From Clostridium sp. 12(A) (GTDB taxonomy: Bacteria; Bacillota; Clostridia; Lachnospirales; Lachnospiraceae), in the NCBI GenBank assembly GCA_000526575.1, contig JAGI01000002.1:2961501-3025500 (forward strand): a stretch of 64,000 nt of DNA. The letters are read 5' to 3'. Under the pieces are notes generated by a model, which was not told the origin of the DNA, ran no database searches, and saw only the letters and a program-made list of their open reading frames with translations. Position numbers and translations under genes: made by a program. Every line of letters begins with the position of its first letter. Within the stretch, counting starts at the first letter, position 1. Below, piece after piece: positions 1-64,000 of this stretch.

Positions 1-511
1 CATTAACATAATACTGGTTTGAAATGGAAGATGAAAAAATATTATTAATAACTAAATTACTCTTATCTTTCATTTCATATAGTCCTTCTGGAACACCATC
101 AATCAGGTTTATTCTTCCTCTGCCATCTGGATATTCTCTACAGCCACCTGACGTAACAATTTGAGCCTCATTTATTAGTGCTAATTCATACAATGTTTCA
201 TACATTTTTGAATCAATCCAATCATCACCATCTACAAAACCAACAAATTTACCTTTTGAAGCGTGTATCCCTGCTTTTCTGGATACTGTTAATCCCTGAT
301 TTGCTTGATGTATTACCTCTATCTTTGTTGGATTAGATTTTTTATAACAGTCGCAAATTCTTTCACTGCCATCCGTCGATCCATCATCTACTAAAATAAT
401 TTCTATATCTTTCAATGATTGATTTAGACAGGAAGAAATACATTTTTCAAGGTAATCTTTAACATTGTATATTGGAATTATTATCGACACTAAAATATTT
501 TGTTTTTCCAT
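1..511 (-). CDS. Glycosyltransferase family 2, N-terminal part (runs off window)
   Basis: The reading frame opens at an ATG complementary to 509-511 with a GAGGATG ribosome binding site 5 bases upstream, and runs off the left edge. The first 170 residues show the GT-A fold start: SIIIPIYN near residue 10, the nucleotide-binding DDGSTDGS near residue 40, and the metal-binding VDGDDW near residue 90. Such enzymes move a sugar from a nucleotide donor at the cytoplasmic membrane face. It follows neuB by 23 bases in the same direction, so it is probably the last seen gene of the glycan operon. The acceptor and donor cannot be told; the C-terminal half is outside the window. Confidence 0.9.
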   Translation of the reverse strand, partial: MEKQNILVSIIIPIYNVKDYLEKCISSCLNQSLKDIEIILVDDGSTDGSERICDCYKKSNPTKIEVIHQANQGLTVSRKAGIHASKGKFVGFVDGDDWIDSKMYETLYELALINEAQIVTSGGCREYPDGRGRINLIDGVPEGLYEMKDKSNLVINNIFSSSISNQYYVN

Positions 512-534
512 TTTTTCATCCTCATTTTAATACA

Positions 535-1605
535 TCATTGAAGCATTTCATAAGTAATAATCATACCTTGCGGTATAAATACGGAAGCTTTTTTTCCTAA
601 TGTTTTGTTAAAGCAATTCACCGGTATCCCCGTTCCCGGCCTCTTCCATGTCAGCATTTCTCCTGAAATAACTGTTCCAGCAGGAATGTCTTTTGATGCT
701 ACAAGTGATCTTCTCGCATTTTCTCTAGCTGTTTTTTCTGATACCAAGCAACATAAGGTTCCATCTCCCCTGATATAGTCCGCATAGTCGATTGCTTTAA
801 TAATACCTCTCACATCATTAGGATCCATAGCATGGTAATGATCGTTACCCTTTAAGGTTTTATCTAATGTGAAATGTTTTTCGATAACCACTGCTCCAAG
901 ATTATATGCTGTTTTTAGAACCTCAAACCCTTCATCAGGTTTTGTATGATCAGAATACCCTATAACCAAACCAGGAAACTTCTTTGATAAACTAACAATC
1001 TTATTTAAATTTGCATGTTCGTATGGTGTGGGATACTCTAATACACAGTGCATCAAGACCAAAAATTTGTCATTATATTTTTTGATTAGCTCCACTGTAC
1101 GCACGATCTCATCTTCAGAAGATGCACCTACAGATAAAATAATCGGTTTATTCTTCTTCGCCTGATATTCAACAAAAGGAAGGTTGTTCAAATCTGACGA
1201 AGAAACTTTATAGATATTCATCATTGGTTCTAGGTAATCTGCTGATTCAATATCAAATGCAGTTGAAAGAAATTCAACTCCCATTTCGTTTGAATACTCA
1301 GCTAATTCTGCATATTCCTTATTTCCAAAAGAATCAAACTTTTTAAAAAGTTTATATTGAGATTCTGTAGGTTCTTCCTTAATGTCCCAATAATAAGGCG
1401 AATCCTTAGCCGCCAAAGTCTCAGCTTTATAAGATTGAAATTTAACGGCATGAACCCCTGAAAGAGCAGCCTCTCTTATCATTAATTTAGCTGCCTCTAT
1501 GGGAGAGATATTCTCTTTCATTGCAATATCATAGTAATTAACACCAATCTCTGCAATTAAAACAAATTTATTATCCTTAATTCTATTTTCAATTATCTTC
1601 TTCAT
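535..1605 (-). CDS. neuB: Nonulosonic acid synthase (NeuB family)
   Basis: This 356-residue protein has the full NeuB layout: an N-terminal TIM barrel (AEIGVNY near 18, KFQSYKAETLA near 55, YSDHT and EKHFTLD in the second half) and a C-terminal SAF (antifreeze-like) domain ending in the sequence RRSLVASKDIPAGTVI onward. The family condenses phosphoenolpyruvate with a six-carbon amino sugar to make sialic, legionaminic or pseudaminic acid. It is 2 bases from the CMP-sugar synthetase fusion, so the two are translated together. The PseG domain next door favours a pseudaminic- or legionaminic-type product over plain sialic acid, but the 4-amino-sugar genes (PseB/C/H type) are not in the window, so the product is inferred. 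Confidence 0.9.
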   Translation of the reverse strand: MKKIIENRIKDNKFVLIAEIGVNYYDIAMKENISPIEAAKLMIREAALSGVHAVKFQSYKAETLAAKDSPYYWDIKEEPTESQYKLFKKFDSFGNKEYAELAEYSNEMGVEFLSTAFDIESADYLEPMMNIYKVSSSDLNNLPFVEYQAKKNKPIILSVGASSEDEIVRTVELIKKYNDKFLVLMHCVLEYPTPYEHANLNKIVSLSKKFPGLVIGYSDHTKPDEGFEVLKTAYNLGAVVIEKHFTLDKTLKGNDHYHAMDPNDVRGIIKAIDYADYIRGDGTLCCLVSEKTARENARRSLVASKDIPAGTVISGEMLTWKRPGTGIPVNCFNKTLGKKASVFIPQGMIITYEMLQ

Positions 1606-1607
1606 AT

Positions 1608-3209
1608 TTACAGCGAATCAATAAGATTCTTAATCCTTTCCCTGCCCTTTTTTAAATCGTGCTTTAACATAAGCCGTTGCATGCTTTTTCTTTCAATTAC
1701 ATTTGCTAAAATCAATTTGTCTAACTCTTTTTTTATAATATTCTCAGTTACTTCTCTACCTAAGTACATGAATCCATTTTCATTACTTGCAAATTGATGT
1801 CTTTCTTCTCGTTCGTTTTGAGACATTGCAATAGTAGGAATTCCCAATGACGCCAGTTCATAACACGTCCTTCCCCTTGAGGTAATTCCAATATCACTTT
1901 GCGACATCAACTCCGGCATATTTTTTACATCATATAAAATTTTAATATTGGTATTACTTATATTTTTCTGCAATTCTACATGATTAGATTTTGCTCTTCC
2001 CAATACGACCGTAAAATTTAAACCTGAATATTCACTCTGGCAAATGATCGATAATATTTTTTCGGTATATTTGGCTGGATCTGCTCCACCAAAGCATATA
2101 AATATATTTGACACTTTTTCTTTAATCTCTATCGGCTTGTATAAAAGAAACAACTTTGGAATGAGATAATATCGCTCTCCAAAATAAATATTCTGTATCG
2201 ACTGTTCTTCTTTATACAAGGCATTAATAACCAGGTCTGCATACAATCTTCCATCACCCAAATCTTCAAAATTAACAATGTAAGGTTTTGTTGGAATCTG
2301 CTTTAATGTTTTAATGTATGCCGACTCAGTATCCAATATATCGTTTATAATTGTCTGATAATTTTCTTTTCTTAAATAATCGAGCAAATCATTGAGACTA
2401 TCATATCCCGTAAGTTTATACATGGTGTTACCGAATGAGCTTTTGTCAGTAATAGTACTGTCGTAATATATATCTGGCTTATGATAAAATAAATCTGAAA
2501 GTTCAAGCATCCTGCAAATGTGACCCATACCTATCAGATTATTGCCATTAACAATAATAGCTGTTTTTCGTTCTCTAAGTATATTCTCAGCACTAATTAG
2601 ATCTTGAAAGTTATCAATATCTATTGCTTCTGATTCAGATATTTCATATACATCAACCGTTTTTCCAATTCTTGAGTTTTCAAATACCACACCCGCTTTT
2701 GAGATAACAAAAGCACCTGCTTCCAAAAACCTTTTTGGTAAATATTGACGATTTAATCTTTTTTCGTAATCGGGAACAACTTGACCATTTTTTTCTACCC
2801 ATGCCAAATGGGGTTTGTTCACTACTGAAATGACTGTGTCCAAATTCTTAGCTACTGCATACTCAATTGCCCCATCTAGAGTACTACACTGCAAAGTTGG
2901 AGATGTCGGTTGCAACGTGATTATATAATCTGCATCAAATTCTCTACAGGCATCATATACGACCGCATCTAATGCCACCGAATCTACACATAGTTCTTTA
3001 TTTCTATGTATATATCTAACACCATAATATCCTGCCAGCAGTTCAATTTCCGGAGAATCTGTTGTAATTATTATATCCGTTATATATTTAGAATTAAGCG
3101 CATTTTCTATACAGTATGAAATCAATGGTTTTCCATTTACTATTCTTATGTTCTTATTTGGTATTCCCTTTGATCCGGCTCTTGCCGGGATTACAGCTAA
3201 AATTTTCAT
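1608..3209 (-). CDS. CMP-nonulosonate cytidylyltransferase fused to PseG-like hydrolase
   Basis: Two enzymes are joined in 533 residues. Residues 1-215 are a CMP-sugar synthetase (IPARAGSKGIPNKN at the start, LQPTSPT near 100, the type that activates nonulosonic acids with CTP). Residues 217-533 match the PseG fold, a GT-B-like UDP-sugar hydrolase: GNNLIGMGHICRM at the start of the domain, CFGGADP in the middle and SRGRTCYELASLGIPT near 440. PseG removes UDP from a 2,4-diacetamido sugar, giving the substrate for NeuB. Steps before and after NeuB are therefore covered by one polypeptide. Such fusions exist in other Clostridia, from family knowledge. The start at 3209 is the only ATG at the domain edge. 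Confidence 0.85.
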   Translation of the reverse strand: MKILAVIPARAGSKGIPNKNIRIVNGKPLISYCIENALNSKYITDIIITTDSPEIELLAGYYGVRYIHRNKELCVDSVALDAVVYDACREFDADYIITLQPTSPTLQCSTLDGAIEYAVAKNLDTVISVVNKPHLAWVEKNGQVVPDYEKRLNRQYLPKRFLEAGAFVISKAGVVFENSRIGKTVDVYEISESEAIDIDNFQDLISAENILRERKTAIIVNGNNLIGMGHICRMLELSDLFYHKPDIYYDSTITDKSSFGNTMYKLTGYDSLNDLLDYLRKENYQTIINDILDTESAYIKTLKQIPTKPYIVNFEDLGDGRLYADLVINALYKEEQSIQNIYFGERYYLIPKLFLLYKPIEIKEKVSNIFICFGGADPAKYTEKILSIICQSEYSGLNFTVVLGRAKSNHVELQKNISNTNIKILYDVKNMPELMSQSDIGITSRGRTCYELASLGIPTIAMSQNEREERHQFASNENGFMYLGREVTENIIKKELDKLILANVIERKSMQRLMLKHDLKKGRERIKNLIDSL

Positions 3210-3225
3210 AATATTTCATTCTTTC

Positions 3226-4332
3226 CTAAAACAAATTATCAAAATTTACTCTTTCAAACACTTCCAGTTTTCCGCCACGGGTGGCATTATAAATTTTTAT
3301 CCCATGTAAATCTGCGTATTCTTTTGCCACCATATAACCTTTTAAAATCATATCTGTATGATATATTCCATCAGTCTCTTCCATTATTTCTGCATGATTC
3401 TTTATATCTTCCCTAACTAGCATATATCCATTTTTATCGATCTCTCTCTTGAATGAAAAATCGATTCCTAGTAAATAGATTTCGTTTATTCCCATATATA
3501 CTGCAACCTGAAGCATTGTATATAGTGTTGTTAGAGCAGAATAAATCTTTTGTGTTAAATCTGGAGAAAACATAATATCTTCAATTACTGTCTTACATGT
3601 ATGCAAATAAAACAGTTTATCATACTTATTAGTATACCGATCATATAATTCACTCCATAATGTGGTAAATAGATATTCACAGTTACAAAGTAAATAATTT
3701 AAATCTTTATCAGTTTGTACATGTTCATTCAGGAAAACATTATCCTCTGCAAAAAAACATGTTGGTCTCCAAACACTCTTTTCAAATAACTGGTAAATTC
3801 CATTACACCCCATAGATATTTCCGTTTTTAATCTATTAATATCTTCTATTAGCAAGCTTGGACCATTTCCTATTATAAAACAACGTCTTCCACTAAAAAT
3901 ATTTTTTAACTTTAAGTTTCGCTGTAATATATGACTCGTATCTTTCACTGAACTAATTATACTATTCATTAAATCAAAATCATCTGCAAAATAGACAATA
4001 TTTTCCTTATTGACTCCCTTACTACTTAACATTAAATATAAATCATCAAATTCTTGCCCATACACTTGCCTTGATAGAGATAGAATTACAACACAATTAC
4101 TGTACTCAGAAATATCACTTAATCCATAAATCTGTTTTTCAAATAAAAAACTACCCATTAACTTTTTATTTGAATCTATAAATCCCTCATAATTAATTTG
4201 GTGTTTTTTTAAAAAAGACCCAATAATTTTTCCATAGGTTCCTGCTCCATAGATATATGTTTTCTTGCTCTCTAACTTATTTTCTATAAAATTTAAAAAT
4301 TTAAATAAGCTACCTTTATCTATTTCAGTCAT
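3226..4332 (-). CDS. Maf/MptE-like DUF115 protein with N-terminal nucleotide-binding domain
   Basis: Residues 20-115 resemble the small Rossmann domain seen in PglD and similar proteins (TYIYGAGTYGKIIGSFLK, GFIDSNKK). From about residue 145 the protein has the DUF115 signature (RRCFIIGNGPSL, then MGCNGIYQLF and later LLGIDFSF). DUF115 is the core of the motility accessory factors (Maf), which in Campylobacter, Aeromonas and some Gram-positive bacteria transfer nonulosonic acids to flagellin. Placement between a glycosyltransferase and the NeuA/PseG-NeuB genes fits that role. The N-terminal extension is not part of typical Maf proteins. A transferase of the sugar to a protein or a glycan are both possible; the function is inferred. 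Confidence 0.75.
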   Translation of the reverse strand: MTEIDKGSLFKFLNFIENKLESKKTYIYGAGTYGKIIGSFLKKHQINYEGFIDSNKKLMGSFLFEKQIYGLSDISEYSNCVVILSLSRQVYGQEFDDLYLMLSSKGVNKENIVYFADDFDLMNSIISSVKDTSHILQRNLKLKNIFSGRRCFIIGNGPSLLIEDINRLKTEISMGCNGIYQLFEKSVWRPTCFFAEDNVFLNEHVQTDKDLNYLLCNCEYLFTTLWSELYDRYTNKYDKLFYLHTCKTVIEDIMFSPDLTQKIYSALTTLYTMLQVAVYMGINEIYLLGIDFSFKREIDKNGYMLVREDIKNHAEIMEETDGIYHTDMILKGYMVAKEYADLHGIKIYNATRGGKLEVFERVNFDNLF

Positions 4333-4352
4333 ATGTCAATCCGCTCCAATTT

Positions 4353-5486
4353 TCAATTTACAACTTCCAAATTATTAGCATACAATTTTTCAATTTCTTT
4401 GATTTGATACTTTATATCAAAACCTTTTTCTCTCATAATTTTTTTTGTATCTTCTCTTACATATCCTGCTTCCCATTTTAATGCTCCCTCTAGCCATAAA
4501 TCTATATCCAATGGAAGTCTTACTAAATTATTTGTTATTTTTGATTCTTCCGGAGCAAACTCGCTAGTAATACATTTTAACCCTGATGCTTGTGCTTCTA
4601 CAAACGTCTGAGCCAATGCTTCAAATCTTGATGGTAATATAAACAAGTCCATGGCTTGTAACAAGTTTTGCACATCATCTCTTAAACCTAAAAATCTAAC
4701 TTTTGATTCTAAATGATATTTTCGGACTAAAATTTCAATCTCACTTTTTAGTTCTCCAATTCCAATTAATAACAGAATACTATTAGGAACCTTATTATTA
4801 AACTTTTCAAAAAATTCTATTGCAAATTCATGGTTTTTTTGGTACTGAAATCTGGCTATCATTCCTACAACAAACTGTTTTTGTAAATTCATTTCATTTC
4901 GATATCTTATACGAACGCTTTGATTAAAATAAAATTTTTCTAATTCGATGGCATTCGGAATGATTTTAATTTGTTCCTCAGGTATGTTTTCTCCATATAA
5001 CCATTCTGCAGCATTTCCAGCACAAGCCCAAAAATCTGTCGCAATATAAGGCGTTACTTTTTTTTGCCAACTATTATGCAAGATTCTGGCTTCCTCCCGC
5101 GTCATTCCAATGGGAATATGGACATCTGTATTATGCGCATGTACAATCACTTTAGAAACTCCCCTTTTTTTCGCAATTTTTTCAACTGCAAATCCTCTCC
5201 ACCAACTAGTATGTAAATGTACTATATCATAACCATAATCAAAAACTTTATTAATTTCTTCCTCAAATTTCAATATATCTTGTTCACTATAAGTGGAAAT
5301 ATAATGAATTTTACACCCCTGCTCTTCTAATTCTTGTGCAAAATCAAGACTCTTACTCATTGTTGCAAAATCAAATTGAAATCGATTCTTATCTATTGCA
5401 TTCCAAATTCTCAAAGCATACTTTGTAATTCCTCCACCGCTATTAGCGATAGAGAAATGTAATACTTTAATTTTCTTCCTTTCCAT
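4353..5486 (-). CDS. Glycosyltransferase family 4 (GT-B)
   Basis: The 377-residue protein opens with KVLHFSIANSGGGITKYALR, the glycine-rich donor loop of EpsF-like GT4 enzymes, and carries the C-terminal retaining GT-B motif around residue 285 (FILPSRFEALAQTFVEAQAS, with the two glutamates eight residues apart). It probably adds one sugar to a membrane-linked glycan in the cytoplasm. It is the first gene of the leftward glycan operon; 20 bases separate it from the DUF115 gene. Base composition is more AT-rich than in the ATP synthase region, common for surface glycan loci. Donor and acceptor are unknown. Confidence 0.85.
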   Translation of the reverse strand: MERKKIKVLHFSIANSGGGITKYALRIWNAIDKNRFQFDFATMSKSLDFAQELEEQGCKIHYISTYSEQDILKFEEEINKVFDYGYDIVHLHTSWWRGFAVEKIAKKRGVSKVIVHAHNTDVHIPIGMTREEARILHNSWQKKVTPYIATDFWACAGNAAEWLYGENIPEEQIKIIPNAIELEKFYFNQSVRIRYRNEMNLQKQFVVGMIARFQYQKNHEFAIEFFEKFNNKVPNSILLLIGIGELKSEIEILVRKYHLESKVRFLGLRDDVQNLLQAMDLFILPSRFEALAQTFVEAQASGLKCITSEFAPEESKITNNLVRLPLDIDLWLEGALKWEAGYVREDTKKIMREKGFDIKYQIKEIEKLYANNLEVVN

Positions 5487-5765
5487 TTTTCCCTTGTATG
5501 ATGATTACATAAGCAAAACACCATAACTTCCTTTCTTTTTTTGTATTGTAGTTATAATACATTCAGATACTGTGAACTTTTAATTTTCACTTGTAGCTTT
5601 GACTACTCAACAGAAGTGTATTGCCGCTACCTTTATATGAATGCTTTATTAGATGGATGTGCCAGGGGCGATCTCCTAAATACCTATTTTAATCAAGTCT
5701 AAGATGCATAATCATTGATGGATACCACCGTATCATACCTTTATAAAAGGAGGGACAACCTCATA
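5487..5765. other. Non-coding region: glycan operon promoter side and IS110 left end
   Basis: No gene is seen. The left part must hold the start of the leftward glycan operon. From about 5600 the sequence is presumably the non-coding end of the decayed IS110 element that follows. In intact IS110 elements this upstream segment carries the structured bridge RNA, so a relic of one may lie here. Exact element ends are not visible. Confidence 0.4.
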
Positions 5766-6879
5766 ATGTACGTTGGCATTGATATTGCTAATTTCAATCA
5801 CTTTGCCTCAGCCTTATCTTCTGATGGTGAAATACTCATCGAGCCGTTTAAATTCTCAAATGACGCTGAAAGATTCCAATTGTTGATATCCAGCTTCTAT
5901 ATTTTCCAGTCTGATAACATCATCGGTCTTGAACCCACATCACATTATGGCGACAACCTTGCTTGATACCTTGTTGCCAATTCCTTCAATGTATTTGATA
6001 AATCACATTAAGACGTCTACTATGCGTAAGAACAACATTTACAAAGCCAAGACCGATACTTACATATCGCTAAAACTTTAATGATGCAGGACTCCGTCAG
6101 ATTTGTTTCCTATTATGATTTGAATATGATGGATTTAAAGGCACTTGGTTGTTTCCAACAAAGACCATTAAGCAGCGGACATTATTAAAAATCCATCTAA
6201 CTTCTTATGCATATCAAGTTTTTCTAGAACTGTAATACCTTTTTAATCCAGACTACATAAAAAATCTGACTATGCCCTTTTAGGTGAGGCTTTAATATCA
6301 AAAAACATTGCTTTCATGCATACGATCATCTATCTTACCTACTTTTACTTTCCCGCATGGTCACTTCAGCAACAAAGAAGCAAAAGAAATAAAAGATTTT
6401 AAACAGAAGTCGGTGCTAACTACAGTACTCTATCCATTCAGATAACCCACTCCATTACGCAGATTGAATTATTAGCCAATTGGATCGGGAGGAATTTGAG
6501 ATGGAAGATACCATAACCATTCCAGGTATCGGATACATAAACAGTGGAATGATCCTCGGTGAAGCCGGTGATATTCACCGTTTCTCTAGATCTTGTAAAC
6601 CGCTTGTATTTGCAGGCTTAGATTCTCATGTTTACCAACTAGGTAACTTTTGTACCAAGCGCACCCGAATATCTAAACGGGGATTAAGAATCCTTCAATA
6701 TGCACTTATGAATTCAGCTCACAATGTTATAAAAAACAGTGCCACCTTCAATGCCTATTATGATGCTAGAATGGCAGAGGGCCGGACACCCCCCTAATGC
6801 CCTAGGGCACTATGCTGGTAAACTTGTCAGATTCATTTGGAATATGCTCACTAACGAAGTAGAAATTAACCTCAATTAA
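5766..6879 (+). pseudogene. IS110-family transposase, degraded
   Basis: The start (MYVGIDIANFNHFASALSS, ATG at 5766 after AGGAGG) is the N-terminus of the DEDD RuvC-like IS110 transposase. The C-terminal transposase_20 domain is readable from about 6490 (TITIPGIGYINSGMILGEAG) to 6790. The frame then shifts by one base in a C-run near 6790 and continues in the next frame (ALGHYAGKLVRFIWNML) to a TAA at 6877-6879. Stops and shifts break the part from about 5960 to 6480. The element separates the nonulosonic acid genes from the glycerol-phosphate genes and cannot be active. Confidence 0.9.
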
Positions 6880-7107
6880 AAGGTCTATTTGCCAATATCA
6901 ATAAAATTTTGAAAATGCACCTTAGGGAGCTTTATTTATGTTACCCCTCTTTATTATTGATCGAAAAAAATACAGCTAATTTATGATTGACTTTTCATAG
7001 CTTGTCTCATACAAAATAGCGAAATTATTTTAATCTTAATCTTGTATCCCAACTGCTCACTAATACACATAGATAAATGGTTACTCATTAATCAAACTAT
7101 TAATATA

Positions 7108-8304
7108 CTATAATTCCTTTATAACATGTTCAATTAAATTTACAACTCTCCCACTTGCACAACCATCTTCTAACACCTCATTTTCAATTAAAAATTCATC
7201 AATTTTCTCTTTATACTGTTTAGCATCAAAATTTTCAACATTTTCGATTAATTCATTATTATCTCTAGCTACAGAAAATGGCAAAGAATACATATCCCAC
7301 ATTAGCCCCCCACGTTCCTTTATATACTCTTCCAAATCATCTGCATATATAAAAACAGGTATATACATATTAATAACATCAAATACTGAACTGGAGTAAT
7401 CGGTTATTAGCGCATCTGAGGCTGCTGCTAACTCATTCATGTCGTCAGCTTGGCTCACATCAATCATGTTTGAAATCCCATTTTTTAAAGGAAACTGGTT
7501 AAATTGTGCCGCTAACTGCGGATGCAGACGTAGGAACACAAACCAGGTTCCTCCAAATTTTCGTTCTAGAACCTCTGTCATACGTGCAAAATCAAGAAGG
7601 GGTTCTTCTACAAATATCTGACGATCTCCCTTTTGACTTCCACCTCTAAAAGTAGGTGCAAACAACGCAATTTTTGTATCATGCGGTATTCCATATCGTT
7701 CACGGAGTTTTCTATATACGTCTTTTCGCTCATTAAAGAAAACATCACAACGCGGAGAACCTGTTTTTATAATGTTACCCGTATAAATAAGTTGATCTGG
7801 TATGAATTTTGTACACCACTTCGAATTGGATATTACATAATCTGCAAGCTTAGAGTCGTGCTCGCTGACAAGATACGCCATCTTTGGAAACAGCTTTCCC
7901 CTGAATAATCCCAGTGGTTTGAATCCAATTGCAGCATGCCAAAGCTGTATGTATAACTGACCTTTTCTTTTCCTTGTACCATAAGCTTTTCTGCTATTGT
8001 CTATCCACACCTTAGCAGTGGCCAGGTGATACGCCCTTCTCCAAAATGTGTTTTTTACTTTTCTGATTCCTTGAGGAAACTGTTTTTTCAAATTATTTAC
8101 GAGCCATACTAATTCAAGATCATCCTCCTTCTTTAATAGCTCTTCAGCCACGTAGCGGGGATTACAGCAATATCCTCCATCTCCTTCAAAGGTAGTAAAA
8201 ACAATTTTTTTCTTTTTCACTGGAAGCGCCCATAACAACCAATAAGCTAAACTTGTAAAAAAAGCTTTTCTCTTCCGTTTATTGATATACTGCTCTTCTG
8301 TCAT
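7108..8304 (-). CDS. CDP-glycerol glycerophosphotransferase family protein (TagB/TagF-like)
   Basis: The 398-residue protein shows the GT-B-like polyglycerol-phosphate transferase pattern: IVFTTFEGDGGYCCNPRYVA near 37, QLWHAAIGFKPLG near 122, TGSPRCDVFF near 182, FLRLHPQL near 250 and the closing TDYSSSVFDV near 300. The last three include the conserved histidine and serine region that binds CDP-glycerol. It lacks the long extra N-terminal domain of full TagF, so it may be a primase or a single-unit transferase rather than a long-chain polymerase. It is membrane-associated at the cytoplasmic face. Its start overlaps the end of the phosphodiesterase gene by 26 bases, so the pair is translationally coupled. 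Confidence 0.85.
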   Translation of the reverse strand: MTEEQYINKRKRKAFFTSLAYWLLWALPVKKKKIVFTTFEGDGGYCCNPRYVAEELLKKEDDLELVWLVNNLKKQFPQGIRKVKNTFWRRAYHLATAKVWIDNSRKAYGTRKRKGQLYIQLWHAAIGFKPLGLFRGKLFPKMAYLVSEHDSKLADYVISNSKWCTKFIPDQLIYTGNIIKTGSPRCDVFFNERKDVYRKLRERYGIPHDTKIALFAPTFRGGSQKGDRQIFVEEPLLDFARMTEVLERKFGGTWFVFLRLHPQLAAQFNQFPLKNGISNMIDVSQADDMNELAAASDALITDYSSSVFDVINMYIPVFIYADDLEEYIKERGGLMWDMYSLPFSVARDNNELIENVENFDAKQYKEKIDEFLIENEVLEDGCASGRVVNLIEHVIKEL

Positions 8305-9031
8305 CTCTTATCTCACTTCCTAAATCAGGTTTATTTGTAATAATTCCATTTACACCCATGTCACATAACCGCCTGATCTCTTTTCCACTATCTACCGTCC
8401 AAACATTTACATCAATCTCTGTTTTTTTTAGAGAGAATAACATATCGTCCCGATCCATAAGATACCACGCTGGATGTACTGCATCTACAGCATATTTTTT
8501 TACGTAATCAGAAACATTTATAATCCCATCGCAATAAAGAAATGCTATTTTAGTGTTATAATCCATTTCCCGAAGACGAAGCACAGATTTATGGTAGAAT
8601 GAAGAAAACAGAGTTCTCTCTAATACCCCATTCTCTTTTACCACATTTAATACTTTCTCTTCCAGCCCTTCATAGGCAAAGATATTATTTTTCAATTCTA
8701 TATTAAAGAGAAAATCTTTTTTTTGCTTAAAATGTTTTAAAACATCTTCCAACAACGGAATTTTAATATCCTTATATTCCGGATGCGTTCTATTGAACTG
8801 AAAACATCTCAATTCCTTGAATGTATAATCCTTCACATATCCGCTTCCATCAGAAACCCGGCTTATCTCCTCATCATGTACAACTACAAGGTGCCCATCC
8901 TTTGTCATCTGCACATCAAGTTCAATTCCATCCGCTCCCATATCGTAAGCCATCTGAAAAGCTTCCATAGAGTTTTCAGGAGCATAGTGGCTAGCCCCAC
9001 GATGGCCGTATATTTTAGTCTGATACCTCAT
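8279..9031 (-). CDS. Glycerophosphodiester phosphodiesterase (GDPD family)
   Basis: Residues 9-60 hold the GDPD active-site set: GHRGASHYAPENSMEAF, DGIELDVQ with the metal-binding Glu and Asp, and VVVHDEEISRVSDGSG with the second catalytic His. The rest is a full TIM barrel of normal length (250 residues). There is no signal peptide, so it acts in the cytoplasm, splitting glycerophosphodiesters to glycerol-3-phosphate and an alcohol. Lying between a cytidylyltransferase fusion and a glycerophosphotransferase, it could feed glycerol phosphate to CDP-glycerol synthesis or trim a glycerol-phosphate substituent. It overlaps both neighbours, so the three genes form one operon. Confidence 0.88.
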   Translation of the reverse strand: MRYQTKIYGHRGASHYAPENSMEAFQMAYDMGADGIELDVQMTKDGHLVVVHDEEISRVSDGSGYVKDYTFKELRCFQFNRTHPEYKDIKIPLLEDVLKHFKQKKDFLFNIELKNNIFAYEGLEEKVLNVVKENGVLERTLFSSFYHKSVLRLREMDYNTKIAFLYCDGIINVSDYVKKYAVDAVHPAWYLMDRDDMLFSLKKTEIDVNVWTVDSGKEIRRLCDMGVNGIITNKPDLGSEIRDDRRAVYQ

Positions 9032-10362
9032 TTTCTCATCTCCATAAATTTCTCCACAACTCCAGCCATAGCTATCGATTCCTCTTCCGTAAATTTGTAA
9101 GACTTCCTTTCTCCATTATGAATAAGTGACACAAACTCACTTAATTCATACCGCAGACCGTCACCTAAAAATTTTGCCGTATACTGCTCTTTCTTATTAG
9201 CATTCTCAAAACGGACTTCAAAAGTTTTTGTAAGCCACCACGGAGACTCCGCTAGAATATAACCCTTAGTTCCTGCAATAATTAATTGTCCCTCTGATTT
9301 TACAGCAATCCCGGTTTTCGATAACGCCATCCCTCTATCAAATGTAAAAGAGGCTTTTGTATATAAATCAATGCCTCGTTCATCCTTAATACTATCAAAA
9401 CTCACGTTTTTATATTGTATCCCCAATAATTTAAAGATAGGAAGCATTGTGTGATTTCCAAATTCCAAAAATCCGCCACCGTAATAAGGGTCTTTGTTTT
9501 CTCTCGTTTCCGAATCTACAATTCTGGTAAAGCAAGCCTCCACGTCGACAATGTTGCCAATTATGCCGCTTCTCGCTACTCCTAAAAGTTGATTAAACCC
9601 AGGACAATATGCTGTCTTAATTGCTTCCATAAGCAAACAGTCATTAGCTTTGGCAACCTCATATAATTCCAGTGCATGTGCTCTTGACAATGCCATAGGC
9701 TTTTCACACAGCACATGCTTTCCCTGATCCAAAGCTGCCTTTGCATATTCAAAATGCGTCTGATGTAAAGACGCAATATATACCGCATCCAGCGGTGCTA
9801 AGAACTTCTCAAAGTTTTCCGATTCTACCCGGATTCCAAAACGCTTTCCAAAACGCTCTGCACTTTCTCTATTTGGATTATAAGCACTAACCGCCTCAAT
9901 CCCACTGACAAACTTCGCTTCTGGTATAAAGCGTGACGCGATACGTCCTGTTCCTACTATCCCCAGTTTTATAATAGGGTACTTTTGTTTTCTTATTAAG
10001 GTACTGGATATCTCTTTCGTTCTTTCAAGATATATCACCTCACAAAAATCTTTTAAATAATCAAATTCTCCCGTCCAGTCAGAGCCAATGGTAAAAATAT
10101 CAACACTATATTTATGAATATCCTCTACTTTTTGTCCCACATGATCTTCTACAATTATCTTATCTGCAAACCCAGTTTTTTTTACATTTTCAATTCGATC
10201 TATTATAGAGTCTACTACATTTAATTTTCCACGGGATTCGTCATATTGTTCGGTAGTGATCCCTACGATCAAATAATCTCCTAACTTTTTTGCTCTTTCA
10301 AGCAATTTATAGTGTCCTTCATGAAACAAATCAAAAGAACCATATGTAATTACTCTCGTCAT
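9028..10362 (-). CDS. Glycerol-phosphate cytidylyltransferase (TagD-like) fused to Gfo/Idh/MocA oxidoreductase
   Basis: Residues 1-130 are a TagD-type nucleotidyltransferase: YGSFDLFHEGHYKLLERA holds the HxGH motif, and RTKEISSTLIR is the second nucleotide-binding motif. Residues 132-444 are a Gfo/Idh/MocA dehydrogenase: LGIVGTGRIASRF is the NAD(P)-binding loop and CEKPMALS holds the conserved EKP lysine. TagD couples CTP with glycerol-3-phosphate to give CDP-glycerol. The fused dehydrogenase suggests that a keto precursor, such as a dihydroxyacetone derivative, is reduced or a related sugar acid oxidised in the same pathway; that is inference. It is the first gene of the operon and ends 4 bases inside the phosphodiesterase gene. 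Confidence 0.87.
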   Translation of the reverse strand: MTRVITYGSFDLFHEGHYKLLERAKKLGDYLIVGITTEQYDESRGKLNVVDSIIDRIENVKKTGFADKIIVEDHVGQKVEDIHKYSVDIFTIGSDWTGEFDYLKDFCEVIYLERTKEISSTLIRKQKYPIIKLGIVGTGRIASRFIPEAKFVSGIEAVSAYNPNRESAERFGKRFGIRVESENFEKFLAPLDAVYIASLHQTHFEYAKAALDQGKHVLCEKPMALSRAHALELYEVAKANDCLLMEAIKTAYCPGFNQLLGVARSGIIGNIVDVEACFTRIVDSETRENKDPYYGGGFLEFGNHTMLPIFKLLGIQYKNVSFDSIKDERGIDLYTKASFTFDRGMALSKTGIAVKSEGQLIIAGTKGYILAESPWWLTKTFEVRFENANKKEQYTAKFLGDGLRYELSEFVSLIHNGERKSYKFTEEESIAMAGVVEKFMEMRK

Positions 10363-10716
10363 AAAGAAGCTCTCCTCTTAAAAAGACTATTTATTACTTC
10401 AAGCCTTGTAAATAATTCTAAAACAATTCCACATAGCCTTCTTAGTTTATCTGGCATAAAAATCATAATATACTATTATTATATCGACAAATTACAACAT
10501 ATAATTACACATATACCTACTATTTCTCTATATACATTTTTTTCCTTTTTTAGTATCATAAAATTTAGGTATATAATGAATATTGAAATAAAATATAAGG
10601 ATGTACATACTGCTTGCTTATAGCTTATGTAAACATTCATAGAACAAAAAATAGCCCGAAATAATATAAAGGGACGAGCTTCCAGAAATCTTACCTCAAC
10701 CATTGACGATAAACCA
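10363..10716. other. AT-rich intergenic region upstream of the glycerol-phosphate operon
   Basis: No convincing gene is seen on either strand. The leftward operon starting at 10362 needs its promoter here; a TATAAT-like hexamer lies on the minus strand around 10475-10485, without a good -35 partner. The right edge (from 10717) is the 3' exon side of the group II intron. Confidence 0.4.
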
Positions 10717-11315
10717 ATCGAGTAGGAGGGGGTGCTCCCCCTCGTCTTCTCACCATCGTGCGTACCGTTCGGTACACGGCGGTTTAGTTGATAATAAGAT
10801 GCGCCATGCCTTGTATCACCTATCTGCACTAAGCGTTCTTACTGTCTATCTTCGATTTCCAATCTATTTTAAGTAAGTTACCTCTTTCGAGCAACTGCTA
10901 TCCTCGTGTTTCGAGTAAGTGACTTCTGTCTTATCTCAACTGTCGAGCCCTTTTCTTCATCTACTTTCATAGACTTCTTCGATACTACGACTCGAACTGA
11001 CTTCTGTACGTTCAATTTTGTCTTCCAATAAAGGCAACTAAGTAGCGAAACATTTATCGCTATGCATAGTTTACCGTACAGACCTACCCAGTTAAGGTGT
11101 GTAATCTTTCCCTCCACCTATCTGCCACATTTACACAGTATATCCTCGGATAGTTATTGGGCTTCAGTTTGTTTGGCAACCTTACCCGATATACCATGCC
11201 TTTTATGTGATTTCTCTTCGTCAGACCAGAGGTTTGCCAGCCGACTTCCTTCAGATTCCACCTCACGATGGACACCCTTGTCATTGGCTATGTGTTTCCA
11301 ACGATCAGGGCACAC
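10717..11315 (-). mobile_element. Group II intron without its reverse transcriptase ORF
   Basis: Read leftward, the element starts at 11315 with GTGTGCCC, matching the GUGYG 5' consensus, followed by a domain I segment of the type found in bacterial group II introns (GGGTGTCCATCGTGAGGTGG near 11285). The 3' end has a domain V hairpin around a GAAC loop (ACCGAACGGT near 10770) with CGTACGCACG-like arms, then a domain VI hairpin (GGGGGAGCACCCCC) and the terminal CTACTCGAT ending at 10717. The span of about 599 bases is the size of the ribozyme alone; no maturase or reverse transcriptase frame is present. It could only splice or move with help from an intact relative elsewhere. Confidence 0.8.
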
Positions 11316-11362
11316 TAAGGTATTTCACCGATTAGATTATGCCCATGCTGGACGAATCATAA

Positions 11363-12068
11363 CCACCGGATTAGCCGGTGGTTTGCTCTGGCCCTATAAG
11401 GGCCTGTTACCGGCACTGGAGTCTAAAGACTCATTGAATGGTTCGCCAGCCGCAACATCATTTACTTACCAAGCCCTGAAGGGCTTATTTTATTTGCTTG
11501 GCTTTACCGGCTCACCCGTAAACTGCTCTATATACTCTTTCAGTGTCATTTGATCATATTCCAAATCTTCTTTTAGTTGATTCTGAATATACTCTTGAAT
11601 CTTTTTTGCATTCTTTCCTACTGTATCCACATAATATCCTCGGCACCAGAAATGTCTATTTCCATACTTATATTTAAGATTTGCATGCCTTTCAAATATC
11701 ATAAGTGTGCTTTTCCCTTTTAAGTATCCTACGAAACTTGAAACACTTATACTTGGAGGTAATTCTACCAGCATATATACATGATCTAGGCAGACTTCTG
11801 CTTCTACAATCTTCACACCTTTTCTTTTACATAGCATACTCAGTATATTTGCTATATCTTGCTTTAACTGGCCATATGCTATCTTCCTTCGATATTTTGG
11901 TGCAAAAACAAGGTGATACTTACAATTCCATTTTGTATGTGATAAACTGTTAATATCTATTTAGGATACCTCCTTTGATTTAGTGTGGTTGGCGAACCTA
12001 CACTTATTATATCACTGGAGGTTTTTTCATTAAGCTAAAGCAACTGTGGACACACCTGCATAGCAGGT
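11363..12068 (-). mobile_element. IS200/IS605-type element (tnpA only)
   Basis: A single Y1 transposase gene is flanked by subterminal hairpins as in IS200: one at 11363-11381 (arms CCACCGG/CCGGTGG) and one at 12054-12068 (arms ACCTGC/GCAGGT). The element sits directly beside the group II intron and upstream of nothing leftward-coding. True cleavage sites cannot be fixed from sequence alone. No tnpB is present. Confidence 0.7.
11490..11960 (-). pseudogene. IS200-type Y1 transposase TnpA, probably inactive
   Basis: The frame of 156 residues matches IS200 TnpA from end to end (HTKWNCKYHLVFAPKYRR at the start, then FWCRGYYVDTVG with the nucleophile tyrosine and TGEPVKPSK at the end). Two defects stand out. 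First, the codon at the normal start, 8 bases after GGAGG, is ATA (11958-11960) instead of ATG; the next ATG is about 40 codons in. Second, the metal-binding HUH motif reads DHVYML, with the second His replaced by Tyr, a single C-to-T change. Without that His the enzyme should not cleave DNA. Otherwise the frame is open, so decay is recent. Confidence 0.8.
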
Positions 12069-12091
12069 AGTTTATTAAAAGACCGCTATAC

Positions 12092-12132
12092 AATAAAAGG
12101 GATTGTTGCACATTGCAACAATCCCTTTTATT
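12092..12132 (-). terminator. Strong terminator after flagellin
   Basis: An 18-bp perfect inverted repeat (AATAAAAGGGATTGTTGC and its complement) closes over a 5-base loop, 20 bases after the flagellin stop. On the minus strand the stem ends in an AT-rich run, typical of an intrinsic terminator. Its symmetry means it could also stop rightward transcripts leaving the IS200 area. Confidence 0.9.
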
Positions 12133-12151
12133 AAATATATAATATTTTCAA

Positions 12152-12991
12152 TTACTTTAATAACTGAAGAACACCCTGAGGTACCTGGTTTGCCTGAGCA
12201 AGCATAGCCTGAGAAGCCTGTACAAGAATGTTGTTCTTTGTATAGGACATCATCTCTTTTGCCATATCAACGTCACGGATACGGCTCTCTGCTGCTGTCA
12301 TGTTCTCTGATGCAACATTTAAGTTGTTGATGGTGTGCTCAAGACGATTCTGTGTAGCACCAAGTCTACCACGGGTACTGGATACAGAATCAATAGCCTT
12401 TTTGATTTCTGCTACTGCGTCTGCAGCGTCTTTCTGACTAAGAACGCTAAGGTCCTTTATACCCAATTCCTCGGAATCCATTTTACCAATAGTAACAGCA
12501 ATCTGATTGAAGGAGTCTGATGTCTCACCTATCTGAAGTGTTAACGCTTTAGTAGAAGCAGAACCATCTAAGCTTCCATTTAATAACTTTGTGCCATTAA
12601 ATGAAGTACCATCTGAAATTCTGTTAATTTCGCTACTTAGAGCAGAAAATTCCATCTGAAGGTTTTTACGATCTACGTCATTGTCATATGTACCATTAGC
12701 TGACTGCTGAGCTATTTCAACCATACGATTCAGCATGGAATGAACTTCTGTCATAGCACCTTCTGCTGTCTGAATTAAAGAAATACCATCGCTAGCATTC
12801 TTAGATGCAGTCTCAAGACCTGTAATCTGAGCTCTCATCTTTTCAGAAATAGCCAGACCAGCAGCATCATCACCAGCACGGTTGATGCGGTAACCAGAAG
12901 ATAACTTCTCAAGGTTCTTGCTTACGGTACTATTATTGCTTGTTAAGTTTTTGTAAGAGTTTAAAGCTGCGATATTATGCTGAATTCTCAT
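12152..12991 (-). CDS. hag: Flagellin
   Basis: The start chosen is the ATG at 12991, 8 bases after AAGGAGG, giving 279 residues beginning MRIQHNIAALNSY; an upstream in-frame ATG at 13036 lies inside a leader hairpin and is rejected. The conserved N-terminal D0/D1 (NLEKLSSGYRINRAGDDAAG, residues 27-46) and C-terminal D1/D0 (ESRIRDVDMAKEMM, then QASQAMLAQANQVPQGVL) are complete. The central variable domain is almost absent, as in short Bacillus-type flagellins. It forms the external filament. A terminator follows and a glycosyltransferase gene precedes it. The leader carries structures suggesting post-transcriptional control. Confidence 0.96.
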   Translation of the reverse strand: MRIQHNIAALNSYKNLTSNNSTVSKNLEKLSSGYRINRAGDDAAGLAISEKMRAQITGLETASKNASDGISLIQTAEGAMTEVHSMLNRMVEIAQQSANGTYDNDVDRKNLQMEFSALSSEINRISDGTSFNGTKLLNGSLDGSASTKALTLQIGETSDSFNQIAVTIGKMDSEELGIKDLSVLSQKDAADAVAEIKKAIDSVSSTRGRLGATQNRLEHTINNLNVASENMTAAESRIRDVDMAKEMMSYTKNNILVQASQAMLAQANQVPQGVLQLLK

Positions 12992-13015
12992 AAAATAACC
13001 TCCTTGAATTATGAC

Positions 13016-13033
13016 GGGGAATTCCTTTTCCCC
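13016..13033 (-). promoter_or_regulatory. Candidate CsrA-binding stem-loop in flagellin leader
   Basis: On the mRNA strand a 6-bp stem (GGGGAA/TTCCCC) presents the loop AAGGAA, with GGA in the loop as CsrA sites require. It lies 25 bases upstream of the start codon; the AAGGAGG ribosome binding site supplies a second GGA. Two such sites, one over the ribosome site, is the arrangement by which CsrA represses hag in Bacillus subtilis. The regulator gene is not in the window, so this is inference. Confidence 0.55.
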
Positions 13034-13053
13034 CAAATTTATTTATTCATAAT

Positions 13054-13078
13054 CTTTTGTTCGGGCCCTGAACAAAAG
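13054..13078 (-). promoter_or_regulatory. Perfect hairpin in flagellin leader
   Basis: A 9-bp perfect inverted repeat (CTTTTGTTC/GAACAAAAG) with a 7-base GC-rich loop stands 63 bases upstream of the flagellin start. It has no T-run on the minus strand, so it is more likely an mRNA-stabilising or regulatory structure than a terminator. Confidence 0.6.
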
Positions 13079-13230
13079 GCTGAATACAATTAATACAGAT
13101 ATTTGATACAAATAATTAGTTATATATAAGTTCATACTCTAAATTGTGAAAGACTAACTTACATAACTATTTTTTATATCGTCATAAATTATTTTTTCAT
13201 AAGTCTAAAAATATATTTTTTATGACAAAA

Positions 13231-14571
13231 TTACATCCCAAGTATAGTACTCTGGTTTTCATGTAAAAATTCTTTCTCATCCTGTGTTAACAAGTTAAGC
13301 ACTCCCTTTTCTAATTCATCAAACATAAGCTTCCGGCTTATACGTATCAGAAATAATTTGTCTTTGCTTCTGGACAAATCATAAAGCTTGGAAAGAAATG
13401 ATAAGATTGCCGTTGCAATCTCTTCTCCATTTGCTCCACCTTTAAAAAGTCTTATCATTTCTATTAAAACACTTTCTCCATATGGTTCCATTCGCAAGTA
13501 AAGAGTTCCATATCTAACTGCTTCCTGAGCTCGATTCAACGATTTGCATGCCTCAAAAAGTCTACCATATACATTAGGGAGCGAGCCTGCCATATCCAGA
13601 TTACCATCTCTATCATACACTTCCAGTCGACGTAAAGCCAATTCCATATATTCAATTCCCTGCTGTAACTTTCCCCAATCCAGCATCCATAGTGCCACCC
13701 AGTATTCTGCATCTGGCGCTAAACATGCAAATTCCACGGATTTATGATATATATCCAAGATAACACTCTCATCTTTTTTATTTCTATAATAATTAATTTT
13801 TAGTAAATTACAAAAAACAAAATCTCTTCGTTCCTGAAACATTTCAAAGCTCATATTTTCTACAACATAGTTATATGCCTCTTCTGCTTCCTTCATCTGT
13901 TTATTTGCTAAAAATGAGTCTCCAAGATAAGCCCATGCCTCATAATTATCTTTATTCTTTTCAACCTCTTTTTTTAATATACTAATGTTTCTTTCCATTT
14001 TTTTAGTTTCTTTATAGACTTTATCTGTATAACCTGTATGATATACCGTTAGTATGTCCCTAGCTTCAAACGCTTTAGGTGCCTTTGTTCCGCCTATCAT
14101 AAGTGTTTCATGAATTCTTCCATCATATCTCAAGCTCTTAACATTACTGAACAACCTTGCTTGTGTTGCAATAGAGGAGGTTCTACCCTCATCATCAAGA
14201 TTCGCTAGAGAGGATCTTACCATTAACGGTATCTTAAGCTTTCTCCTCTCCTCCTCCAGCTGGGCAAGCAAAGGTAGTATCTTCTTGGTATCTTCCTCAG
14301 AAAAATACTCATCCGCATCCAAAAACGCAATCCAATTCCCCGTAGCCTGCTCAATAGCAAAATTCTTAGCTGCAGAAAAATCATCTATCCATTCAAAATG
14401 AAATACTTTTGCGCCCATCTCCTCAGCAATTTCAACCGTTCTATCAGTAGATCCGGTATCCACTACAATCTGTTCACAAACAATATTTTTTCCCCAGTTT
14501 AACGCCTTTCGTATATTTTTTTCTTCATTTTTAACAATCATACACTGTGAAAGGTTGATCTTGATCTTCAC
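13231..14571 (-). CDS. Glycosyltransferase family 2 with TPR-like C-terminus (SunS type), likely flagellin-modifying
   Basis: The start is taken as GTG at 14571, 6 bases after GGAGGG; an upstream in-frame ATG at 14595 has no ribosome site of its own. Residues 5-110 are a GT2 domain: CMIVKNEEKNIRKAL, VVDTGSTDRTVEIAEE, and the metal-binding LDADEYF. From about residue 190 the protein is alpha-helical with tetratricopeptide-like repeats (NYEAWAYLGDSFLANKQMKE). This architecture includes enzymes that glycosylate peptides and flagellins in Firmicutes. The gene lies directly upstream of flagellin in the same direction, with about 240 bases between, so flagellin is a reasonable target. The sugar is unknown. 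Confidence 0.82.
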   Translation of the reverse strand: MKIKINLSQCMIVKNEEKNIRKALNWGKNIVCEQIVVDTGSTDRTVEIAEEMGAKVFHFEWIDDFSAAKNFAIEQATGNWIAFLDADEYFSEEDTKKILPLLAQLEEERRKLKIPLMVRSSLANLDDEGRTSSIATQARLFSNVKSLRYDGRIHETLMIGGTKAPKAFEARDILTVYHTGYTDKVYKETKKMERNISILKKEVEKNKDNYEAWAYLGDSFLANKQMKEAEEAYNYVVENMSFEMFQERRDFVFCNLLKINYYRNKKDESVILDIYHKSVEFACLAPDAEYWVALWMLDWGKLQQGIEYMELALRRLEVYDRDGNLDMAGSLPNVYGRLFEACKSLNRAQEAVRYGTLYLRMEPYGESVLIEMIRLFKGGANGEEIATAILSFLSKLYDLSRSKDKLFLIRISRKLMFDELEKGVLNLLTQDEKEFLHENQSTILGM

Positions 14572-14595
14572 TAAAATTCCCTCCTGATCAATCAT

Positions 14596-15002
14596 AATTT
14601 ATCTATCTGTAAAGGTTCTTAAGAAGAAATCCCTCTAAATTACTCTTCCTATTAATTAATATCGTTCTCCTACACAAAAAAATAAGTTATTTCCCTCTAA
14701 CTTATTTTTTACAATCATATATAATCTTGCTTATATTACAAAACAACTCTGCTAATGCATGAATTTATCCTTAGCTTTATTATCACTACTTACTCAACTA
14801 TGTAAATATCAATTCTAAATACGTACAGTGTCACTTCTAAGAGCCTGCGGTCCATTATAATCACATTCAGCAACAACGATACAAACAGCTTTTAACGCAA
14901 ACAACCACATACAACATATCTTATCCATCAAACCATATCAATTCCTCACAATCATCTCAGTTAAAACCGCTTCACTCCATCTACCCCATTCCATTATAAC
15001 AA
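14596..15002. other. Intergenic region with an AT-rich palindrome
   Basis: No gene is seen. At 14676-14710 a 13-bp perfect AT-rich inverted repeat (AAAAAATAAGTTA and complement, loop of about 8) ends in T-runs on both strands and could act as a weak bidirectional terminator. The rest is AT-rich without readable remnants. Confidence 0.5.
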
Positions 15003-15007
15003 CAAAA

Positions 15008-15054
15008 GGGCACTGCCTCATGACCCATCAATTCCCGGTCACCCAGCAATGCCC
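15008..15054 (-). terminator. Two-tier hairpin after the DUF378 gene
   Basis: Outer arms GGGCACTGC/GCAATGCCC with one mismatch enclose an inner hairpin TGACC/GGTCA. On the minus strand the structure is followed by TTTTG, and on the plus strand by CCGTTTTT. It lies 22 bases downstream of the DUF378 stop and most likely terminates that transcript. Confidence 0.7.
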
Positions 15055-15075
15055 TCCGTTTTTAGCCAATAATTA

Positions 15076-15285
15076 TCAGTCTGCTCTAGCCTCATTATGA
15101 CCATAAAAGGTAAGCAGGTACAACCCGCAGATTCCTACCAGGCCGTACACAATCCTCGTAATCCATGTCATATTGCCAAAGATAAATGAAACCAGGTCAA
15201 AGTTAAAGAAGCCTATCAGTCCCCAGTTTACTGCGCCGATAATGGCAATGGTCAGAGCTGTGTAATTTAATGCTTTATTTCCCAT
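15076..15285 (-). CDS. DUF378 small membrane protein
   Basis: The 69-residue protein has two hydrophobic segments (about 8-30 and 42-62) separated by FNFDLVSFIFG, with AIIGAVNWGLIG as the family signature. The function of the family (YuzA-like) is not known. It has a clear GGAGGT ribosome site and its own terminator, so it is probably monocistronic or the last gene after the MoxR operon. Confidence 0.85.
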   Translation of the reverse strand: MGNKALNYTALTIAIIGAVNWGLIGFFNFDLVSFIFGNMTWITRIVYGLVGICGLYLLTFYGHNEARAD

Positions 15286-15338
15286 GGCTCTACCTCCTTT
15301 TCTTTTATATTATGGAGCAGAGATATGGTTTTTATACA

Positions 15339-16865
15339 TTATTTTCCCAAACTATCAATTCTGGATTTTAATTCATCTTCCCGGTCCTTGAATAGAAGTC
15401 TTTCGTTATACTGATAATATCTTTCGCAGTCGTATTCTTTTAAAAATTTGACGCTGTAATAGCCGGTATTTAATTCGGTCACAAACACCACCATCTCCTG
15501 GCCATCCATAAAGGCTGCTTCCATAAAATCAAAAGCATGCTCTAAAGCCTTTCCACCACTCTCAAGAAGTGTTTCATACCGCTGGTTTTCTTCTTTAAAA
15601 AGCTCCCGAATCCGATTCCAGGAAGCATTCACATCCACATGTTCTTCCTCAAACTCTTCTTTTTTCAAAGTTTCCTCATACCTAGCCAAAATACCTTCCA
15701 CATCTCTGGCCAGATAATCTTCTCTTCTATTAATAAGCCCAGCTTCCCGCTTTTTATTCCAAACTTCCTTCCACTCTCTTCTCAAAACAGAAAGCCGTTC
15801 CACCATAGACTGATCTCCAAAGCTTTCAATTTCTGGATTTACCTTTTTAAGCTCCTCCATCAAAAGCCCGGTTCTATCCGCCTGATCTGCCACCGCCCGG
15901 AACTGCTGTCCCAGCTTTGACAGTAAAAGTCCAATCACATTTAATTTTTCATCAAATGGAGCACGATTTAACTTATTGCAAAGAGCTTCCCGGATCACAC
16001 CAGAAAGAATTTCATCGATCTGATAATCGTCCTGGTATTTATAGTATAGGTGAAGATAGTTTGTGAAATCCTTGGCAATTTTAGGAAATTGAATATACTC
16101 TCCTACCACATCCCGGTCAACGTCCTTATCAATCCGCTCACTGATCTGGATAAATCGGGATAAATCCTCCCAGCCTCTTGGAGTGGCAAAGAATTTTCCA
16201 TCCACCGTAGTTTCTATCCGGCAGAAATTCTCCGGCCTCGTATTCAAATAAGAAATCACCGACGGGTGAAGATCGTGCTCATACGCATAAGCCTTCCACA
16301 CTTCAAAATCCGGCTCGACCTGGATAAGCTTGATTCTATCCAGAGTCACCACATCAAAATCCCGGACTGACTTATTATACTCCGGCGGATTACCAGCAGT
16401 CACAATGACCCAGCCTTCCGGAATCTTATGGTTTCCAAATGTTTTATACTGTAAAAATTGAAGCATCGTCGGTGCCAGAGTCTCAGAGACGCAGTTGATC
16501 TCATCAATAAATAAAATCCCCTCTTTCAGCCCGGTGGTCTCCATTTTTTCATACACAGAGGCTACGATCTCGCTCATGGTGTATTCGGTCACGCGGTAAG
16601 TTTCATTACCATATTCCTTTTCCCGGATAAATGGAAGTCCAACGGCACTCTGCCTCGTATGATGGGTGATGGTATAAGCTACCAGGCCAACCTGACATTC
16701 TCTTGCTACCTGCTCCATGATTTGGGTCTTTCCCACACCGGGAGGTCCTATGAGGAAAATGGGTCTTTGCCGCAGGGAGGGAATCTCGTAGTTTCCGTAG
16801 GCATCCTTTAGTAAGTAAGCTTCTATGGTTGTTTTAATTTCTTCTTTTGCTCGTTTTATATTCAT
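15339..16865 (-). CDS. MoxR-type AAA+ ATPase
   Basis: The start at 16865 (MNIKRAKEEIK) follows AGGAGA and lies 14 bases after the previous stop; an upstream in-frame ATG at 16928 sits inside the neighbouring gene. Walker A is GPPGVGKTQ near residue 40, Walker B ILFIDEIN near 118, and a sensor region with TAGNPPEYNKSVRDFD near 160. The C-terminal 200 residues are charged and helical and not recognised. MoxR ATPases act as chaperones that insert cofactors or remodel complexes together with a VWA protein, as RavA does with ViaA. The VWA partner is the gene just upstream. Confidence 0.87.
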   Translation of the reverse strand: MNIKRAKEEIKTTIEAYLLKDAYGNYEIPSLRQRPIFLIGPPGVGKTQIMEQVARECQVGLVAYTITHHTRQSAVGLPFIREKEYGNETYRVTEYTMSEIVASVYEKMETTGLKEGILFIDEINCVSETLAPTMLQFLQYKTFGNHKIPEGWVIVTAGNPPEYNKSVRDFDVVTLDRIKLIQVEPDFEVWKAYAYEHDLHPSVISYLNTRPENFCRIETTVDGKFFATPRGWEDLSRFIQISERIDKDVDRDVVGEYIQFPKIAKDFTNYLHLYYKYQDDYQIDEILSGVIREALCNKLNRAPFDEKLNVIGLLLSKLGQQFRAVADQADRTGLLMEELKKVNPEIESFGDQSMVERLSVLRREWKEVWNKKREAGLINRREDYLARDVEGILARYEETLKKEEFEEEHVDVNASWNRIRELFKEENQRYETLLESGGKALEHAFDFMEAAFMDGQEMVVFVTELNTGYYSVKFLKEYDCERYYQYNERLLFKDREDELKSRIDSLGK

Positions 16866-16879
16866 GGCAGTTTCTCCTG

Positions 16880-18199
16880 TTATGAAAGATTTAAATCTTC
16901 CTCCGTCAGTATTACCTTCATGGCCCATCCGGGGACAGAGATGTCCTCATACTGTCCTTCCATAAACACAAAGGCGGTGTCGTAGGGCGGCATGGAGACG
17001 GGATATATTCCTTTTCCATCAGTAAAATATAAAAGGCCCCGGAGCTTTTTAAAGGCTCCTTTGTTTAAAAGGCCATTGACATATTCAAAGGCTGGACGAA
17101 AATCCGTTCCTCCAAACCCGCTTATGGTGAAATGTTCCATATAATCTTCCATTTCTTCCCGGCTTGTTATGGTTACATCGGATCGGATCTCTTCATCACA
17201 CTGAATGATGTGGATATTGACCTTTCTGAAATAGCTTTCCGATTCTGAAAGCACTCCGTAGGTCTCCTCTAAAAATCGTTTTACCAGATCTCCCGATACT
17301 GACATGGAGGTATCTATAGCTATTACAAAATCTTCTATTTTAAAAACCTCTCTTGTTTCAAGGGGTTCAATTAATGGCATATTTTCATAAAGCGTCATCC
17401 CATATGTGTAAAATATGGGATCAAAGGAATCGGGATCGATTTCTGCTTCTTCCCGCAGTACTGCAAACTTTTTTAAGAATCGTTTGTAATCGTACCGTTC
17501 CCTGTTTTCTGCTTTGATCTGTTCCAGTAAGTCTTTGCCGGACTGGGCGTTCTCCTCACCGAAGGACTCCATTTCCGTCTCCATTTTTTCCCGCATTTCC
17601 TGCCACTGGTTCTGCCGCTCAGTACTGACTCTGGGGTCTTCATCCTCATCCCAGCGGTCGTGGCTGTCTACGTAAAATTCTCCGGCCATTCGGAGCAGCT
17701 CTTCCTGGGTCAGATTCATTTCCGTCAGGTCTTTATAAATTCCTTCGGCGGTAAATACCTTTCGTCTGGCGGTAATTCTTCCGTAGATTTCTCTCCGGTA
17801 GGGGGACTGATGGCGGTAAACAGGCTTTACATAAAAACTGTCTAAAATGGATTCGATGGCGATGTCGCAGGCCACGTCCCAGAGCATTTTATCCCTGTTT
17901 CCTTTTCCATTTAAATGATTAAATAGGCAGTGGAACAACATGTGTAAGTACGCCCGGTTCACTAAAATCCGGCTGCTTTTGTACATGGAGAATAAAAGAT
18001 CTGGCTGGTAATAAATGACAAAGCCGTCTGTGGAAAGCACATTGCCCTTTCTATCCGCCTCAAATACAAAGCTGCTTAAGGCAACATCGAGATAACGGAA
18101 ATTTAAATACAGCTCATTTCTGGCATTCATCAGAATGCCGTGCCCTATCTCTACCTCTTCAAGCTCATCAAGCTGTCTTTGTCTTACGGGATCGATCAT
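16880..18199 (-). CDS. VWA-like protein with N-terminal DUF2201 metallopeptidase-like domain
   Basis: The start is taken at the ATG at 18199 (MIDPVRQRQ); GTG and TTG codons just upstream are possible alternatives. The N-terminal half has the histidine-rich helix of DUF2201 (LHMLFHCLFNHLNG near residue 100), related to metallopeptidases but without a clean HExxH. The C-terminal third is a von Willebrand A domain with a metal-dependent adhesion site: AIDTSMSVSG, then GFGGTDFRPAF and YFTDGKG. Between them is an acidic linker. It is the likely partner of the MoxR ATPase 14 bases downstream. Confidence 0.85.
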   Translation of the reverse strand: MIDPVRQRQLDELEEVEIGHGILMNARNELYLNFRYLDVALSSFVFEADRKGNVLSTDGFVIYYQPDLLFSMYKSSRILVNRAYLHMLFHCLFNHLNGKGNRDKMLWDVACDIAIESILDSFYVKPVYRHQSPYRREIYGRITARRKVFTAEGIYKDLTEMNLTQEELLRMAGEFYVDSHDRWDEDEDPRVSTERQNQWQEMREKMETEMESFGEENAQSGKDLLEQIKAENRERYDYKRFLKKFAVLREEAEIDPDSFDPIFYTYGMTLYENMPLIEPLETREVFKIEDFVIAIDTSMSVSGDLVKRFLEETYGVLSESESYFRKVNIHIIQCDEEIRSDVTITSREEMEDYMEHFTISGFGGTDFRPAFEYVNGLLNKGAFKKLRGLLYFTDGKGIYPVSMPPYDTAFVFMEGQYEDISVPGWAMKVILTEEDLNLS

Positions 18200-18226
18200 A
18201 TGGTTCACCAACCTTTCCTCATTTTG

Positions 18227-19204
18227 TTACAGGGAAAATACCCGTTTTTTTACAGGGAACCGATGACGCCTTAAGTCCATTAAGTGGCTTAAAAGCTCTG
18301 GCTTATCTCCCCTTGATACCATTTCTATAATGGAATCAAATTTATCCTGGTTCTTTCCATATTCCTCCATGAGCCAGAGGAACATGATCTCATCTTCGAT
18401 TGCGAGCTTTGATATTTCTTCTATATGTTCCAATAAGTAAGCTTCGTACACCATTCTGTCATGATACAGAAGATTCATGGGAGTGTAAAGCCGGTTTATG
18501 ACCAGCTCTCCGATGACCCGTTCTGATTCCTGTACCAAAAGGTGAGGGAACAGGGCATCGTATTTATGAAACTGGAAACCGGTCTGGTCAAAGCAATAAC
18601 GGTACATATGGCCACAGCCATGCATTTCCCGAATGATAATCCGGGCGGGAGTGTGCTCCACCGATTCTTCATACATTTCAGGAAAAACAAGTCTGGCATT
18701 GCCCTGGCTGGTATAATAGTTTACATAAAGAAGCTGTCTTAATTCTGATAGAATTTCCTTTAAGCAGGAACGCTTTCCGTCTACCAGATGGATATCAAGA
18801 TAACGCATTCCCGAACAACCAGTAAAGAGGCCGGAGCCTAAGTCTAAAATGGCTGCACTGCATGTTAAGCGAGTCAGCTCAAAGCAGTTATAAAATGCGT
18901 AATTTCCAATTTTTTCAATTGTCTCCGGCAAATATATTTCTTTTAGTCCTTCCAAGCTTATAGCCGGCGGAAGGTCCTTGTTTTCTGTCAAAATGGGATT
19001 TCCCTCTTCGTCACATAGAAGGATTTCTTCCTTCAGGGACGAAAGCATCTCTTCCCTGCCCCAGCCACCGGAAAATGCATAGGCGGAAAGCTCGGTCACT
19101 GGCCGGCCTCCAATCCGTTCCGGCACCCGGATGAAACCGTCAAAGCCTCTGTATCCCAGGATCCGTACATGGTCATTTATGTTCTGATATAAAAACATTT
19201 CCAA
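18227..19204 (-). CDS. BspA-type leucine-rich repeat (LRR_5) protein
   Basis: The first 170 residues contain LRR_5-like units (GYRGFDGFIRVPERIGGRP, LKEIYLPETIEKIGNYAFYN, FTGCSGMRYLDI). The remaining 150 residues are helical and unrecognised. There is no signal peptide, so it acts in the cytoplasm, unlike surface BspA proteins. It is the first gene of a three-gene operon with the VWA and MoxR genes, suggesting a recognition or adaptor part of that machine. Its start is only 13 bases from the edge of a palindromic repeat element, so the operon's promoter must lie in or beyond that element. Confidence 0.75.
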   Translation of the reverse strand: MEMFLYQNINDHVRILGYRGFDGFIRVPERIGGRPVTELSAYAFSGGWGREEMLSSLKEEILLCDEEGNPILTENKDLPPAISLEGLKEIYLPETIEKIGNYAFYNCFELTRLTCSAAILDLGSGLFTGCSGMRYLDIHLVDGKRSCLKEILSELRQLLYVNYYTSQGNARLVFPEMYEESVEHTPARIIIREMHGCGHMYRYCFDQTGFQFHKYDALFPHLLVQESERVIGELVINRLYTPMNLLYHDRMVYEAYLLEHIEEISKLAIEDEIMFLWLMEEYGKNQDKFDSIIEMVSRGDKPELLSHLMDLRRHRFPVKKRVFSL

Positions 19205-19216
19205 ATCCTTTCCACC

Positions 19217-19377
19217 GGGGCGTGTCTGAAAGCTGCTTGTATCAAGATGTGCGTTACACTTTGTGGGAGATTTGGCCCAGATGAAGGCGGCGTAGTGGGC
19301 TACGCCAACTGAATTTGGACCAAATATGCTGCGAAGTGGGACGTGCAGATTGGTGCAATGAGTTTTCAGACACCCCC
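19217..19377. repeat. 161-bp palindromic MITE-like element
   Basis: The ends are imperfect inverted repeats (GGGGCGTGTCTGAAA at 19217-19231 and TTTTCAGACACCCCC at 19363-19377). Inside, almost the whole length folds back on itself, with a perfect centre GGCGTAG-TGGG-CTACGCC near 19294. The two half-arms, including GATTTGGCCCAGATG against AATTTGGACCAAAT, pair with scattered mismatches. It encodes no protein. The form suggests a non-autonomous transposon or a dispersed structured repeat. Confidence 0.75.
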
Positions 19378-19482
19378 TGATTGTTTAACAAATTAATATA
19401 ACAGAAAAACCAAGAAAATGCAATGGGCTTTTCGTTCCAATACAGTATGCCAGGAACCGGGATAAGTTCCCGACTTTAAAGC

Positions 19483-19533
19483 AAAAAGGCGCTTTGACTG
19501 GTCTAGGAAAGCCACACTCAAAGCACCTTTTTT
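19483..19533 (-). terminator. Terminator downstream of larE
   Basis: Arms AAAGGCGCTTTGA and TCAAAGCACCTTT pair with one mismatch over a 20-base loop and are flanked by A-runs and T-runs, so it can stop transcripts in both directions. It lies about 165 bases after larE. The spacer between holds no gene. Confidence 0.7.
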
Positions 19534-19697
19534 CATACAGAGACGATGTATATTGTATGCATCTTATAAAAATCTGAATGCAAAAGCCTTACACTCTGAT
19601 ATAACCAAACTGCCACCACGGTAAGTTGTATTTTTATACCGATTCGCATGAAGCTCAAGATTTTCTGCCTGAAGCTTCTGCCAAATACAAAGATAAC

Positions 19698-20513
19698 TTA
19701 TGATACAACCGCCTCATCAAGCGTAGCATTCATACTTCCAGTCCGGTATCCGTCTAAATCCATGGCTATATAGGAAAACCCAAGCTCATGAAAATATGGA
19801 GTAAACTCTTCTCTTCTTGCCACAAGCTTCTCAAGCTGAGTAGGGAGAACTTCGATTCTTGCAATGGTTCCATGAATTCTAACTCTCACCTGGTAAAAGC
19901 CCATATCAAGAAGGCGCTGTTCTGCCTTATCTACCATGGAAAGCTTCTCTCTTGAAATAGTCTCCCCATAGACAAAACGGCTGGAAAGACATGCAAAGGA
20001 CTGTTTGTCCCAGGTCTTTAATTCCATTTCCTTTGATAACTCTCTGATATCAGCTTTCGATAGCTGGGCATGCCGTAAGGGGCTTTTGATATTTAACTCA
20101 GCCACGGCTATAAGACCAGGACGGTAATCCCCATTGTCATCCATATTAGAACCTTCCGCGATTTCCTTAATTCCCTGCTCCTTTGCAATTACCGCGATCT
20201 TTTCAAAAAGCTCGTGCTTGCATAAATAGCAGCGGTTCTTCGGATTGCTTTCAAAGCCTTCGATATCCAGTTCCTCGCTGTCCACGATAAAATGCCGGAT
20301 TCCTTCCTCCTTGCAAAATTCCATTGCTTCCCGTAATTCACGCTCCGGAAAGGAACAGGAACGGGCAGTTACTGCAATGACCTGATCTCCCAGCACCTCA
20401 TGAGCGGTCTTTAAAAGAAAGGTGGAATCCACTCCTGAGGAAAAAGCCACCGCAAGGCTCCCCATTTCTTTTATATAAGCTCTTAAAACTTCATTTTTTT
20501 CCTGTAATGTCAT
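19698..20513 (-). CDS. larE: ATP-dependent sacrificial sulfur transferase LarE
   Basis: The ATG at 20513, 5 bases after AAGGAG, is preferred over the GTG at 20519. The PP-loop AFSSGVDSTFLLK near residue 25 binds ATP. LarE gives sulfur to the pyridinium mononucleotide that becomes the nickel pincer cofactor of lactate racemase. The protein has NRCYLCK near residue 94 and SFACLSSR near 175; three cysteines in this layout mark the iron-sulfur type of LarE, which is thought to recycle rather than sacrifice its cysteine. No larA, larB or larC is in the window, so the cofactor's user is elsewhere or a different nickel enzyme. Confidence 0.9.
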   Translation of the reverse strand: MTLQEKNEVLRAYIKEMGSLAVAFSSGVDSTFLLKTAHEVLGDQVIAVTARSCSFPERELREAMEFCKEEGIRHFIVDSEELDIEGFESNPKNRCYLCKHELFEKIAVIAKEQGIKEIAEGSNMDDNGDYRPGLIAVAELNIKSPLRHAQLSKADIRELSKEMELKTWDKQSFACLSSRFVYGETISREKLSMVDKAEQRLLDMGFYQVRVRIHGTIARIEVLPTQLEKLVARREEFTPYFHELGFSYIAMDLDGYRTGSMNATLDEAVVS

Positions 20514-20553
20514 AAGCACTCCTTATTATAAGACCCAAGTTTTTCATAATAAA

Positions 20554-20583
20554 ATTATATCAGTCTCCAGTGTCTTATGTCAA
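20554..20583 (-). promoter_or_regulatory. larE: larE promoter
   Basis: On the minus strand TTGACA (20578-20583) and TATAAT (20554-20559) are both perfect sigma-A hexamers, spaced 18 bases. The start would lie about 35 bases upstream of the larE start codon. This separates larE from the MarR gene upstream. Confidence 0.8.
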
Positions 20584-20605
20584 TGTATCCTGTGTACAGA
20601 CCGCT

Positions 20606-21049
20606 CTATTTTTCCTTCTGGTTATAGGACTCCATATTGTCACACATCCGTGTCATGACCTTTAAAAAAACTTCAATCTCTTCTTTTGTTATACCGTCAC
20701 TCACAATCTGTTCAAACTGCTCAAATACCTTTTTAATCTCTTTTGCCTCTGCAATTCCTTTATCGGTCAGGCAGATGAGAAATGAGCGTCTGCAGTCCGG
20801 GTTGTTCTGTCTGATAATAAGACCAAGCTTCTCCAGCTTATCTAAGTTCCTTGACATGGTTGTCACTTCAAAGTGGCAGTTGTCCGCCAGCTCCTTTTGC
20901 GTGACATGATTCTTTAAAAGCAGGTAATATAAAATCCTGGCCTGTCCCTGTCCCGGCGTTAGACCGAACTCAGATAAAAGCGGTGAAAATATTTGCTTTC
21001 TCGCTCTTTCCCCTCGTGCCATCAGCTCTCTGATATAATGATTTCCCAT
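20606..21049 (-). CDS. MarR-family transcriptional regulator
   Basis: The start at 21049 (MGNHYIRELMARGERARKQ) follows GGAGG by 8 bases; the longer frame to 21193 lies inside the transporter gene. The winged helix is in the middle (QKELADNCHFEVTTMSRNLD, with LEKLGLIIR and the wing NPDCRRSFLICL). The 147-residue length is normal. It is the third gene after two ABC exporter genes, 38 bases from the second, so it probably controls its own operon through the palindrome at 24699-24719. The inducer is probably a drug-like compound. Confidence 0.9.
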   Translation of the reverse strand: MGNHYIRELMARGERARKQIFSPLLSEFGLTPGQGQARILYYLLLKNHVTQKELADNCHFEVTTMSRNLDKLEKLGLIIRQNNPDCRRSFLICLTDKGIAEAKEIKKVFEQFEQIVSDGITKEEIEVFLKVMTRMCDNMESYNQKEK

Positions 21050-21086
21050 CCATTGCCTCCTTTTTCGGCTTCTTTTGTTAAACAAA

Positions 21087-22943
21087 TTATTCCAGTTCAA
21101 AATGTCCCATATGAAGATTATAATACTTTCCCCTCTGTTCCAGCAACTCTTCATGGCTACCGCGTTCAATAATTTCTCCCTGTTCCAGAACAAGAATTGC
21201 TTTTGAATTTCTTACGGTGGAAAGCCGGTGGGCGATTACAAATACCGTCCGGTCTTTCATAAGAGCATCCATTCCTTTTTCAATCAGCTTCTCTGTCCTG
21301 GTGTCAATGGAGCTGGTGGCTTCATCTAAAACAAGCACAGGGGGCTGTGAGATGGCAGCCCTTGCAATGGCAATCAGCTGTCTCTGTCCCTGGGATAAAT
21401 TCCTGCCGTCGCTTTCCAAAAGCGTATCGTATCCATTTGGCAGACGTCTTATAAAGGAATCTGCATTGGCGATTCTTGCGGCCTCCAGCACATCCTCTTC
21501 GGGTGCATTCAGCCTTCCGTAACGAATGTTATCCGCAATGGTCCCCGTGAACAAATGAGTATCCTGAATGACCAGGGAAATAGAACGCCTTAAATCATCC
21601 TTTTTTATATCTCTGATATCAATTCCATCGTAGGTAATGGTTCCCCTGTCAATTTCATAGAAACGGTTCACCAGATTAATAATGGTTGTTTTACCTGCAC
21701 CAGTGGAACCCACAAATGCTATTTTCTGACCTGGCTTTGCATAAAGGCTGATTCCATTTAATATAGCATGGTCCTTATTATACCCAAACACCACATCGTG
21801 GAAACGAACGTCTCCCTTTAAAGAAATCAATTGATATTCTCCATTTTCCCCAGGGACCTTCCAGGCAAAATGTCCGGTATAGTTATCTGTCTCTGTAAGA
21901 CTTCCATCTTCCCATTCCATAACCCGTTTTAATGTCACCCTGCCTTCATCAACCTCTGGCTCTGTTTCCATCATATCAAATATCTTTTCCGCACTTGCCA
22001 GGGCTACCATGAGAAAATTAATCTGATTGGTAAACTGATTCATAGGCATAGCACTCTGTCTCACATAAACAAGATAAGAGGCAAGTGTTCCGATATTAAT
22101 TAGCCCGGATAAAGCAAAGAGACCTCCAATACAGGCAGATACCGCATAGTTAATATAGGAAAGAGAAACAATGGTCGGAACTGTAATACCAGTATAGGTG
22201 GTAGCCATGGTAGAGGAAATCCGCAGCTTTTCGTTAAGCTCACAGAACCGTTCAAAATCCTGTTTCTCATGGCAGAATACCTTTTCCACCTTCTGACCTT
22301 CTACCATTTCCTCGATAAAACCATTGATGTTACCCAGGTTTTTCTGCTGCTGAGTGAAATATTTCTTGCTCAGTATCCCATTGTGCCGGATATAAATCAG
22401 CATGATAAGAAGAAATACAATTACGATGAGAGAAAGCCTGACATCCAGCACAATGAGCATAATAACAGTTCCCACCGATGTAATAAAGCTTTGAATCAGC
22501 AGGGTAAAGCTATTGTTTAAGGCCTCTGAAATGGTATCCACATCGTTTGTAAAATGGCTCATTAACTCCCCATGGGTATGGGTATCAAAATATTTGAGTG
22601 GCAGCTTCTGGGTATTACGGAATAAATCCATTCGTATTTCTCCCACCACCCGCTGGGAAACACGGACCATCAGCCGGTTATAAAGGAGACAGGAGGTGGC
22701 CCCAAACAGATAGATTAGTCCCATACATGCAATCATGCGGATAAGTCCCGGAATGTCTCCAGGTACGATATAATCGTTGATTACCGGCTTTAACAGATAC
22801 GTTCCCGCAATGCTTGAAACTGCACTGATGCATACCAGCACGGCAATCACTGCCATGGAGCGTTTGTGATGCCCGATGTATGTTAACAGATGAATGAGTG
22901 CTTTTTTTGCGTCCTTTGGTTTTGCTCTTCCTACTGGTTTCAT
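21087..22943 (-). CDS. ABC exporter half-transporter with intact catalytic site
   Basis: The 618-residue protein has an N-terminal type I exporter membrane domain (six hydrophobic segments over residues 30-340) and a C-terminal ATPase: Walker A GSTGAGKTT near 415, signature LSQGQRQLIAIARA, Walker B VLVLDEATSSID with the catalytic Glu. About 40 extra residues (the EWEDGSLTETDNYTGHFAWK region) are inserted before the ATPase domain. It overlaps the partner gene by 4 bases (ATGA). The pair resembles LmrCD/BmrCD heterodimeric multidrug exporters. Confidence 0.92.
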   Translation of the reverse strand: MKPVGRAKPKDAKKALIHLLTYIGHHKRSMAVIAVLVCISAVSSIAGTYLLKPVINDYIVPGDIPGLIRMIACMGLIYLFGATSCLLYNRLMVRVSQRVVGEIRMDLFRNTQKLPLKYFDTHTHGELMSHFTNDVDTISEALNNSFTLLIQSFITSVGTVIMLIVLDVRLSLIVIVFLLIMLIYIRHNGILSKKYFTQQQKNLGNINGFIEEMVEGQKVEKVFCHEKQDFERFCELNEKLRISSTMATTYTGITVPTIVSLSYINYAVSACIGGLFALSGLINIGTLASYLVYVRQSAMPMNQFTNQINFLMVALASAEKIFDMMETEPEVDEGRVTLKRVMEWEDGSLTETDNYTGHFAWKVPGENGEYQLISLKGDVRFHDVVFGYNKDHAILNGISLYAKPGQKIAFVGSTGAGKTTIINLVNRFYEIDRGTITYDGIDIRDIKKDDLRRSISLVIQDTHLFTGTIADNIRYGRLNAPEEDVLEAARIANADSFIRRLPNGYDTLLESDGRNLSQGQRQLIAIARAAISQPPVLVLDEATSSIDTRTEKLIEKGMDALMKDRTVFVIAHRLSTVRNSKAILVLEQGEIIERGSHEELLEQRGKYYNLHMGHFELE

Positions 22944-24670
22944 TCGGCCTGGTTCCCTCCTTTCTGCTGGGAATAAAAGATGTCCTGATATATTTCATTT
23001 TCCTTTAAGAGCTTATCGTGAGTGCCGATTCCATTGATTCTGCCGTCGTCCAGGATGATAATCTGATCTGCATTCATCACAGAAGAAATTCTCTGGCTGA
23101 TCATGATCTTTGTCATGCCAGGAAGCTCCTTTTCCAGACCTTCTTTTATCTTAGCCTCCGTTGCCGTATCAAGAGCACTTGTGGAATCATCAAGAATCAA
23201 TACCTTCGGTTCCTTTAAAATGGCTCTGGCAATGCATAATCTCTGCTTTTGGCCGCCGGATACATTGACTCCGCCCTGTCCAAGCTCTGTTTCATAACCA
23301 TGTTCAAGACGGTCCAGAAATTCATCCACACAGGAGATTCTCACTGCCCGGTCCAGTTCTTCATCTGTTGCGTTTTCCTTTCCCCAGTAGAGGTTTTCTC
23401 TAACCGTGCCGGAAAACAATGTATTCTTTTGAAGCACCATGGCAATGGAATCCCTTAAATGCTCCTGAGTATATTCATAAATAGGGTGATCATCAATATA
23501 AATGCTTCCTGAGGTAGCTTCATAAAGCCTTGGAATCAGCTGAACCAAAGTGCTTTTTGCCGCACCTGTCTGCCCAATGATACCTATGGTCTGCCCCGGT
23601 TCTATCTGAAAGGAAATATCGGACAGCACGTATTCCTTGGCTGTATCCTTGTATTTAAAATACACATGTTCAAACCGGATGGAACCCTTTTTTATGGTAA
23701 CATCAGTCGCCCGGTCATCATTAATGACCGGTTCTTCATCAAGAACCTCAGAAATTCGCTTCCAGGAGGTCAAGGAACGGGTAAATAAAAGAAACACATT
23801 AGAAAACATCATCAGGGAATTTAAGACCTGGAGCACGTAGCTTAAAAAGCTGGTAAGGGCTCCTACCTTCATATCTCCTATGATGACCATGTTCCCACCG
23901 AACCATAAAATGCTTAAGATAGTTCCGTACATTACATACTGCATGGCAGGCATATTTAAGGATGCCAGGGAAAAGGACCGTTCCGACGAGGATTGAAGGC
24001 TTTTATTTACCTCCTGAAACTTTTCTATCTCATGGTCGCCTCTTACATATGCCTTAACCACCCGAATGGCTGTAAGATTCTCCTGAATGATCCGGTTTAC
24101 CATATCCATGGCGCCCTGCATTTTGCCATAAAGAGGCCTTACATTTTTTATAATAAAGAAGAGGATGATGGCCAGAGTCGGAGCGGCCAGAAAGAACACA
24201 AGAGCCAGCCTGGGATTTATGCGAAAAGAAACCACCATGGCTGTTATCATCATCACAGGGGAACGAAATCCCGGCCTCATTCCATTGGTAATGGAATTTT
24301 GAATGGCTGTAATATCGCTGGTCAGCCTGGTGACAAGAGAAGGCGTACTGAAACGGTCCGTATTGGCAAAGGAATAGGTCTGCATTTTTTGAAATTCCGC
24401 CATGCGGATCTGGGCGCCGATTCCGCTTCCGCAGCGAGCCGTATACCGGGCGCAGGCATGACCTAAAATCAAGGAAATCACGGCAAATGCCACCATCTGG
24501 AACCCTTTGACCAGTATGTAGTGCTTATCGCCGTTTGCCACGCCCACATCGATGATGTCGGCCATGACCATGGGGATCACCAGCTCGAAAATGGTCTCCG
24601 CCTGGATGCAGATAACTGCCAGAATAAATTCTCTTTTGTACTTTTTCGCGTAAAGCAGCAGATTGTTCAT
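22940..24670 (-). CDS. ABC exporter half-transporter with degenerate catalytic site
   Basis: The 576-residue partner has the same fold. Its Walker A reads GQTGAAKST, with Ala in place of the usual Gly before AKS, and its Walker B ends LILDDSTSALD, with Asp where the catalytic Glu should be. The signature VSGGQKQRLCIARA is intact. One dead and one live ATP site is the hallmark of heterodimeric exporters such as TM287/288 and BmrCD. It is the first gene of the exporter-MarR operon and has a consensus promoter with an overlapping palindrome. Confidence 0.92.
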   Translation of the reverse strand: MNNLLLYAKKYKREFILAVICIQAETIFELVIPMVMADIIDVGVANGDKHYILVKGFQMVAFAVISLILGHACARYTARCGSGIGAQIRMAEFQKMQTYSFANTDRFSTPSLVTRLTSDITAIQNSITNGMRPGFRSPVMMITAMVVSFRINPRLALVFFLAAPTLAIILFFIIKNVRPLYGKMQGAMDMVNRIIQENLTAIRVVKAYVRGDHEIEKFQEVNKSLQSSSERSFSLASLNMPAMQYVMYGTILSILWFGGNMVIIGDMKVGALTSFLSYVLQVLNSLMMFSNVFLLFTRSLTSWKRISEVLDEEPVINDDRATDVTIKKGSIRFEHVYFKYKDTAKEYVLSDISFQIEPGQTIGIIGQTGAAKSTLVQLIPRLYEATSGSIYIDDHPIYEYTQEHLRDSIAMVLQKNTLFSGTVRENLYWGKENATDEELDRAVRISCVDEFLDRLEHGYETELGQGGVNVSGGQKQRLCIARAILKEPKVLILDDSTSALDTATEAKIKEGLEKELPGMTKIMISQRISSVMNADQIIILDDGRINGIGTHDKLLKENEIYQDIFYSQQKGGNQAE

Positions 24671-24698
24671 GTTAGTTTCTCCACGTTGTTATTTTTAC

Positions 24699-24755
24699 TT
24701 GCACGTGCAACAATTGCACCTACAACTATTATATGGCACTTTTCCTGTTTGTCAA
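24699..24755 (-). promoter_or_regulatory. Exporter operon promoter with MarR-type operator
   Basis: On the minus strand TTGACA (24750-24755) and TATAAT (24728-24733) are perfect hexamers with 16-base spacing. Just after the expected start, 24699-24710 is the perfect 12-bp palindrome TTGCACGTGCAA, and CAATTGCAC extends it so that a second GTGCAA/TTGCAC pair overlaps it to 24719. The MarR protein of this operon is the obvious ligand. Confidence 0.75.
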
Positions 24756-24784
24756 TGGGAATCATGGGTAGTCACAGAAAAGAA

Positions 24785-24821
24785 GGGCCAAAATCCAAAA
24801 TCCGGATCTTAGCCCTTTTTG
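24785..24821 (-). terminator. Possible terminator after the aminotransferase gene
   Basis: AGGGC and GCCCT arms, with further pairing ATCC/GGAT inside, form an imperfect hairpin 13-50 bases downstream of the aminotransferase stop. T-rich runs flank it on both strands. Confidence 0.5.
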
Positions 24822-24833
24822 TTATTTTAATCA

Positions 24834-26006
24834 TTACCTGCTGCCAGCAGGCATCTTTTTTCTAATTTGAGAAAGCCGGTCAAGAGCTTCCTTTAACGTA
24901 GCATCTTTTTTTGCAAAATGGAACCGGATTAAATGGTTCACTGGCTCCTTAAAAAAGCTGGATCCGGGAACAGCACCCACCCCCACTTCTCTGGCCAGAA
25001 CTTCGCAAAATTCAAGGTCGCTGTCATAATGAAACTCCCCGATGTCCATGAGCACATAATATGCTCCTTCCGGCACCGTATGAACCAGCCCAAGATCATC
25101 AAGCCCATTGAGGAACAGCTCCCTTTTCTTCGTGTACTTCAGACGCAGGCTTTCATAATAATCCGGTCCGAACTTTAACCCCGGAATCACAGCCTCCTGT
25201 AGTGGGGCTGCTGCTCCTACCGTAAGAAAATCATGAACCTTTCTCGCCACATCAATAATCTCAGGAGATGCAATGATATAACCCAGCCGCCAGCCTGTAA
25301 TGGAATACGTTTTAGACAGGGAGCTGCAGGAAATGGTCCGCTCCCACATGCCTGGAAGGGAGGCAATGTAAGTATGTCTGTGAGGCTCATAAACGATATG
25401 CTCATACACCTCATCTGCAATCACATAAACATCATATTTGATAGCCAGTTCTGCAATGAAGGTCAGTTCCTCCAAAGTAAATACCTTACCGCAGGGATTG
25501 GAAGGATTACAGAGAATCAGGGCCTTTGGCTGTTTTTGAAATGCAGCCTCCAGCTCATCCCGGTCAAAATGAAACAGGGGCGGACGAAGCGGTACATAAA
25601 TAGGCTCTGCTCCGGATAATAACGCATCTGCTCCATAATTTTCATAAAACGGAGAAAACACAATGACCTTATCTCCGGGGTTTGCCACGGTCATCATGGC
25701 AGCCATCATGGCCTCCGTGCTTCCGCAGGTAACTACGATTTCCTTATCCGGATCTATCTCATGTCCCATTGGCCCGGACTGTTTTTCAGCCAGTGCTTCC
25801 CTGAAATTCTGCGCTCCCCAGGTAATGGAATATTGATGAAAATCGCCTTCTGTTACTTCCTTTAAGCGATTAAGAATTTCTTTTGGCGGCTCAAAATCCG
25901 GAAATCCCTGGGATAAGTTGACCGCTCCGTATTGACTGGATATCCGGGTCATCCTTCGAATGACCGAATCCGTAAATCCTGCCGTCCGTTCAGACAGTTT
26001 CTGCAT
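24834..26006 (-). CDS. PLP-dependent class I/II aminotransferase
   Basis: The 390-residue protein has the fold type I set: NLSQGFPDFEPP near 35, the CGSTEAMMAAM cofactor loop near 92, CNPSNPCGKVFT near 165, DEVYEHIVYE near 195 and the PLP lysine in SSLSKTYSITGWRLGY near 230. It resembles the MalY/PatB-free kynurenine/methionine-type aminotransferases of subgroup I gamma, which often act on methionine, glutamine or aromatic 2-oxo acids. It overlaps the flavoprotein gene by 17 bases and ends the operon, so it could aminate the 2-oxo acid made by the dehydrogenases upstream. The true substrate is inferred. Confidence 0.9.
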   Translation of the reverse strand: MQKLSERTAGFTDSVIRRMTRISSQYGAVNLSQGFPDFEPPKEILNRLKEVTEGDFHQYSITWGAQNFREALAEKQSGPMGHEIDPDKEIVVTCGSTEAMMAAMMTVANPGDKVIVFSPFYENYGADALLSGAEPIYVPLRPPLFHFDRDELEAAFQKQPKALILCNPSNPCGKVFTLEELTFIAELAIKYDVYVIADEVYEHIVYEPHRHTYIASLPGMWERTISCSSLSKTYSITGWRLGYIIASPEIIDVARKVHDFLTVGAAAPLQEAVIPGLKFGPDYYESLRLKYTKKRELFLNGLDDLGLVHTVPEGAYYVLMDIGEFHYDSDLEFCEVLAREVGVGAVPGSSFFKEPVNHLIRFHFAKKDATLKEALDRLSQIRKKMPAGSR

Positions 26007-27396
26007 GTTCCTTGCCTCCTGTTATGTATGATTTCCCATAATTTAAAATGCCTTTGGGATCAAGGGCTTCTTTGATCCGGTTCATGACCTCCAGATTTTC
26101 ACTGGAAGTTCCGGAAAGAAAATAAGGACGCTTTGACAGCCCGATTCCATGCTCCCCAGAGGTAAGACCTCCAAGCTCAAAAGCCTTTTCATAGACCAGC
26201 TTCATATTTTCCTTAAGCTCCCTGTTCCACGTATCCTCATCCCGTTCTCCCCGGACCAGGCAAAGATGAATGTTCCCATCTCCGGCATGACCAAAGCAGA
26301 TCATCTGCATGTTTTTCTCCTGCTCCAACTGATTGACATAATCAATGAACTCACTGCTTTTATCAATTGGCACCACAATATCAACCGGTTCCTGTTGGGA
26401 TACCGCCTCCACTGCTTTTACAAGCGCTCCCCTTACCTTCCAGATTCCATCAGAAAGCTCCTTATCCCGTAGAACTATGTAATCCAAAGCTCCCTGTGCC
26501 ATTACAAGCTCTTTCGCCCTATTAGCAGAAGCCTCTACCTCTTCCTCTCTTCCATCAAAGGTAAGAAGGATATAAGAAGCGGCATCCGGCCTTGGATATT
26601 GGATTCCTAAGAATTCCTCCCCAAGAATTATGACCTTTCGTTCCACGAATTCCACTGCCGTAGGATTGACATTTGCCTTTAGAATGGATAGTACATTGCG
26701 AATTCCTAAGGAAAGACTTCCAAATGGAACCAGGACGCTTAGTGAGGTCTCCGGCTTTGGCAATAGCTTTAAGATGCATCTGGTTATAACCGCAAGGGTT
26801 CCTTCGGAGCCAATGATTAAGTTCTTTAAGGACAGTCCGCTGGCATCTTTAACATTCCTGCTCCCTACAGTGAGTACGGTGCCGTCAGCTAAAACCAGCT
26901 CCAGCCCTCTGACATAATCCCTGGTCACACCATATTTTACAGCCCTCATGCCTCCCGCATTGGTACTGATATTCCCCCCTAACGTGGATTCCTTTTCTCC
27001 CGGGTCAGGCGGATAAAAAAATCCTTCTCCTTCCACATAGGCCTGAAAATCCTTTAGAAACACTCCAGGCTCCACCTCAGCAGTAAGAGTATCCTTATCA
27101 AGGGATAGAATCCGGTTCATTCTGGATAGATCAAGAATAATACCACCTTCCATTGGTACCGTAGAACCTACCAGATTGGTGCCAGCGCCTCTTGGAGTCA
27201 CCGGTATTTCATGCTCCCACGCATACTTTAGAATCTGGCTGACTTCTTTTGTTGAGACAGGAAGGACAAGAGCATCCGCCCTGCCCTTTAAACGCCCCAG
27301 ACTGTCGCTTAAAAACCTGGGTTCCAATGGCTCAAATGCAATGCGTGATTCATCTGAAATGATATCAGATAGTTCATCTTTCTCTATGTCCTTCAC
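25990..27396 (-). CDS. FAD-linked 2-hydroxyacid dehydrogenase (GlcD/D-lactate dehydrogenase type)
   Basis: The 468-residue protein has the PCMH FAD-binding domain (PVTPRGAGTNLVGSTVPMEG near 68, GGNISTNAGGMRAVKYG near 140, GSEGTLAVIT near 195) and the FAD oxidase C-terminal domain with the metal-binding FGHAGDGNIHLCL near 368 and SGEHGIGLSKR near 415. The family oxidises D-2-hydroxy acids (glycolate, D-lactate and larger ones) to 2-oxo acids. With an L-specific dehydrogenase and an aminotransferase in the same operon, both stereoisomers of a 2-hydroxy acid could be used. No electron-transfer partner (EtfAB) gene lies beside it. Confidence 0.88.
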   Translation of the reverse strand: MKDIEKDELSDIISDESRIAFEPLEPRFLSDSLGRLKGRADALVLPVSTKEVSQILKYAWEHEIPVTPRGAGTNLVGSTVPMEGGIILDLSRMNRILSLDKDTLTAEVEPGVFLKDFQAYVEGEGFFYPPDPGEKESTLGGNISTNAGGMRAVKYGVTRDYVRGLELVLADGTVLTVGSRNVKDASGLSLKNLIIGSEGTLAVITRCILKLLPKPETSLSVLVPFGSLSLGIRNVLSILKANVNPTAVEFVERKVIILGEEFLGIQYPRPDAASYILLTFDGREEEVEASANRAKELVMAQGALDYIVLRDKELSDGIWKVRGALVKAVEAVSQQEPVDIVVPIDKSSEFIDYVNQLEQEKNMQMICFGHAGDGNIHLCLVRGERDEDTWNRELKENMKLVYEKAFELGGLTSGEHGIGLSKRPYFLSGTSSENLEVMNRIKEALDPKGILNYGKSYITGGKEHAETV

Positions 27397-27412
27397 GGTT
27401 TCCCCATCCTTT

Positions 27413-28357
27413 TTATTTGTTTAATAAATCCTGATCCCAGCCAGCCTTAATGAAATAGCCGCCAAAGGTATCGTTAAATATTTTCTCTGTTTCCTCAGAC
27501 TGGAAGGTCTTAACGACTTTCTCATATACCGCTTTTTTCTCAGGATCAGAAAGATCTTCTGTACGGGCTGCAATCAGATTCCAGTAGTTTTCTTCCCCAA
27601 GGCTGGTATCCTTAAAGATAGCCTCATCCGTCTTTAAGCCGAAATCAAGGGCAAAGTTTCCATTGATAATTCCTGCTGTCACATCTGCTAACGTAGAAGG
27701 AATGGTATTGGCTGCAAGCTCCTGGATTTTTATTTTTACTGTATACTCTTCAATGTCATCCACCGTAGGACTAAAACCGGCATCTTTCTTAATCTTAATA
27801 AGCCCGGCAGATTCAAGCACCTTTAAGGCACGGCCGCCATTTGTCACATCATTTGGAATCGCTACGGTATCTCCATCCTTAATCTCAGATACTGATTTTA
27901 CCTTGCTGGAATAAAGGTTTAAGGGAATGATAAAGGTGTTTCCGATTGGCTCAATTTTATAGCCATTGCTCTCAATTTCATTCTGTAAGAAAATGCGGTG
28001 CTGGAATGCATTTAAGTCTATTTCACCATTTGCCAATGCATTATTAGGGGTTACATAATCGGAGAATTGTACAATGTCCAGATTGATTCCTTCCTTTTTC
28101 AGGGCCTCCTTAGTCGGAGCCCAAAGCTCTTCATAAATGCTACCAACAACTCCAAGCTTAACCGTTACAGGCTCTGCCTTTGTACCGGTTGTCTCAGCCT
28201 GTGAACTTCCCTGGGCAGTGGTCTCTGCCTCTTTGGTCTCTGCAGCGCTGGAATCCTTTGCTGCGGTGGTTTCCGCTTCTTTTGCCCCGCAGGCCGTCAA
28301 AGAAAGAGTCAGTGCTGCTGCAGATAACGTAAGTGTAATCCATTTTTTCAGTTTCAT
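27413..28357 (-). CDS. metQ: MetQ-type substrate-binding lipoprotein
   Basis: The start at 28357 (MKLKKWITLTLSAAALTL) follows GGAGG; the ATG at 28372 overlaps that site. A lipoprotein signal ends in LSLTACG, with Cys about residue 22. A low-complexity linker rich in Thr, Glu, Ala and Ser follows to about residue 65. The rest is the NlpA/MetQ domain (VKLGVVGSIYEELW, DYVTPNNALANGEIDLNAFQ, PNDVTNGGRALKVL). It is anchored outside the membrane and delivers ligand to MetNI. Family ligands are L- or D-methionine and relatives; the surrounding enzymes suggest a hydroxy or D form. Confidence 0.9.
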   Translation of the reverse strand: MKLKKWITLTLSAAALTLSLTACGAKEAETTAAKDSSAAETKEAETTAQGSSQAETTGTKAEPVTVKLGVVGSIYEELWAPTKEALKKEGINLDIVQFSDYVTPNNALANGEIDLNAFQHRIFLQNEIESNGYKIEPIGNTFIIPLNLYSSKVKSVSEIKDGDTVAIPNDVTNGGRALKVLESAGLIKIKKDAGFSPTVDDIEEYTVKIKIQELAANTIPSTLADVTAGIINGNFALDFGLKTDEAIFKDTSLGEENYWNLIAARTEDLSDPEKKAVYEKVVKTFQSEETEKIFNDTFGGYFIKAGWDQDLLNK

Positions 28358-28391
28358 AATAGTTTCCTCCATTGTTTTGTCATTGTTATTG

Positions 28392-29351
28392 TTATAAAGT
28401 CAGTGCCAACTCAAAATTTTCCTTCATGGTCTGACAGGACTTATGAAATTCTTCCAGTTCTTCTTCTGTTAAGTTCAGTTCAATCACCTCTGCCACTCCA
28501 TGGCGGTTTAACAGGGACGGAACGCTTGCATAAACACCAGTTTCTCCATACTGTCCCGTAAGCAGTGTGGACACGGGAAGAACCCTGTTTTCATCACCAA
28601 ATACCGCCCGGACCACCTCTGCTATGGCAGCCCCAATACCAAATTCCGTGGACCCTTTCCCTGCTAAAATGTGCCAGCCACCAGCCTTTCCTTCTGCTGC
28701 AATGGCTTTTAAATCCAGTGACCCGTAACGTTCTGGCTGTTCCTCCATGAGCTGGAACAGAGGCTTTCCTCCAATGGTCACCGCTGACCAAGCCGCCATC
28801 TGACTCTCCCCGTGCTCCCCAAGGGCATAAGCCAGTATGGATTTCTGATCCACTCCTACCGCCTCTGAAATCGCTCTCCTAAGCCTTGCGCTGTCCAGCG
28901 TGGTACTGGTGGAAAAGATTTTCTCTGCCGGATAATCAAGGACCCTCTGAATGTAGTGGGTCACCACATCCGCAGGATTTGAAATATTCAATATGATCCC
29001 GTGAAACCCTGAGGACCGTATGCCTTCCACTACATCTTTGATTATGGCTATGGTCTCCCGCAGAGTATCCATTCTTGTCTGTCCCTTACTCATATCAGGC
29101 AAGGGGCCTGCGGCTACAATAAACAAATCTCCGTCTGCTGCGTCTGTGTAATTACCAGCTCTGACCAAACATCGTTTTTGCAAGTAGACTGTGGAATCAA
29201 ACAAATCCATGGCCTGAGCCCTGGCCTTATTTTCATCCACATCTATGTACACGATTTCTTCACATAGCCCCTGAGAAATCAAGGCGTAGCCCGCATGAGA
29301 ACCAACATGACCGGCACCTGCGATGATGATTTTCCTTTTTTGAAGCTCCAT
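28392..29351 (-). CDS. L-2-hydroxyacid dehydrogenase of the LDH/MDH family
   Basis: The NAD loop is IIAGAGHVGSHAGYAL, the hinge ISNPADVVTHY, the Arg-bearing helix TTLDSARLRRAI and the catalytic His ALGEHGESQMAAW. At the substrate loop it reads AAGPLPDMSKGQTRMD: two residues longer than in lactate dehydrogenase and lacking the Gln that recognises the lactate methyl group. Loops like this occur in L-2-hydroxyisocaproate dehydrogenases, which take large side chains. The setting between metI and metQ points to a methionine-like side chain; this is inference. Length (319) is normal. Confidence 0.85.
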   Translation of the reverse strand: MELQKRKIIIAGAGHVGSHAGYALISQGLCEEIVYIDVDENKARAQAMDLFDSTVYLQKRCLVRAGNYTDAADGDLFIVAAGPLPDMSKGQTRMDTLRETIAIIKDVVEGIRSSGFHGIILNISNPADVVTHYIQRVLDYPAEKIFSTSTTLDSARLRRAISEAVGVDQKSILAYALGEHGESQMAAWSAVTIGGKPLFQLMEEQPERYGSLDLKAIAAEGKAGGWHILAGKGSTEFGIGAAIAEVVRAVFGDENRVLPVSTLLTGQYGETGVYASVPSLLNRHGVAEVIELNLTEEELEEFHKSCQTMKENFELALTL

Positions 29352-29374
29352 GTTCTACCTCCTTATATAGACCC

Positions 29375-30055
29375 CTAATGGGTATTCTTTTTTACAACCC
29401 GGTTACCAATGATCTGAATAACACTTACCATGAGTACCAGGACCAAAACGGTCACATACGTCACGTCCGTCTGATTCCTGTCATGGCCATATCGTATGGC
29501 ATAATCTCCAAGACCCCCGGCTCCCACGACTCCCGCCATGGCTGTAAGACCAAGAAGGCTGATGGCTGTTATGGTAGTTCCTCTGGCGATTCCTGCAATG
29601 CTTTCCCTTAAATACACACTGAAAATGATTTCCATAGGACTTTTCCCCATGGAAAGGGCTGCTTCTATGAGCCCATGATCAATTTCTGCCAGTGCGCTTT
29701 CAATCTGTCTTGCAAAAAATGGTACCGTTCCAAACACTAAAGGAACGATAGCTCCCTCAACCCCAATAGCCGTCCCCATAATAAATCGGGAAACCGGCAT
29801 AACTCCAGTTAACAGGATGATAAATGGAATGGAACGGAAGAAATTAATCACCTTATCAAGTACCTGATGAATTCCTTTATGAGCCAGTATTCCACCTGGT
29901 CTTGTCACGGTAATGGTCACACCAAATACCATGCCTAAGACAAAGGAAATGGAGCCAGACCAGAGCGCCATAATAAGGGTATCTCCAATGGCCTGATAAA
30001 AGGTGGGAAGCTTTCCCATCACATTGGGTATGAAACTATGTAGTATATCCTGCAT
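29375..30055 (-). CDS. metI: MetI-type ABC permease
   Basis: The 226-residue membrane protein has five to six hydrophobic segments and the permease EAA loop (EAALSMGKSPMEIIFSVYLR near 130). It pairs with MetN and MetQ. Its first 20 bases overlap the end of metN, so the two are translationally coupled. Confidence 0.92.
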   Translation of the reverse strand: MQDILHSFIPNVMGKLPTFYQAIGDTLIMALWSGSISFVLGMVFGVTITVTRPGGILAHKGIHQVLDKVINFFRSIPFIILLTGVMPVSRFIMGTAIGVEGAIVPLVFGTVPFFARQIESALAEIDHGLIEAALSMGKSPMEIIFSVYLRESIAGIARGTTITAISLLGLTAMAGVVGAGGLGDYAIRYGHDRNQTDVTYVTVLVLVLMVSVIQIIGNRVVKKNTH

Positions 30056-31082
30056 CCTTAATCACCTCCACTCCTACATTTTTCTCAGCCAGATAATTCA
30101 TTGCCAAAGTAATCTGCTCCCGCTCTCCGCTCATAATAGCTACGGTTCCTCCAATGGGAGCATCCTGAACAATCTCTATATCGGAAAATATGATATTAAG
30201 GTCAATGTCAAAGGCTCTGGAAACCGTTGAAATTAAAGGCTCTGAAACATTCTTTTCTACATAAGAGAGACGGACGATCATCTCTCCCGGTTTTAATCTG
30301 GTCACGGGTGAGTCTTCCGCCAGAAGACCTTCGATCTTCTGAAGATTAGAGGTGGTACGGATAAAGTCCCTGGTAACCGGTTCCTTGGGATTGGCAAAAA
30401 TGGAAAATACCTCTCCCTCCTCCACAACCTTTCCTCTCTCCATAACTGCCACCCGTCCGCAGATTTCCTTAATGACAGCCATCTCATGGGTAATGACAAC
30501 AACGGTAATGCCCAGCTGCTTATTTACCTTTTTTAAGAGCTGTAGAATCGCTTTCGTCGTCTGAGGATCCAATGCACTTGTGGCCTCGTCACACAAAAGA
30601 ACCTTAGGGTCATTGGCCAATGCCCTTGCAATGGCTACCCTTTGCTTTTGTCCGCCGGAAAGCTGGTTTGGATAAGCATTTTCCTTATCCTCGATATCAA
30701 CAAGACGCAAAAGCTCCCGAACCTTCTTCTCTTTTTCCTCTCGGCTGAGACTGCTTCCCTTAAGAGGAAACGCCACATTTCCAAACACCGTTCTGGATGG
30801 CATTAAGTTAAAATGCTGAAAAATCATTCCGATTCCTTTTCTGGCAGTACGAAGCTCTTTGGCAGACAGAGCGGTAAGCTCCTTGGAATCCACGGTTACC
30901 TTGCCCCTTGTGGGCACCTCTAATAAATTAATGCACCGTACCAGAGTGGATTTTCCAGCTCCTGAAAAACCGATGATTCCAAATATTTCTCCTTTATCAA
31001 TGGATAAAGATACATCTGAAATCGCATGGACCTGCCCCTCTCCGGTTCCAAAGACCTTAGAGATATTCTCAAGTTCAATCAT
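30036..31082 (-). CDS. metN: MetN-type ABC ATPase with NIL domain
   Basis: Walker [16 protein letters not shown] near 37, Q-loop IFQHFNL near 88, signature [16 protein letters not shown] near 140 and Walker [14 protein letters not shown] near 163 are all intact. From about residue 260 a NIL domain follows ([27 protein letters not shown]), which binds methionine and inhibits transport when cell methionine is high. It is the first structural gene after the Met/Cys-rich leader peptide and hairpin, with GGGAGG as ribosome site. Confidence 0.94.
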
Positions 31083-31102
31083 ATAATTCCTCCCTTATAT
31101 AG

Positions 31103-31134
31103 AAAAAAACAGGCTCCCTAAGGCTCCCGTTTTT
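31103..31134 (-). terminator. Attenuator terminator before metN
   Basis: On the minus strand AAAAACGGGAGCC pairs with GGGAGCCTGTTTTT through AAAAAC/GTTTTT, one G-U, GG/CC, a tandem G-A pair and CC/GG, closing on a 4-base loop and followed by seven T. It lies between the leader ORF and metN. The 5' arm and loop can instead pair with the last codons of the leader ORF, as expected for an attenuator. Confidence 0.75.
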
Positions 31135-31170
31135 GGTAAGTGGTAAAAAGATGCTATGAGTATGCATTCC

Positions 31171-31290
31171 TTACTTGCCTGGATGGGAGTACAAAAAATA
31201 GAGATGAGCGCAGCACATCAGAGACATGGCCATAGTCATGTTTCCTGCTCTTTGGGATATACAACACGCTGCATGCATCATTCTATTCAT
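31171..31290 (-). CDS. Met/Cys-rich leader peptide of the metNI operon
   Basis: A 39-codon frame starts at an ATG at 31290, 5 bases after GGGAG, and ends at TAA 31171-31173. It holds 7 Met (codons 1, 4, 5, 18, 20, 22, 25) and 4 Cys (9, 10, 26, 27), with the run MTMAMSLMCC at 18-27. Chance enrichment to this degree in 39 codons is unlikely. It lies between a consensus promoter and a terminator-like hairpin ahead of metN. Codons 34-38 carry CTCCCATCCAGGC, which can pair with GCCTTAGGGAG of the hairpin (5 plus 4 pairs around a small loop). Stalling at Met or Cys codons would free this segment and open the operon; finishing translation would cover it. The peptide itself probably has no function. 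Confidence 0.75.
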   Translation of the reverse strand: MNRMMHAACCISQRAGNMTMAMSLMCCAHLYFLYSHPGK

Positions 31291-31333
31291 AGGGTCTCCC
31301 GTCTATACTTATTAACATACTGGTTTTGTTGGT

Positions 31334-31362
31334 ATAATAGCACCATGCCACTTTCTTGTCAA
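31334..31362 (-). promoter_or_regulatory. Promoter of the leader-metNI operon
   Basis: TTGACA (31357-31362) and TATTAT (31334-31339) on the minus strand are spaced exactly 17 bases. Transcription would start near 31327, giving a leader of about 245 bases before metN. Confidence 0.85.
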
Positions 31363-31410
31363 CAAGGAATTTATAAATATTCATTTGCTGTATAATAATT
31401 TCGTATAAAA

Positions 31411-31450
31411 AAACGCGCAGGACACAGGTAATCCTGTGATCTGCACGTTT
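31411..31450 (-). terminator. Terminator after cheX
   Basis: Outer arms AAACGCGCAG/CTGCACGTTT (one mismatch) enclose an inner perfect hairpin ACAGG-TAAT-CCTGT. It lies 63 bases after cheX and also separates it from the metN promoter. Between it and cheX are three head-to-tail copies of GTTTAAT. Confidence 0.8.
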
Positions 31451-31512
31451 CATATATTTACTATGTTTGATACGTTTGATGTTTAATGTTTAATGTTTAA
31501 TATGCTTGATTA

Positions 31513-31974
31513 TTATCCATTAATTGCAATATTTGCCTCAAATGGAATGCCATTCGCAGAGAGTTTTACGCAAAGCACCTGATTGGAGCTCATCTTTATA
31601 GATACGTTAGTTCCGTAAAGCAGGGTTGGCGTGGAGATATCTACAGTAATTCCAATCTCTGAAAAGAAGGTTGCAGCATTGGCGGTCAGCATGTTGGCAA
31701 GCTCTGAAACAGCACTTTGTGCCATCTCATCAAACTCCTCCACCGGCATTCCCATCATCATGGTAGAAGCAATTTTTTTTGCATCCTCTAAGCCAAGGCA
31801 ATACACAACATTTCCTTTGACCTCTCCCACAATACCAACGGTCATAATTACGCCTGTACTGATTAAGTTGTCATCCTTTAAGCTGATGCCTTCTTTTTTT
31901 ATATCATCAAATCCAAGCTGAGGCATCACGGAAAAGAATGCCTGGATAAAAGGATTCATGTATTTTACATCCAA
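31513..31974 (-). CDS. cheX: CheX-type CheY-P phosphatase domain protein
   Basis: The 153-residue single-domain protein has the CheX/CheC active-site pattern SAVSELANMLTANA near 87-100, with Glu and Asn three residues apart, and the typical beta strands after it. CheX removes phosphate from CheY-P in chemotaxis. Its start overlaps the end of the receiver-CheX gene by 10 bases, so the two are coupled and probably act together. No other chemotaxis genes are near. Confidence 0.8.
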   Translation of the reverse strand: MDVKYMNPFIQAFFSVMPQLGFDDIKKEGISLKDDNLISTGVIMTVGIVGEVKGNVVYCLGLEDAKKIASTMMMGMPVEEFDEMAQSAVSELANMLTANAATFFSEIGITVDISTPTLLYGTNVSIKMSSNQVLCVKLSANGIPFEANIAING

Positions 31975-32828
31975 TGATCGTCACCCCTTTGAAATCCGAC
32001 GTTAAGGAGAATTTCTCCATATTCTGATTCACCAATTACAGAAGTTGTATAGAAACCAGGTGCTGTGATGCAGACACTTTCTCCATGCATGATGGTAGGA
32101 GGAGCAACACGCAGACCAAAGGCCTTATTCATACGGTTGATTACGGAGCATGCATTTCCTGAAATGATATTGGCAAGCTCGCCAATCACTGCTATCACTT
32201 CTTCGTTTGTATTGTTTTCTTTTTTCATGATTGCTGCTGTCAGCTGACTGGCAGTCTTCATGCTTAAATCAATAAGCATTCTTCCGGAGAACTTTCCGAT
32301 GATACCGATAATGATGGTAAGGCCCTTGGACTCGAATTCCTTTTCACAGGGATATTCCGTCTGATATGTAATCAGGGATTTAGCCATCTTATTAATTCCA
32401 TCTAAAAGGGATTCCTTAAAGATTTCCATATTTTTATCAGACAACTCCTCATACAGCTCATCCGATTCCATTACACGGCTGATTGCTGTCATTAGGCTGT
32501 CCTCGTCAATTGGCTTCTGAACATAAGCCGATACCTTGTTGTCCTTAGCTGCCTTCACGATTTCATCATCCATCATGGAGCTTACAACGATTACCTTAAT
32601 ATCTTTGTTAATCTCATGGATTGCCCTCGTACACTCCAGCCCGTCCGTTCCCGGCAATGTCATATCCATGGTTACAAGCTGGGGCATCTTATCTTTTACC
32701 ACTTCCTTAACTGCATCCAGTGTGCCGGCTTCTCCGACCACCTCAAGTCCGTGTCTTTCAAGAATTCCCCTGATGTAAGCAATTGAAAATGGGGAATCAT
32801 CCACTATAACTACTTTTGTACCTTCCAT
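31965..32828 (-). CDS. Receiver domain fused to CheX-like domain
   Basis: Residues 1-125 form a CheY-type receiver: VVIVDDSPFS with the acidic pair, the phosphorylated Asp in LVTMDMTLPGTDG near 55, VVSSM and the Lys in YVQKPID near 107. Residues 140-287 are a CheX-like domain with VIGELANIISGNA near 215, again the E-x-x-N pattern. A receiver joined to a phosphatase-like domain could be a self-regulating signal sink or a two-input switch. It comes first in the two-gene operon. Confidence 0.82.
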   Translation of the reverse strand: MEGTKVVIVDDSPFSIAYIRGILERHGLEVVGEAGTLDAVKEVVKDKMPQLVTMDMTLPGTDGLECTRAIHEINKDIKVIVVSSMMDDEIVKAAKDNKVSAYVQKPIDEDSLMTAISRVMESDELYEELSDKNMEIFKESLLDGINKMAKSLITYQTEYPCEKEFESKGLTIIIGIIGKFSGRMLIDLSMKTASQLTAAIMKKENNTNEEVIAVIGELANIISGNACSVINRMNKAFGLRVAPPTIMHGESVCITAPGFYTTSVIGESEYGEILLNVGFQRGDDHWM

Positions 32829-32881
32829 AAAAGTATAAACCCTCCTGCTTGAATAATTAGTAACATTTAATTCTTGCCTTA

Positions 32882-32910
32882 AAGATACCAGTTATTCTAT
32901 ATTTTGTCAA
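32882..32910 (-). promoter_or_regulatory. Promoter of the receiver-CheX operon
   Basis: TTGACA (32905-32910) and TATCTT (32882-32887) on the minus strand are spaced 17 bases. The start would be about 45 bases upstream of the coding start. Confidence 0.75.
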
Positions 32911-33155
32911 AGCTTTTTCTTTTTCGACAAACTGTTTTTTAGGGCTTTTTCTAGCATGATTTTAGCTTTAGAATCTGCCGCTATAATGGCTGTTTTAAAA
33001 GGAAATAAATTATATTGGAAAATTCTGATTTTAACTTTTTTATATAGGTACTTAGGGATTGTTTTATATAAAAAACAAGATGCAGGGGAAGTGGATTATA
33101 ATGGATTCAAATATTTGAATAAAAATCAATCATTTTGCTAGAAATAAACTTCTCT
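32911..33155. other. Intergenic region
   Basis: A 61-codon rightward frame (32956-33141) lacks a ribosome site and resembles nothing known, so it is not called. Nothing else is seen. Confidence 0.4.
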
Positions 33156-33398
33156 TTATTCGTACTTAATACAATAAAGAACTGCTGTATTTGTTGGTCT
33201 TACAGTATATCTTACTTCTGAATATGTAGCTGTTTTTGTAGTGATAGATACGTCCTGAACCGATTCATAAAGTTTTTTATCAGTAGAGTTTATTACCTTA
33301 TCTACATTACTTGGAAATCCATTATAAGTGGTGCTATTGTCAAATCGGGAAATTAAATGTGTATTACCACCAGAAACATAAGATGAGACAAGAATCTT
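33156..33398 (-). pseudogene. C-terminal fragment of an unrecognised protein
   Basis: A frame of 80 codons without a start codon or ribosome site ends at 33156-33158 (TAA). It reads VSSYVSGGNTHLISRFDNST near its beginning and ends RPTNTAVLYCIKYE. A stop lies just upstream in frame. The Ser/Thr-rich beta pattern and position beside tail-like genes suggest a remnant of a phage tail or surface protein, but no family is recognised. Confidence 0.5.
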
Positions 33399-33473
33399 TA
33401 CACATTACATTATATCTCACTTTCATTATATTCTAGTTATTATTATCATGCATCGCGAAGCAGCCTTTATGGT

Positions 33474-33908
33474 CTACTTCTTTGTGTATTCGATTACTAC
33501 ATAAGCTGTACTACCAGAGTAATCTCCCTTATTGTTTAAGTAAGAATAGTATATTTCTCCTGTTGCCATACCATAGTACATATTTATTGCAGCGTACATT
33601 CCCTCAGGACGATTAATAGAGGCAGATAATGTTACCTGAAATAAATTATTTTTATCTACCATATTTCCGTACAAATTAATAACCTTATCAATTTCAAGGT
33701 CACAGACATTTGCAAATGTACATTTATTGTTATTTTCTATAGCAAGCTTTCCGGTAATCACCTTTCTATAAATAGGCTTACCATCTACCCAGGTGCCAAT
33801 TACTGTCTCGTCAAAGGAATAAAAATCTTTAGATTCTTCATAACCTTTGTGTGCACAACACCCGTAATACTGATTATTGATTACAGTGCAACATTTTGTT
33901 TCTTCCAT
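33474..33908 (-). CDS. Phage tail-type beta protein (paralogue 1 of 3)
   Basis: The 144-residue protein has the core IGTWVDGKPIYRKVITG near residues 37-53, common in C-terminal domains of phage tail and appendage proteins, and ends GSTAYVVIEYTKK. The N-terminus is Cys-rich (KCCTVINNQYYGCC). Two paralogues lie at 38433-38840 and 38885-39334. No signal peptide or membrane segment is seen. The exact function is unknown; a role in receptor contact is inferred from the domain. Confidence 0.65.
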   Translation of the reverse strand: MEETKCCTVINNQYYGCCAHKGYEESKDFYSFDETVIGTWVDGKPIYRKVITGKLAIENNNKCTFANVCDLEIDKVINLYGNMVDKNNLFQVTLSASINRPEGMYAAINMYYGMATGEIYYSYLNNKGDYSGSTAYVVIEYTKK

Positions 33909-34110
33909 AAATAGGTCCTCACTTTCATTTACATACTAAATGGTATTTATCGAAATTTAACTAATGTGGTATGTTACTATTGTAAATGAGTTATATAGTC
34001 ATTAACAGGACACGAATTGGACATAAAATATATGACCTAAGTACTGTAAAAGAAGTAACCAAGCCTAACTATTTATAAAAAAAGAAGCGGAGTTAACCGC
34101 CTCTTTAAAA

Positions 34111-34299
34111 TTATTCCCTACCACCCGGAGAATTTTCGTCTCCTTCGTACTGAATGTGTAGATTATTTATTTGATTTTGTACCTCTGCTATTCGAACCTT
34201 TAAAGAGTTTATTTGCTGTTCTTTTAGCCCGAATTCAGCTACGATTAACTGAGCTTTTAAATCAGATAGTTGATCTTTTAATTTTGCTAGCTCTTCCAT
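34111..34299 (-). CDS. Small coiled-coil protein
   Basis: The 62-residue protein is one heptad-rich helix (LAKLKDQLSDLKAQL, then INSLKVRIAEVQNQI) with an acidic tail. GGGAG lies 10 bases upstream of the ATG. It resembles no known family; neighbours are phage-like. Confidence 0.55.
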   Translation of the reverse strand: MEELAKLKDQLSDLKAQLIVAEFGLKEQQINSLKVRIAEVQNQINNLHIQYEGDENSPGGRE

Positions 34300-34494
34300 G
34301 ATATTTTATCTCCCTAGTTTATTTAAAGTTACGTATATATTATGATAGGTTTTGTATATAAAGTAAACTAATTAATGATAATTAAAATTCTTCAAATAAT
34401 AGTTGATCTACTTCACTTATATAACTATATGTATCCCATTAACTAGATGCATTTTGGTTTTTTCCCATTTGAGCCGTTCGTAACTGACATATAC

Positions 34495-34775
34495 AAAATG
34501 CAGGATAATGGATTTTCCCAACCCAATTATCCTGCATCACCACTTTAACCCCCAAACTTGGTAACTTCAAACATCTGGCTGAGAATCAGCCAATTTGACC
34601 TAAAAAACTGCATTAGCTGCCAATATCCAGCCCCAGTCAATCCATATTCTTTAATCAAATCAAACTTCGCCTTATATCTTCTTGCATCCTCAAACCATAC
34701 CTCATACTGTATCCCAAACTTCCAATATCTAAAATACGGGCTCATCGACTCTTCATCAAACTGAATTTCCGCCCC
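34495..34775 (-). repeat. 281-bp direct repeat, copy 1: GH18 gene 3' end and terminator
   Basis: This segment repeats 40031-40311 with scattered differences and has the same length. It includes the last 66 or so codons of the GH18 gene (coding frame 34545-34775, starting in mid-protein) and its terminator, whose arms ATGCAGGATAAT/ATTATCCTGCAT are perfect here. It is a duplicated gene end without a start region, hence not expressed as a gene. Its inner edge abuts a helicase remnant. Confidence 0.85.
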
Positions 34776-35060
34776 GGATTTTCAGGATCTAAAGAATCTA
34801 TCACCGTATCTTTAATTGTCAATTGAGGATATAATAAGTGTTTTTCCTTTGCATATGTGATACGGAAGTAATCCCATAAGTCCTGTTTTTCCGACGCTAA
34901 TAGGCAAAACAATAATTGCATGTGTTTTGTTGTTTTTTACAATAAAATGTTCCTAAACTTTATAATATGCCCGAATTTGAGGCACCCGTAAGCTTTTATT
35001 CTCATATATGCTGTGATCCGCCTTCATAAGATAGTCTTTATCGTATTGCAACTTTGACAT
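34776..35060 (-). pseudogene. DEAD/DEAH helicase N-terminal remnant
   Basis: From an ATG at 35060 after GGGGATGAGA the frame reads MSKLQYDKDYLMKADHS, hits a TAG, and continues as HAIIVLPISVGKTGLMGLLP, a Walker A-bearing helicase start (usual form LPTGVGKTG). A frameshift follows, then IKDTVIDSLDPENP, and the remnant stops exactly at the edge of the 281-bp repeat. The rest of the helicase has been lost, probably by the event that placed the repeat. Confidence 0.7.
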
Positions 35061-35187
35061 AATATCTCATCCCCTGATTCAATATTTAATTTCGATTTTA
35101 CGCTCTAAGATAGATACTGTCAATTGATTTCTTTAATATGTATTAGTGTATAAATATATACAAACGAGCTTACATATAGAATTTTTA

Positions 35188-36041
35188 TCACTCTGTTAAT
35201 AACGGCATCTGCAAAGCTCCGGCTTGATCTGGCGTGAGCGTCCAGGTTCCGCTATTATCTTACCGTCTGCGTCAACCGCATAAATCTTTCCAGAACTCTC
35301 CACAAGCTGTGACTTACACATAGTCCCGTCAAGCCCTAAATAGTACCAAGCTTTATTATACTGGTACCAGGTATTGGTGACCATAATCCCAACAGCATTA
35401 AACCAATACCACTTGTCCTGATGCTGTACCCAATCATTACGGACCGGCAGTCCAGTATCTCCGTTATAATAACGCCAGCCTCCGTCCTCTTCTATCCAGC
35501 CAGTTCTCTTTTCCCATGTATCTGCCAGAGCTGCCTTAAACGCCTCCCAGGTGTGCTGTGTATGGTTATAAACATAAGTATTCGGACAAATTTTCCCGGT
35601 CACGTCATGATGACGAATTACACGATCTGCAGGTATATTGTGCTTTGCCATCAGATTCTTTGTCAGCGCAATTGCTGCCTGCACAGTAGCCTCCTCAAAA
35701 TACCAGTCCCGGCTAGTATCTGCCCTATTGCCTTTATTACGAACACACATTTCAATCCCCAGGCTTTTACCATTACGGCAATCAGGATGCACGTACTTCT
35801 TTGCTCCTCAATGCCAGGCGATATTTTTATCCTCCACTGACTGCCACACGGATCCATCAAAATCAACATAATAATGAGCACTTGCTCCCCGCTCAGCGCC
35901 GGCATACCATTTGCAGTTTGCCTCAGCTCCACCGGTCGCTCCAACGTAATGAATCACAATATACTTGATACGATCTACAATACTGATATTATGATTGTAA
36001 GGTGTAAGTGATTTATTAATCTTTATATTATTTTCCTCCAA
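35188..36041 (-). pseudogene. N-acetylmuramoyl-L-alanine amidase with choline-binding-type repeats, broken
   Basis: From MEENNIKINKSL at 36041 the frame gives an amidase_2 domain (IVIHYVGATGG with the first zinc His, SAHYYVDFDGSVWQ, DKNIAWH) and meets TGA at 35808-35810, where relatives have Cys (WHCG). It continues in the same frame (KKYVHPDCRNGKSLGIEMCV, later VIRHHDVTGKICP) into cell-wall binding repeats (GWRYYNGDTGLPVRNDW, AWYYLGLDGTM). A one-base shift near 35240 hides the native end LTPDQAGALQMPLLTE, which stops at 35188. A phage endolysin, now dead unless read through. Confidence 0.85.
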
Positions 36042-36094
36042 ATAGAAAAGGCCCAGGCTAATCCCAGGCCCGTGAGTTGCGACGGTCGTAAGAA

Positions 36095-36511
36095 TTATTC
36101 AGTTACAGCTTTCTTTTTCAGCACATCAATAGCCTTGGTCAGAACTCCAGGAAGTGGTATGCCCATAAGCCCGGCATTCTCAACAATGGAAATCAGCTCA
36201 TTAGCCATAAAACCGATAATTACGGCAGCCCTTATGTAATTGGTACCAATGGCCAAATCAAGACGAAAGGCAATCAAAACAAATAGTAAGGTTATACTCT
36301 TTCTACAGAGCCCTTTACAGCCGGCTCTTGACTTTAAGGCTCCAGTTTCAGTTTCGGTGCTCTTCTTAAAAATACCGGCCACTGCCAAACCTGAGAAAAA
36401 GTCGATAACCATAAAAAGGAGCAAAGTAGCAATACCGGTATCCCAACCCCCGAACAATGATGCTACAAAACTCCCTACCACTCCTGCGGTTATACATAAT
36501 ACGTTTTTCAT
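36095..36511 (-). CDS. Phage holin family protein
   Basis: The start at 36511 (MKNVLCITAGVVGSF) lies 7 bases after GGAGA. The 138-residue protein has three or four hydrophobic segments and the toxin secretion/phage lysis holin pattern (LLLFMVIDFFSGLAVAG, GFMANELISIVENAG). It precedes the endolysin gene by 53 bases, the usual lysis cassette order. Confidence 0.85.
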   Translation of the reverse strand: MKNVLCITAGVVGSFVASLFGGWDTGIATLLLFMVIDFFSGLAVAGIFKKSTETETGALKSRAGCKGLCRKSITLLFVLIAFRLDLAIGTNYIRAAVIIGFMANELISIVENAGLMGIPLPGVLTKAIDVLKKKAVTE

Positions 36512-36701
36512 TCTCGTTCTCCTCATTCTTTCCTTATTTATTTTTAAAATTTTCAGTAATTCAGTTTTACATGGCTACCTTTACCAACAAAGGAGTAATG
36601 ATCAGCCAATAAAAGATACAAAAAAAGAGCCATCTGGCTCCTGTGTGAATTATGATAAAAGAGAGGCGATTATCGCCCCTCTTGATATGTATTACTTATA
36701 A

Positions 36702-37973
36702 TTATTCTCTTACTCTTACATAAACCTGGCCTACCACATTACCATCTCTGTCTGTTGCTTTTGCCAGGGTTAAACCTTTCCCCTTTGCTGTTACAACTCC
36801 TTTGCTGGACACGGTGGCTACTGTAGCGTCAATGGATTCCCATGTAACATTTAAGGTATTAGTTAAATCATCTACAGTTAGACGACTTGTTTTTCCAACC
36901 TTTAAATCTATTGCCAAACGATAATCGTCAGCGTTATCAACAACAAGTATGCTGATGTCATCGGAATAACCTCCATCTGGACTCTGAACATGAATAACAG
37001 CATTTCCTGCCTTAATAGCCGTTACGACTCCGTTCACATCAACCTGAGCTACGGTACTGTCAGAAGAGGTCCAGGTCATGTTTGTGTTTTCATCCAAGTG
37101 ATCGTCAACGCTTAACTGAAGTTTTTCTTCTGGTTCCAAGACAACCTTAAGTTTGGAATCTACAGTTGGTGTTTCAGTTGTAGGCGTTCCCGATACCTCG
37201 GAAGAGGTAACTGTCTCTGAATCAGATAATTTCGCTTTGACAATATAATAGTATGTTGTATTTGCTGTTACACTGTTATCTGTATAGCTTGTTTCTGTTA
37301 AATCAGTAGCAATTTGAGTGTATGGACCTCCTGCAGTTGTGGAACGTTCCACACTGTAGCTCAATGCATTATCAATGTTATTCCAAGTGAGATTAACTCC
37401 ATTATCGATGTTAGAAGCTTGAGCAATCAAGGATGGCATTGTTGATATTATAGGTATAGAAAAATAACCTTTTAAATTCGTAGGCGTATTTACTAGTATG
37501 CCACCCCAACGTGCAGAAGATATTTTATGGTCATGACCTCCAAGATAAACTGGTGTAATATAATCTTTACCAAATCCAGTTTGACTGAATTTTATATTAT
37601 CTACAGAAGTAGCTAATATATTACTATTATTAATAAACTTAAATTCTTTTCCATCAAGCGTAAAACGACCTATCATCCCCAGCTCGCGTGAGTTATTACA
37701 ATTTGCCTCTACATGTAAATAATAATTTTTATTTGTTTTTAATTTTATATTTCCTTGATAAACAGTTGTAAAATCATTTCCACTAGCTACTAATACTCCA
37801 CTTTCAGTATCTGATTCACTTATGTACAACTTAAATTCTCGTATAACAGATAACTGATAGCTTAACGTCGCCTCGCTTCGCGCTTCCACAGGCTCCGCGT
37901 ACGCCGTAATGCTAAATGCTGACATCATTACTAATACTGCAAATAGAAAAATACTTCTTGTTACTTTTTTCAT
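36702..37973 (-). CDS. Secreted protein with FnIII and two Big2 Ig-like domains
   Basis: The start at 37973 (MKKVTRSIFLFAVLVMM) follows GGGGAA; a signal peptide ends about residue 28 (SITAYAE). Residues 30-180 are an unrecognised beta domain. A fibronectin type III domain follows (NIDNALSYSVERSTTAGG, TYYYIVKAKL). Two bacterial Ig-like (Big2) domains close the protein (TWTSSDSTVAQVDVNGVVTA and TWESIDATVATVSSKGVVTA). There is no LPXTG motif, so it is probably released or held noncovalently. An adhesin-like role is inferred. Confidence 0.8.
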   Translation of the reverse strand: MKKVTRSIFLFAVLVMMSAFSITAYAEPVEARSEATLSYQLSVIREFKLYISESDTESGVLVASGNDFTTVYQGNIKLKTNKNYYLHVEANCNNSRELGMIGRFTLDGKEFKFINNSNILATSVDNIKFSQTGFGKDYITPVYLGGHDHKISSARWGGILVNTPTNLKGYFSIPIISTMPSLIAQASNIDNGVNLTWNNIDNALSYSVERSTTAGGPYTQIATDLTETSYTDNSVTANTTYYYIVKAKLSDSETVTSSEVSGTPTTETPTVDSKLKVVLEPEEKLQLSVDDHLDENTNMTWTSSDSTVAQVDVNGVVTAIKAGNAVIHVQSPDGGYSDDISILVVDNADDYRLAIDLKVGKTSRLTVDDLTNTLNVTWESIDATVATVSSKGVVTAKGKGLTLAKATDRDGNVVGQVYVRVRE

Positions 37974-38000
37974 ACTAATTCCCCTTTCTTTTGTGCACAA

Positions 38001-38432
38001 TCAATTATACTTACATTTCTTAATTTTGCAAGATTAAAATCACATATATGAAAAATAGTATTTTTAATATTGATAATCTGATATTTCTCCTCACTCTAGT
38101 ATTTCATTTTGTGACCAAAATTAACTAACATAATGGCTAAGATCACTAAAACGACACAACAACAACAACAACCAATAATTAACTTTTTTTATTTTTCATA
38201 CTTTTCCCCTATATATTTTCTTCTATTAGATACCATAATTTACCAAAAAACACCCATCGTCCATAAATCGATAGGCGTTTTTTAAGGAAATCAGTATAAA
38301 TGGAAATTGGGATTTAACTAAAAATAATTCCTAAACACTGCTTTCTATCCGATTTGAAAAGCCATGAAGAAAAAATAAGAACGTCGGCTTTAATCAGCCG
38401 CCAAGCTGTTACACCTGGCAGCCGTAGGAGTA
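38001..38432. other. AT-rich intergenic region with bidirectional terminator
   Basis: No gene is seen. At 38245-38283 arms AAAAAACACCCATCG/CGATAGGCGTTTTTT pair with two mismatches and act on either strand. At 38383-38398 there is a short CGGCT/AGCCG hairpin close to the downstream end of paralogue 2. A short AAC repeat runs near 38156-38172. Confidence 0.6.
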
Positions 38433-38840
38433 TTATTTCTTTGTGTATTCAATAACTACATAAGCTGTGCTTCCTGAATAAACCCCATTAGTGTCTATGA
38501 AGTTATAATATAAATTTGCTGTATCCTCATTGTAAAACATATTTACTGCTGTAAATAAGCCACTTGTTCGGTTATAGGAAGTCTGTAATATCATATGATC
38601 TGCAACAGTTTTGCCAATAGCATTTCCATACAAATTAATTACTTGATTAATCTTAAGATCGGACACATTTGCAAAGATAATAGCATTGGCGCTATCCTTA
38701 GCTAATGTCCCAGTAATCACCTTTCTGTAAATCGGCTTACCGTCCACCCATGTTCCAATCTCAATCTCATCAAAAGAATAAACATCCTTTGAATTTCCAT
38801 CACATTCAGCAAGCTGAATACAATATTTTTTGCCTGTCAT
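38433..38840 (-). CDS. Phage tail-type beta protein (paralogue 2 of 3)
   Basis: The 135-residue protein shares EIGTWVDGKPIYRKVITGTL and the end GSTAYVVIEYTKK with paralogue 1, and similar spacing in between (VINLYGNAIG, LFTAVNMFYN). It lacks the Cys-rich N-terminus. It is intact. Confidence 0.65.
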   Translation of the reverse strand: MTGKKYCIQLAECDGNSKDVYSFDEIEIGTWVDGKPIYRKVITGTLAKDSANAIIFANVSDLKINQVINLYGNAIGKTVADHMILQTSYNRTSGLFTAVNMFYNEDTANLYYNFIDTNGVYSGSTAYVVIEYTKK

Positions 38841-38884
38841 AATAAGTCCTCACTTTTATTTTTTAATAATACTTGAAAAATTTG

Positions 38885-39334
38885 TTATTTCTTTGTATAT
38901 TCAATGATCACGTTAGCTGTACAGCCTGAATAGTCTCCACCGTTATTTAAGAAATGGTACTCTAATGTGGATTTAATTTCGTTGTAAGCCATGTTTATCG
39001 CAGCAAACAATCCATTTGTACTAGCATAGGAAACAGGAAATACTATATGCCCTGCTTTATTCTTGTAAATCATGTTCCCCTGAATGTTAATTAACTGTTC
39101 AATATTAAGCTCAGGAATAGTAGCAAAGACAATATTATTACCACTATCGTTCGCAAGCGTTCCGGTAATAACCTTTCGATAAATTGGCTTACCGTCAATC
39201 CATGTTCCGCATACAGTCTCATCCGTAGAATAAACGTTTTATGCTCCTGTGCCGCTATTACCATTACCTTCACAACACCCATAATACTGTTTAATCACAG
39301 TACATCCATTCCTTTCTTCCATACATTCTGCCAT
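38885..39334 (-). pseudogene. Phage tail-type beta protein (paralogue 3 of 3) with in-frame stop
   Basis: From ATG 39334 after AGGAGG the frame gives a Cys-rich start (GCTVIKQYYGCCEGN) and then TAA at 39239-39241. It continues in the same frame as NVYSTDETVCGTWIDGKPIY and ends CTANVIIEYTKK at 38885. Only a single codon breaks it. Confidence 0.75.
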
Positions 39335-39492
39335 AAATAAATCCTCCTCTGCTTGTTTATCCAGAACCATTACTACTGGATAACATAATTGTAAATCAGC
39401 TATTAATTCATTAACAGGACACAAATAGGATACGTTTTTCCAGTTCACATCTTACAGGAGGAATTTAATTCTGGCTTCTGCTTGATAGCATA

Positions 39493-39882
39493 CTACCATC
39501 TTTCATCGGGACATTGTGAGACATTTTCAAAGAATCTTAAATTCCTCTTTTTACAACTATCCTCCGTAAAGCTAACCCTTTGCTTTGGAAATATTCGATT
39601 CATGGCCTGTGCTACCTTCTACCAGGGAATCCCGTCTATGTAATACAAGCGGAACATAGTCCTTACTTCGCTTTTGGGGACAGATTCAATATATTCCTCA
39701 GCCTGTGTCATAAGCTCCAGTAATTCCATTTCTTTGATTTCAAGCATTTTCTGGAGTCTCTCAATAGCCGCCTTCTTACGGTAGTATACCGTAGTTGGAT
39801 ATCTGGTTATCTTAATGCTCCCATAGGTACCGTCTTTCTTGGTACCTTTTACGGAATATCAAAAGGAGGCCACCTTATACAT
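39493..39882 (-). pseudogene. Phage late-gene regulator-like protein (DUF1492/ArpU type), broken
   Basis: Reading leftward from ATG 39882 after a short frame there is TGA, then TRYPTTVYYRKKAAIERLQK, a long charged helix (MLEIKEMELLELMTQ) and FRLYYIDGIPW, followed by TAG at 39619-39621 where relatives have Gln, then KVAQAMNRIF. The pattern is a sigma-like helix-turn-helix found in phage DUF1492 proteins. At least two stops make it a pseudogene. Confidence 0.6.
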
Positions 39883-40030
39883 TATTATTTTTATCAGACC
39901 AGAGTTTACTTATAAGTTCCTTCAAATTCCCCTTTAGGTTTGACGCCCTCATTACTAATCTTTGTGTCTCCTACTACATAAGTTTATTTGTGGCTTTTAC
40001 CCACTAGTGCCTGTCCATGTCATGCAAAAT

Positions 40031-40311
40031 AAAATGCAGGATAATGGATTTTCCCACCCCAATTACCCTGCATCATCTCTTTAACCCCCAACCTTCCTGG
40101 CTTCAAACATCTGACTGAGAATCAACCAATTCGCCCGGAAGAACTGCATCAACTGCCAATATCCAGCACCAGTCAATCCATATTCCTTAATCAAATCAAA
40201 CTTCGCCTTATAACTTCTAGCATCCTCAAACCATACCTCATGCTGTATCCCAAACTTCCAATATCTAAAATAAGGGCTCATAGACTCTTCATCAAACTGA
40301 ATTTCCGCCCC
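40031..40311 (-). repeat. 281-bp direct repeat, copy 2: GH18 3' end and terminator in place
   Basis: This is the native copy, continuous with the GH18 gene. It holds the last 76 or so codons and the terminator (ATGCAGGATAAT with a one-base mismatch in the right arm). Copy 1 is 5.5 kb to the left. Confidence 0.85.
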
Positions 40312-41226
40312 ATTATCAATTGCAATTTGAACAGCTTCCAAATTGCTTATGGTTTCCGCTCTCGTCACACCACGCTCATAAGGCAGAGGCCAGTCGTATC
40401 CATAATTTGGAATACCCATACTTATCTTGTACACAGGGATTTCCGTCAGGGCATACTCCACCACTTTTCTTACCATGTTAATAGGAGCAACTGCCATTGG
40501 AGGCCCGTAAGTATACCCCCATTCATAAGTCATCAAAAGCACTCGGTTTGCCGCGGCTCCTAAAAGCCCATAATCCACACCCTCATACAAAAGCCCCGCC
40601 TGTTCCGCAGAAGTCTTAGGCGCCAGTGCTACCGTTACCTGATAGCCGAACTGGTTCATGATCTGGGTGGTACGGCTTACAAAGTCCGCATAAGCCAGAC
40701 GGTCCTCAGCCATAATATACTCAAAGTCAATATCTAGCCCGCCATACCTTTTTTCCTGCATCTTAAGTCCCAGGTTCCAGATGAGCCGCTGCTGAACCTG
40801 AAGGTTATGTACCGCATTGGTAACCAGATTGTTGTTAAAACGTCCGTCAGGTCCAAGAGGAGTCAGAGTAAGAATGGGACGAACTCCGGCCTCTAATGCC
40901 CGGTCAATCATCCAGTCATCATCAGCCATCGGGGGAACCAGATCCCCATTTTCTGTAAATCCATAGGAAAAGACGTAAAGATCCGTCAGAAATGGAAGGG
41001 TATTATCCAGGTTTACCGGTTCAATAAAAGGATAGGCATATCCAAATACATAAAGAGGAGTCCTGTCCTCAGGAGGTTCATCTCCGCGGATATAAAGCGA
41101 CTGACCAATGGCCAGACGATAGGGAGGCTGAATTTGATTGTCAAAGACAAGAGCCTCCACTGAGACACCCTGCGAACTGGCAATGGAATCCACGCTGTCC
41201 CCCTGCTGCACCACATATATTTTCAT
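40081..41226 (-). CDS. LysM-GH18 glycoside hydrolase (spore peptidoglycan type, SleL/YaaH-like)
   Basis: One LysM domain (VVQQGDSVDSIASSQGVSVE) occupies residues 4-46. A GH18 barrel follows with GLDIDFEYI near 165, the DxxDxxE catalytic motif, and the typical TYEWGYTYGPP and GYWQLMQFF strands. There is no signal peptide, as is usual for coat-associated spore hydrolases of this family. It acts on peptidoglycan N-acetylglucosamine bonds, in spore germination or coat assembly. The gene is divergent from a two-component system. Confidence 0.88.
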   Translation of the reverse strand: MKIYVVQQGDSVDSIASSQGVSVEALVFDNQIQPPYRLAIGQSLYIRGDEPPEDRTPLYVFGYAYPFIEPVNLDNTLPFLTDLYVFSYGFTENGDLVPPMADDDWMIDRALEAGVRPILTLTPLGPDGRFNNNLVTNAVHNLQVQQRLIWNLGLKMQEKRYGGLDIDFEYIMAEDRLAYADFVSRTTQIMNQFGYQVTVALAPKTSAEQAGLLYEGVDYGLLGAAANRVLLMTYEWGYTYGPPMAVAPINMVRKVVEYALTEIPVYKISMGIPNYGYDWPLPYERGVTRAETISNLEAVQIAIDNGAEIQFDEESMSPYFRYWKFGIQHEVWFEDARSYKAKFDLIKEYGLTGAGYWQLMQFFRANWLILSQMFEARKVGG

Positions 41227-41375
41227 AACAGCATCCTTTAATCAGAATTGGTAAAACATATGTGAAAAAATGCCAAAACATGACAGATAGGCGCCTGGTT
41301 TCATATTTCTTTAGAAAAAAGTAAAGTGCTTTTTTACTACCTTCGTTGTATAATAATTGAAAAGGAGGTTTTCTT

Positions 41376-42071
41376 ATGCAGAATATCTTAGTATGTGATG
41401 ACGACAAACAAATTGTAGAAGCCATTGATATATATTTAACAGGAGAAGGATTTCAGGTCATTAAAGCCTATGACGGTTTTGAAGCCCTGGAGCTTTTAGA
41501 AGCGAATGAAGTAGATCTTATGATCCTTGATGTAATGATGCCAGGACTTGACGGAATCAGGACCACCTTAAAGGTACGGGAGACAAGCAGCATCCCAATC
41601 ATTATCCTGTCCGCCAAATCAGAAGACACCGATAAGATTTTAGGTCTGAACATCGGTGCCGATGATTATATCACAAAGCCATTTAATCCCTTAGAGCTGG
41701 TTGCCAGGGTAAAATCCCAGCTTCGCCGATACACCCAGCTTGGAAACATGAATCAGCAGCCTGCGGGAGCAGTCTATAAATGCGGCGGCCTATCCATAAA
41801 CGACGACAATAAAGAAGTGACCGTTGACGATGAGTTAATTAAGCTGACTCCCATCGAATATAACATCCTGCTACTTCTTGTAAAGAATGCGGGAAAGGTA
41901 TTTTCCATAGACGAAATTTACGAGCAGATCTGGAATGAGGAGGCCATTGGCGCAGACAACACCGTAGCCGTGCACATTCGCCACATTCGTGAAAAAATCG
42001 AAATCAATCCCAGAGAGCCGCGCTACTTAAAGGTGGTCTGGGGAGTTGGGTATAAGATCGAGAAACAATAG
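41376..42071 (+). CDS. OmpR-family response regulator
   Basis: The receiver (LVCDDDKQIVEAID, DLMILDVMMPG with the phosphorylated Asp near 52, GADDYITKPFNP) is followed by an OmpR winged helix (LTPIEYNILLLLVKNAGKVF, VAVHIRHIREKIE). AAAGGAGG lies 8 bases upstream of the start and TATAAT at 41349-41354. The histidine kinase follows 8 bases later. Confidence 0.94.
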   Translation: MQNILVCDDDKQIVEAIDIYLTGEGFQVIKAYDGFEALELLEANEVDLMILDVMMPGLDGIRTTLKVRETSSIPIIILSAKSEDTDKILGLNIGADDYITKPFNPLELVARVKSQLRRYTQLGNMNQQPAGAVYKCGGLSINDDNKEVTVDDELIKLTPIEYNILLLLVKNAGKVFSIDEIYEQIWNEEAIGADNTVAVHIRHIREKIEINPREPRYLKVVWGVGYKIEKQ

Positions 42072-42079
42072 GAGCAATT

Positions 42080-44350
42080 ATGAAAAAGAGAAAAGAAGCA
42101 GCCGTCCTTTTGCATATCATCTTCTCCTTTCTCGTGGTGGTGGGCGTTACCATTATGTACAACAACATCCACTACGGAGAAGGCATCAGCTGGATCACCC
42201 ACGAAACCTATGAAGACACCCCGGAGTTTACAAAACAGCTAAGAGCTGATATTGATGAGATCTTCAATTATGTAAAATATAAAGAGGTTTTTGAAACAGA
42301 CGGAAGAATTGATTACTCAAAGCCAATAGTCCGGGTCACGGACGGACCTAATTCTACTAAGGAGTATACCGTAGATGAGATGATCCGTCGGGCCAAGTCC
42401 CAGGGGTATTACTTAAATGAACAGTTTAAGGTCAGCGGAGGGCATCTTCCTGACTCCGACAATAAGAACTTAAACGTCCGGGTGGATTACAGGGCCTATG
42501 AGCCTGACTTTGTTGCTACAGAGCCGGGACAGGCCTTTCTCACCATGGATCAGCTATCTTATGAAGTCCTTACCCATCTGGGTAATTATTACTCCTTTTA
42601 TTACCGCTTTATCCAGAATCCAAGCAACTTAAAATTCGAAGTACGTTACCAGAATTCACAAAAAGAATACAAGCTCTACCGAAACGTCGCCGGGAAGTCC
42701 GTGGATGATTTTAGGGCCATGGGGAAATACTTATATGTGACCGGGGAATCTCTTTACGTAGATTCTAACTTAACGACAGTCCCTAAGGACGTTTCCGCTC
42801 AGCTGGAAAAGATGAATCCCTATAACAATGGCAATTACCACATGACCATAGGGGTGGATACTTCCTATCCCTATCACGATGCTTATGAAACAGCCTCCGA
42901 AGCCTACAACCAGGTTCGGTTGCTGTACATCTCTGGGATTGTAAGTCTTTTGTTTGGAATTCTCGGCAGTGCCGCTACCCTCTACGTCCTTGTAAGCTTA
43001 ACCGGACTGGAAGAAAAAGGACCTTATCAGCCTAAGATGAAACGGGTAAAGCTCCTTCCAGCGGAAGGCTGCTTTTTACTATACCTTGCCGCTACCTTAT
43101 GCTCTCTGCTTCTGGCTGACCAGCTGTTTAATAAAATCATACACCTGTTTCTTGCCGAAGAGCAGTGGTATTACGGGGAACTGGTATTACGGGTATTGAT
43201 CTACTATGCCGCAGGGCTCATGTTCTCTTTAAGCCTGCTAAAGCGGTATAAGGCAGGCACCCTTTGGACCGGAAGTCTTTTATTCCGGTGGCGGAAAAAT
43301 TTATCTCTTTACTTTAAGAACCACCGCTTCACCACCAGAATCATGTTCGCCTATATTTTTTATCTGGCATTTAACATCATTATGATATTATCCTTCTGCG
43401 TCTTGTTATTTACCTATACAGACCTTGCTTCTCGAATCCTAATGGGCGCCATCAGCATTTTATTTCTAGCCTTTGATTTGTGGGTCTTTCATAAAATGTA
43501 CCGCCACGCATGGGAAACAGACCAGATCAACCAGGCACTGCTTCATATATCCCAGGGTAACACGACCTATAAGATTAATACCGCTTCCTTTAACGGAAAA
43601 GAGCGGGAACTGGCAGAGCATATCAACCACATCGGCACCGGTCTGGAAGCAGCCTTACAGGAAAAGGTGCGAAGCGAACGATTAAAAACGGATCTCATTA
43701 CCAATGTGTCTCACGATATAAAAACGCCCCTTACCTCCATCATTAACTATGTGGATCTCATCAAGCGAGAGGGAATTAAGGATGAGAAAATACTAGGTTA
43801 CTTAGATGTTTTGGAACAAAAATCCCACCGTCTTAAAACCCTGACTGAGGATCTTGTAGAAGCTTCCAAGGCCAGTTCCGGAAACTTAAAGCTGGAAATT
43901 CTAAGTATTGACTTTGTGGAGCTGATACAGCAAACAAATGGTGAATTTGAAGAGAAATTTTCCCTCCGCCATCTGGAACTGGTGTCTTCTCTGCCGGATG
44001 AATCTATTTTTATAGAAGCAGACGGAAGATACTTATGGAGAGTCCTTGAAAATCTCTACAACAATGCCTTTAAGTATGCCATGGAGCACAGCAGAGTGTA
44101 TGTAGACATGATAAAAGAAGATGATATGGTGGTCTTCACCATGAAGAATATTTCAGAAAATCCCCTTAACATAAAGGCGGATGAACTGACAGAACGGTTT
44201 GTCCGGGGAGATGTGGCAAGAACCACAGAGGGAAGCGGACTTGGAATCTCCATTGCCAAGAGCTTGACCGAGCTTCAGGGCGGTCAGTTCAACCTTTATA
44301 TTGACGGAGACTTATTTAAAGCAAGTGTTGCATTTCCTGTTAGGAAATGA
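42080..44350 (+). CDS. Sensor histidine kinase with large external domain and multi-span membrane region
   Basis: The 756-residue protein has a first membrane helix (residues 8-25), an external domain of about 260 residues with no recognised fold, then five or so more hydrophobic segments (about 285-475), a HAMP-like linker, HisKA with NVSHDIKTPLTS around residue 545 and an HATPase domain (ENLYNNAFKYA, GSGLGISIAKSL). The closing half resembles VanS/SaeS-type kinases. The regulator is the preceding gene. Signal unknown; cell-envelope stress is a guess. Confidence 0.92.
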   Translation: MKKRKEAAVLLHIIFSFLVVVGVTIMYNNIHYGEGISWITHETYEDTPEFTKQLRADIDEIFNYVKYKEVFETDGRIDYSKPIVRVTDGPNSTKEYTVDEMIRRAKSQGYYLNEQFKVSGGHLPDSDNKNLNVRVDYRAYEPDFVATEPGQAFLTMDQLSYEVLTHLGNYYSFYYRFIQNPSNLKFEVRYQNSQKEYKLYRNVAGKSVDDFRAMGKYLYVTGESLYVDSNLTTVPKDVSAQLEKMNPYNNGNYHMTIGVDTSYPYHDAYETASEAYNQVRLLYISGIVSLLFGILGSAATLYVLVSLTGLEEKGPYQPKMKRVKLLPAEGCFLLYLAATLCSLLLADQLFNKIIHLFLAEEQWYYGELVLRVLIYYAAGLMFSLSLLKRYKAGTLWTGSLLFRWRKNLSLYFKNHRFTTRIMFAYIFYLAFNIIMILSFCVLLFTYTDLASRILMGAISILFLAFDLWVFHKMYRHAWETDQINQALLHISQGNTTYKINTASFNGKERELAEHINHIGTGLEAALQEKVRSERLKTDLITNVSHDIKTPLTSIINYVDLIKREGIKDEKILGYLDVLEQKSHRLKTLTEDLVEASKASSGNLKLEILSIDFVELIQQTNGEFEEKFSLRHLELVSSLPDESIFIEADGRYLWRVLENLYNNAFKYAMEHSRVYVDMIKEDDMVVFTMKNISENPLNIKADELTERFVRGDVARTTEGSGLGISIAKSLTELQGGQFNLYIDGDLFKASVAFPVRK

Positions 44351-44352
44351 GA

Positions 44353-44392
44353 ATAGGGAGTGGAAGCCTGAATCAGGCTTCCACTCCCTATT
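44353..44392. terminator. Strong terminator, convergent genes
   Basis: ATAGGGAGTGGAAGCCTGA and its complement pair over a minimal loop. It sits between the kinase and the convergent NlpC/P60 gene and serves both. Confidence 0.9.
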
Positions 44393-44445
44393 ATTTATAT
44401 TGGAACGAATTATATTCAAACAACAAACTATGATAAATTCAAATC

Positions 44446-45984
44446 CTATCCGAAGATTCTCCAGCCGCAGATGAAGTTATTTCTCCACCAGTTACTTAAA
44501 GAACGCTCCACGACTCTTCCATGGCTTGAAGAGGCATCAATTACATTACCGCCCCCAGCTACAATTCCAACATGGCCGCTTACGACTACGATATCTCCTG
44601 CTCTTAAATCTCCAAAGCTGCTGATCTTTGTATACTTTCCTACACTTCTCCAGCCAGCTGACGTTAAGTAGCTTTGTCTTACCCCTACCTGATTTAAGGA
44701 CCAATAGATAAATCCGGAGCAGTCAAAGGAACCAGGGCCTTTAGAGCCCCATACGTAAGGCTTACCAAGCTTAGACCTTGCAATGGATAAAAGCCCGTTA
44801 ACACCAGAACCACCCTTTACAGGGCCGCCGCTGTTACCGCTGCCGCCTTTTCCGGTATTGCTTTTAGAGCCAGCGCTCTTCACTCCGCTTCCTGAAAGCT
44901 TGTTAAGAGTATCTTTACCTACAGAACCGTCTGCGGAAAGGCCGTTGTTGCTCTGGAAGGCTTTTACGGCATTCACGGTTAATTCTCCGTAATAACCAGT
45001 TACATTAGAGGAAGCAAGATAACCATACTTGTTAAGGAGCTTCTGAACATTAGTAACAGAGTCTCCCTGTTCACCCAGTGTCATTCCATTTGGCTGGGCT
45101 TCCTTGCTGTTTAAAGCCACTCTGGTAGATGGTCCTAAGTATCCGTCTACTACAAGGTCATTACGTGCCTGGAACTGCTTTACTGCGGTTACCGTATCAT
45201 TGCCGTATGCACCGTCTGGTTCTGTCATCAGGTAGCCAAGCTCTTTTAACCGTTTCTGGCTGGCTAAGACCACATCACTCTTTTCCCCGTAGGACACCAG
45301 ATTGGGCTTGATTTCCTCGCTGTATAAAAGATTGATGGTCTGGCGGCCTACTTTTCCGTCGATGTTTAGACCATTGACTTCCTGTAATTTTCTTACCGCA
45401 ACCTCTGTCTCATCTCCAAAGTTTCCGTTTACCTGGGCCGCATCGGCCAGATAACCAAGCTCATAAAGTCGGGTCTGAATTCTCGTTATATCATCACCGC
45501 AAACACCTTTCGCAACGGCGTAATACTTTGCTGCCGGTGACATGATGGAGGTAAAGGTCTCAGGACCTACGATTCCATCCTGAGCAAGACCGTTCTGGCG
45601 CTGATAGACCTTTATGGCTGCTTCTGTCACGTTACCGAAAAACTGGGTAGGCTCATCGTTATCCATGAAGCCTAATTTCATCAGGCGTTCCTGAAGACTT
45701 GCAACCACAGGGTGTTCCACACCGTTTCTTAAGTATTCTGGTATTGGATTTTCTTTTAAATCCGGCACATCATTAAGCTTTGGAAGCAGCACCTCTCCCG
45801 GAAGCAGCCTGGCAATGGGCTGGTACTCTTTTTTCGCTTCAGAGGCAGTGGCTGTGGAAGGGGTTGCAGAGCTTTTATTGGTAGACGTTTCCGTGCTGGT
45901 GCAGGCAGATAAAAAAGTTGTTGCTGTCGCAGCCAGAAAAAAGGAACGGATCACACGCTTTCTCCATATTATTTTTATGTTCAT
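44446..45984 (-). CDS. Lipoprotein NlpC/P60 hydrolase with four peptidoglycan-binding repeats
   Basis: Start at 45984 (MNIKIIWRKRVIRSFFL) after AAAGGA; another ATG at 46002 is possible. The lipobox is FLSACTST. Four PG_binding_1 repeats follow (each ending in a GxVG or similar: QDGIVGPET, IDGKVGRQT, VDGYLGPST, ADGSVGKDT). A Gly/Ser linker leads to the NlpC/P60 domain with Cys in FDCSGFIYW, His in GHVGIVAGG and a third catalytic position near DASSSHG. It cuts peptide links in the cell wall outside the membrane. No partner gene is adjacent. Confidence 0.9.
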   Translation of the reverse strand: MNIKIIWRKRVIRSFFLAATATTFLSACTSTETSTNKSSATPSTATASEAKKEYQPIARLLPGEVLLPKLNDVPDLKENPIPEYLRNGVEHPVVASLQERLMKLGFMDNDEPTQFFGNVTEAAIKVYQRQNGLAQDGIVGPETFTSIMSPAAKYYAVAKGVCGDDITRIQTRLYELGYLADAAQVNGNFGDETEVAVRKLQEVNGLNIDGKVGRQTINLLYSEEIKPNLVSYGEKSDVVLASQKRLKELGYLMTEPDGAYGNDTVTAVKQFQARNDLVVDGYLGPSTRVALNSKEAQPNGMTLGEQGDSVTNVQKLLNKYGYLASSNVTGYYGELTVNAVKAFQSNNGLSADGSVGKDTLNKLSGSGVKSAGSKSNTGKGGSGNSGGPVKGGSGVNGLLSIARSKLGKPYVWGSKGPGSFDCSGFIYWSLNQVGVRQSYLTSAGWRSVGKYTKISSFGDLRAGDIVVVSGHVGIVAGGGNVIDASSSHGRVVERSLSNWWRNNFICGWRIFG

Positions 45985-46080
45985 TGAATGAATTCCTTTC
46001 ATATGTAAAATCAGGTCTATTTTAGCATAATTTTGTCAGAAAGGGAAAGGGAAATTATCTCATTGCGCCCAAAGACTGCT

Positions 46081-46119
46081 TATGATATAGTAAAACCATC
46101 AAATGGACTCCCATTTGAT
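46081..46119 (+). promoter_or_regulatory. Promoter and inverted repeat upstream of the ZIP gene
   Basis: TATGATATAG near 46081 gives a plausible -10. Immediately after, ATCAAATGG (46098-46106) and CCATTTGAT (46111-46119) form a perfect 9-bp inverted repeat over 4 bases, at the site of the expected transcript start. A metal-responsive repressor could bind here; which one is not known. Confidence 0.5.
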
Positions 46120-46148
46120 AGGATAAGAAACAAAAAGGAGGGATTTTT

Positions 46149-46955
46149 ATGACACCGATTTTATGGGCTGCCGGAGGCACTGGCTTCACCTTTTTAATGA
46201 CTACCCTAGGAGCATCCCTGGTGTTTTTCTTTCGGAAGGAAGTTAATCAGTCTGTTCAGCGAACCTTTCTTGGCTTTGCTGCCGGCGTAATGATCGCCGC
46301 TTCCATCTGGTCACTTTTAATACCTGCGATTGAAGAAGCAGAAGCTGCCGGAGGCATTGGATGGATCCCGGCCGCAGGAGGATTTGTATTAGGAGTTCTT
46401 TTCCTGATTATCCTGGATTCTCTACTTCCTCATCTTCATGCTGATATGAGCAATCCTAAGGGCAATGAGGCCGAAGGAATTTCATCTACCTGGAAACGTA
46501 CCACACTTTTAGTAATGGCTGTTACCCTGCACAATATCCCCGAAGGTATGGCCGTGGGCCTGGCATTTGCGTTAGCGGCCCAACACGGCAATGATCCGGC
46601 ACTTTATACATCTGCACTGGCACTTGCCATTGGTATCGGCATTCAGAACTTTCCTGAGGGCGCTGCCATATCCCTGCCACTGAGGCAGGAAGGCCTTTCT
46701 GCCAGAAAAGCATTTATCAAAGGAAGTTTATCCGGAATTGTTGAGCCAATCTTTGGTATCTTAACTGTTTTGATAGCAGGAAATATCGCCCCTCTCATGC
46801 CCTGGTTACTGTCCTTCGCAGCCGGAGCCATGATGTATGTAGTCGTTGAGGAGCTGATTCCCGAGGCTCACTTAGGCGAACACTCCAACATAGGAACCCT
46901 TGGGGTCATGGTCGGATTCCTGATCATGATGATCCTTGATGTGGCCCTGGGTTAA
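46149..46955 (+). CDS. ZIP-family metal transporter
   Basis: The 268-residue protein has eight hydrophobic segments and the ZIP metal site: LHNIPEGMAVG near 134 and FPEGAAISLP near 172 (HNxPEG and xPEG pairs), plus a His-containing loop with LPHLHADMS. ZIP proteins carry zinc or other divalent metals inward. AAAGGAGG lies 8 bases upstream. It is monocistronic with its own terminator. Confidence 0.93.
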   Translation: MTPILWAAGGTGFTFLMTTLGASLVFFFRKEVNQSVQRTFLGFAAGVMIAASIWSLLIPAIEEAEAAGGIGWIPAAGGFVLGVLFLIILDSLLPHLHADMSNPKGNEAEGISSTWKRTTLLVMAVTLHNIPEGMAVGLAFALAAQHGNDPALYTSALALAIGIGIQNFPEGAAISLPLRQEGLSARKAFIKGSLSGIVEPIFGILTVLIAGNIAPLMPWLLSFAAGAMMYVVVEELIPEAHLGEHSNIGTLGVMVGFLIMMILDVALG

Positions 46956-46975
46956 CAATTATAATTATTTAACAG

Positions 46976-47017
46976 GCGCATGGTATCAGTCTTTGTCACT
47001 GGTCCATGCGCTTTTTT
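46976..47017 (+). terminator. Terminator after the ZIP gene
   Basis: GCGCATGG and CCATGCGC form a perfect 8-bp stem over a 20-base loop, followed by TTTTTT. Confidence 0.9.
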
Positions 47018-47065
47018 GTGCTTACGCTCTTTAGCTGTCTCACAATCTCCAATCTCCATCGTATA

Positions 47066-47104
47066 AAAAAAGATATCCAAAGCAGCTTCCTGCCGGATAT
47101 CTTT
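47066..47104 (-). terminator. Terminator after the ATP synthase operon
   Basis: AAAAGATATCC and GGATATCTTTT pair perfectly; on the minus strand TTTTTT follows. It lies 10 bases after atpC. Confidence 0.88.
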
Positions 47105-47114
47105 TCTAACATAT

Positions 47115-47555
47115 CTATTTCCTATCAGATCCCATCTTTTGTTTTGTACGCAGTCTCGCCAGTGATCTGGCTAAAGACGCCTCAAAATGAGAATGTTCCT
47201 GAAGGCTCTTGCCCTGTCTAAGCTGTTCCTCAGCTCTTTCCCTTGCTTCCTCGGCCCGGCGTTCATCAATATCCTCCGGACGCTCGGCTGTGTCCACGAG
47301 AACAGTGACACGGTTGTTGATAATCTGGGCGAACCCATTACCAACCACACCGCTGATCCACTGACCGTTTCCGTCAAGCATGCGCATCTCACCAATCGCT
47401 ACGGCAATGACCATATTTTCATGGTGGGGAAGAACCGCTTTTTCGCCATCCGCCAGGGGAATTACAAGTTCCTGGCATGAGCCTCTGTAAAAGACTTTGT
47501 CGCTGGCAAGAACCTGAAGGAAAAATGTATTCTTACCCACAGGCAGCACCTCCAA
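47115..47555 (-). CDS. atpC: F1 ATP synthase epsilon subunit
   Basis: The 146-residue protein has the epsilon beta-sandwich (FFLQVLASDKVFYRGSCQEL, LPHHENMVIAVAIGEM) and a C-terminal helix pair with many Glu and Arg (RRAEEARERAEEQL). It is the central-stalk regulator of the F1 motor and ends the operon, 1 base after atpD. Confidence 0.94.
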   Translation of the reverse strand: MEVLPVGKNTFFLQVLASDKVFYRGSCQELVIPLADGEKAVLPHHENMVIAVAIGEMRMLDGNGQWISGVVGNGFAQIINNRVTVLVDTAERPEDIDERRAEEARERAEEQLRQGKSLQEHSHFEASLARSLARLRTKQKMGSDRK

Positions 47556-47556
47556 G

Positions 47557-48957
<1,401 letters not shown>

Positions 48958-49012
48958 TTACTCACAGTCGTGAGGACTCCTCCTCTCTCAATTTATTGAA
49001 AACACGATGAAG

Positions 49013-49909
49013 CTACGCTTTCTTCGCTTTCTTTTTCTGGGCTTTTGCCCCGCTGATTACCTCAGTGATCTCCTGAGTGATCGCTGCCTGACGGACACGG
49101 TTATAAGTGATCGCCAGCTCGCTTAACATATCCTGAGCACTGTTTGTTGCAGCCTGCATTGCCATCATTCTGGAATTCTGCTCACTGGAATAGGATTCCA
49201 CCAAACCGCCGTAGATAAAACCTGCGATATAATTGGGCACAATGGCATCAATCACTGCCTGAGGTGACGGGTACATGGTGACCTCCTCCAAATGTACATT
49301 AAGCGGTACATTACGGGTGATCTGCTTTTTAGGAATGGGAAGAAGCTGCTGCACCTCTGCCTCCATCTTCATCGCATTGGCCATTCTGGTGTAGATCATA
49401 TACACCTCATCAAGTTTTCCAGACAGGAAATAATCCACGATCTTTTCTTCAATGATTCTGGCCCGGCTCATGTTAGGCTTCTGTACGGTATACCGGAAAT
49501 CCTGTTCCACCGGTATTCCTTTTTTAACAAAATACTGATGCCCCAATTCACCTACGACGAACAGCATGGGATTACCACCCTTGTCAATCTGCTCCTGGGC
49601 CAGTTTAAATACATTATGATTATAAGCACCCGCAAGTCCCTTATCAGCCGTAACCACGATATATCCGATCTTACGGTCTTCTTTCTTGATCTCCGGCCGG
49701 GTATCCAGATACGGATCATTAATATCCGGTGTATGTCTGATAATTCTGGCGATGGTGCTCTGCAGTGCATAAAAATAAGGCTCCGTATCAGTCAGGGCTT
49801 TCCTTGCCCTTTTAAGCTTTGACGAGGAAATGGTATACATCGCATTGGTAATTTTCATGGTGCTTTTAATACTGTTTATCCTGCTTTGTATCTCTCTCGC
49901 ATTTGCCAT
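49013..49909 (-). CDS. atpG: F1 ATP synthase gamma subunit
   Basis: The 298-residue rotor subunit has the N-terminal helix (MANAREIQSRINSIKSTMK) and the C-terminal helix (NRVRQAAITQEITEVISG) that form the shaft, with the globular part between. The normal length and order fit the operon. Confidence 0.96.
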   Translation of the reverse strand: MANAREIQSRINSIKSTMKITNAMYTISSSKLKRARKALTDTEPYFYALQSTIARIIRHTPDINDPYLDTRPEIKKEDRKIGYIVVTADKGLAGAYNHNVFKLAQEQIDKGGNPMLFVVGELGHQYFVKKGIPVEQDFRYTVQKPNMSRARIIEEKIVDYFLSGKLDEVYMIYTRMANAMKMEAEVQQLLPIPKKQITRNVPLNVHLEEVTMYPSPQAVIDAIVPNYIAGFIYGGLVESYSSEQNSRMMAMQAATNSAQDMLSELAITYNRVRQAAITQEITEVISGAKAQKKKAKKA

Positions 49910-49912
49910 ATC

Positions 49913-51430
49913 TTACACCCGTTTCTGTTTAAATTCAACCGCTGCATCAAGGATCTTCTGCTTCAGCTCATCAGAGATGGCCTTAGTCTCTTCGATCTCC
50001 TTGACAATCTCCGGATGTGCATTTTCAAAGTAATCAAGCATATCTCTCTGGAATGCTTTGATCTTTGAAATTTCAACATCAACAAGAAGACGATTGTTTG
50101 CAACAATCAGGCTGATAACCTGAGCATGCAGGCTTAAGGGATGACATAAAGGCTGCTTTAACAGCTCTGTCAGTCCTCTTCCGTATTGGATCTGCTCCTT
50201 GGTCGCTGCATCCAGATCAGAACTGAACTGGGTAAATACTTCCATCTCACGACACTGAGCCAGATCGATACGAATGCTTCCTGCTGCCTTTTTCATAGCC
50301 TTAGTCTGAGCCGCACCACCAACTCGGGATACGGAAAGACCAACGTTAACAGCCGGTCTCATACCGGAGAAGAAAAGATCACTCTCCAGGAATATCTGTC
50401 CGTCAGTAATGGAGATAACATTGGTTGGAATGTAGGCAGATACGTCTCCTGCCTGAGTTTCAATAATTGGAAGAGCGGTAATGGAACCTCCTCCAAGTTC
50501 ATCCTTCAAGCGGCTGGAACGCTCCAGCAGTCTGGAATGAAGATAGAAAACGTCACCAGGATATGCCTCACGTCCGGGAGAACGCTCTAAAAGCAGTGAC
50601 AGGGAACGGTAAGCCACTGCGTGCTTGGATAAATCATCGTAAACGATCAGTACATCTTTTCCCTTATGCATGAAGTACTCTGCAAGAGCAGTTCCGGAAT
50701 AAGGTGCAATGTATTGAAGGGGTGCCGGTTCGCTTGCTGAAGAATTTACCACGATGGTATATTCTAAAGCGCCGTAATGTGATAAGGTGTTAACAAGCTT
50801 TGCAACGGTAGAAGCCTTCTGTCCGATTGCAACGTAAACACAGATCACATCCTTGCCCTTCTGGTTTAAAATCGCATCAATAGCGATGGAAGTCTTACCA
50901 GTCTGACGGTCACCGATGATAAGCTCACGCTGTCCACGTCCGATAGGGAACATGGAGTCAATGGCAAGAATACCTGTTTCCATAGGAACGGATACGCTCT
51001 TACGGTCAACGATGCCAGGTGCTTCATTTTCAATGGGACGGTAATCGTCAGAAACGATCTCACCCTTTCCATCGATAGGAGCTCCAAGAGAGTTTACAAC
51101 TCTTCCTACGAACTTTTCTCCTACCGGAATACCTGCACGTTTTTTGGTTCTTGTTACTTTTGAACCTTCTTTTACTTCGCGGTCAGAACCAAAGAGGATA
51201 CATCCGATATCTTCTCTTCTGATATCCTGAACCATTCCTTTAATTCCATTATCAAATACAACGATTTCTCCGTACATTGCATGGTCAATACCATATACCG
51301 TTGCAATGCCGTCTCCAACGCTTATTACAGTTCCCACTTCCTGGTCCCTGGCATGAGCGTCATAATCTGCAATTTCACTTCTCAATATTGAAATAATTTC
51401 ATCTGAATTGATGGAAGCCACGTTTTTCAC
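49913..51430 (-). CDS. atpA: F1 ATP synthase alpha subunit
   Basis: The 505-residue non-catalytic subunit has the P-loop [16 protein letters not shown] near 165 and [20 protein letters not shown] near 285. It starts 4 bases inside atpH. Confidence 0.98.
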
Positions 51431-51930
51431 CTCCGCATTATTTTTTGTTCTAATTGTCTCAGACGTCCCTTTAAGCTCCAGTCAGTCTCCACATCTCCTA
51501 CACGGATGATGAATCCACCGATTAAACCGGGGTCTTCGATCAAGCGGAGTCTTATGTCCTTCTTCTCGTACTTTTTGCAAAGCATCGCCTTAATTTCCTG
51601 AAGCTGTGCTTCTTCGGGCTCCGTAACGTAGTAAAGGGAAGCCTCTAAAACTCCCTCTTCCTCCGCTACCCGTGTACGATAAGCCTCGAAGATGTCATCT
51701 GCAAGGTCCATATCCCTTCGTTCCACGATCACCTTTAAAAAGGTTATCATCTCTTTTGGAAACACGCGCTCAATCACCTTATGCTTGCTGCCCATTGGAA
51801 TTACTGGGCTACTTAAGGCACGCTTAAGCTCCGGCACTGTCTTTAGCGCCAGAGCTGCTTCCTCTATGGCTGTCTGGGAAATGGAAAGCTCATAAAGAAC
51901 CCGTCCGTAATTAATTGCTGCCTGCATCAT
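51427..51930 (-). CDS. atpH: F1 ATP synthase delta subunit
   Basis: Start at one of the tandem ATGs at 51930/51927, after AGGTGA; an upstream GTG at 51939 is possible. The roughly 168-residue peripheral-stalk subunit has the N-terminal helical bundle ([14 protein letters not shown]) and the C-terminal motif [14 protein letters not shown]. It overlaps atpF by 20 bases. Confidence 0.93.
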
Positions 51931-52411
51931 GAGAATCACCTGCTTCTGCTATAAATGAATCATAAAGCGCCTTGTTTGCCATTGCACTTGCTTCCTGATT
52001 GACTACCTTTGCTGCCGCTGCGATTACTAAGCCGGCAATCTGAGCCTTAGCTTCGTTAAGCGCTTTTTCCTGATCGGCTTCTGCTTTTCTCTGTGCTTCT
52101 GAAATCACCCGGCCAGCTTCTTCTTCCGCATTCTGTAAAATACGGTCATACTGAACCTTGGCCTGACTTTTTGCTTCTTCGATAATCTGTAATCCTTCTT
52201 TTGAGGATTCAGCCAGCTTATCTTCATACTGCTTTTTAATCTCTGCTGCCTGCCCCTCGGAATTTCTGGCATTTGAAATGCTGTTCTCAATTATCGCCTG
52301 CCGTTTATTCATTACTTCCATAACCGGCTTAATCAGGAAATGCCTTAGCAAAAGATACAGGACAATAAGATTCAACATATTAAACACAAGGTTCATATCC
52401 AGTCTAAGCAT
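51911..52411 (-). CDS. atpF: Fo ATP synthase b subunit
   Basis: One N-terminal membrane helix (NMLNLIVLYLLLRHFLIKP) is followed by a long charged coiled coil (AEEEAGRVISEAQRKAEADQ). The 166-residue length is normal. It is the stator arm. Confidence 0.95.
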   Translation of the reverse strand: MLRLDMNLVFNMLNLIVLYLLLRHFLIKPVMEVMNKRQAIIENSISNARNSEGQAAEIKKQYEDKLAESSKEGLQIIEEAKSQAKVQYDRILQNAEEEAGRVISEAQRKAEADQEKALNEAKAQIAGLVIAAAAKVVNQEASAMANKALYDSFIAEAGDSHDAGSN

Positions 52412-52465
52412 CTCTACCGCCTGCCTTTCTATTTAAATTTTCCAAATGAATCCTGATTCCAGGCA

Positions 52466-52684
52466 TTATTTGAGGAATAAAATGATAAGAAGGGCAATAA
52501 CGAAACCGTAAATAGCAGTTGCCTCTGCAAGAGCACAACCTAATAACAGAGCTTTACTGATCTTGCCGTCTGCTTCTGGCTGTCTAGCAATAGCATCTAC
52601 TGACTTAGCGGTTGCTAAACCGATACCAATACCTGCTCCTATACCTGTAAATACTGCGATTCCTGCTCCAATAGCTGTCAACAT
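52466..52684 (-). CDS. atpE: Fo ATP synthase c subunit
   Basis: Two membrane helices joined by the conserved loop ARQPEADG. The ion-binding Glu is in LAEATAIYGFVIAL. At the positions of the sodium signature the protein has Ile (GIGIGLATAK, where sodium types have Gln) and Ala (AEAT, where they have AEST), so a proton ring is more likely. Length 72. Confidence 0.95.
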   Translation of the reverse strand: MLTAIGAGIAVFTGIGAGIGIGLATAKSVDAIARQPEADGKISKALLLGCALAEATAIYGFVIALLIILFLK

Positions 52685-52714
52685 AATAATCTCTCCTTTT
52701 AATTTAAAATAGTT

Positions 52715-53410
52715 TTACTCCACTGACTCCTTGATAAAAAGAGCCGTCAAAAATACAAATACATACGCCTGAATCAATCCGTCAAAAATGTCAAAATACA
52801 AAGATAACGGAACTGGAATGATCGCCGGAACGATCAGCTTTACAAGCTCCATAACAACGAACGCTCCTAAAACATTACCAAACAATCGCATACACAAGGA
52901 AAGCGGTTTGATAAACAGTTCCAGGATATTGATCGGTGCGATAATCGCGACCGGCTCCGCAAAGCCTTTAATAAAGCCTTTAAGGCCTTTTCTGTGAAAG
53001 CTTGCATATTCAATCAGCAGAATGCTCATAATAGCAAGCGCTGCGGTGGCATTTAAATCCTTGGTAGGCGGTTTAAGCCCTAGCAAACCAATGAGATTCG
53101 CAACACCGATGTAAATTGCCACAGACACAAGGTAGGGAATATAACGTCTTCCTTCTTCACCAATCAGGTCATCAAAAAAACCATAAAGACCACCGATCGC
53201 CAACTCCAGTACCTGCTGCTTCCTTCCAGGGTTCTCAACCTTTAAGTTCCTGACAAATATAATGGAAAGCAGCGTCAGTGCCGCCATGATAACCCACGTT
53301 ACCACAACAGATTCCGAGATACCAATTCCTCCGAATACCGGGATGGTAAATACCGTTTCGCAGTTAAGTTCTTCCATTAACTTCTCTGCTAAATCCTCCG
53401 TAATGCTCAC
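52715..53410 (-). CDS. atpB: Fo ATP synthase a subunit
   Basis: The 231-residue channel subunit has five membrane segments and the essential Arg in LSLCMRLFGNVLGAFVVMEL near 180. It is the first gene of the operon; no atpI precedes it. Confidence 0.95.
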   Translation of the reverse strand: MSITEDLAEKLMEELNCETVFTIPVFGGIGISESVVVTWVIMAALTLLSIIFVRNLKVENPGRKQQVLELAIGGLYGFFDDLIGEEGRRYIPYLVSVAIYIGVANLIGLLGLKPPTKDLNATAALAIMSILLIEYASFHRKGLKGFIKGFAEPVAIIAPINILELFIKPLSLCMRLFGNVLGAFVVMELVKLIVPAIIPVPLSLYFDIFDGLIQAYVFVFLTALFIKESVE

Positions 53411-53506
53411 TTCCTTTCTTAGAGACAGCCTTTCTCTTTTTTATATTGTTATCCTCTTTTTAAAATTGTATTTTTGGACATACAATTTCCTTGAGGTATA
53501 TGGTGT

Positions 53507-53535
53507 ATCATACTTTCAACCGCGAAAATTGTCAA
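53507..53535 (-). promoter_or_regulatory. Promoter of the ATP synthase operon
   Basis: TTGACA (53530-53535) and TATGAT (53507-53512) on the minus strand are spaced 17 bases. The start would be about 90 bases upstream of atpB. Confidence 0.85.
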
Positions 53536-53540
53536 CTTTT

Positions 53541-54327
53541 TAGATATTTCGTAACATCTTGTTAATGCGGGTTATTGTTTGAACATTTAAAACAACTTAA
53601 ACAGTTATAATCCGGGTTTTATTATCAATATTTTTAATTAAAATGTAATAAAAAAGTAAAGTCACGATTTTAAGATTCAATTTTCTAGGATTTATCACAA
53701 TTTTTTGTTTTATATTTTATGAAAAATGACTATGTTTTTTTTATAACATAAAATTTAACCGTCATTACTTACGAAGCAAGGTATCCCAGAGACTTATTTG
53801 ATGGAAAAAAAAGATACGATGAATCACCACTTTTTCCATCCCCATAACAAATCCTACAAATGCTCCCTATGGAAATATACTGGCTTTAACACCTTTTCTT
53901 CTTATTAAATGGAACACATAAATAAGCCTTTTAAATTAATATAAGCTTAAATTCGCCTTACTGTTTATAAATATTTTACTGGAAATAAAAAATGACGGGA
54001 GCACAGCTTAATAATTCTTAATTCGATGTGCTTACAAGGGAGTATTTCACTTGTTGGTTTTTCATGCTCCCTATGGCTCTTTCTTAAGACAAGATGACCA
54101 CATGAGAATTACAGCTTCTTAAGGCTATTATGCTTGTTATCTACCATTTTATTCGATTGCATGAACCAAGTCCCATTATTATGGTAAGAAGAGATTCCTA
54201 AATAGCATTAAAACAATAAAAAACCGGCATGGAGTCATAGAACACTTTCCCCATCGCCAGTTTCACTATTGCAGGCATATCATATCCTGCATGATAAAAA
54301 TATCAAACTGATATTTTATTTTTCAAA
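53541..54327. other. Long AT-rich region without genes
   Basis: About 790 bases hold no convincing frame and no recognised remnant. Palindromes at 53800-53840 (GATGGAAAAA/TTTTTCCATC) and about 54277-54297 (TGCAGG/CCTGCA) are the only structures noted. It lies between the ATP synthase operon and the tRNA-Lys island. Confidence 0.5.
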
Positions 54328-54413
54328 AAAGGAAAAGCACCGCCCCCGCAGCTCTCTGTCTGCAAAACCAGTACTTTTTTAGTGCGCCTTCGGGGGCTCG
54401 AACCCCGGACAAA
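54328..54413 (-). repeat. 86-bp direct repeat A (att-like), with partial tRNA-Lys 3' end
   Basis: This matches 58949-59034 with one mismatch. It contains the 3' third of the tRNA-Lys gene (T-arm and acceptor, 54383-54413) and the 55 bases that follow the tRNA. It marks the far edge of a 4.6-kb island. Confidence 0.85.
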
Positions 54414-54659
54414 CGATTAAAAGGAGTGTTGACCTTTTGTACTCGTTTCGAGATCCGCAGCCGTTATTCGGCGGGAAAATCGAAGTGGCGGTACAGTTGA
54501 AATCTTATTTTTTTTGTGTATTATAAAAATAGCTAAAAAACTTAATATATAATGCATGTTACGCCCCCTTTCTGTTGCTAGGTATGGGGGGGGGACAACT
54601 ATTACACTATATTTCCTTTTTCGCGTTTCGTCTACATTCTTTAGCAGGGAGTATTGCTC

Positions 54660-55400
54660 AACTGATTCAGTTGTGCATTACGCATGTTATCATCTTACAT
54701 GTGTATAAGTTCGCATCCGGATCCGTCTTCGAATAGCTGTTACGCCCGCGGAAATTTTTCTTGTGGATATCATACCGATTCTAGCGTTCCAGACAGTTTT
54801 CTAGATACTCCTTGTCCTCTTGAATCTGACTATTTCGGTGACCAGACCATAAACCAGGGGAGCGGCCTGCTCTAGAATTTTTTCTGTTAGTTGTTCTACT
54901 GCTTTTTTCCAGACAAAGGTATACTTATTAGCTTTTGATTCAATCTTGGTTCTATCAACAAACAGATTTTTCCTACTGACCTCGCCAAACTTCAATAAGT
55001 AATGGGCTAATTACCCTAAAAGCACAGTGCAAGCCTCTTTGAGAAATAAAGTACGGAATCTTGCAATAGTATTGTGATCGGGTGCTTTGTCCCCTTCGAG
55101 AAGCCACAAAATTTTAATATCTCTTTTGCAGGCAGTTTTGATTTTTCGACTGTAATAAACTCCTTGTGAATATGCGTATATTAGTATTTAAAACATCAGC
55201 TTGGGTCCGACTGCAGGATTTCTCCCCTTATGGGAGTACGCCCGATACAGACTGCTATAATCTAATGCTTCCAATATGTGGCTTAGCAAACGAACCGATT
55301 CAACTTTTGGAATCAATCCTTGTAAATTTAATGGAAGAACCAGTTGATAAGTATCTTGAAATTCGGTATAATCTTTAGTAGTGTAATTATATATTTGCAT
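54660..55400 (-). pseudogene. IS1182-family transposase, degraded
   Basis: Fragments in order from the right: an N-terminus (VLPLNLQGLIPKVESVRLLS from 55400), RKIKTACKRDIKILWLL and PDHNTIARFRTLFLKEA around 55050-55150, then NLFVDRTKIESKANKYTFVW near 54950, and FRGRNSYSKTDPDAN near 54720. Stops and shifts separate them. The order and motifs match IS1182 transposases. Confidence 0.8.
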
Positions 55401-55466
55401 ATCTATTTATACCATGAAAGGCAGGTGCTTCGGAATCTGCTTTTTGCTTTTTAAGACAAAAAAGTG

Positions 55467-55506
55467 GGGTGTTACAAAACCAACGTACGTTGGTTTTGTA
55501 ACACCC
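55467..55506 (-). terminator. Perfect 40-base palindrome, terminator
   Basis: GGGTGTTACAAAACCAACGT followed directly by its complement makes a 20-bp perfect palindrome. On the minus strand CCCCACTTTTTTG follows. It lies 5 bases after the stop of the small membrane protein gene. Confidence 0.85.
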
Positions 55507-55511
55507 TCTTA

Positions 55512-55769
55512 TTATTTATTTTCACTAAATAAAATTTTAATTAGAAAAATACCCCCTAATAAGCATAGTAAAATACCCATTATTCTATAATTGTTTGATA
55601 TGATATTTAAATAATTATAATTAAATTCAAGCGGAATATTAAGGTTCTGCATTGTTAATATCTTAGAATCCAACTTATTCTCTGCTATATTATAGCAATT
55701 TAATATCAAAGTGAATCCGATTGCTTCAAGTATAAATAGCATAACAAAGTAGAAATGATTCTTGTTCAC
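55512..55769 (-). CDS. Small two-helix membrane protein
   Basis: The 85-residue protein starts at GTG 55769 after GTAGG. It has two hydrophobic segments (residues 6-25 and 63-80) with an external-type loop between. No family is recognised. It follows the secreted protein gene by 2 bases, so it may be an immunity or anchoring partner; this is inference. Confidence 0.65.
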   Translation of the reverse strand: MNKNHFYFVMLFILEAIGFTLILNCYNIAENKLDSKILTMQNLNIPLEFNYNYLNIISNNYRIMGILLCLLGGIFLIKILFSENK

Positions 55770-55771
55770 AT

Positions 55772-56389
55772 TTACCTACTTTCTCTAGTTACTACCCCTA
55801 AACCAGTTGCAACAGCAAAACTACCTTTTCCATAGTAATCACCAGATGGACTACCATATATTTTATAATCATAATTCTGGTAAATTATATAAACATCGAC
55901 ATACATCCCTTTAGATGTATTGTTGCTTTGTGATATGGTTTTAGAGACTGTAGTAGACTTTGATGTACCAAATCCTAATTGTGAAGATATTTCCTTAATT
56001 GGTGCAATTCCCACCGTGAAGGAAGCTGATTTTGAAACTTGCTTCGTATATGTATGTGATATACTTCCTCCAGGTGAAATATAGTCTGAAGCTACGGTAC
56101 GTGAATCCCAACTTTCGCGTGGTCCATCTGTACGTTTTATAATTGCTCTCGTATCATTCCAAGCCATTAAATGGTTATCATTACCCAATACTTTCTCAAC
56201 ATCAATTGGCTTAATAATATCATAAACTTCAATACTTTTAATTTCATCAGGATTAAGACCTAATGCCTTTACGATTGTATCTTTATCACGGGAATCTACA
56301 CTAACAAAATTGTCCGGTGCAGTGGGTTGAGCATTTACATTGATACTAAACATAAGTGCAAAAACCATAAACAAAGCAGTTAAAGACAT
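55772..56389 (-). CDS. Secreted beta-rich protein of unknown function
   Basis: The ATG at 56389 gives 205 residues with a signal peptide (LTALFMVFALMFSINVNAQ). However, the only ribosome site (AGAGGAG) lies 8 bases before an in-frame ATA at 56420-56422, which would add 11 residues (ending ISVSKKKY) and give a normal charged N-region; the native start may be that ATA or an ATG lost by mutation. The mature part has Ser/Thr-rich strands (SISHTYTKQVSKSASFTVGI, FGTSKSTTVSKTISQS). No family is recognised; the pattern is vaguely like secreted pore-forming or bacteriocin-type proteins. Confidence 0.7.
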   Translation of the reverse strand: MSLTALFMVFALMFSINVNAQPTAPDNFVSVDSRDKDTIVKALGLNPDEIKSIEVYDIIKPIDVEKVLGNDNHLMAWNDTRAIIKRTDGPRESWDSRTVASDYISPGGSISHTYTKQVSKSASFTVGIAPIKEISSQLGFGTSKSTTVSKTISQSNNTSKGMYVDVYIIYQNYDYKIYGSPSGDYYGKGSFAVATGLGVVTRESR

Positions 56390-56905
56390 ATACTTTTTTT
56401 TAGAAACTGATATTCTTAATATAAATTGATCTCCTCTTATCTTTTATTTTGATCGTTGTCTTGTAAAGTTGTAATAAGATAAATTTAATAGTATTTCTCT
56501 TTGATTATCAAAACAACATAATCCCTCCTATCTATAAGCTATTTTAGACCTACAACATTAAACTTCAAGTAGATACCAAATCCTCCATTAAAATCCCCCC
56601 TCCTGTTTAGTAGCTATATGAAATTATTAATATCAACTAGAATAGGTAATAATTTTAGTGATAAGTTAAGTACTATTATTATAATTTTAGATCTAATTAT
56701 GTATTATAAATCTATTTATTGAATTAAAAAAAGATTTCAAACAATTGAATGCTATATTTTTATGATAATATAGTATAATTGTTTTGTCAATAAGCATTTT
56801 AAATTTTAAAATCGTTTAATAATCGTTTACCCTTTATCATTTATTGACTTTTTTATATTATCAAATTATACTATTAACGAAAAACATAAACAGGAGATAT
56901 GCAAT
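56390..56905. other. Divergent intergenic region of the island
   Basis: Very AT-rich. A rightward promoter TTGACT-17-TATACT lies at 56844-56872, 34 bases before the BlaI-type gene. A leftward TTGACA near 56785-56790 with TATCAT 17 bases on could drive the secreted-protein gene, with a long leader. No clear BlaI operator palindrome was found. Confidence 0.55.
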
Positions 56906-57313
56906 ATGCTATTTAAAGACAGTATGAATTCATGTTTTTTCCTTACTAGCAAAGAAGAAGCATCAATGAAAGTTTTATGGTCATCAGATACCCCTTTATC
57001 TGCTACCGAAATTGCAGAAAGAATTCCTAACAGAAACTGGCCTTCAAGTTCAATACAAAGTATTCTTCGAGCGCTCGAAAAAAAGGGAGCTATTGAGGTT
57101 GCAGAAATAACTAAAATCGGGAAATCGTATGGTCGTTTGTTTAGACCAACAGTATCTGCTAATGAATATGCAATTATGCAGTTTGATAGATATTATCAAG
57201 AAGACGATCACGATAGTTTATCTTTAATATCAATGCTTTTGGGTAAAAAAAATAACAAGGAGAAAATAACAGAAGCTTTACAGGAACTATTAAACCAATA
57301 CAAGGAGGAATAG
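56906..57313 (+). CDS. BlaI/MecI/CopY-family repressor
   Basis: The 135-residue protein has a winged helix (EEASMKVLWSSDTPLSATEI, PSSSIQSILRALEKKGAIEV) and a helical C-terminal dimer region. The N-terminus has an extra 10 residues. It should repress its own operon and be cut or released by the M56 protease encoded 3 bases later. Confidence 0.9.
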   Translation: MLFKDSMNSCFFLTSKEEASMKVLWSSDTPLSATEIAERIPNRNWPSSSIQSILRALEKKGAIEVAEITKIGKSYGRLFRPTVSANEYAIMQFDRYYQEDDHDSLSLISMLLGKKNNKEKITEALQELLNQYKEE

Positions 57314-57316
57314 TTT

Positions 57317-58486
57317 ATGGGGTTAACAATGTTCTCGTTCTTGACTTCACTTATATGGGTAAGTATCTTTGCAATTGTTATCAAATTGCTGAGCAGGCAA
57401 ATGATTGTATTAAGAACATTCTCAATATATCCTTTGATATTTTTGATTTGTTTATGTTTAATAAGGTTCTTTTTACCGACAGAACTATTCTATACTCATA
57501 TTATCAGATCTGAGATTTTTTTGCCTGCTTTACAACGTGTATTAGCTTACCCCATAATTAATTCTTTCGGCAAAGGTGTTACTGTCAACGTATTTGATAC
57601 CCTGATACTTATGGGTAGTGGAGTCGCGATCTATAAACTTTGCTGTAAGATAAATGAATATAAAAGACTATATAATATATTATGTATTTTTCCTGCTTCT
57701 GAGGATCAACGTATAAAATCAACCTTAGCTAATATACAAAACATTACTGGCATAAAAAAAGAAATAAAAATTATAGTGTACAAAAACATAAGGACACCAG
57801 CGATAGTTGGTTTTTATGCCCCAATCATAATTCTTCCTGATATAAACTTTACTGACGACGAATTATTTGGGGTACTATTACATGAATTGCAGCACCACCA
57901 TCAAAGACATGCAATAATTAAATGTATTTGTGATATAATACAGACTATATTTTGGTGGAACCCTTTTTTTAGATATCTTAACACTGAAGTGGAACACACT
58001 TTGGAGATGCACTCAGATGAAAAAGTTAGTTATTATTTAAATGCGCAGCAACAAAGGTGTTATTTAAATGCAATAATTAAGGTTATTAAAAATCAGGAAA
58101 AAAATCAAATTAAATCTATATTGACTTGTTGTTTAGTTGAAGAAGCAAAAAGTGATCGATTAGAACAACGATTTAAAATGTTGCTTGAAAGTAATTATTC
58201 AAAGATTAACAAACAGAGAAGCAAAGTGTTTATTCCAATTATGTTTGTTTTTTTAATTCTGTCATATGCCTTTGTTATTCAACCCTACAGTGAACCAGAT
58301 ATTCAAAATTACGGTACAATGATTGATATTTCAAGTAATGATTATCTTGTAAAGACAGATTCCGGTTATGATTTTTACAATGAGCAAGGAGAATTAGTAG
58401 CTAATATTTCAGTTATTGATGATAGTTTAAAACATCTAAAAATAATAAATAAAGAGGTCCATCATGAAAAAAATTATAATAATTAA
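57317..58486 (+). CDS. M56-family membrane metalloprotease (BlaR1-like, without penicillin-binding domain)
   Basis: The 389-residue protein has four or so membrane helices and the gluzincin motif LLHELQHHHQRH near residue 188, with EVEHTLEMHSDE as the likely third ligand. After the last membrane helix (about residue 305-320) only about 65 residues remain outside, so there is no beta-lactam sensor. It could sense another envelope signal and inactivate the BlaI-type repressor. Confidence 0.9.
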   Translation: MGLTMFSFLTSLIWVSIFAIVIKLLSRQMIVLRTFSIYPLIFLICLCLIRFFLPTELFYTHIIRSEIFLPALQRVLAYPIINSFGKGVTVNVFDTLILMGSGVAIYKLCCKINEYKRLYNILCIFPASEDQRIKSTLANIQNITGIKKEIKIIVYKNIRTPAIVGFYAPIIILPDINFTDDELFGVLLHELQHHHQRHAIIKCICDIIQTIFWWNPFFRYLNTEVEHTLEMHSDEKVSYYLNAQQQRCYLNAIIKVIKNQEKNQIKSILTCCLVEEAKSDRLEQRFKMLLESNYSKINKQRSKVFIPIMFVFLILSYAFVIQPYSEPDIQNYGTMIDISSNDYLVKTDSGYDFYNEQGELVANISVIDDSLKHLKIINKEVHHEKNYNN

Positions 58487-58715
58487 TCTTACCTGTGTAT
58501 TGACAGCAGCTATGTTTTTAGTAATTCTACCAATCAATATTTATGCATCTGATAATACAACTAAACAAGCACTTACTATCGAAAATCTTGAAATAAGTCC
58601 TCAATCAGAAGAACGTGGTTATAAATACAAAGCTATAGATGGCAAACTGTATAAACGGCTCTGGTCATATACATATGCCAGATGGCTGGATAAAGATTGG
58701 ATATTAATTTCGTAA
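58464..58715 (+). CDS. Small secreted peptide precursor
   Basis: The 83-residue product overlaps the M56 gene by 23 bases. Residues 1-30 are a signal peptide (charged MKK start, hydrophobic core, cleavage near YASD). The mature part of about 54 residues is rich in Tyr and Trp (KLYKRLWSYTYARWLDKDW). No family is recognised with confidence. Placement after a repressor/protease pair suggests it is their regulated output, for instance a peptide effector. AAAGAGG lies 7 bases upstream. Confidence 0.75.
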   Translation: MKKIIIINLTCVLTAAMFLVILPINIYASDNTTKQALTIENLEISPQSEERGYKYKAIDGKLYKRLWSYTYARWLDKDWILIS

Positions 58716-58850
58716 AAAACTTGATGTGTATATAATCATATCAATAATTAAAAAAGTAAACAAATAATAGTAGCACAGAAAACATGCTATTTATTTTTAT
58801 AATTATAAATATAATGATTTGATATGTAAAATAAAAATTGTAGAAAAAAG

Positions 58851-58896
58851 AAGTACTGTCCCCGACGATCACAGCCGTCAAAGACAGTACTTTTTT
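58851..58896 (+). terminator. Terminator after the BlaI-M56-peptide operon
   Basis: AAGTACTGTC and GACAGTACTT pair perfectly over about 22 bases and TTTTTT follows. Confidence 0.88.
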
Positions 58897-58948
58897 ATTC
58901 TAAATCCTTCCCAAAGGACAAATAGATTCCCGCTTGCTATTTTTACAC

Positions 58949-59034
58949 AAAGGAAAAGCACCGACCCCGCAGCTCTCTGTCTGCAAAACCAGTACTTTTT
59001 TAGTGCGCCTTCGGGGGCTCGAACCCCGGACAAA
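58949..59034 (-). repeat. 86-bp direct repeat B (att-like), overlapping tRNA-Lys
   Basis: It matches repeat A at 54328-54413 with one mismatch (ACCCC against CCCCC). Its right part is the 3' third of the intact tRNA-Lys gene. Confidence 0.85.
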
Positions 59035-59076
59035 TAGATTAAGAGTCTACTGCTCTACCAACTGAGCTAAAGGCGC
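59004..59076 (-). tRNA. tRNA-Lys (anticodon CTT)
   Basis: On the minus strand the gene starts GCGCCTTTAGCTCAGTTGG at 59076, has the anticodon loop CTCTTAA, the T-arm GGTTCGAGCC and the acceptor end AAGGCGC plus A at 59004. CCA is not encoded. Confidence 0.97.
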
Positions 59077-59185
59077 TTGTCTTCCGTTTTTCCTGTGCTC
59101 TCGTCTCAAGCACGAGTGTAATTATATAACCGTATTCAACAAAAGTCAACACCTTTTTTACAAATTATTTACTCTTTTTTAGATT

Positions 59186-59338
59186 TTATTTATTTTTCTT
59201 ATTTTTCCCTGAATTCCCACCCAGTGTTTTGTTCACTTCTACGAATGATTTGTTAAAAGTAAGAAGCTTCTTATTTAAGTCAGTCTTGTCGCTGGTTGCC
59301 TGAAGAAGCTTATTTGTAACCTTGTCTTTCATTCCCAT
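59186..59338 (-). CDS. Small basic protein, 50 residues
   Basis: ATG at 59338 after AGGTGAATGG; the product begins MGMKDKVTNKLLQATSDK and ends GKNKKNK. It is highly charged, with no membrane segment. No family is recognised. It lies between trmB's terminator and tRNA-Lys, in the same direction. Confidence 0.6.
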   Translation of the reverse strand: MGMKDKVTNKLLQATSDKTDLNKKLLTFNKSFVEVNKTLGGNSGKNKKNK

Positions 59339-59378
59339 GACCATTCACCTGAATCTTCTTTTTCTATATTATATGCAA

Positions 59379-59413
59379 AACCGGTGCCCTGTTCATAAAA
59401 ACTGGCACCGGTT
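59379..59413 (-). terminator. Terminator after trmB
   Basis: AACCGGTGCC and GGCACCGGTT pair perfectly over 15 bases, with TTTTG following on the minus strand. It lies 11 bases after the trmB stop. Confidence 0.88.
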
Positions 59414-59423
59414 ACTGATTTTT

Positions 59424-60062
59424 TTATTTTCTTCCTGCGACCAGCTTATAAATGGGATTTCCTTTTGAGGAAAACTTCTCTTCATATTCGGTCATTACAT
59501 TTCCCTCACCCATTTCGCTGTGGTGAAGGTCATAGGTAAATTCCTTAATCTCCCACACCTCCCCTGGAATGGCTTCCAGAGAGTAATCAAACAGGCCTTT
59601 GTTGTCTGTTTTAAACTCTACCACGCCGTCCGGCTTTAAGATCTTATCATAGACTTCCATGAACTCCTCGGAGGTAAGCCTGCGCTTAGCATGCCTGTCC
59701 TTTGGCCATGGATCCGAAAAATTCAGATAGATTTTCTGAACCTCTCCCGGCTCAAAGATATCCATAAGATTCTTCGCATCGACACACATGAAGAAAATGT
59801 TATCAAGCTCTAAGCCTTCTCTTTTTTGAAGTCCACGCAACAGAACACTTGGGTAACGTTCAATTCCTACATAATTAATGTCTGGATGAAGGGATGCAAG
59901 TTCCATAATAAATCTGCCCTTCCCCATACCTACTTCTATTTCAATGGGCCTCTCATTTCCAAAGACTTCGTTCCACCGGCCCTTTTTCTCCTCCGGGTTC
60001 TGAACCACATATGGACTGGCTGCAATCTCTTTTTCCGAGCCTGGTATGTGACGTAACCTCAT
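59424..60062 (-). CDS. trmB: tRNA (guanine-N7-)-methyltransferase
   Basis: The SAM-dependent methyltransferase fold has IEVGMGKGRFIMELA near 42, NYVGIERYPSVLLR near 62, the catalytic YLNFSDPWPKDRHAKRRLTS near 113 and FKTDNKGLFDYSLE near 150. It puts the 7-methyl group on G46 of tRNA. Length (212) is normal. Confidence 0.96.
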   Translation of the reverse strand: MRLRHIPGSEKEIAASPYVVQNPEEKKGRWNEVFGNERPIEIEVGMGKGRFIMELASLHPDINYVGIERYPSVLLRGLQKREGLELDNIFFMCVDAKNLMDIFEPGEVQKIYLNFSDPWPKDRHAKRRLTSEEFMEVYDKILKPDGVVEFKTDNKGLFDYSLEAIPGEVWEIKEFTYDLHHSEMGEGNVMTEYEEKFSSKGNPIYKLVAGRK

Positions 60063-60275
60063 ATTATAATTCCTCCAAATAGTTCTATCGTATTCTATCT
60101 ATCCATTCTGGCATAGCAGGTAGATTGTATCATATTAGAAGGGACAGGTGCAAGATACGGGAAAAAATTAATAAAAGAAAAAAAATCGTAAAAAAATAAC
60201 AGGTGCCAAAACCCTTTTAATCAGGTATAATACCTATATATTGGAATACATCCGTTTTTGCAAAGGAGGAAATAT

Positions 60276-61385
60276 ATGGGAACGACCGACAACAACTTCT
60301 GGATCAGAATCCAGCAGGGTCTTAGGGAGACAGAGATACTCATGAATCAACAGCAGTTCAATCTGTCCATGATTAAAGCCCGACAGACACTGGAATATAT
60401 GGTAAACTATTTAGGAGAAAAAGCCCTGATTGTGGAAGGAGATTTAGCGGACAGCATTGATCAGCTATTTGAAGGACGTCTGATTTCCCAAACTTCCAAG
60501 GACCATTATCACAGAATACGAATGATCGGCAACAAAGCCGTACACGAAGGCAGCGACAGCCCCTATGATGCCGGAGAAGCCTTAAAGCTTCTGGCAGCGG
60601 AAGTACATGCCTTTGCTCATACATTTCACAGGGAAAGTCCGGAGGATGCTGCTTACAGACAGCGCTCCGCTCCCCTTAAGCCAGTTCCCATTGCATCCGG
60701 CGATCGTGCAGCCGTAAGAAGCAGTGCTGCAAGAAACAGCTCCGGCAGTAGCAGCGCAGGGAGAGGCACCCAAGGCAGAGGCAATGCTCATCAGGGACAG
60801 AGACAAGCTCAAAGACCACACCCTCAGGGTAGTGGGGATAGAAAAGCTGCCAATCGGACAGCCACAACAAGACAAGTTCAAAGAGGTACTCCAAAAGGAC
60901 GGAGCAGACGCCGCTCCTCAAGGAATACGCCGGATACCAGCGGCTTATTAAAGCCGGCATTGATATTTTTAGGGATTCTCGTTCTTGTTTTAATCTTTGT
61001 AAAACTGGTTCCCGGTAAGGGAGGAAAACAGAACCCGGCACCAACTGAGACATCATCTCAAATCGAGACAGAGGCCACCAGCAGCCCGGAGACCACCGAG
61101 GCGGTTACGGAAGAAGAAACAGAAGCGCCTAAGACATATACCACAAAAAGCAAGCTGAATGTGCGCTCCACCCCTTCTACCGACGGTACCAAGCTTGGCA
61201 GCCTTGCAGCCGGTACTAAGGTTGAATTTGTAAAGACATATGATGACACATGGACTGTCATCACGTTTGAAGGTAAGGAAGCTTACATTGCTACAGAATT
61301 TTTAACGGTATCAGAAGGAACTGGGGATACCGACACCAAAGAGACAACGGCCACTTCGGAAACTACGAAGAAAGCTGGTCAATAA
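60276..61385 (+). CDS. DUF4145-type N-terminal domain, membrane helix and external SH3 domain
   Basis: The start at 60276 (MGTTDNNFWIRIQQ) follows AAAGGAGG; the in-frame ATG at 60258 has none. Residues 1-115 match DUF4145 (KARQTLEYMVNYL, RMIGNKAVHEG). A basic linker rich in Arg, Gly, Ser and Gln spans about 130-225. A membrane helix follows (PALIFLGILVLVLIFV), then an acidic Thr/Glu linker and a bacterial SH3 domain (SKLNVRSTPSTDGTKLGSL). Inside DUF4145, outside SH3: it could link the cell wall to a cytoplasmic partner. Confidence 0.82.
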   Translation: MGTTDNNFWIRIQQGLRETEILMNQQQFNLSMIKARQTLEYMVNYLGEKALIVEGDLADSIDQLFEGRLISQTSKDHYHRIRMIGNKAVHEGSDSPYDAGEALKLLAAEVHAFAHTFHRESPEDAAYRQRSAPLKPVPIASGDRAAVRSSAARNSSGSSSAGRGTQGRGNAHQGQRQAQRPHPQGSGDRKAANRTATTRQVQRGTPKGRSRRRSSRNTPDTSGLLKPALIFLGILVLVLIFVKLVPGKGGKQNPAPTETSSQIETEATSSPETTEAVTEEETEAPKTYTTKSKLNVRSTPSTDGTKLGSLAAGTKVEFVKTYDDTWTVITFEGKEAYIATEFLTVSEGTGDTDTKETTATSETTKKAGQ

Positions 61386-61392
61386 ACATGAG

Positions 61393-61433
61393 AAAACGAA
61401 GACAGCGGAAAAACCTTCCCTGTCTTCGTTTTT
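61393..61433 (+). terminator. Terminator after the SH3 gene
   Basis: AAAACGAAGACAG and CTGTCTTCGTTTT pair perfectly over 14 bases and T continues. Confidence 0.9.
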
Positions 61434-61601
61434 GTATAAATGATGCATAATTGCGTTTTGTAATGCATAAGTTGTCCTTATTGATTAAATTTTCATAAAA
61501 TTGTCTATTTTCCCACATTTGGTATGGTATTTTTTTCAAATTATAGTATCATTATATATACAATACGTTATTCAACAAAACATAACTAAGGAGGCTACGG
61601 T

Positions 61602-61913
61602 ATGGATAAGGTTATTGAGAAGATATCTGATATCGAATCGGCAGCAACTTCCATTATGGATAACGCTAACGAGCGAAAAAAAGCATTTGCCAAGGAAATG
61701 GAGGACCGCACGGCTGCATTCGATTCTGATTTAGAAGTAAAGACAAATAAAAAGATTGAAGCACTGCGGAACCAGCTGGAAGTCGAGATGAACCGACAGC
61801 TTGAAAAGCAGCTAAGTGATTCAAAACGAATCCTGACCACGCTGGAAACCCATTTTGAAGAGCAGCACAGCCAGTATGTGGAGGATTTATTTCAAACTAT
61901 GATAAAGGAGTGA
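61602..61913 (+). CDS. V-type ATP synthase peripheral-stalk subunit (G/H type)
   Basis: The 103-residue protein is one long charged coiled coil (MDNANERKKAFAKEMEDR, LRNQLEVEMNRQLEKQL), as in AhaH/NtpF stalk subunits. GGAGG lies 9 bases upstream. It heads the V-type operon. Confidence 0.8.
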   Translation: MDKVIEKISDIESAATSIMDNANERKKAFAKEMEDRTAAFDSDLEVKTNKKIEALRNQLEVEMNRQLEKQLSDSKRILTTLETHFEEQHSQYVEDLFQTMIKE

Positions 61914-61917
61914 TTTC

Positions 61918-62964
61918 ATGGGGGACCTGCTGTCCTACAGCGGCATTACCACCAAAGTAAGGGCGATGGAAAGCCATCTGATCTCAGAGAATCAGTTTCG
62001 CGAAATGGCCGGGCTGTCAACGGTTGCCGAGGCTGTGGATTACTTAAGCCACTTAAAAGCCTATGAAGGTCTTTTTACGGACCTGGAAGGCACCAGTCTG
62101 CACCGGGGTGCCATTGAGCAAAAACTGATCCTTTCCCTTTACAAGGATTTTGCCAAGCTATACCGATTTGCAAACTTGAACCAACGAAAGTTTCTTGATC
62201 TTTATTTTATGCACTTTGAAATCGATATTCTGAAAAAAAGTCTGCGTAACGCCATTGGAAACAATCATGTGGATATCGATCTTTCTGTTTTTGAGGATTT
62301 TTTCAAGCTTCATTCCAAGCTGGACTTAATGAAACTGTCCGCATCCAGAAGTCTTTCTGACTTCTTATCAAACCTGGAAGGCTCTATTTATTATGACTTT
62401 CTCCAAGGATTGTCAGATACAAGGGAACCTACCTTATTTGATTATGAGGTCCATCTGGATCTTTTGTATTTTAAGTCGATTTGGAAGGTTATGGGGAAAC
62501 ATTTAAAGAAGGAAGAAAAAGAACTGCTCTCCCGCTGCTTTGGCAGCAAGCTGGACCTGCTTAATATCCAGTGGATTTATCGCTCCAAAAAGTACTACAA
62601 TCTACAATCTACAGACATTTATTCCCTTCTCATTCCCACCAATTATCATCTAAACAAGGAGCAGATTACAAAAATGGCAGAGGCCGGTTCCATAGAAGAA
62701 TTCTACGGGGTGCTTAAAACCACCTACTATGGCCGGAAAGCGGATATAGAGGTTTTCGATTTGCCGGACCTGGAAAAGCTTACAAAGGAGGTACTTGACA
62801 AGATCTACCGTTCCACCAGCCAGCAAAATCCGTACTCCATTGCAACACTGAATTCTTACCTCTATTTTAAAGAGGCTGAGATTCAAAAAGTTATTACCCT
62901 CATAGAGAGCATCCGGTACCGTCTAAGTCCGGATGAAATTATCTCCTATGTGGAAAACCAGTAA
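61918..62964 (+). CDS. V-type ATP synthase subunit C
   Basis: The 348-residue all-helical protein matches the C/AC39 family (YSGITTKVRAMESHLIS, FEIDILKKSLRNAI, NPYSIATLNSYLYFKEAEI). It joins the rotor to the c-ring. It follows the stalk gene by 4 bases. Confidence 0.9.
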   Translation: MGDLLSYSGITTKVRAMESHLISENQFREMAGLSTVAEAVDYLSHLKAYEGLFTDLEGTSLHRGAIEQKLILSLYKDFAKLYRFANLNQRKFLDLYFMHFEIDILKKSLRNAIGNNHVDIDLSVFEDFFKLHSKLDLMKLSASRSLSDFLSNLEGSIYYDFLQGLSDTREPTLFDYEVHLDLLYFKSIWKVMGKHLKKEEKELLSRCFGSKLDLLNIQWIYRSKKYYNLQSTDIYSLLIPTNYHLNKEQITKMAEAGSIEEFYGVLKTTYYGRKADIEVFDLPDLEKLTKEVLDKIYRSTSQQNPYSIATLNSYLYFKEAEIQKVITLIESIRYRLSPDEIISYVENQ

Positions 62965-62981
62965 AGGGGGTTGCATTTTCT

Positions 62982-64000
62982 GTGATAGAAAAGATGAAAT
63001 TCTTAAGTATCACCGGGCCCAAGGAGGATATCGACCGGGTAGTAGACACCTACCTATCCAAATATGAGATCCATCTGGAAAATGCCTTGTCAGAACTTAA
63101 AACGGTGCAAGACTTAAGGCCTTTTGTTGAGACCAATCCATACAAGGATATCAGTCAGCGAGCCGAAGAGCTTTCCCAGCTTCTCTCTCCAGACGGGGAA
63201 CAGACGGGCCACAAAAAAATGACCGTTTCTCAAGCAGCTGATATCATTGAAGCGATTGGGAACGAAACAGAAGAATTAAAAGCCAGAGAAGAGACCTTGT
63301 TAGCCAAGCGGGATTCTTTAAAGGAATCACTGCAACGGATTCTTCCATTTACCGCACTGAATTACGACTTAAGCTCCATCCTTCATTTTAAGTACATCAA
63401 ATTCCGCTTTGGCCGCATTTCACACGAGTATTACCATAAGTTTGAGGATTATGTGTACGATACCATTGATACGGTTTTATACAAATGCAGAGAAGATGAT
63501 GAATATGTCTGGTTGGTCTATTTTGTACCGGATACGATTTCAAACCGGATTGATGCTATTTATGCTTCCATGCATTTTGAACAGATTACCGTTCCGGACG
63601 AGTATAAGGGTACCCCCTTTGAGGCCACCAAAACACTGGAAGATAATATGAAGACAGTCCAATTGGAGATTAATGATTTAAGAAAGCAGCTTTCAACCTT
63701 TCTGGAATCTAAGCGGGATGATCTTTTATCCGCCAGAGACCGGCTGGAAAGCTTTTCAACCAACTTTAATGTAAGAAAATTAGCGGCCTGTACGAGACAG
63801 AGCAGGAATACCTTTTATATTCTTTGCGGTTGGATGAGCCACCGGGATGCCGATTCCTTTCAAAATGACATTTCCGAGGATGAAAAGACCTTTTGCATCG
63901 TTGAGGAGAACCATGAAAATATCATCAGCCGTCCTCCCACAAAGCTTTTAAATCCCGGACTGTTTAAGCCCTTTGAGCTGTTTATCCGGATGTATGGGCT
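62982..64000 (+). CDS. V-type ATP synthase subunit I, N-terminal part (runs off window)
   Basis: The GTG at 62982 is taken as start (MIEKMKFLSITGPKEDIDRV) with GGGGG 13 bases upstream; ATG 62994 is possible. The visible 339 residues are the soluble N-terminal part of the NtpI/a subunit, with long coiled-coil helices (EETLLAKRDSLKESLQ). The membrane part is outside the window. Confidence 0.88.
   Translation, partial: MIEKMKFLSITGPKEDIDRVVDTYLSKYEIHLENALSELKTVQDLRPFVETNPYKDISQRAEELSQLLSPDGEQTGHKKMTVSQAADIIEAIGNETEELKAREETLLAKRDSLKESLQRILPFTALNYDLSSILHFKYIKFRFGRISHEYYHKFEDYVYDTIDTVLYKCREDDEYVWLVYFVPDTISNRIDAIYASMHFEQITVPDEYKGTPFEATKTLEDNMKTVQLEINDLRKQLSTFLESKRDDLLSARDRLESFSTNFNVRKLAACTRQSRNTFYILCGWMSHRDADSFQNDISEDEKTFCIVEENHENIISRPPTKLLNPGLFKPFELFIRMYG

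Follow-up and report, generated by a model that had tools for sequence, protein, structure and literature searches.

The classical leader-peptide attenuators are those of the trp, his, thr, leu and ilv operons of E. coli and Salmonella, and S-boxes and T-boxes are the usual devices of methionine control in Clostridia. While leader-peptide attenuation as such is thus classical, the accessible parts of two reports also supply precedents for Met leaders: the metL leader with the peptide MSTTSDRTPATEATTTPGARCMCRRMCAF precedes metNIQ in Streptomyces lividans TK24 (PMC8079986), and the Met leader ORFs MetL and CJsORF19 (MMYQMR) of Campylobacter jejuni have support from ribosome profiling (PMC11955535). 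According to the portions available of further sources, the ilv-leu operon of Staphylococcus aureus carries a Leu/Ile leader attenuator for which leader and terminator mutants are described (PMC5794164), leaders with Cys runs accompany cys operons in Mycobacterium (PMC1262725), and His leaders are predicted in bacilli (PMC2965389).

The locus described here lies in a window of 64,000 nucleotides, the whole stretch of DNA that was analysed, from Clostridium sp. 12(A). We read the leader upstream of its metN gene as a classical ribosome-mediated transcription attenuator responding to the supply of Met and probably also of Cys, a reading to which we assign a probability of about 0.86. A promoter, a 39-codon ORF with 7 Met and 4 Cys, a terminator and metN had been predicted to follow one another at this site, and we located all of them as claimed on the minus strand. 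Comparisons within the genus were based on 25 genomes, 8 of which hold a window-type metN at an identity of at least 83%; the seven orthologs analysed together are L011 and L013–L018, with L012, which belongs to the same species as the window, left out. The features of the locus are:

31334..31362, minus strand: sigma-70-type promoter TTGACA-17-TATTAT with extended TG, 11 of 12 consensus matches
31296..31300, minus strand: GGGAG, Shine-Dalgarno sequence of the leader ORF and complement of CTCCC; unaltered in five of seven orthologs, the exceptions being L017 and L018
31171..31290, minus strand: Met/Cys-rich leader ORF of 39 aa, proposed leader peptide; ATG at 31290, stop at 31171
31210..31239, minus strand: proposed control codons ATG ACT ATG GCC ATG TCT CTG ATG TGC TGC (MTMAMSLMCC); AM[SL]xMCC kept in 7 of 7 orthologs with synonymous changes
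31185..31189, minus strand: CTCCC, proposed 5′ strand of the antiterminator (region 2); invariant in DNA sequence although read in three frames, and paired by RNAalifold without the terminator 3′ arm
31173..31179, minus strand: proposed inner antiterminator pairs GG (31179–31178) and AAGT (31176–31173), from RNAalifold and folding of the window genome's leader
31103..31132, minus strand: intrinsic terminator AAACGGG...CCTGTTT with T-run; its 5′ arm GGGAG (31128–31124) would double as antiterminator partner
30036..31082, minus strand: metN, methionine ABC transporter ATPase and proposed regulated gene; best match NCBIfam TIGR02314, 418 bits, under the cut-off of 499.7
29375..30055, minus strand: metI, permease; best match NF008049, 193.5 bits, under the cut-off of 212
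28392..29351, minus strand: L-2-hydroxyacid (lactate-type) dehydrogenase; TIGR01771 above cut-off
27413..28372, minus strand: metQ, substrate-binding lipoprotein; best match NF008285, under cut-off
25990..27396, minus strand: GlcD-like FAD hydroxyacid dehydrogenase, last gene of the operon; best match TIGR00387, under cut-off, with Pfam FAD_binding_4 and FAD-oxidase_C

Promoter, Shine-Dalgarno sequence, leader ORF, T-tailed hairpin and metN succeed one another within about 280 bases of the minus strand. The promoter (TTGACA at 31362–31357, a 17-nt spacer and TATTAT ending at 31334, preceded by TG) ranks best among 24 promoter-like sites found between positions 27000 and 35000, a number of sites that is not above that in shuffled sequence (21.3 ± 5.0); TTGACA together with TATTAT or TATCAT can also be read from the alignment in orthologs L013–L018. 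The leader ORF, translated as MNRMMHAACCISQRAGNMTMAMSLMCCAHLYFLYSHPGK with 7 Met (start included) and 4 Cys, is rank 1 of 985 window ORFs of 15–70 aa by Met+Cys excess. Behind it, the terminator hairpin AAACGGGAGCCTTAGGGAGCCTGTTT spans 31132–31107 with −10.3 kcal/mol and its T-run reaches 31103; a consensus terminator scan did not list the hairpin at 31132–31107. A separate, very stable terminator hairpin (−24.5 kcal/mol) lies on the minus strand at 31411–31450, roughly 50 bases upstream of the promoter of metN, and comes after cheX- and cheY-like genes (31513–32828).

Where a metNIQ operon had been predicted, metN, metI and metQ are present, in the order metN-metI-LDH-like-metQ-GlcD-like rather than as a plain metNIQ operon. 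The best match of metQ among solved structures is the D-methionine-binding MetQ 4yah, and the substrate loop of the LDH-like enzyme is 2 residues longer than that of 3wsv in the alignment. The full five-gene set also occurs in L132, L135, L137, L138, L145 and L052. With both dehydrogenases, the operon may serve the uptake and oxidation of D/L 2-hydroxy-4-methylthiobutyrate or of other hydroxy acids. Elsewhere in the window, the minus strand at 11097–11272 matches the group II intron domain RF02001 with 148 bits.

We searched the leader for known RNA elements. No Rfam family matches it at gathering score, and at E values up to 10 there are four sub-threshold matches, all upstream of the ORF, the best of them being a plus-strand match to rliH (19.2 of 100 bits). 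Neither the T-box model RF00230 (stem I, antiterminator) nor the S-box (SAM-I) model RF00162 matches the window leader; the T-box model finds 14 matches elsewhere in the window genome, 12 of them over cut-off. Taken as a whole, the leader does not fold in an exceptional way (z −1.16). The Rfam searches bear on the possibility that the leader is a translation-independent RNA element, such as an unrecognised riboswitch or tRNA-binding leader, in which Met/Cys coding has arisen by chance. S- and T-boxes do precede the orthologous metN genes of relatives, and the folding model of translation coupling given below is equivocal, both of which would suit such an element. Against it stand the Rfam searches, the Shine-Dalgarno sequence preceding the leader ORF, a codon-type substitution pattern and the finding that many genera have Met/Cys ORFs of differing sequence at the corresponding position, and we regard it as very improbable.

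A leader ORF with AM[SL]xMCC is present in all 8 genus genomes that hold the window-type metN ortholog, its core reading MTMAMSLMCC, MTMAMLFMCC, MAMAMSFMCC, MDMAMSMMCC or MSTAMSLMCC. Over a 12-codon core, the synonymous proportion of substitutions exceeds the nonsynonymous one in 20 of the 21 pairs formed by the 7 distinct orthologs, the sole exception being the near-identical pair L011–L013. Values for eight core pairs are 0.36–0.94 synonymous and 0.10–0.23 nonsynonymous; they derive from few synonymous sites, about 5–7 per pair in the pairs with printed counts. CTCCCA, 19–21 nt for its CTCCC past the MCC codons by hand count on the alignment, is identical DNA in 7/7 orthologs, yet it is read in three frames (Y-S-H, L-P and A-P). 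From this three-frame reading of an invariant hexamer, together with the synonymous excess in the core, we conclude by sequence comparison that the first part of the leader is constrained as codons and the following CTCCCA as RNA. A T-tailed hairpin follows the leader ORF in each of the seven orthologs, with the leader stop 45–53 nt before the terminator 5′ arm (7/7) and a distance between stop and CTCCC of 7 to 36 nt. L014 and L015 have about 120–130 extra bases between the leader terminator and the metN start.

Sequence-specific arrest peptides such as TnaC stall the ribosome on binding a small molecule, and a nascent AM[SL]xMCC could likewise bind Met, SAM or cysteine in the exit tunnel, in which case the codons would not be the sensor. 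The constancy of A-M-x-x-M-C-C in 7/7 window-type orthologs is more than composition alone requires and fits an arrest peptide. No such conservation extends across genera: the window genome's second leader and those of other genera share the Met/Cys content, with no common motif or register by eye, and the frame of the distal part of the peptide varies freely. We therefore hold arrest by the peptide itself to be unlikely and retain codon-dependent attenuation as our reading.

The second leader belongs to the window genome's other metNIQ operon, whose metN (metN2) is 47–49% identical to the window metN. The leader of this operon (L037), MNHSEAMQMNMDRMNDMCMMMCCMSECVKNR, has a different Met/Cys sequence that is unrelated to the window leader, and is accompanied by a terminator of −21.7 kcal/mol. 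A leader is present in all 17 genus metN2 loci scanned. We extended the scan to a family sample of 299 genomes, calling a leader Met/Cys-rich at p<1e-3. A metN2 ortholog (E 1e-130 or better) occurs in 29 of them, one per genus and with the window's included, and a Met/Cys leader precedes it in 21 of these 29; the controls gave 153/2900 shuffles and 0/29 on the reverse strand. T-tailed hairpins follow the ORF in 20 of the 21 metN2 leaders compared with 14 of 420 shuffled segments.

The second family could also be analysed for substitution and covariation. Of 78 genus pairs, 60 show a higher synonymous than nonsynonymous proportion; among the 51 pairs that differ by five or more changes, 44 do so (L040 and L023, of other length, excluded). 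Across 15 alignable leaders (L180 and L183 left out as not alignable), (i) both sides of the terminator have changed at 5 of 12 pairs, with a covariation score unmatched by 500 shuffles, (ii) a protector helix of 14 pairs over the first Met codons is paired in 94.1% of cells and holds one pair that changes from C-G to U-A in 5 sequences, with a covariation score reached by 4/500 shuffles and at least one pair changed on both sides in 222/500 shuffles, and (iii) an antiterminator UUGUGAU:GUCGCAR is 98.1% paired (slid controls 27–46%) and varies too little to covary. Covarying pairs, which the original prediction expected in both alternative hairpins, were thus found in the terminator of the second family and at one pair of the protector helix, and none in the antiterminator. 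The modelled 1:2 pairing without ribosome has P 1.00 in 11/12 leaders; the 2:3 pairing is uneven and reaches 0.01–0.03 in L037, the window genome's own copy. L037 and other second-family loci also contain an imperfect palindrome ATTCCTAC-N6-TATAGGAAT directly after the promoter, partly kept in relatives. It is a candidate repressor operator, so that double control may be possible; the repressor might be a cysteine regulator such as CymR.

Window-type metN orthologs (E 1e-120 or better) are rarer, occurring in 12 of the 299 family genomes, the window's included. Six of these 12 genomes carry a Met/Cys leader, with controls of 14/1200 shuffles and 0 on the reverse strand; the 6 genus orthologs in the leader scan gave 6 forward calls and 1 reverse. 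The short ORF with shifting sequence and kept Met/Cys codons that had been predicted for relatives is thus found at 8/8 genus loci, 6/12 metN and 21/29 metN2 loci of the family and in L037. The original prediction had named relatives keeping the operon without the ORF as contrary evidence, and 6 of the 12 family genomes are of this kind: L048 has a T-box, which fits a swap of devices, and in L042, L043, L044, L047 and L051 we found neither leader nor T-box. The leader of L049, a member of this family, is the same as that of L055, Lachnoclostridium phytofermentans, so the sampled family is probably Lachnospiraceae.

An order-wide sample of window-type metN yielded a leader in 1 of 21 newly fetched loci (L232). 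In the order-wide Rfam run of 20 loci (L231 left out, L222–L230 likewise outside the run), a T-box lies next to metN in 13 and an S-box in 2; with L048, these 13 are consistent with device swapping. All 13 T-boxes fall within family f17, for which 14 loci were searched, and the fourteenth is L232, whose leader MKNNNTFCMMNMCMCMMPCSKD... stands at metN while the 13 other searched f17 loci all have the T-box. The L232 leader looks like an independent replacement. T-boxes also precede metN in Dielma (L054) and Candidatus Copromonas (L060), and an S-box does so in Clostridium sp. BSD9I1 (L061). None of the leader-bearing loci scanned with Rfam contains a T-box or S-box.

Outside the family, metN2 seldom carries one of these devices. 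A class-wide sample for metN2 (53 non-self matches) gave a leader-like ORF in 3 of 29 fetched loci (L207, L212, L217) and, outside the family, a T-box in 1 of 20 loci searched. More distant metN loci (L059–L131) gave leaders in 3/73 forward and 6/73 reverse scans, which is background, and the third-type metN loci of the genus (L019–L022, L036) have no leader in 5/5. Met/Cys leaders were likewise absent upstream of the window genome's six cysK-family matches; a simple-repeat ORF at the cysK-family locus L168 was considered as a leader and discarded. Isolated Met/Cys-dense leaders occur outside the family sample in L106, an uncultured Clostridia (MMMMAMHMCRMCM...), and in L217 (MRMSVYMLMMSMMMSMLMCMYMC...). 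At L041 and L181 a Met/Cys ORF is present and no T-tailed hairpin was found, so that another mode of termination or translation control is possible there; L041 has a GC-rich hairpin GAGGCGGGGAGC...GCTCTCCGCCTC without T-run upstream of metN. Internal Met and Cys occur in 32/32 tallied leaders, Met making up 23.0% and Cys 10.8% of 1002 residues. Because Met+Cys was the criterion for choosing these leaders (21 by p<1e-3 and 11 hand-picked that also pass), the high sum is a result of selection, but the criterion did not demand Cys in every one of them.

Met, Cys and His are soft-metal ligands, and the ORF might for this reason encode a functional Met/Cys/His-rich micropeptide, for example one that binds metal, which the terminator merely separates from metN. 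The C-terminus and frame are variable, three leaders scanned against Pfam gave no match, and a T-box or S-box occupies the same place in relatives, all of which argues against a peptide with a function of its own; we give this explanation scarcely any credence. All leader loci were fetched via MetN. Copies elsewhere were sought with one peptide in the window genome and none were found, the second leader peptide as query returning only its self-match.

We next consider how codon-dependent stalling could be coupled to termination. The terminator 5′ arm, GGGAG or GGGGG, faces CTCCC in 7/7 orthologs, and RNAalifold without the terminator 3′ arm returns CTCCC:GGGAG plus GG:CC. The inner partners in the window are GG with CC (31136–31135) and AAGT with ACTT (31141–31138). 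CTCCC:GGGAG is conserved and nearly invariant, with zero compensatory changes among the 7 orthologs. The pairing CTCCCATCCAGGC:GCCTTAGGGAG originally proposed, which uses a second GGGAG (31118–31114), is possible in the window; this second GGGAG is lost in L017 and L018, and the first one, in the terminator 5′ arm, is the better conserved partner of CTCCC.

A downstream-only folding model considers RNA past the ribosome up to the terminator loop, with a mask ending 15 nt after the first A-site codon base. Here, P(CTCCC:GGGAG) is 0.68–1.00 in 7/7 orthologs with the ribosome on MCC and, by construction, 0.00 with the ribosome at the stop. Without a ribosome, P is 0.00–0.05 in five orthologs, 0.42 in L016 and 0.48 in L018. 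In the ribosome-free fold of the window genome's leader, CTCCC pairs with the leader's own Shine-Dalgarno GGGAG, which can thereby sequester it. When RNA upstream of the ribosome is left free to pair, the best stalled values are 0.96, 0.99, 0.00, 0.00, 0.42, 0.00 and 0.96 (L011, L013–L018), i.e., the antiterminator is clear in 3/7, at 0.42 in one and at 0.00 in three, which presumably reflects competition from the Shine-Dalgarno side and other bases upstream. The modelling therefore backs the switch only with the RNA upstream of the ribosome ignored. For the full transcript of the window genome, equilibrium favours the terminator when the ribosome is at Met18–Cys27 (P 0.95–0.99) and the antiterminator when it is at Met4, Met5 or Cys9 (0.85–0.92), so that a switch at the core codons must be kinetic. 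The stop codons of L017 and L018 are 36 and 33 nt past CTCCC, respectively, too far for a ribosome at the stop to cover it, and the covering step needs another explanation in these two.

Shuffled leaders served as controls for the energetic part of the argument. Sequestration of the terminator 5′ arm was scored for 15 leaders, with three stall sites per leader and 100 shuffles for each site. It beats the shuffles in 0/7 window-type leaders (lowest 10 of 100 shuffles), whose GC-rich 5′ arm, when free, pairs as often in shuffled leaders. Among 8 second-family leaders, L024, L023, L034, L040 and L037 stand at 1 to 8 of 100 at one or more of the sites and the others show no excess; placing the ribosome at the stop gives values just as high. 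Duplex energy between the leader-distal region and the 5′ arm was scored for 15 leaders (L052 dropped, as its start motif was not found). The CTCCC duplex of the window genome is not rare, with 179/300 shuffles as low, and L016, L017 and L018 fall at about 10 to 17% of shuffles. Rare duplexes were found in L046 (9 bp, 3/300 shuffles) and L050 (7+5 bp, 2/300), whose antiterminator sequences differ from the window type. The structural case rests on conservation and not on energy, and it is weakened a little by the upstream-RNA model and by the stop positions in L017 and L018.

The proposal that this is a Met/Cys leader attenuator has gained support from conservation of the ORF, codon-type substitutions, the terminators and the leader of the second operon. 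From the parts and their conservation, including that of CTCCCA, and from the codon-type evolution, we infer the following course of stalling, termination and readthrough and the amino acids that would be sensed. The transcript would start near 31327, and a ribosome would begin the 39-codon leader. With ample charged Met- and Cys-tRNA, it would reach the stop at 31171 and cover CTCCC, 11 nt upstream, leaving the terminator 5′ arm GGGAG to pair with the 3′ arm, and transcription would end at about 31103. If charged Met- or Cys-tRNA runs low, stalling of the ribosome on MTMAMSLMCC would leave CTCCC, 20 nt past the last Cys codon, uncovered at the time when the terminator 5′ arm is transcribed. 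The CTCCC:GGGAG duplex, enclosing GG:CC and AAGT:ACTT, would then form first and allow readthrough into metN-metI-LDH-metQ-GlcD. Without a ribosome, CTCCC would pair with the leader's own Shine-Dalgarno GGGAG, as in the window-genome fold, making termination the default. The Met/Cys ORF very probably acts in this way as a starvation gauge for the transporter genes.

Met control in the window genome seems to draw on three kinds of RNA device. An S-box stands before metK, two methionyl-tRNA synthetase genes are preceded by T-boxes (2 of the genome's 14 T-box matches), and both metNIQ operons found apparently have translated Met/Cys leaders. The S-box has exactly one match per genome in 25/25 genus genomes. 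The constant pairing of Met with Cys, seen also in the Streptomyces metL peptide, raises the question of whether the operon answers to either amino acid. As a tentative proposal, which we rate at somewhat below even odds, T-box/S-box control of metNIQ gave way at least twice in Lachnospiraceae to unrelated leaders in which Met and Cys codons are counted jointly, and a lack of either amino acid opens the operon; the window operon, with its L-type and FAD-type 2-hydroxyacid dehydrogenases, may target the uptake and oxidation of methionine hydroxy analogues.

A translated sulfur amino acid leader had been expected to be little described. For Clostridia we found no precedent: among the listed titles and abstract openings of open-licence PubMed Central papers, none names a Met/Cys leader before metNIQ, be it in Clostridia at large or in Lachnospiraceae. 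The expectation does not hold in general, given the metL leaders of S. lividans and C. jejuni in the accessible parts of those reports (PMC8079986, PMC11955535). The S. lividans leader shares the target metNIQ and a peptide mixing Met and Cys. It differs in its leaderless transcript and in that no typical terminator was found, as far as the available text states; methionines and threonines are named there, and the peptide has no likeness in sequence to the window leader by eye (PMC8079986). CJsORF19 is likewise a Met leader before a gene for a D-methionine transport substrate-binding protein, whereas the C. jejuni leaders belong to another phylum, CJsORF19 has six residues and the mechanism is merely suggested in the part of the report available (PMC11955535). 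The S. aureus ilv-leu attenuator, on the available text, has in common leader-peptide attenuation in a Firmicute and differs in amino acids and operon (PMC5794164). The leader ORFs of Mycobacterium likewise contain codons for a sulfur amino acid; they are described, in the portion available, with Cys only, with cys operons and with no conserved terminator (PMC1262725).

Compared with the classical attenuators, the window locus has the same arrangement of promoter, short control-codon ORF, terminator helix, proposed protector and antiterminator helices competing with it, and a downstream operon for amino acid use or uptake. It differs in that the control codons are Met plus Cys, the host belongs to Clostridia, the target is a transporter with two hydroxyacid dehydrogenases, and the role of protector strand would fall to the Shine-Dalgarno sequence of the leader itself (exact GGGAG in 5/7). 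The T-box and S-box leaders of metN share gene and place with it (L048, L054, L060, L061, L187 and 15/20 order-wide loci) and differ in sensing tRNA or SAM without translation. Because orthologous metN genes carry a T-box, an S-box or a leader at the same place, device swapping is directly testable. What is new relative to the known systems is that a leader of Met/Cys specificity occurs in this clade, how widely it is spread, the presence of two unrelated copies in one genome and the swap with T-boxes and S-boxes at orthologous genes.
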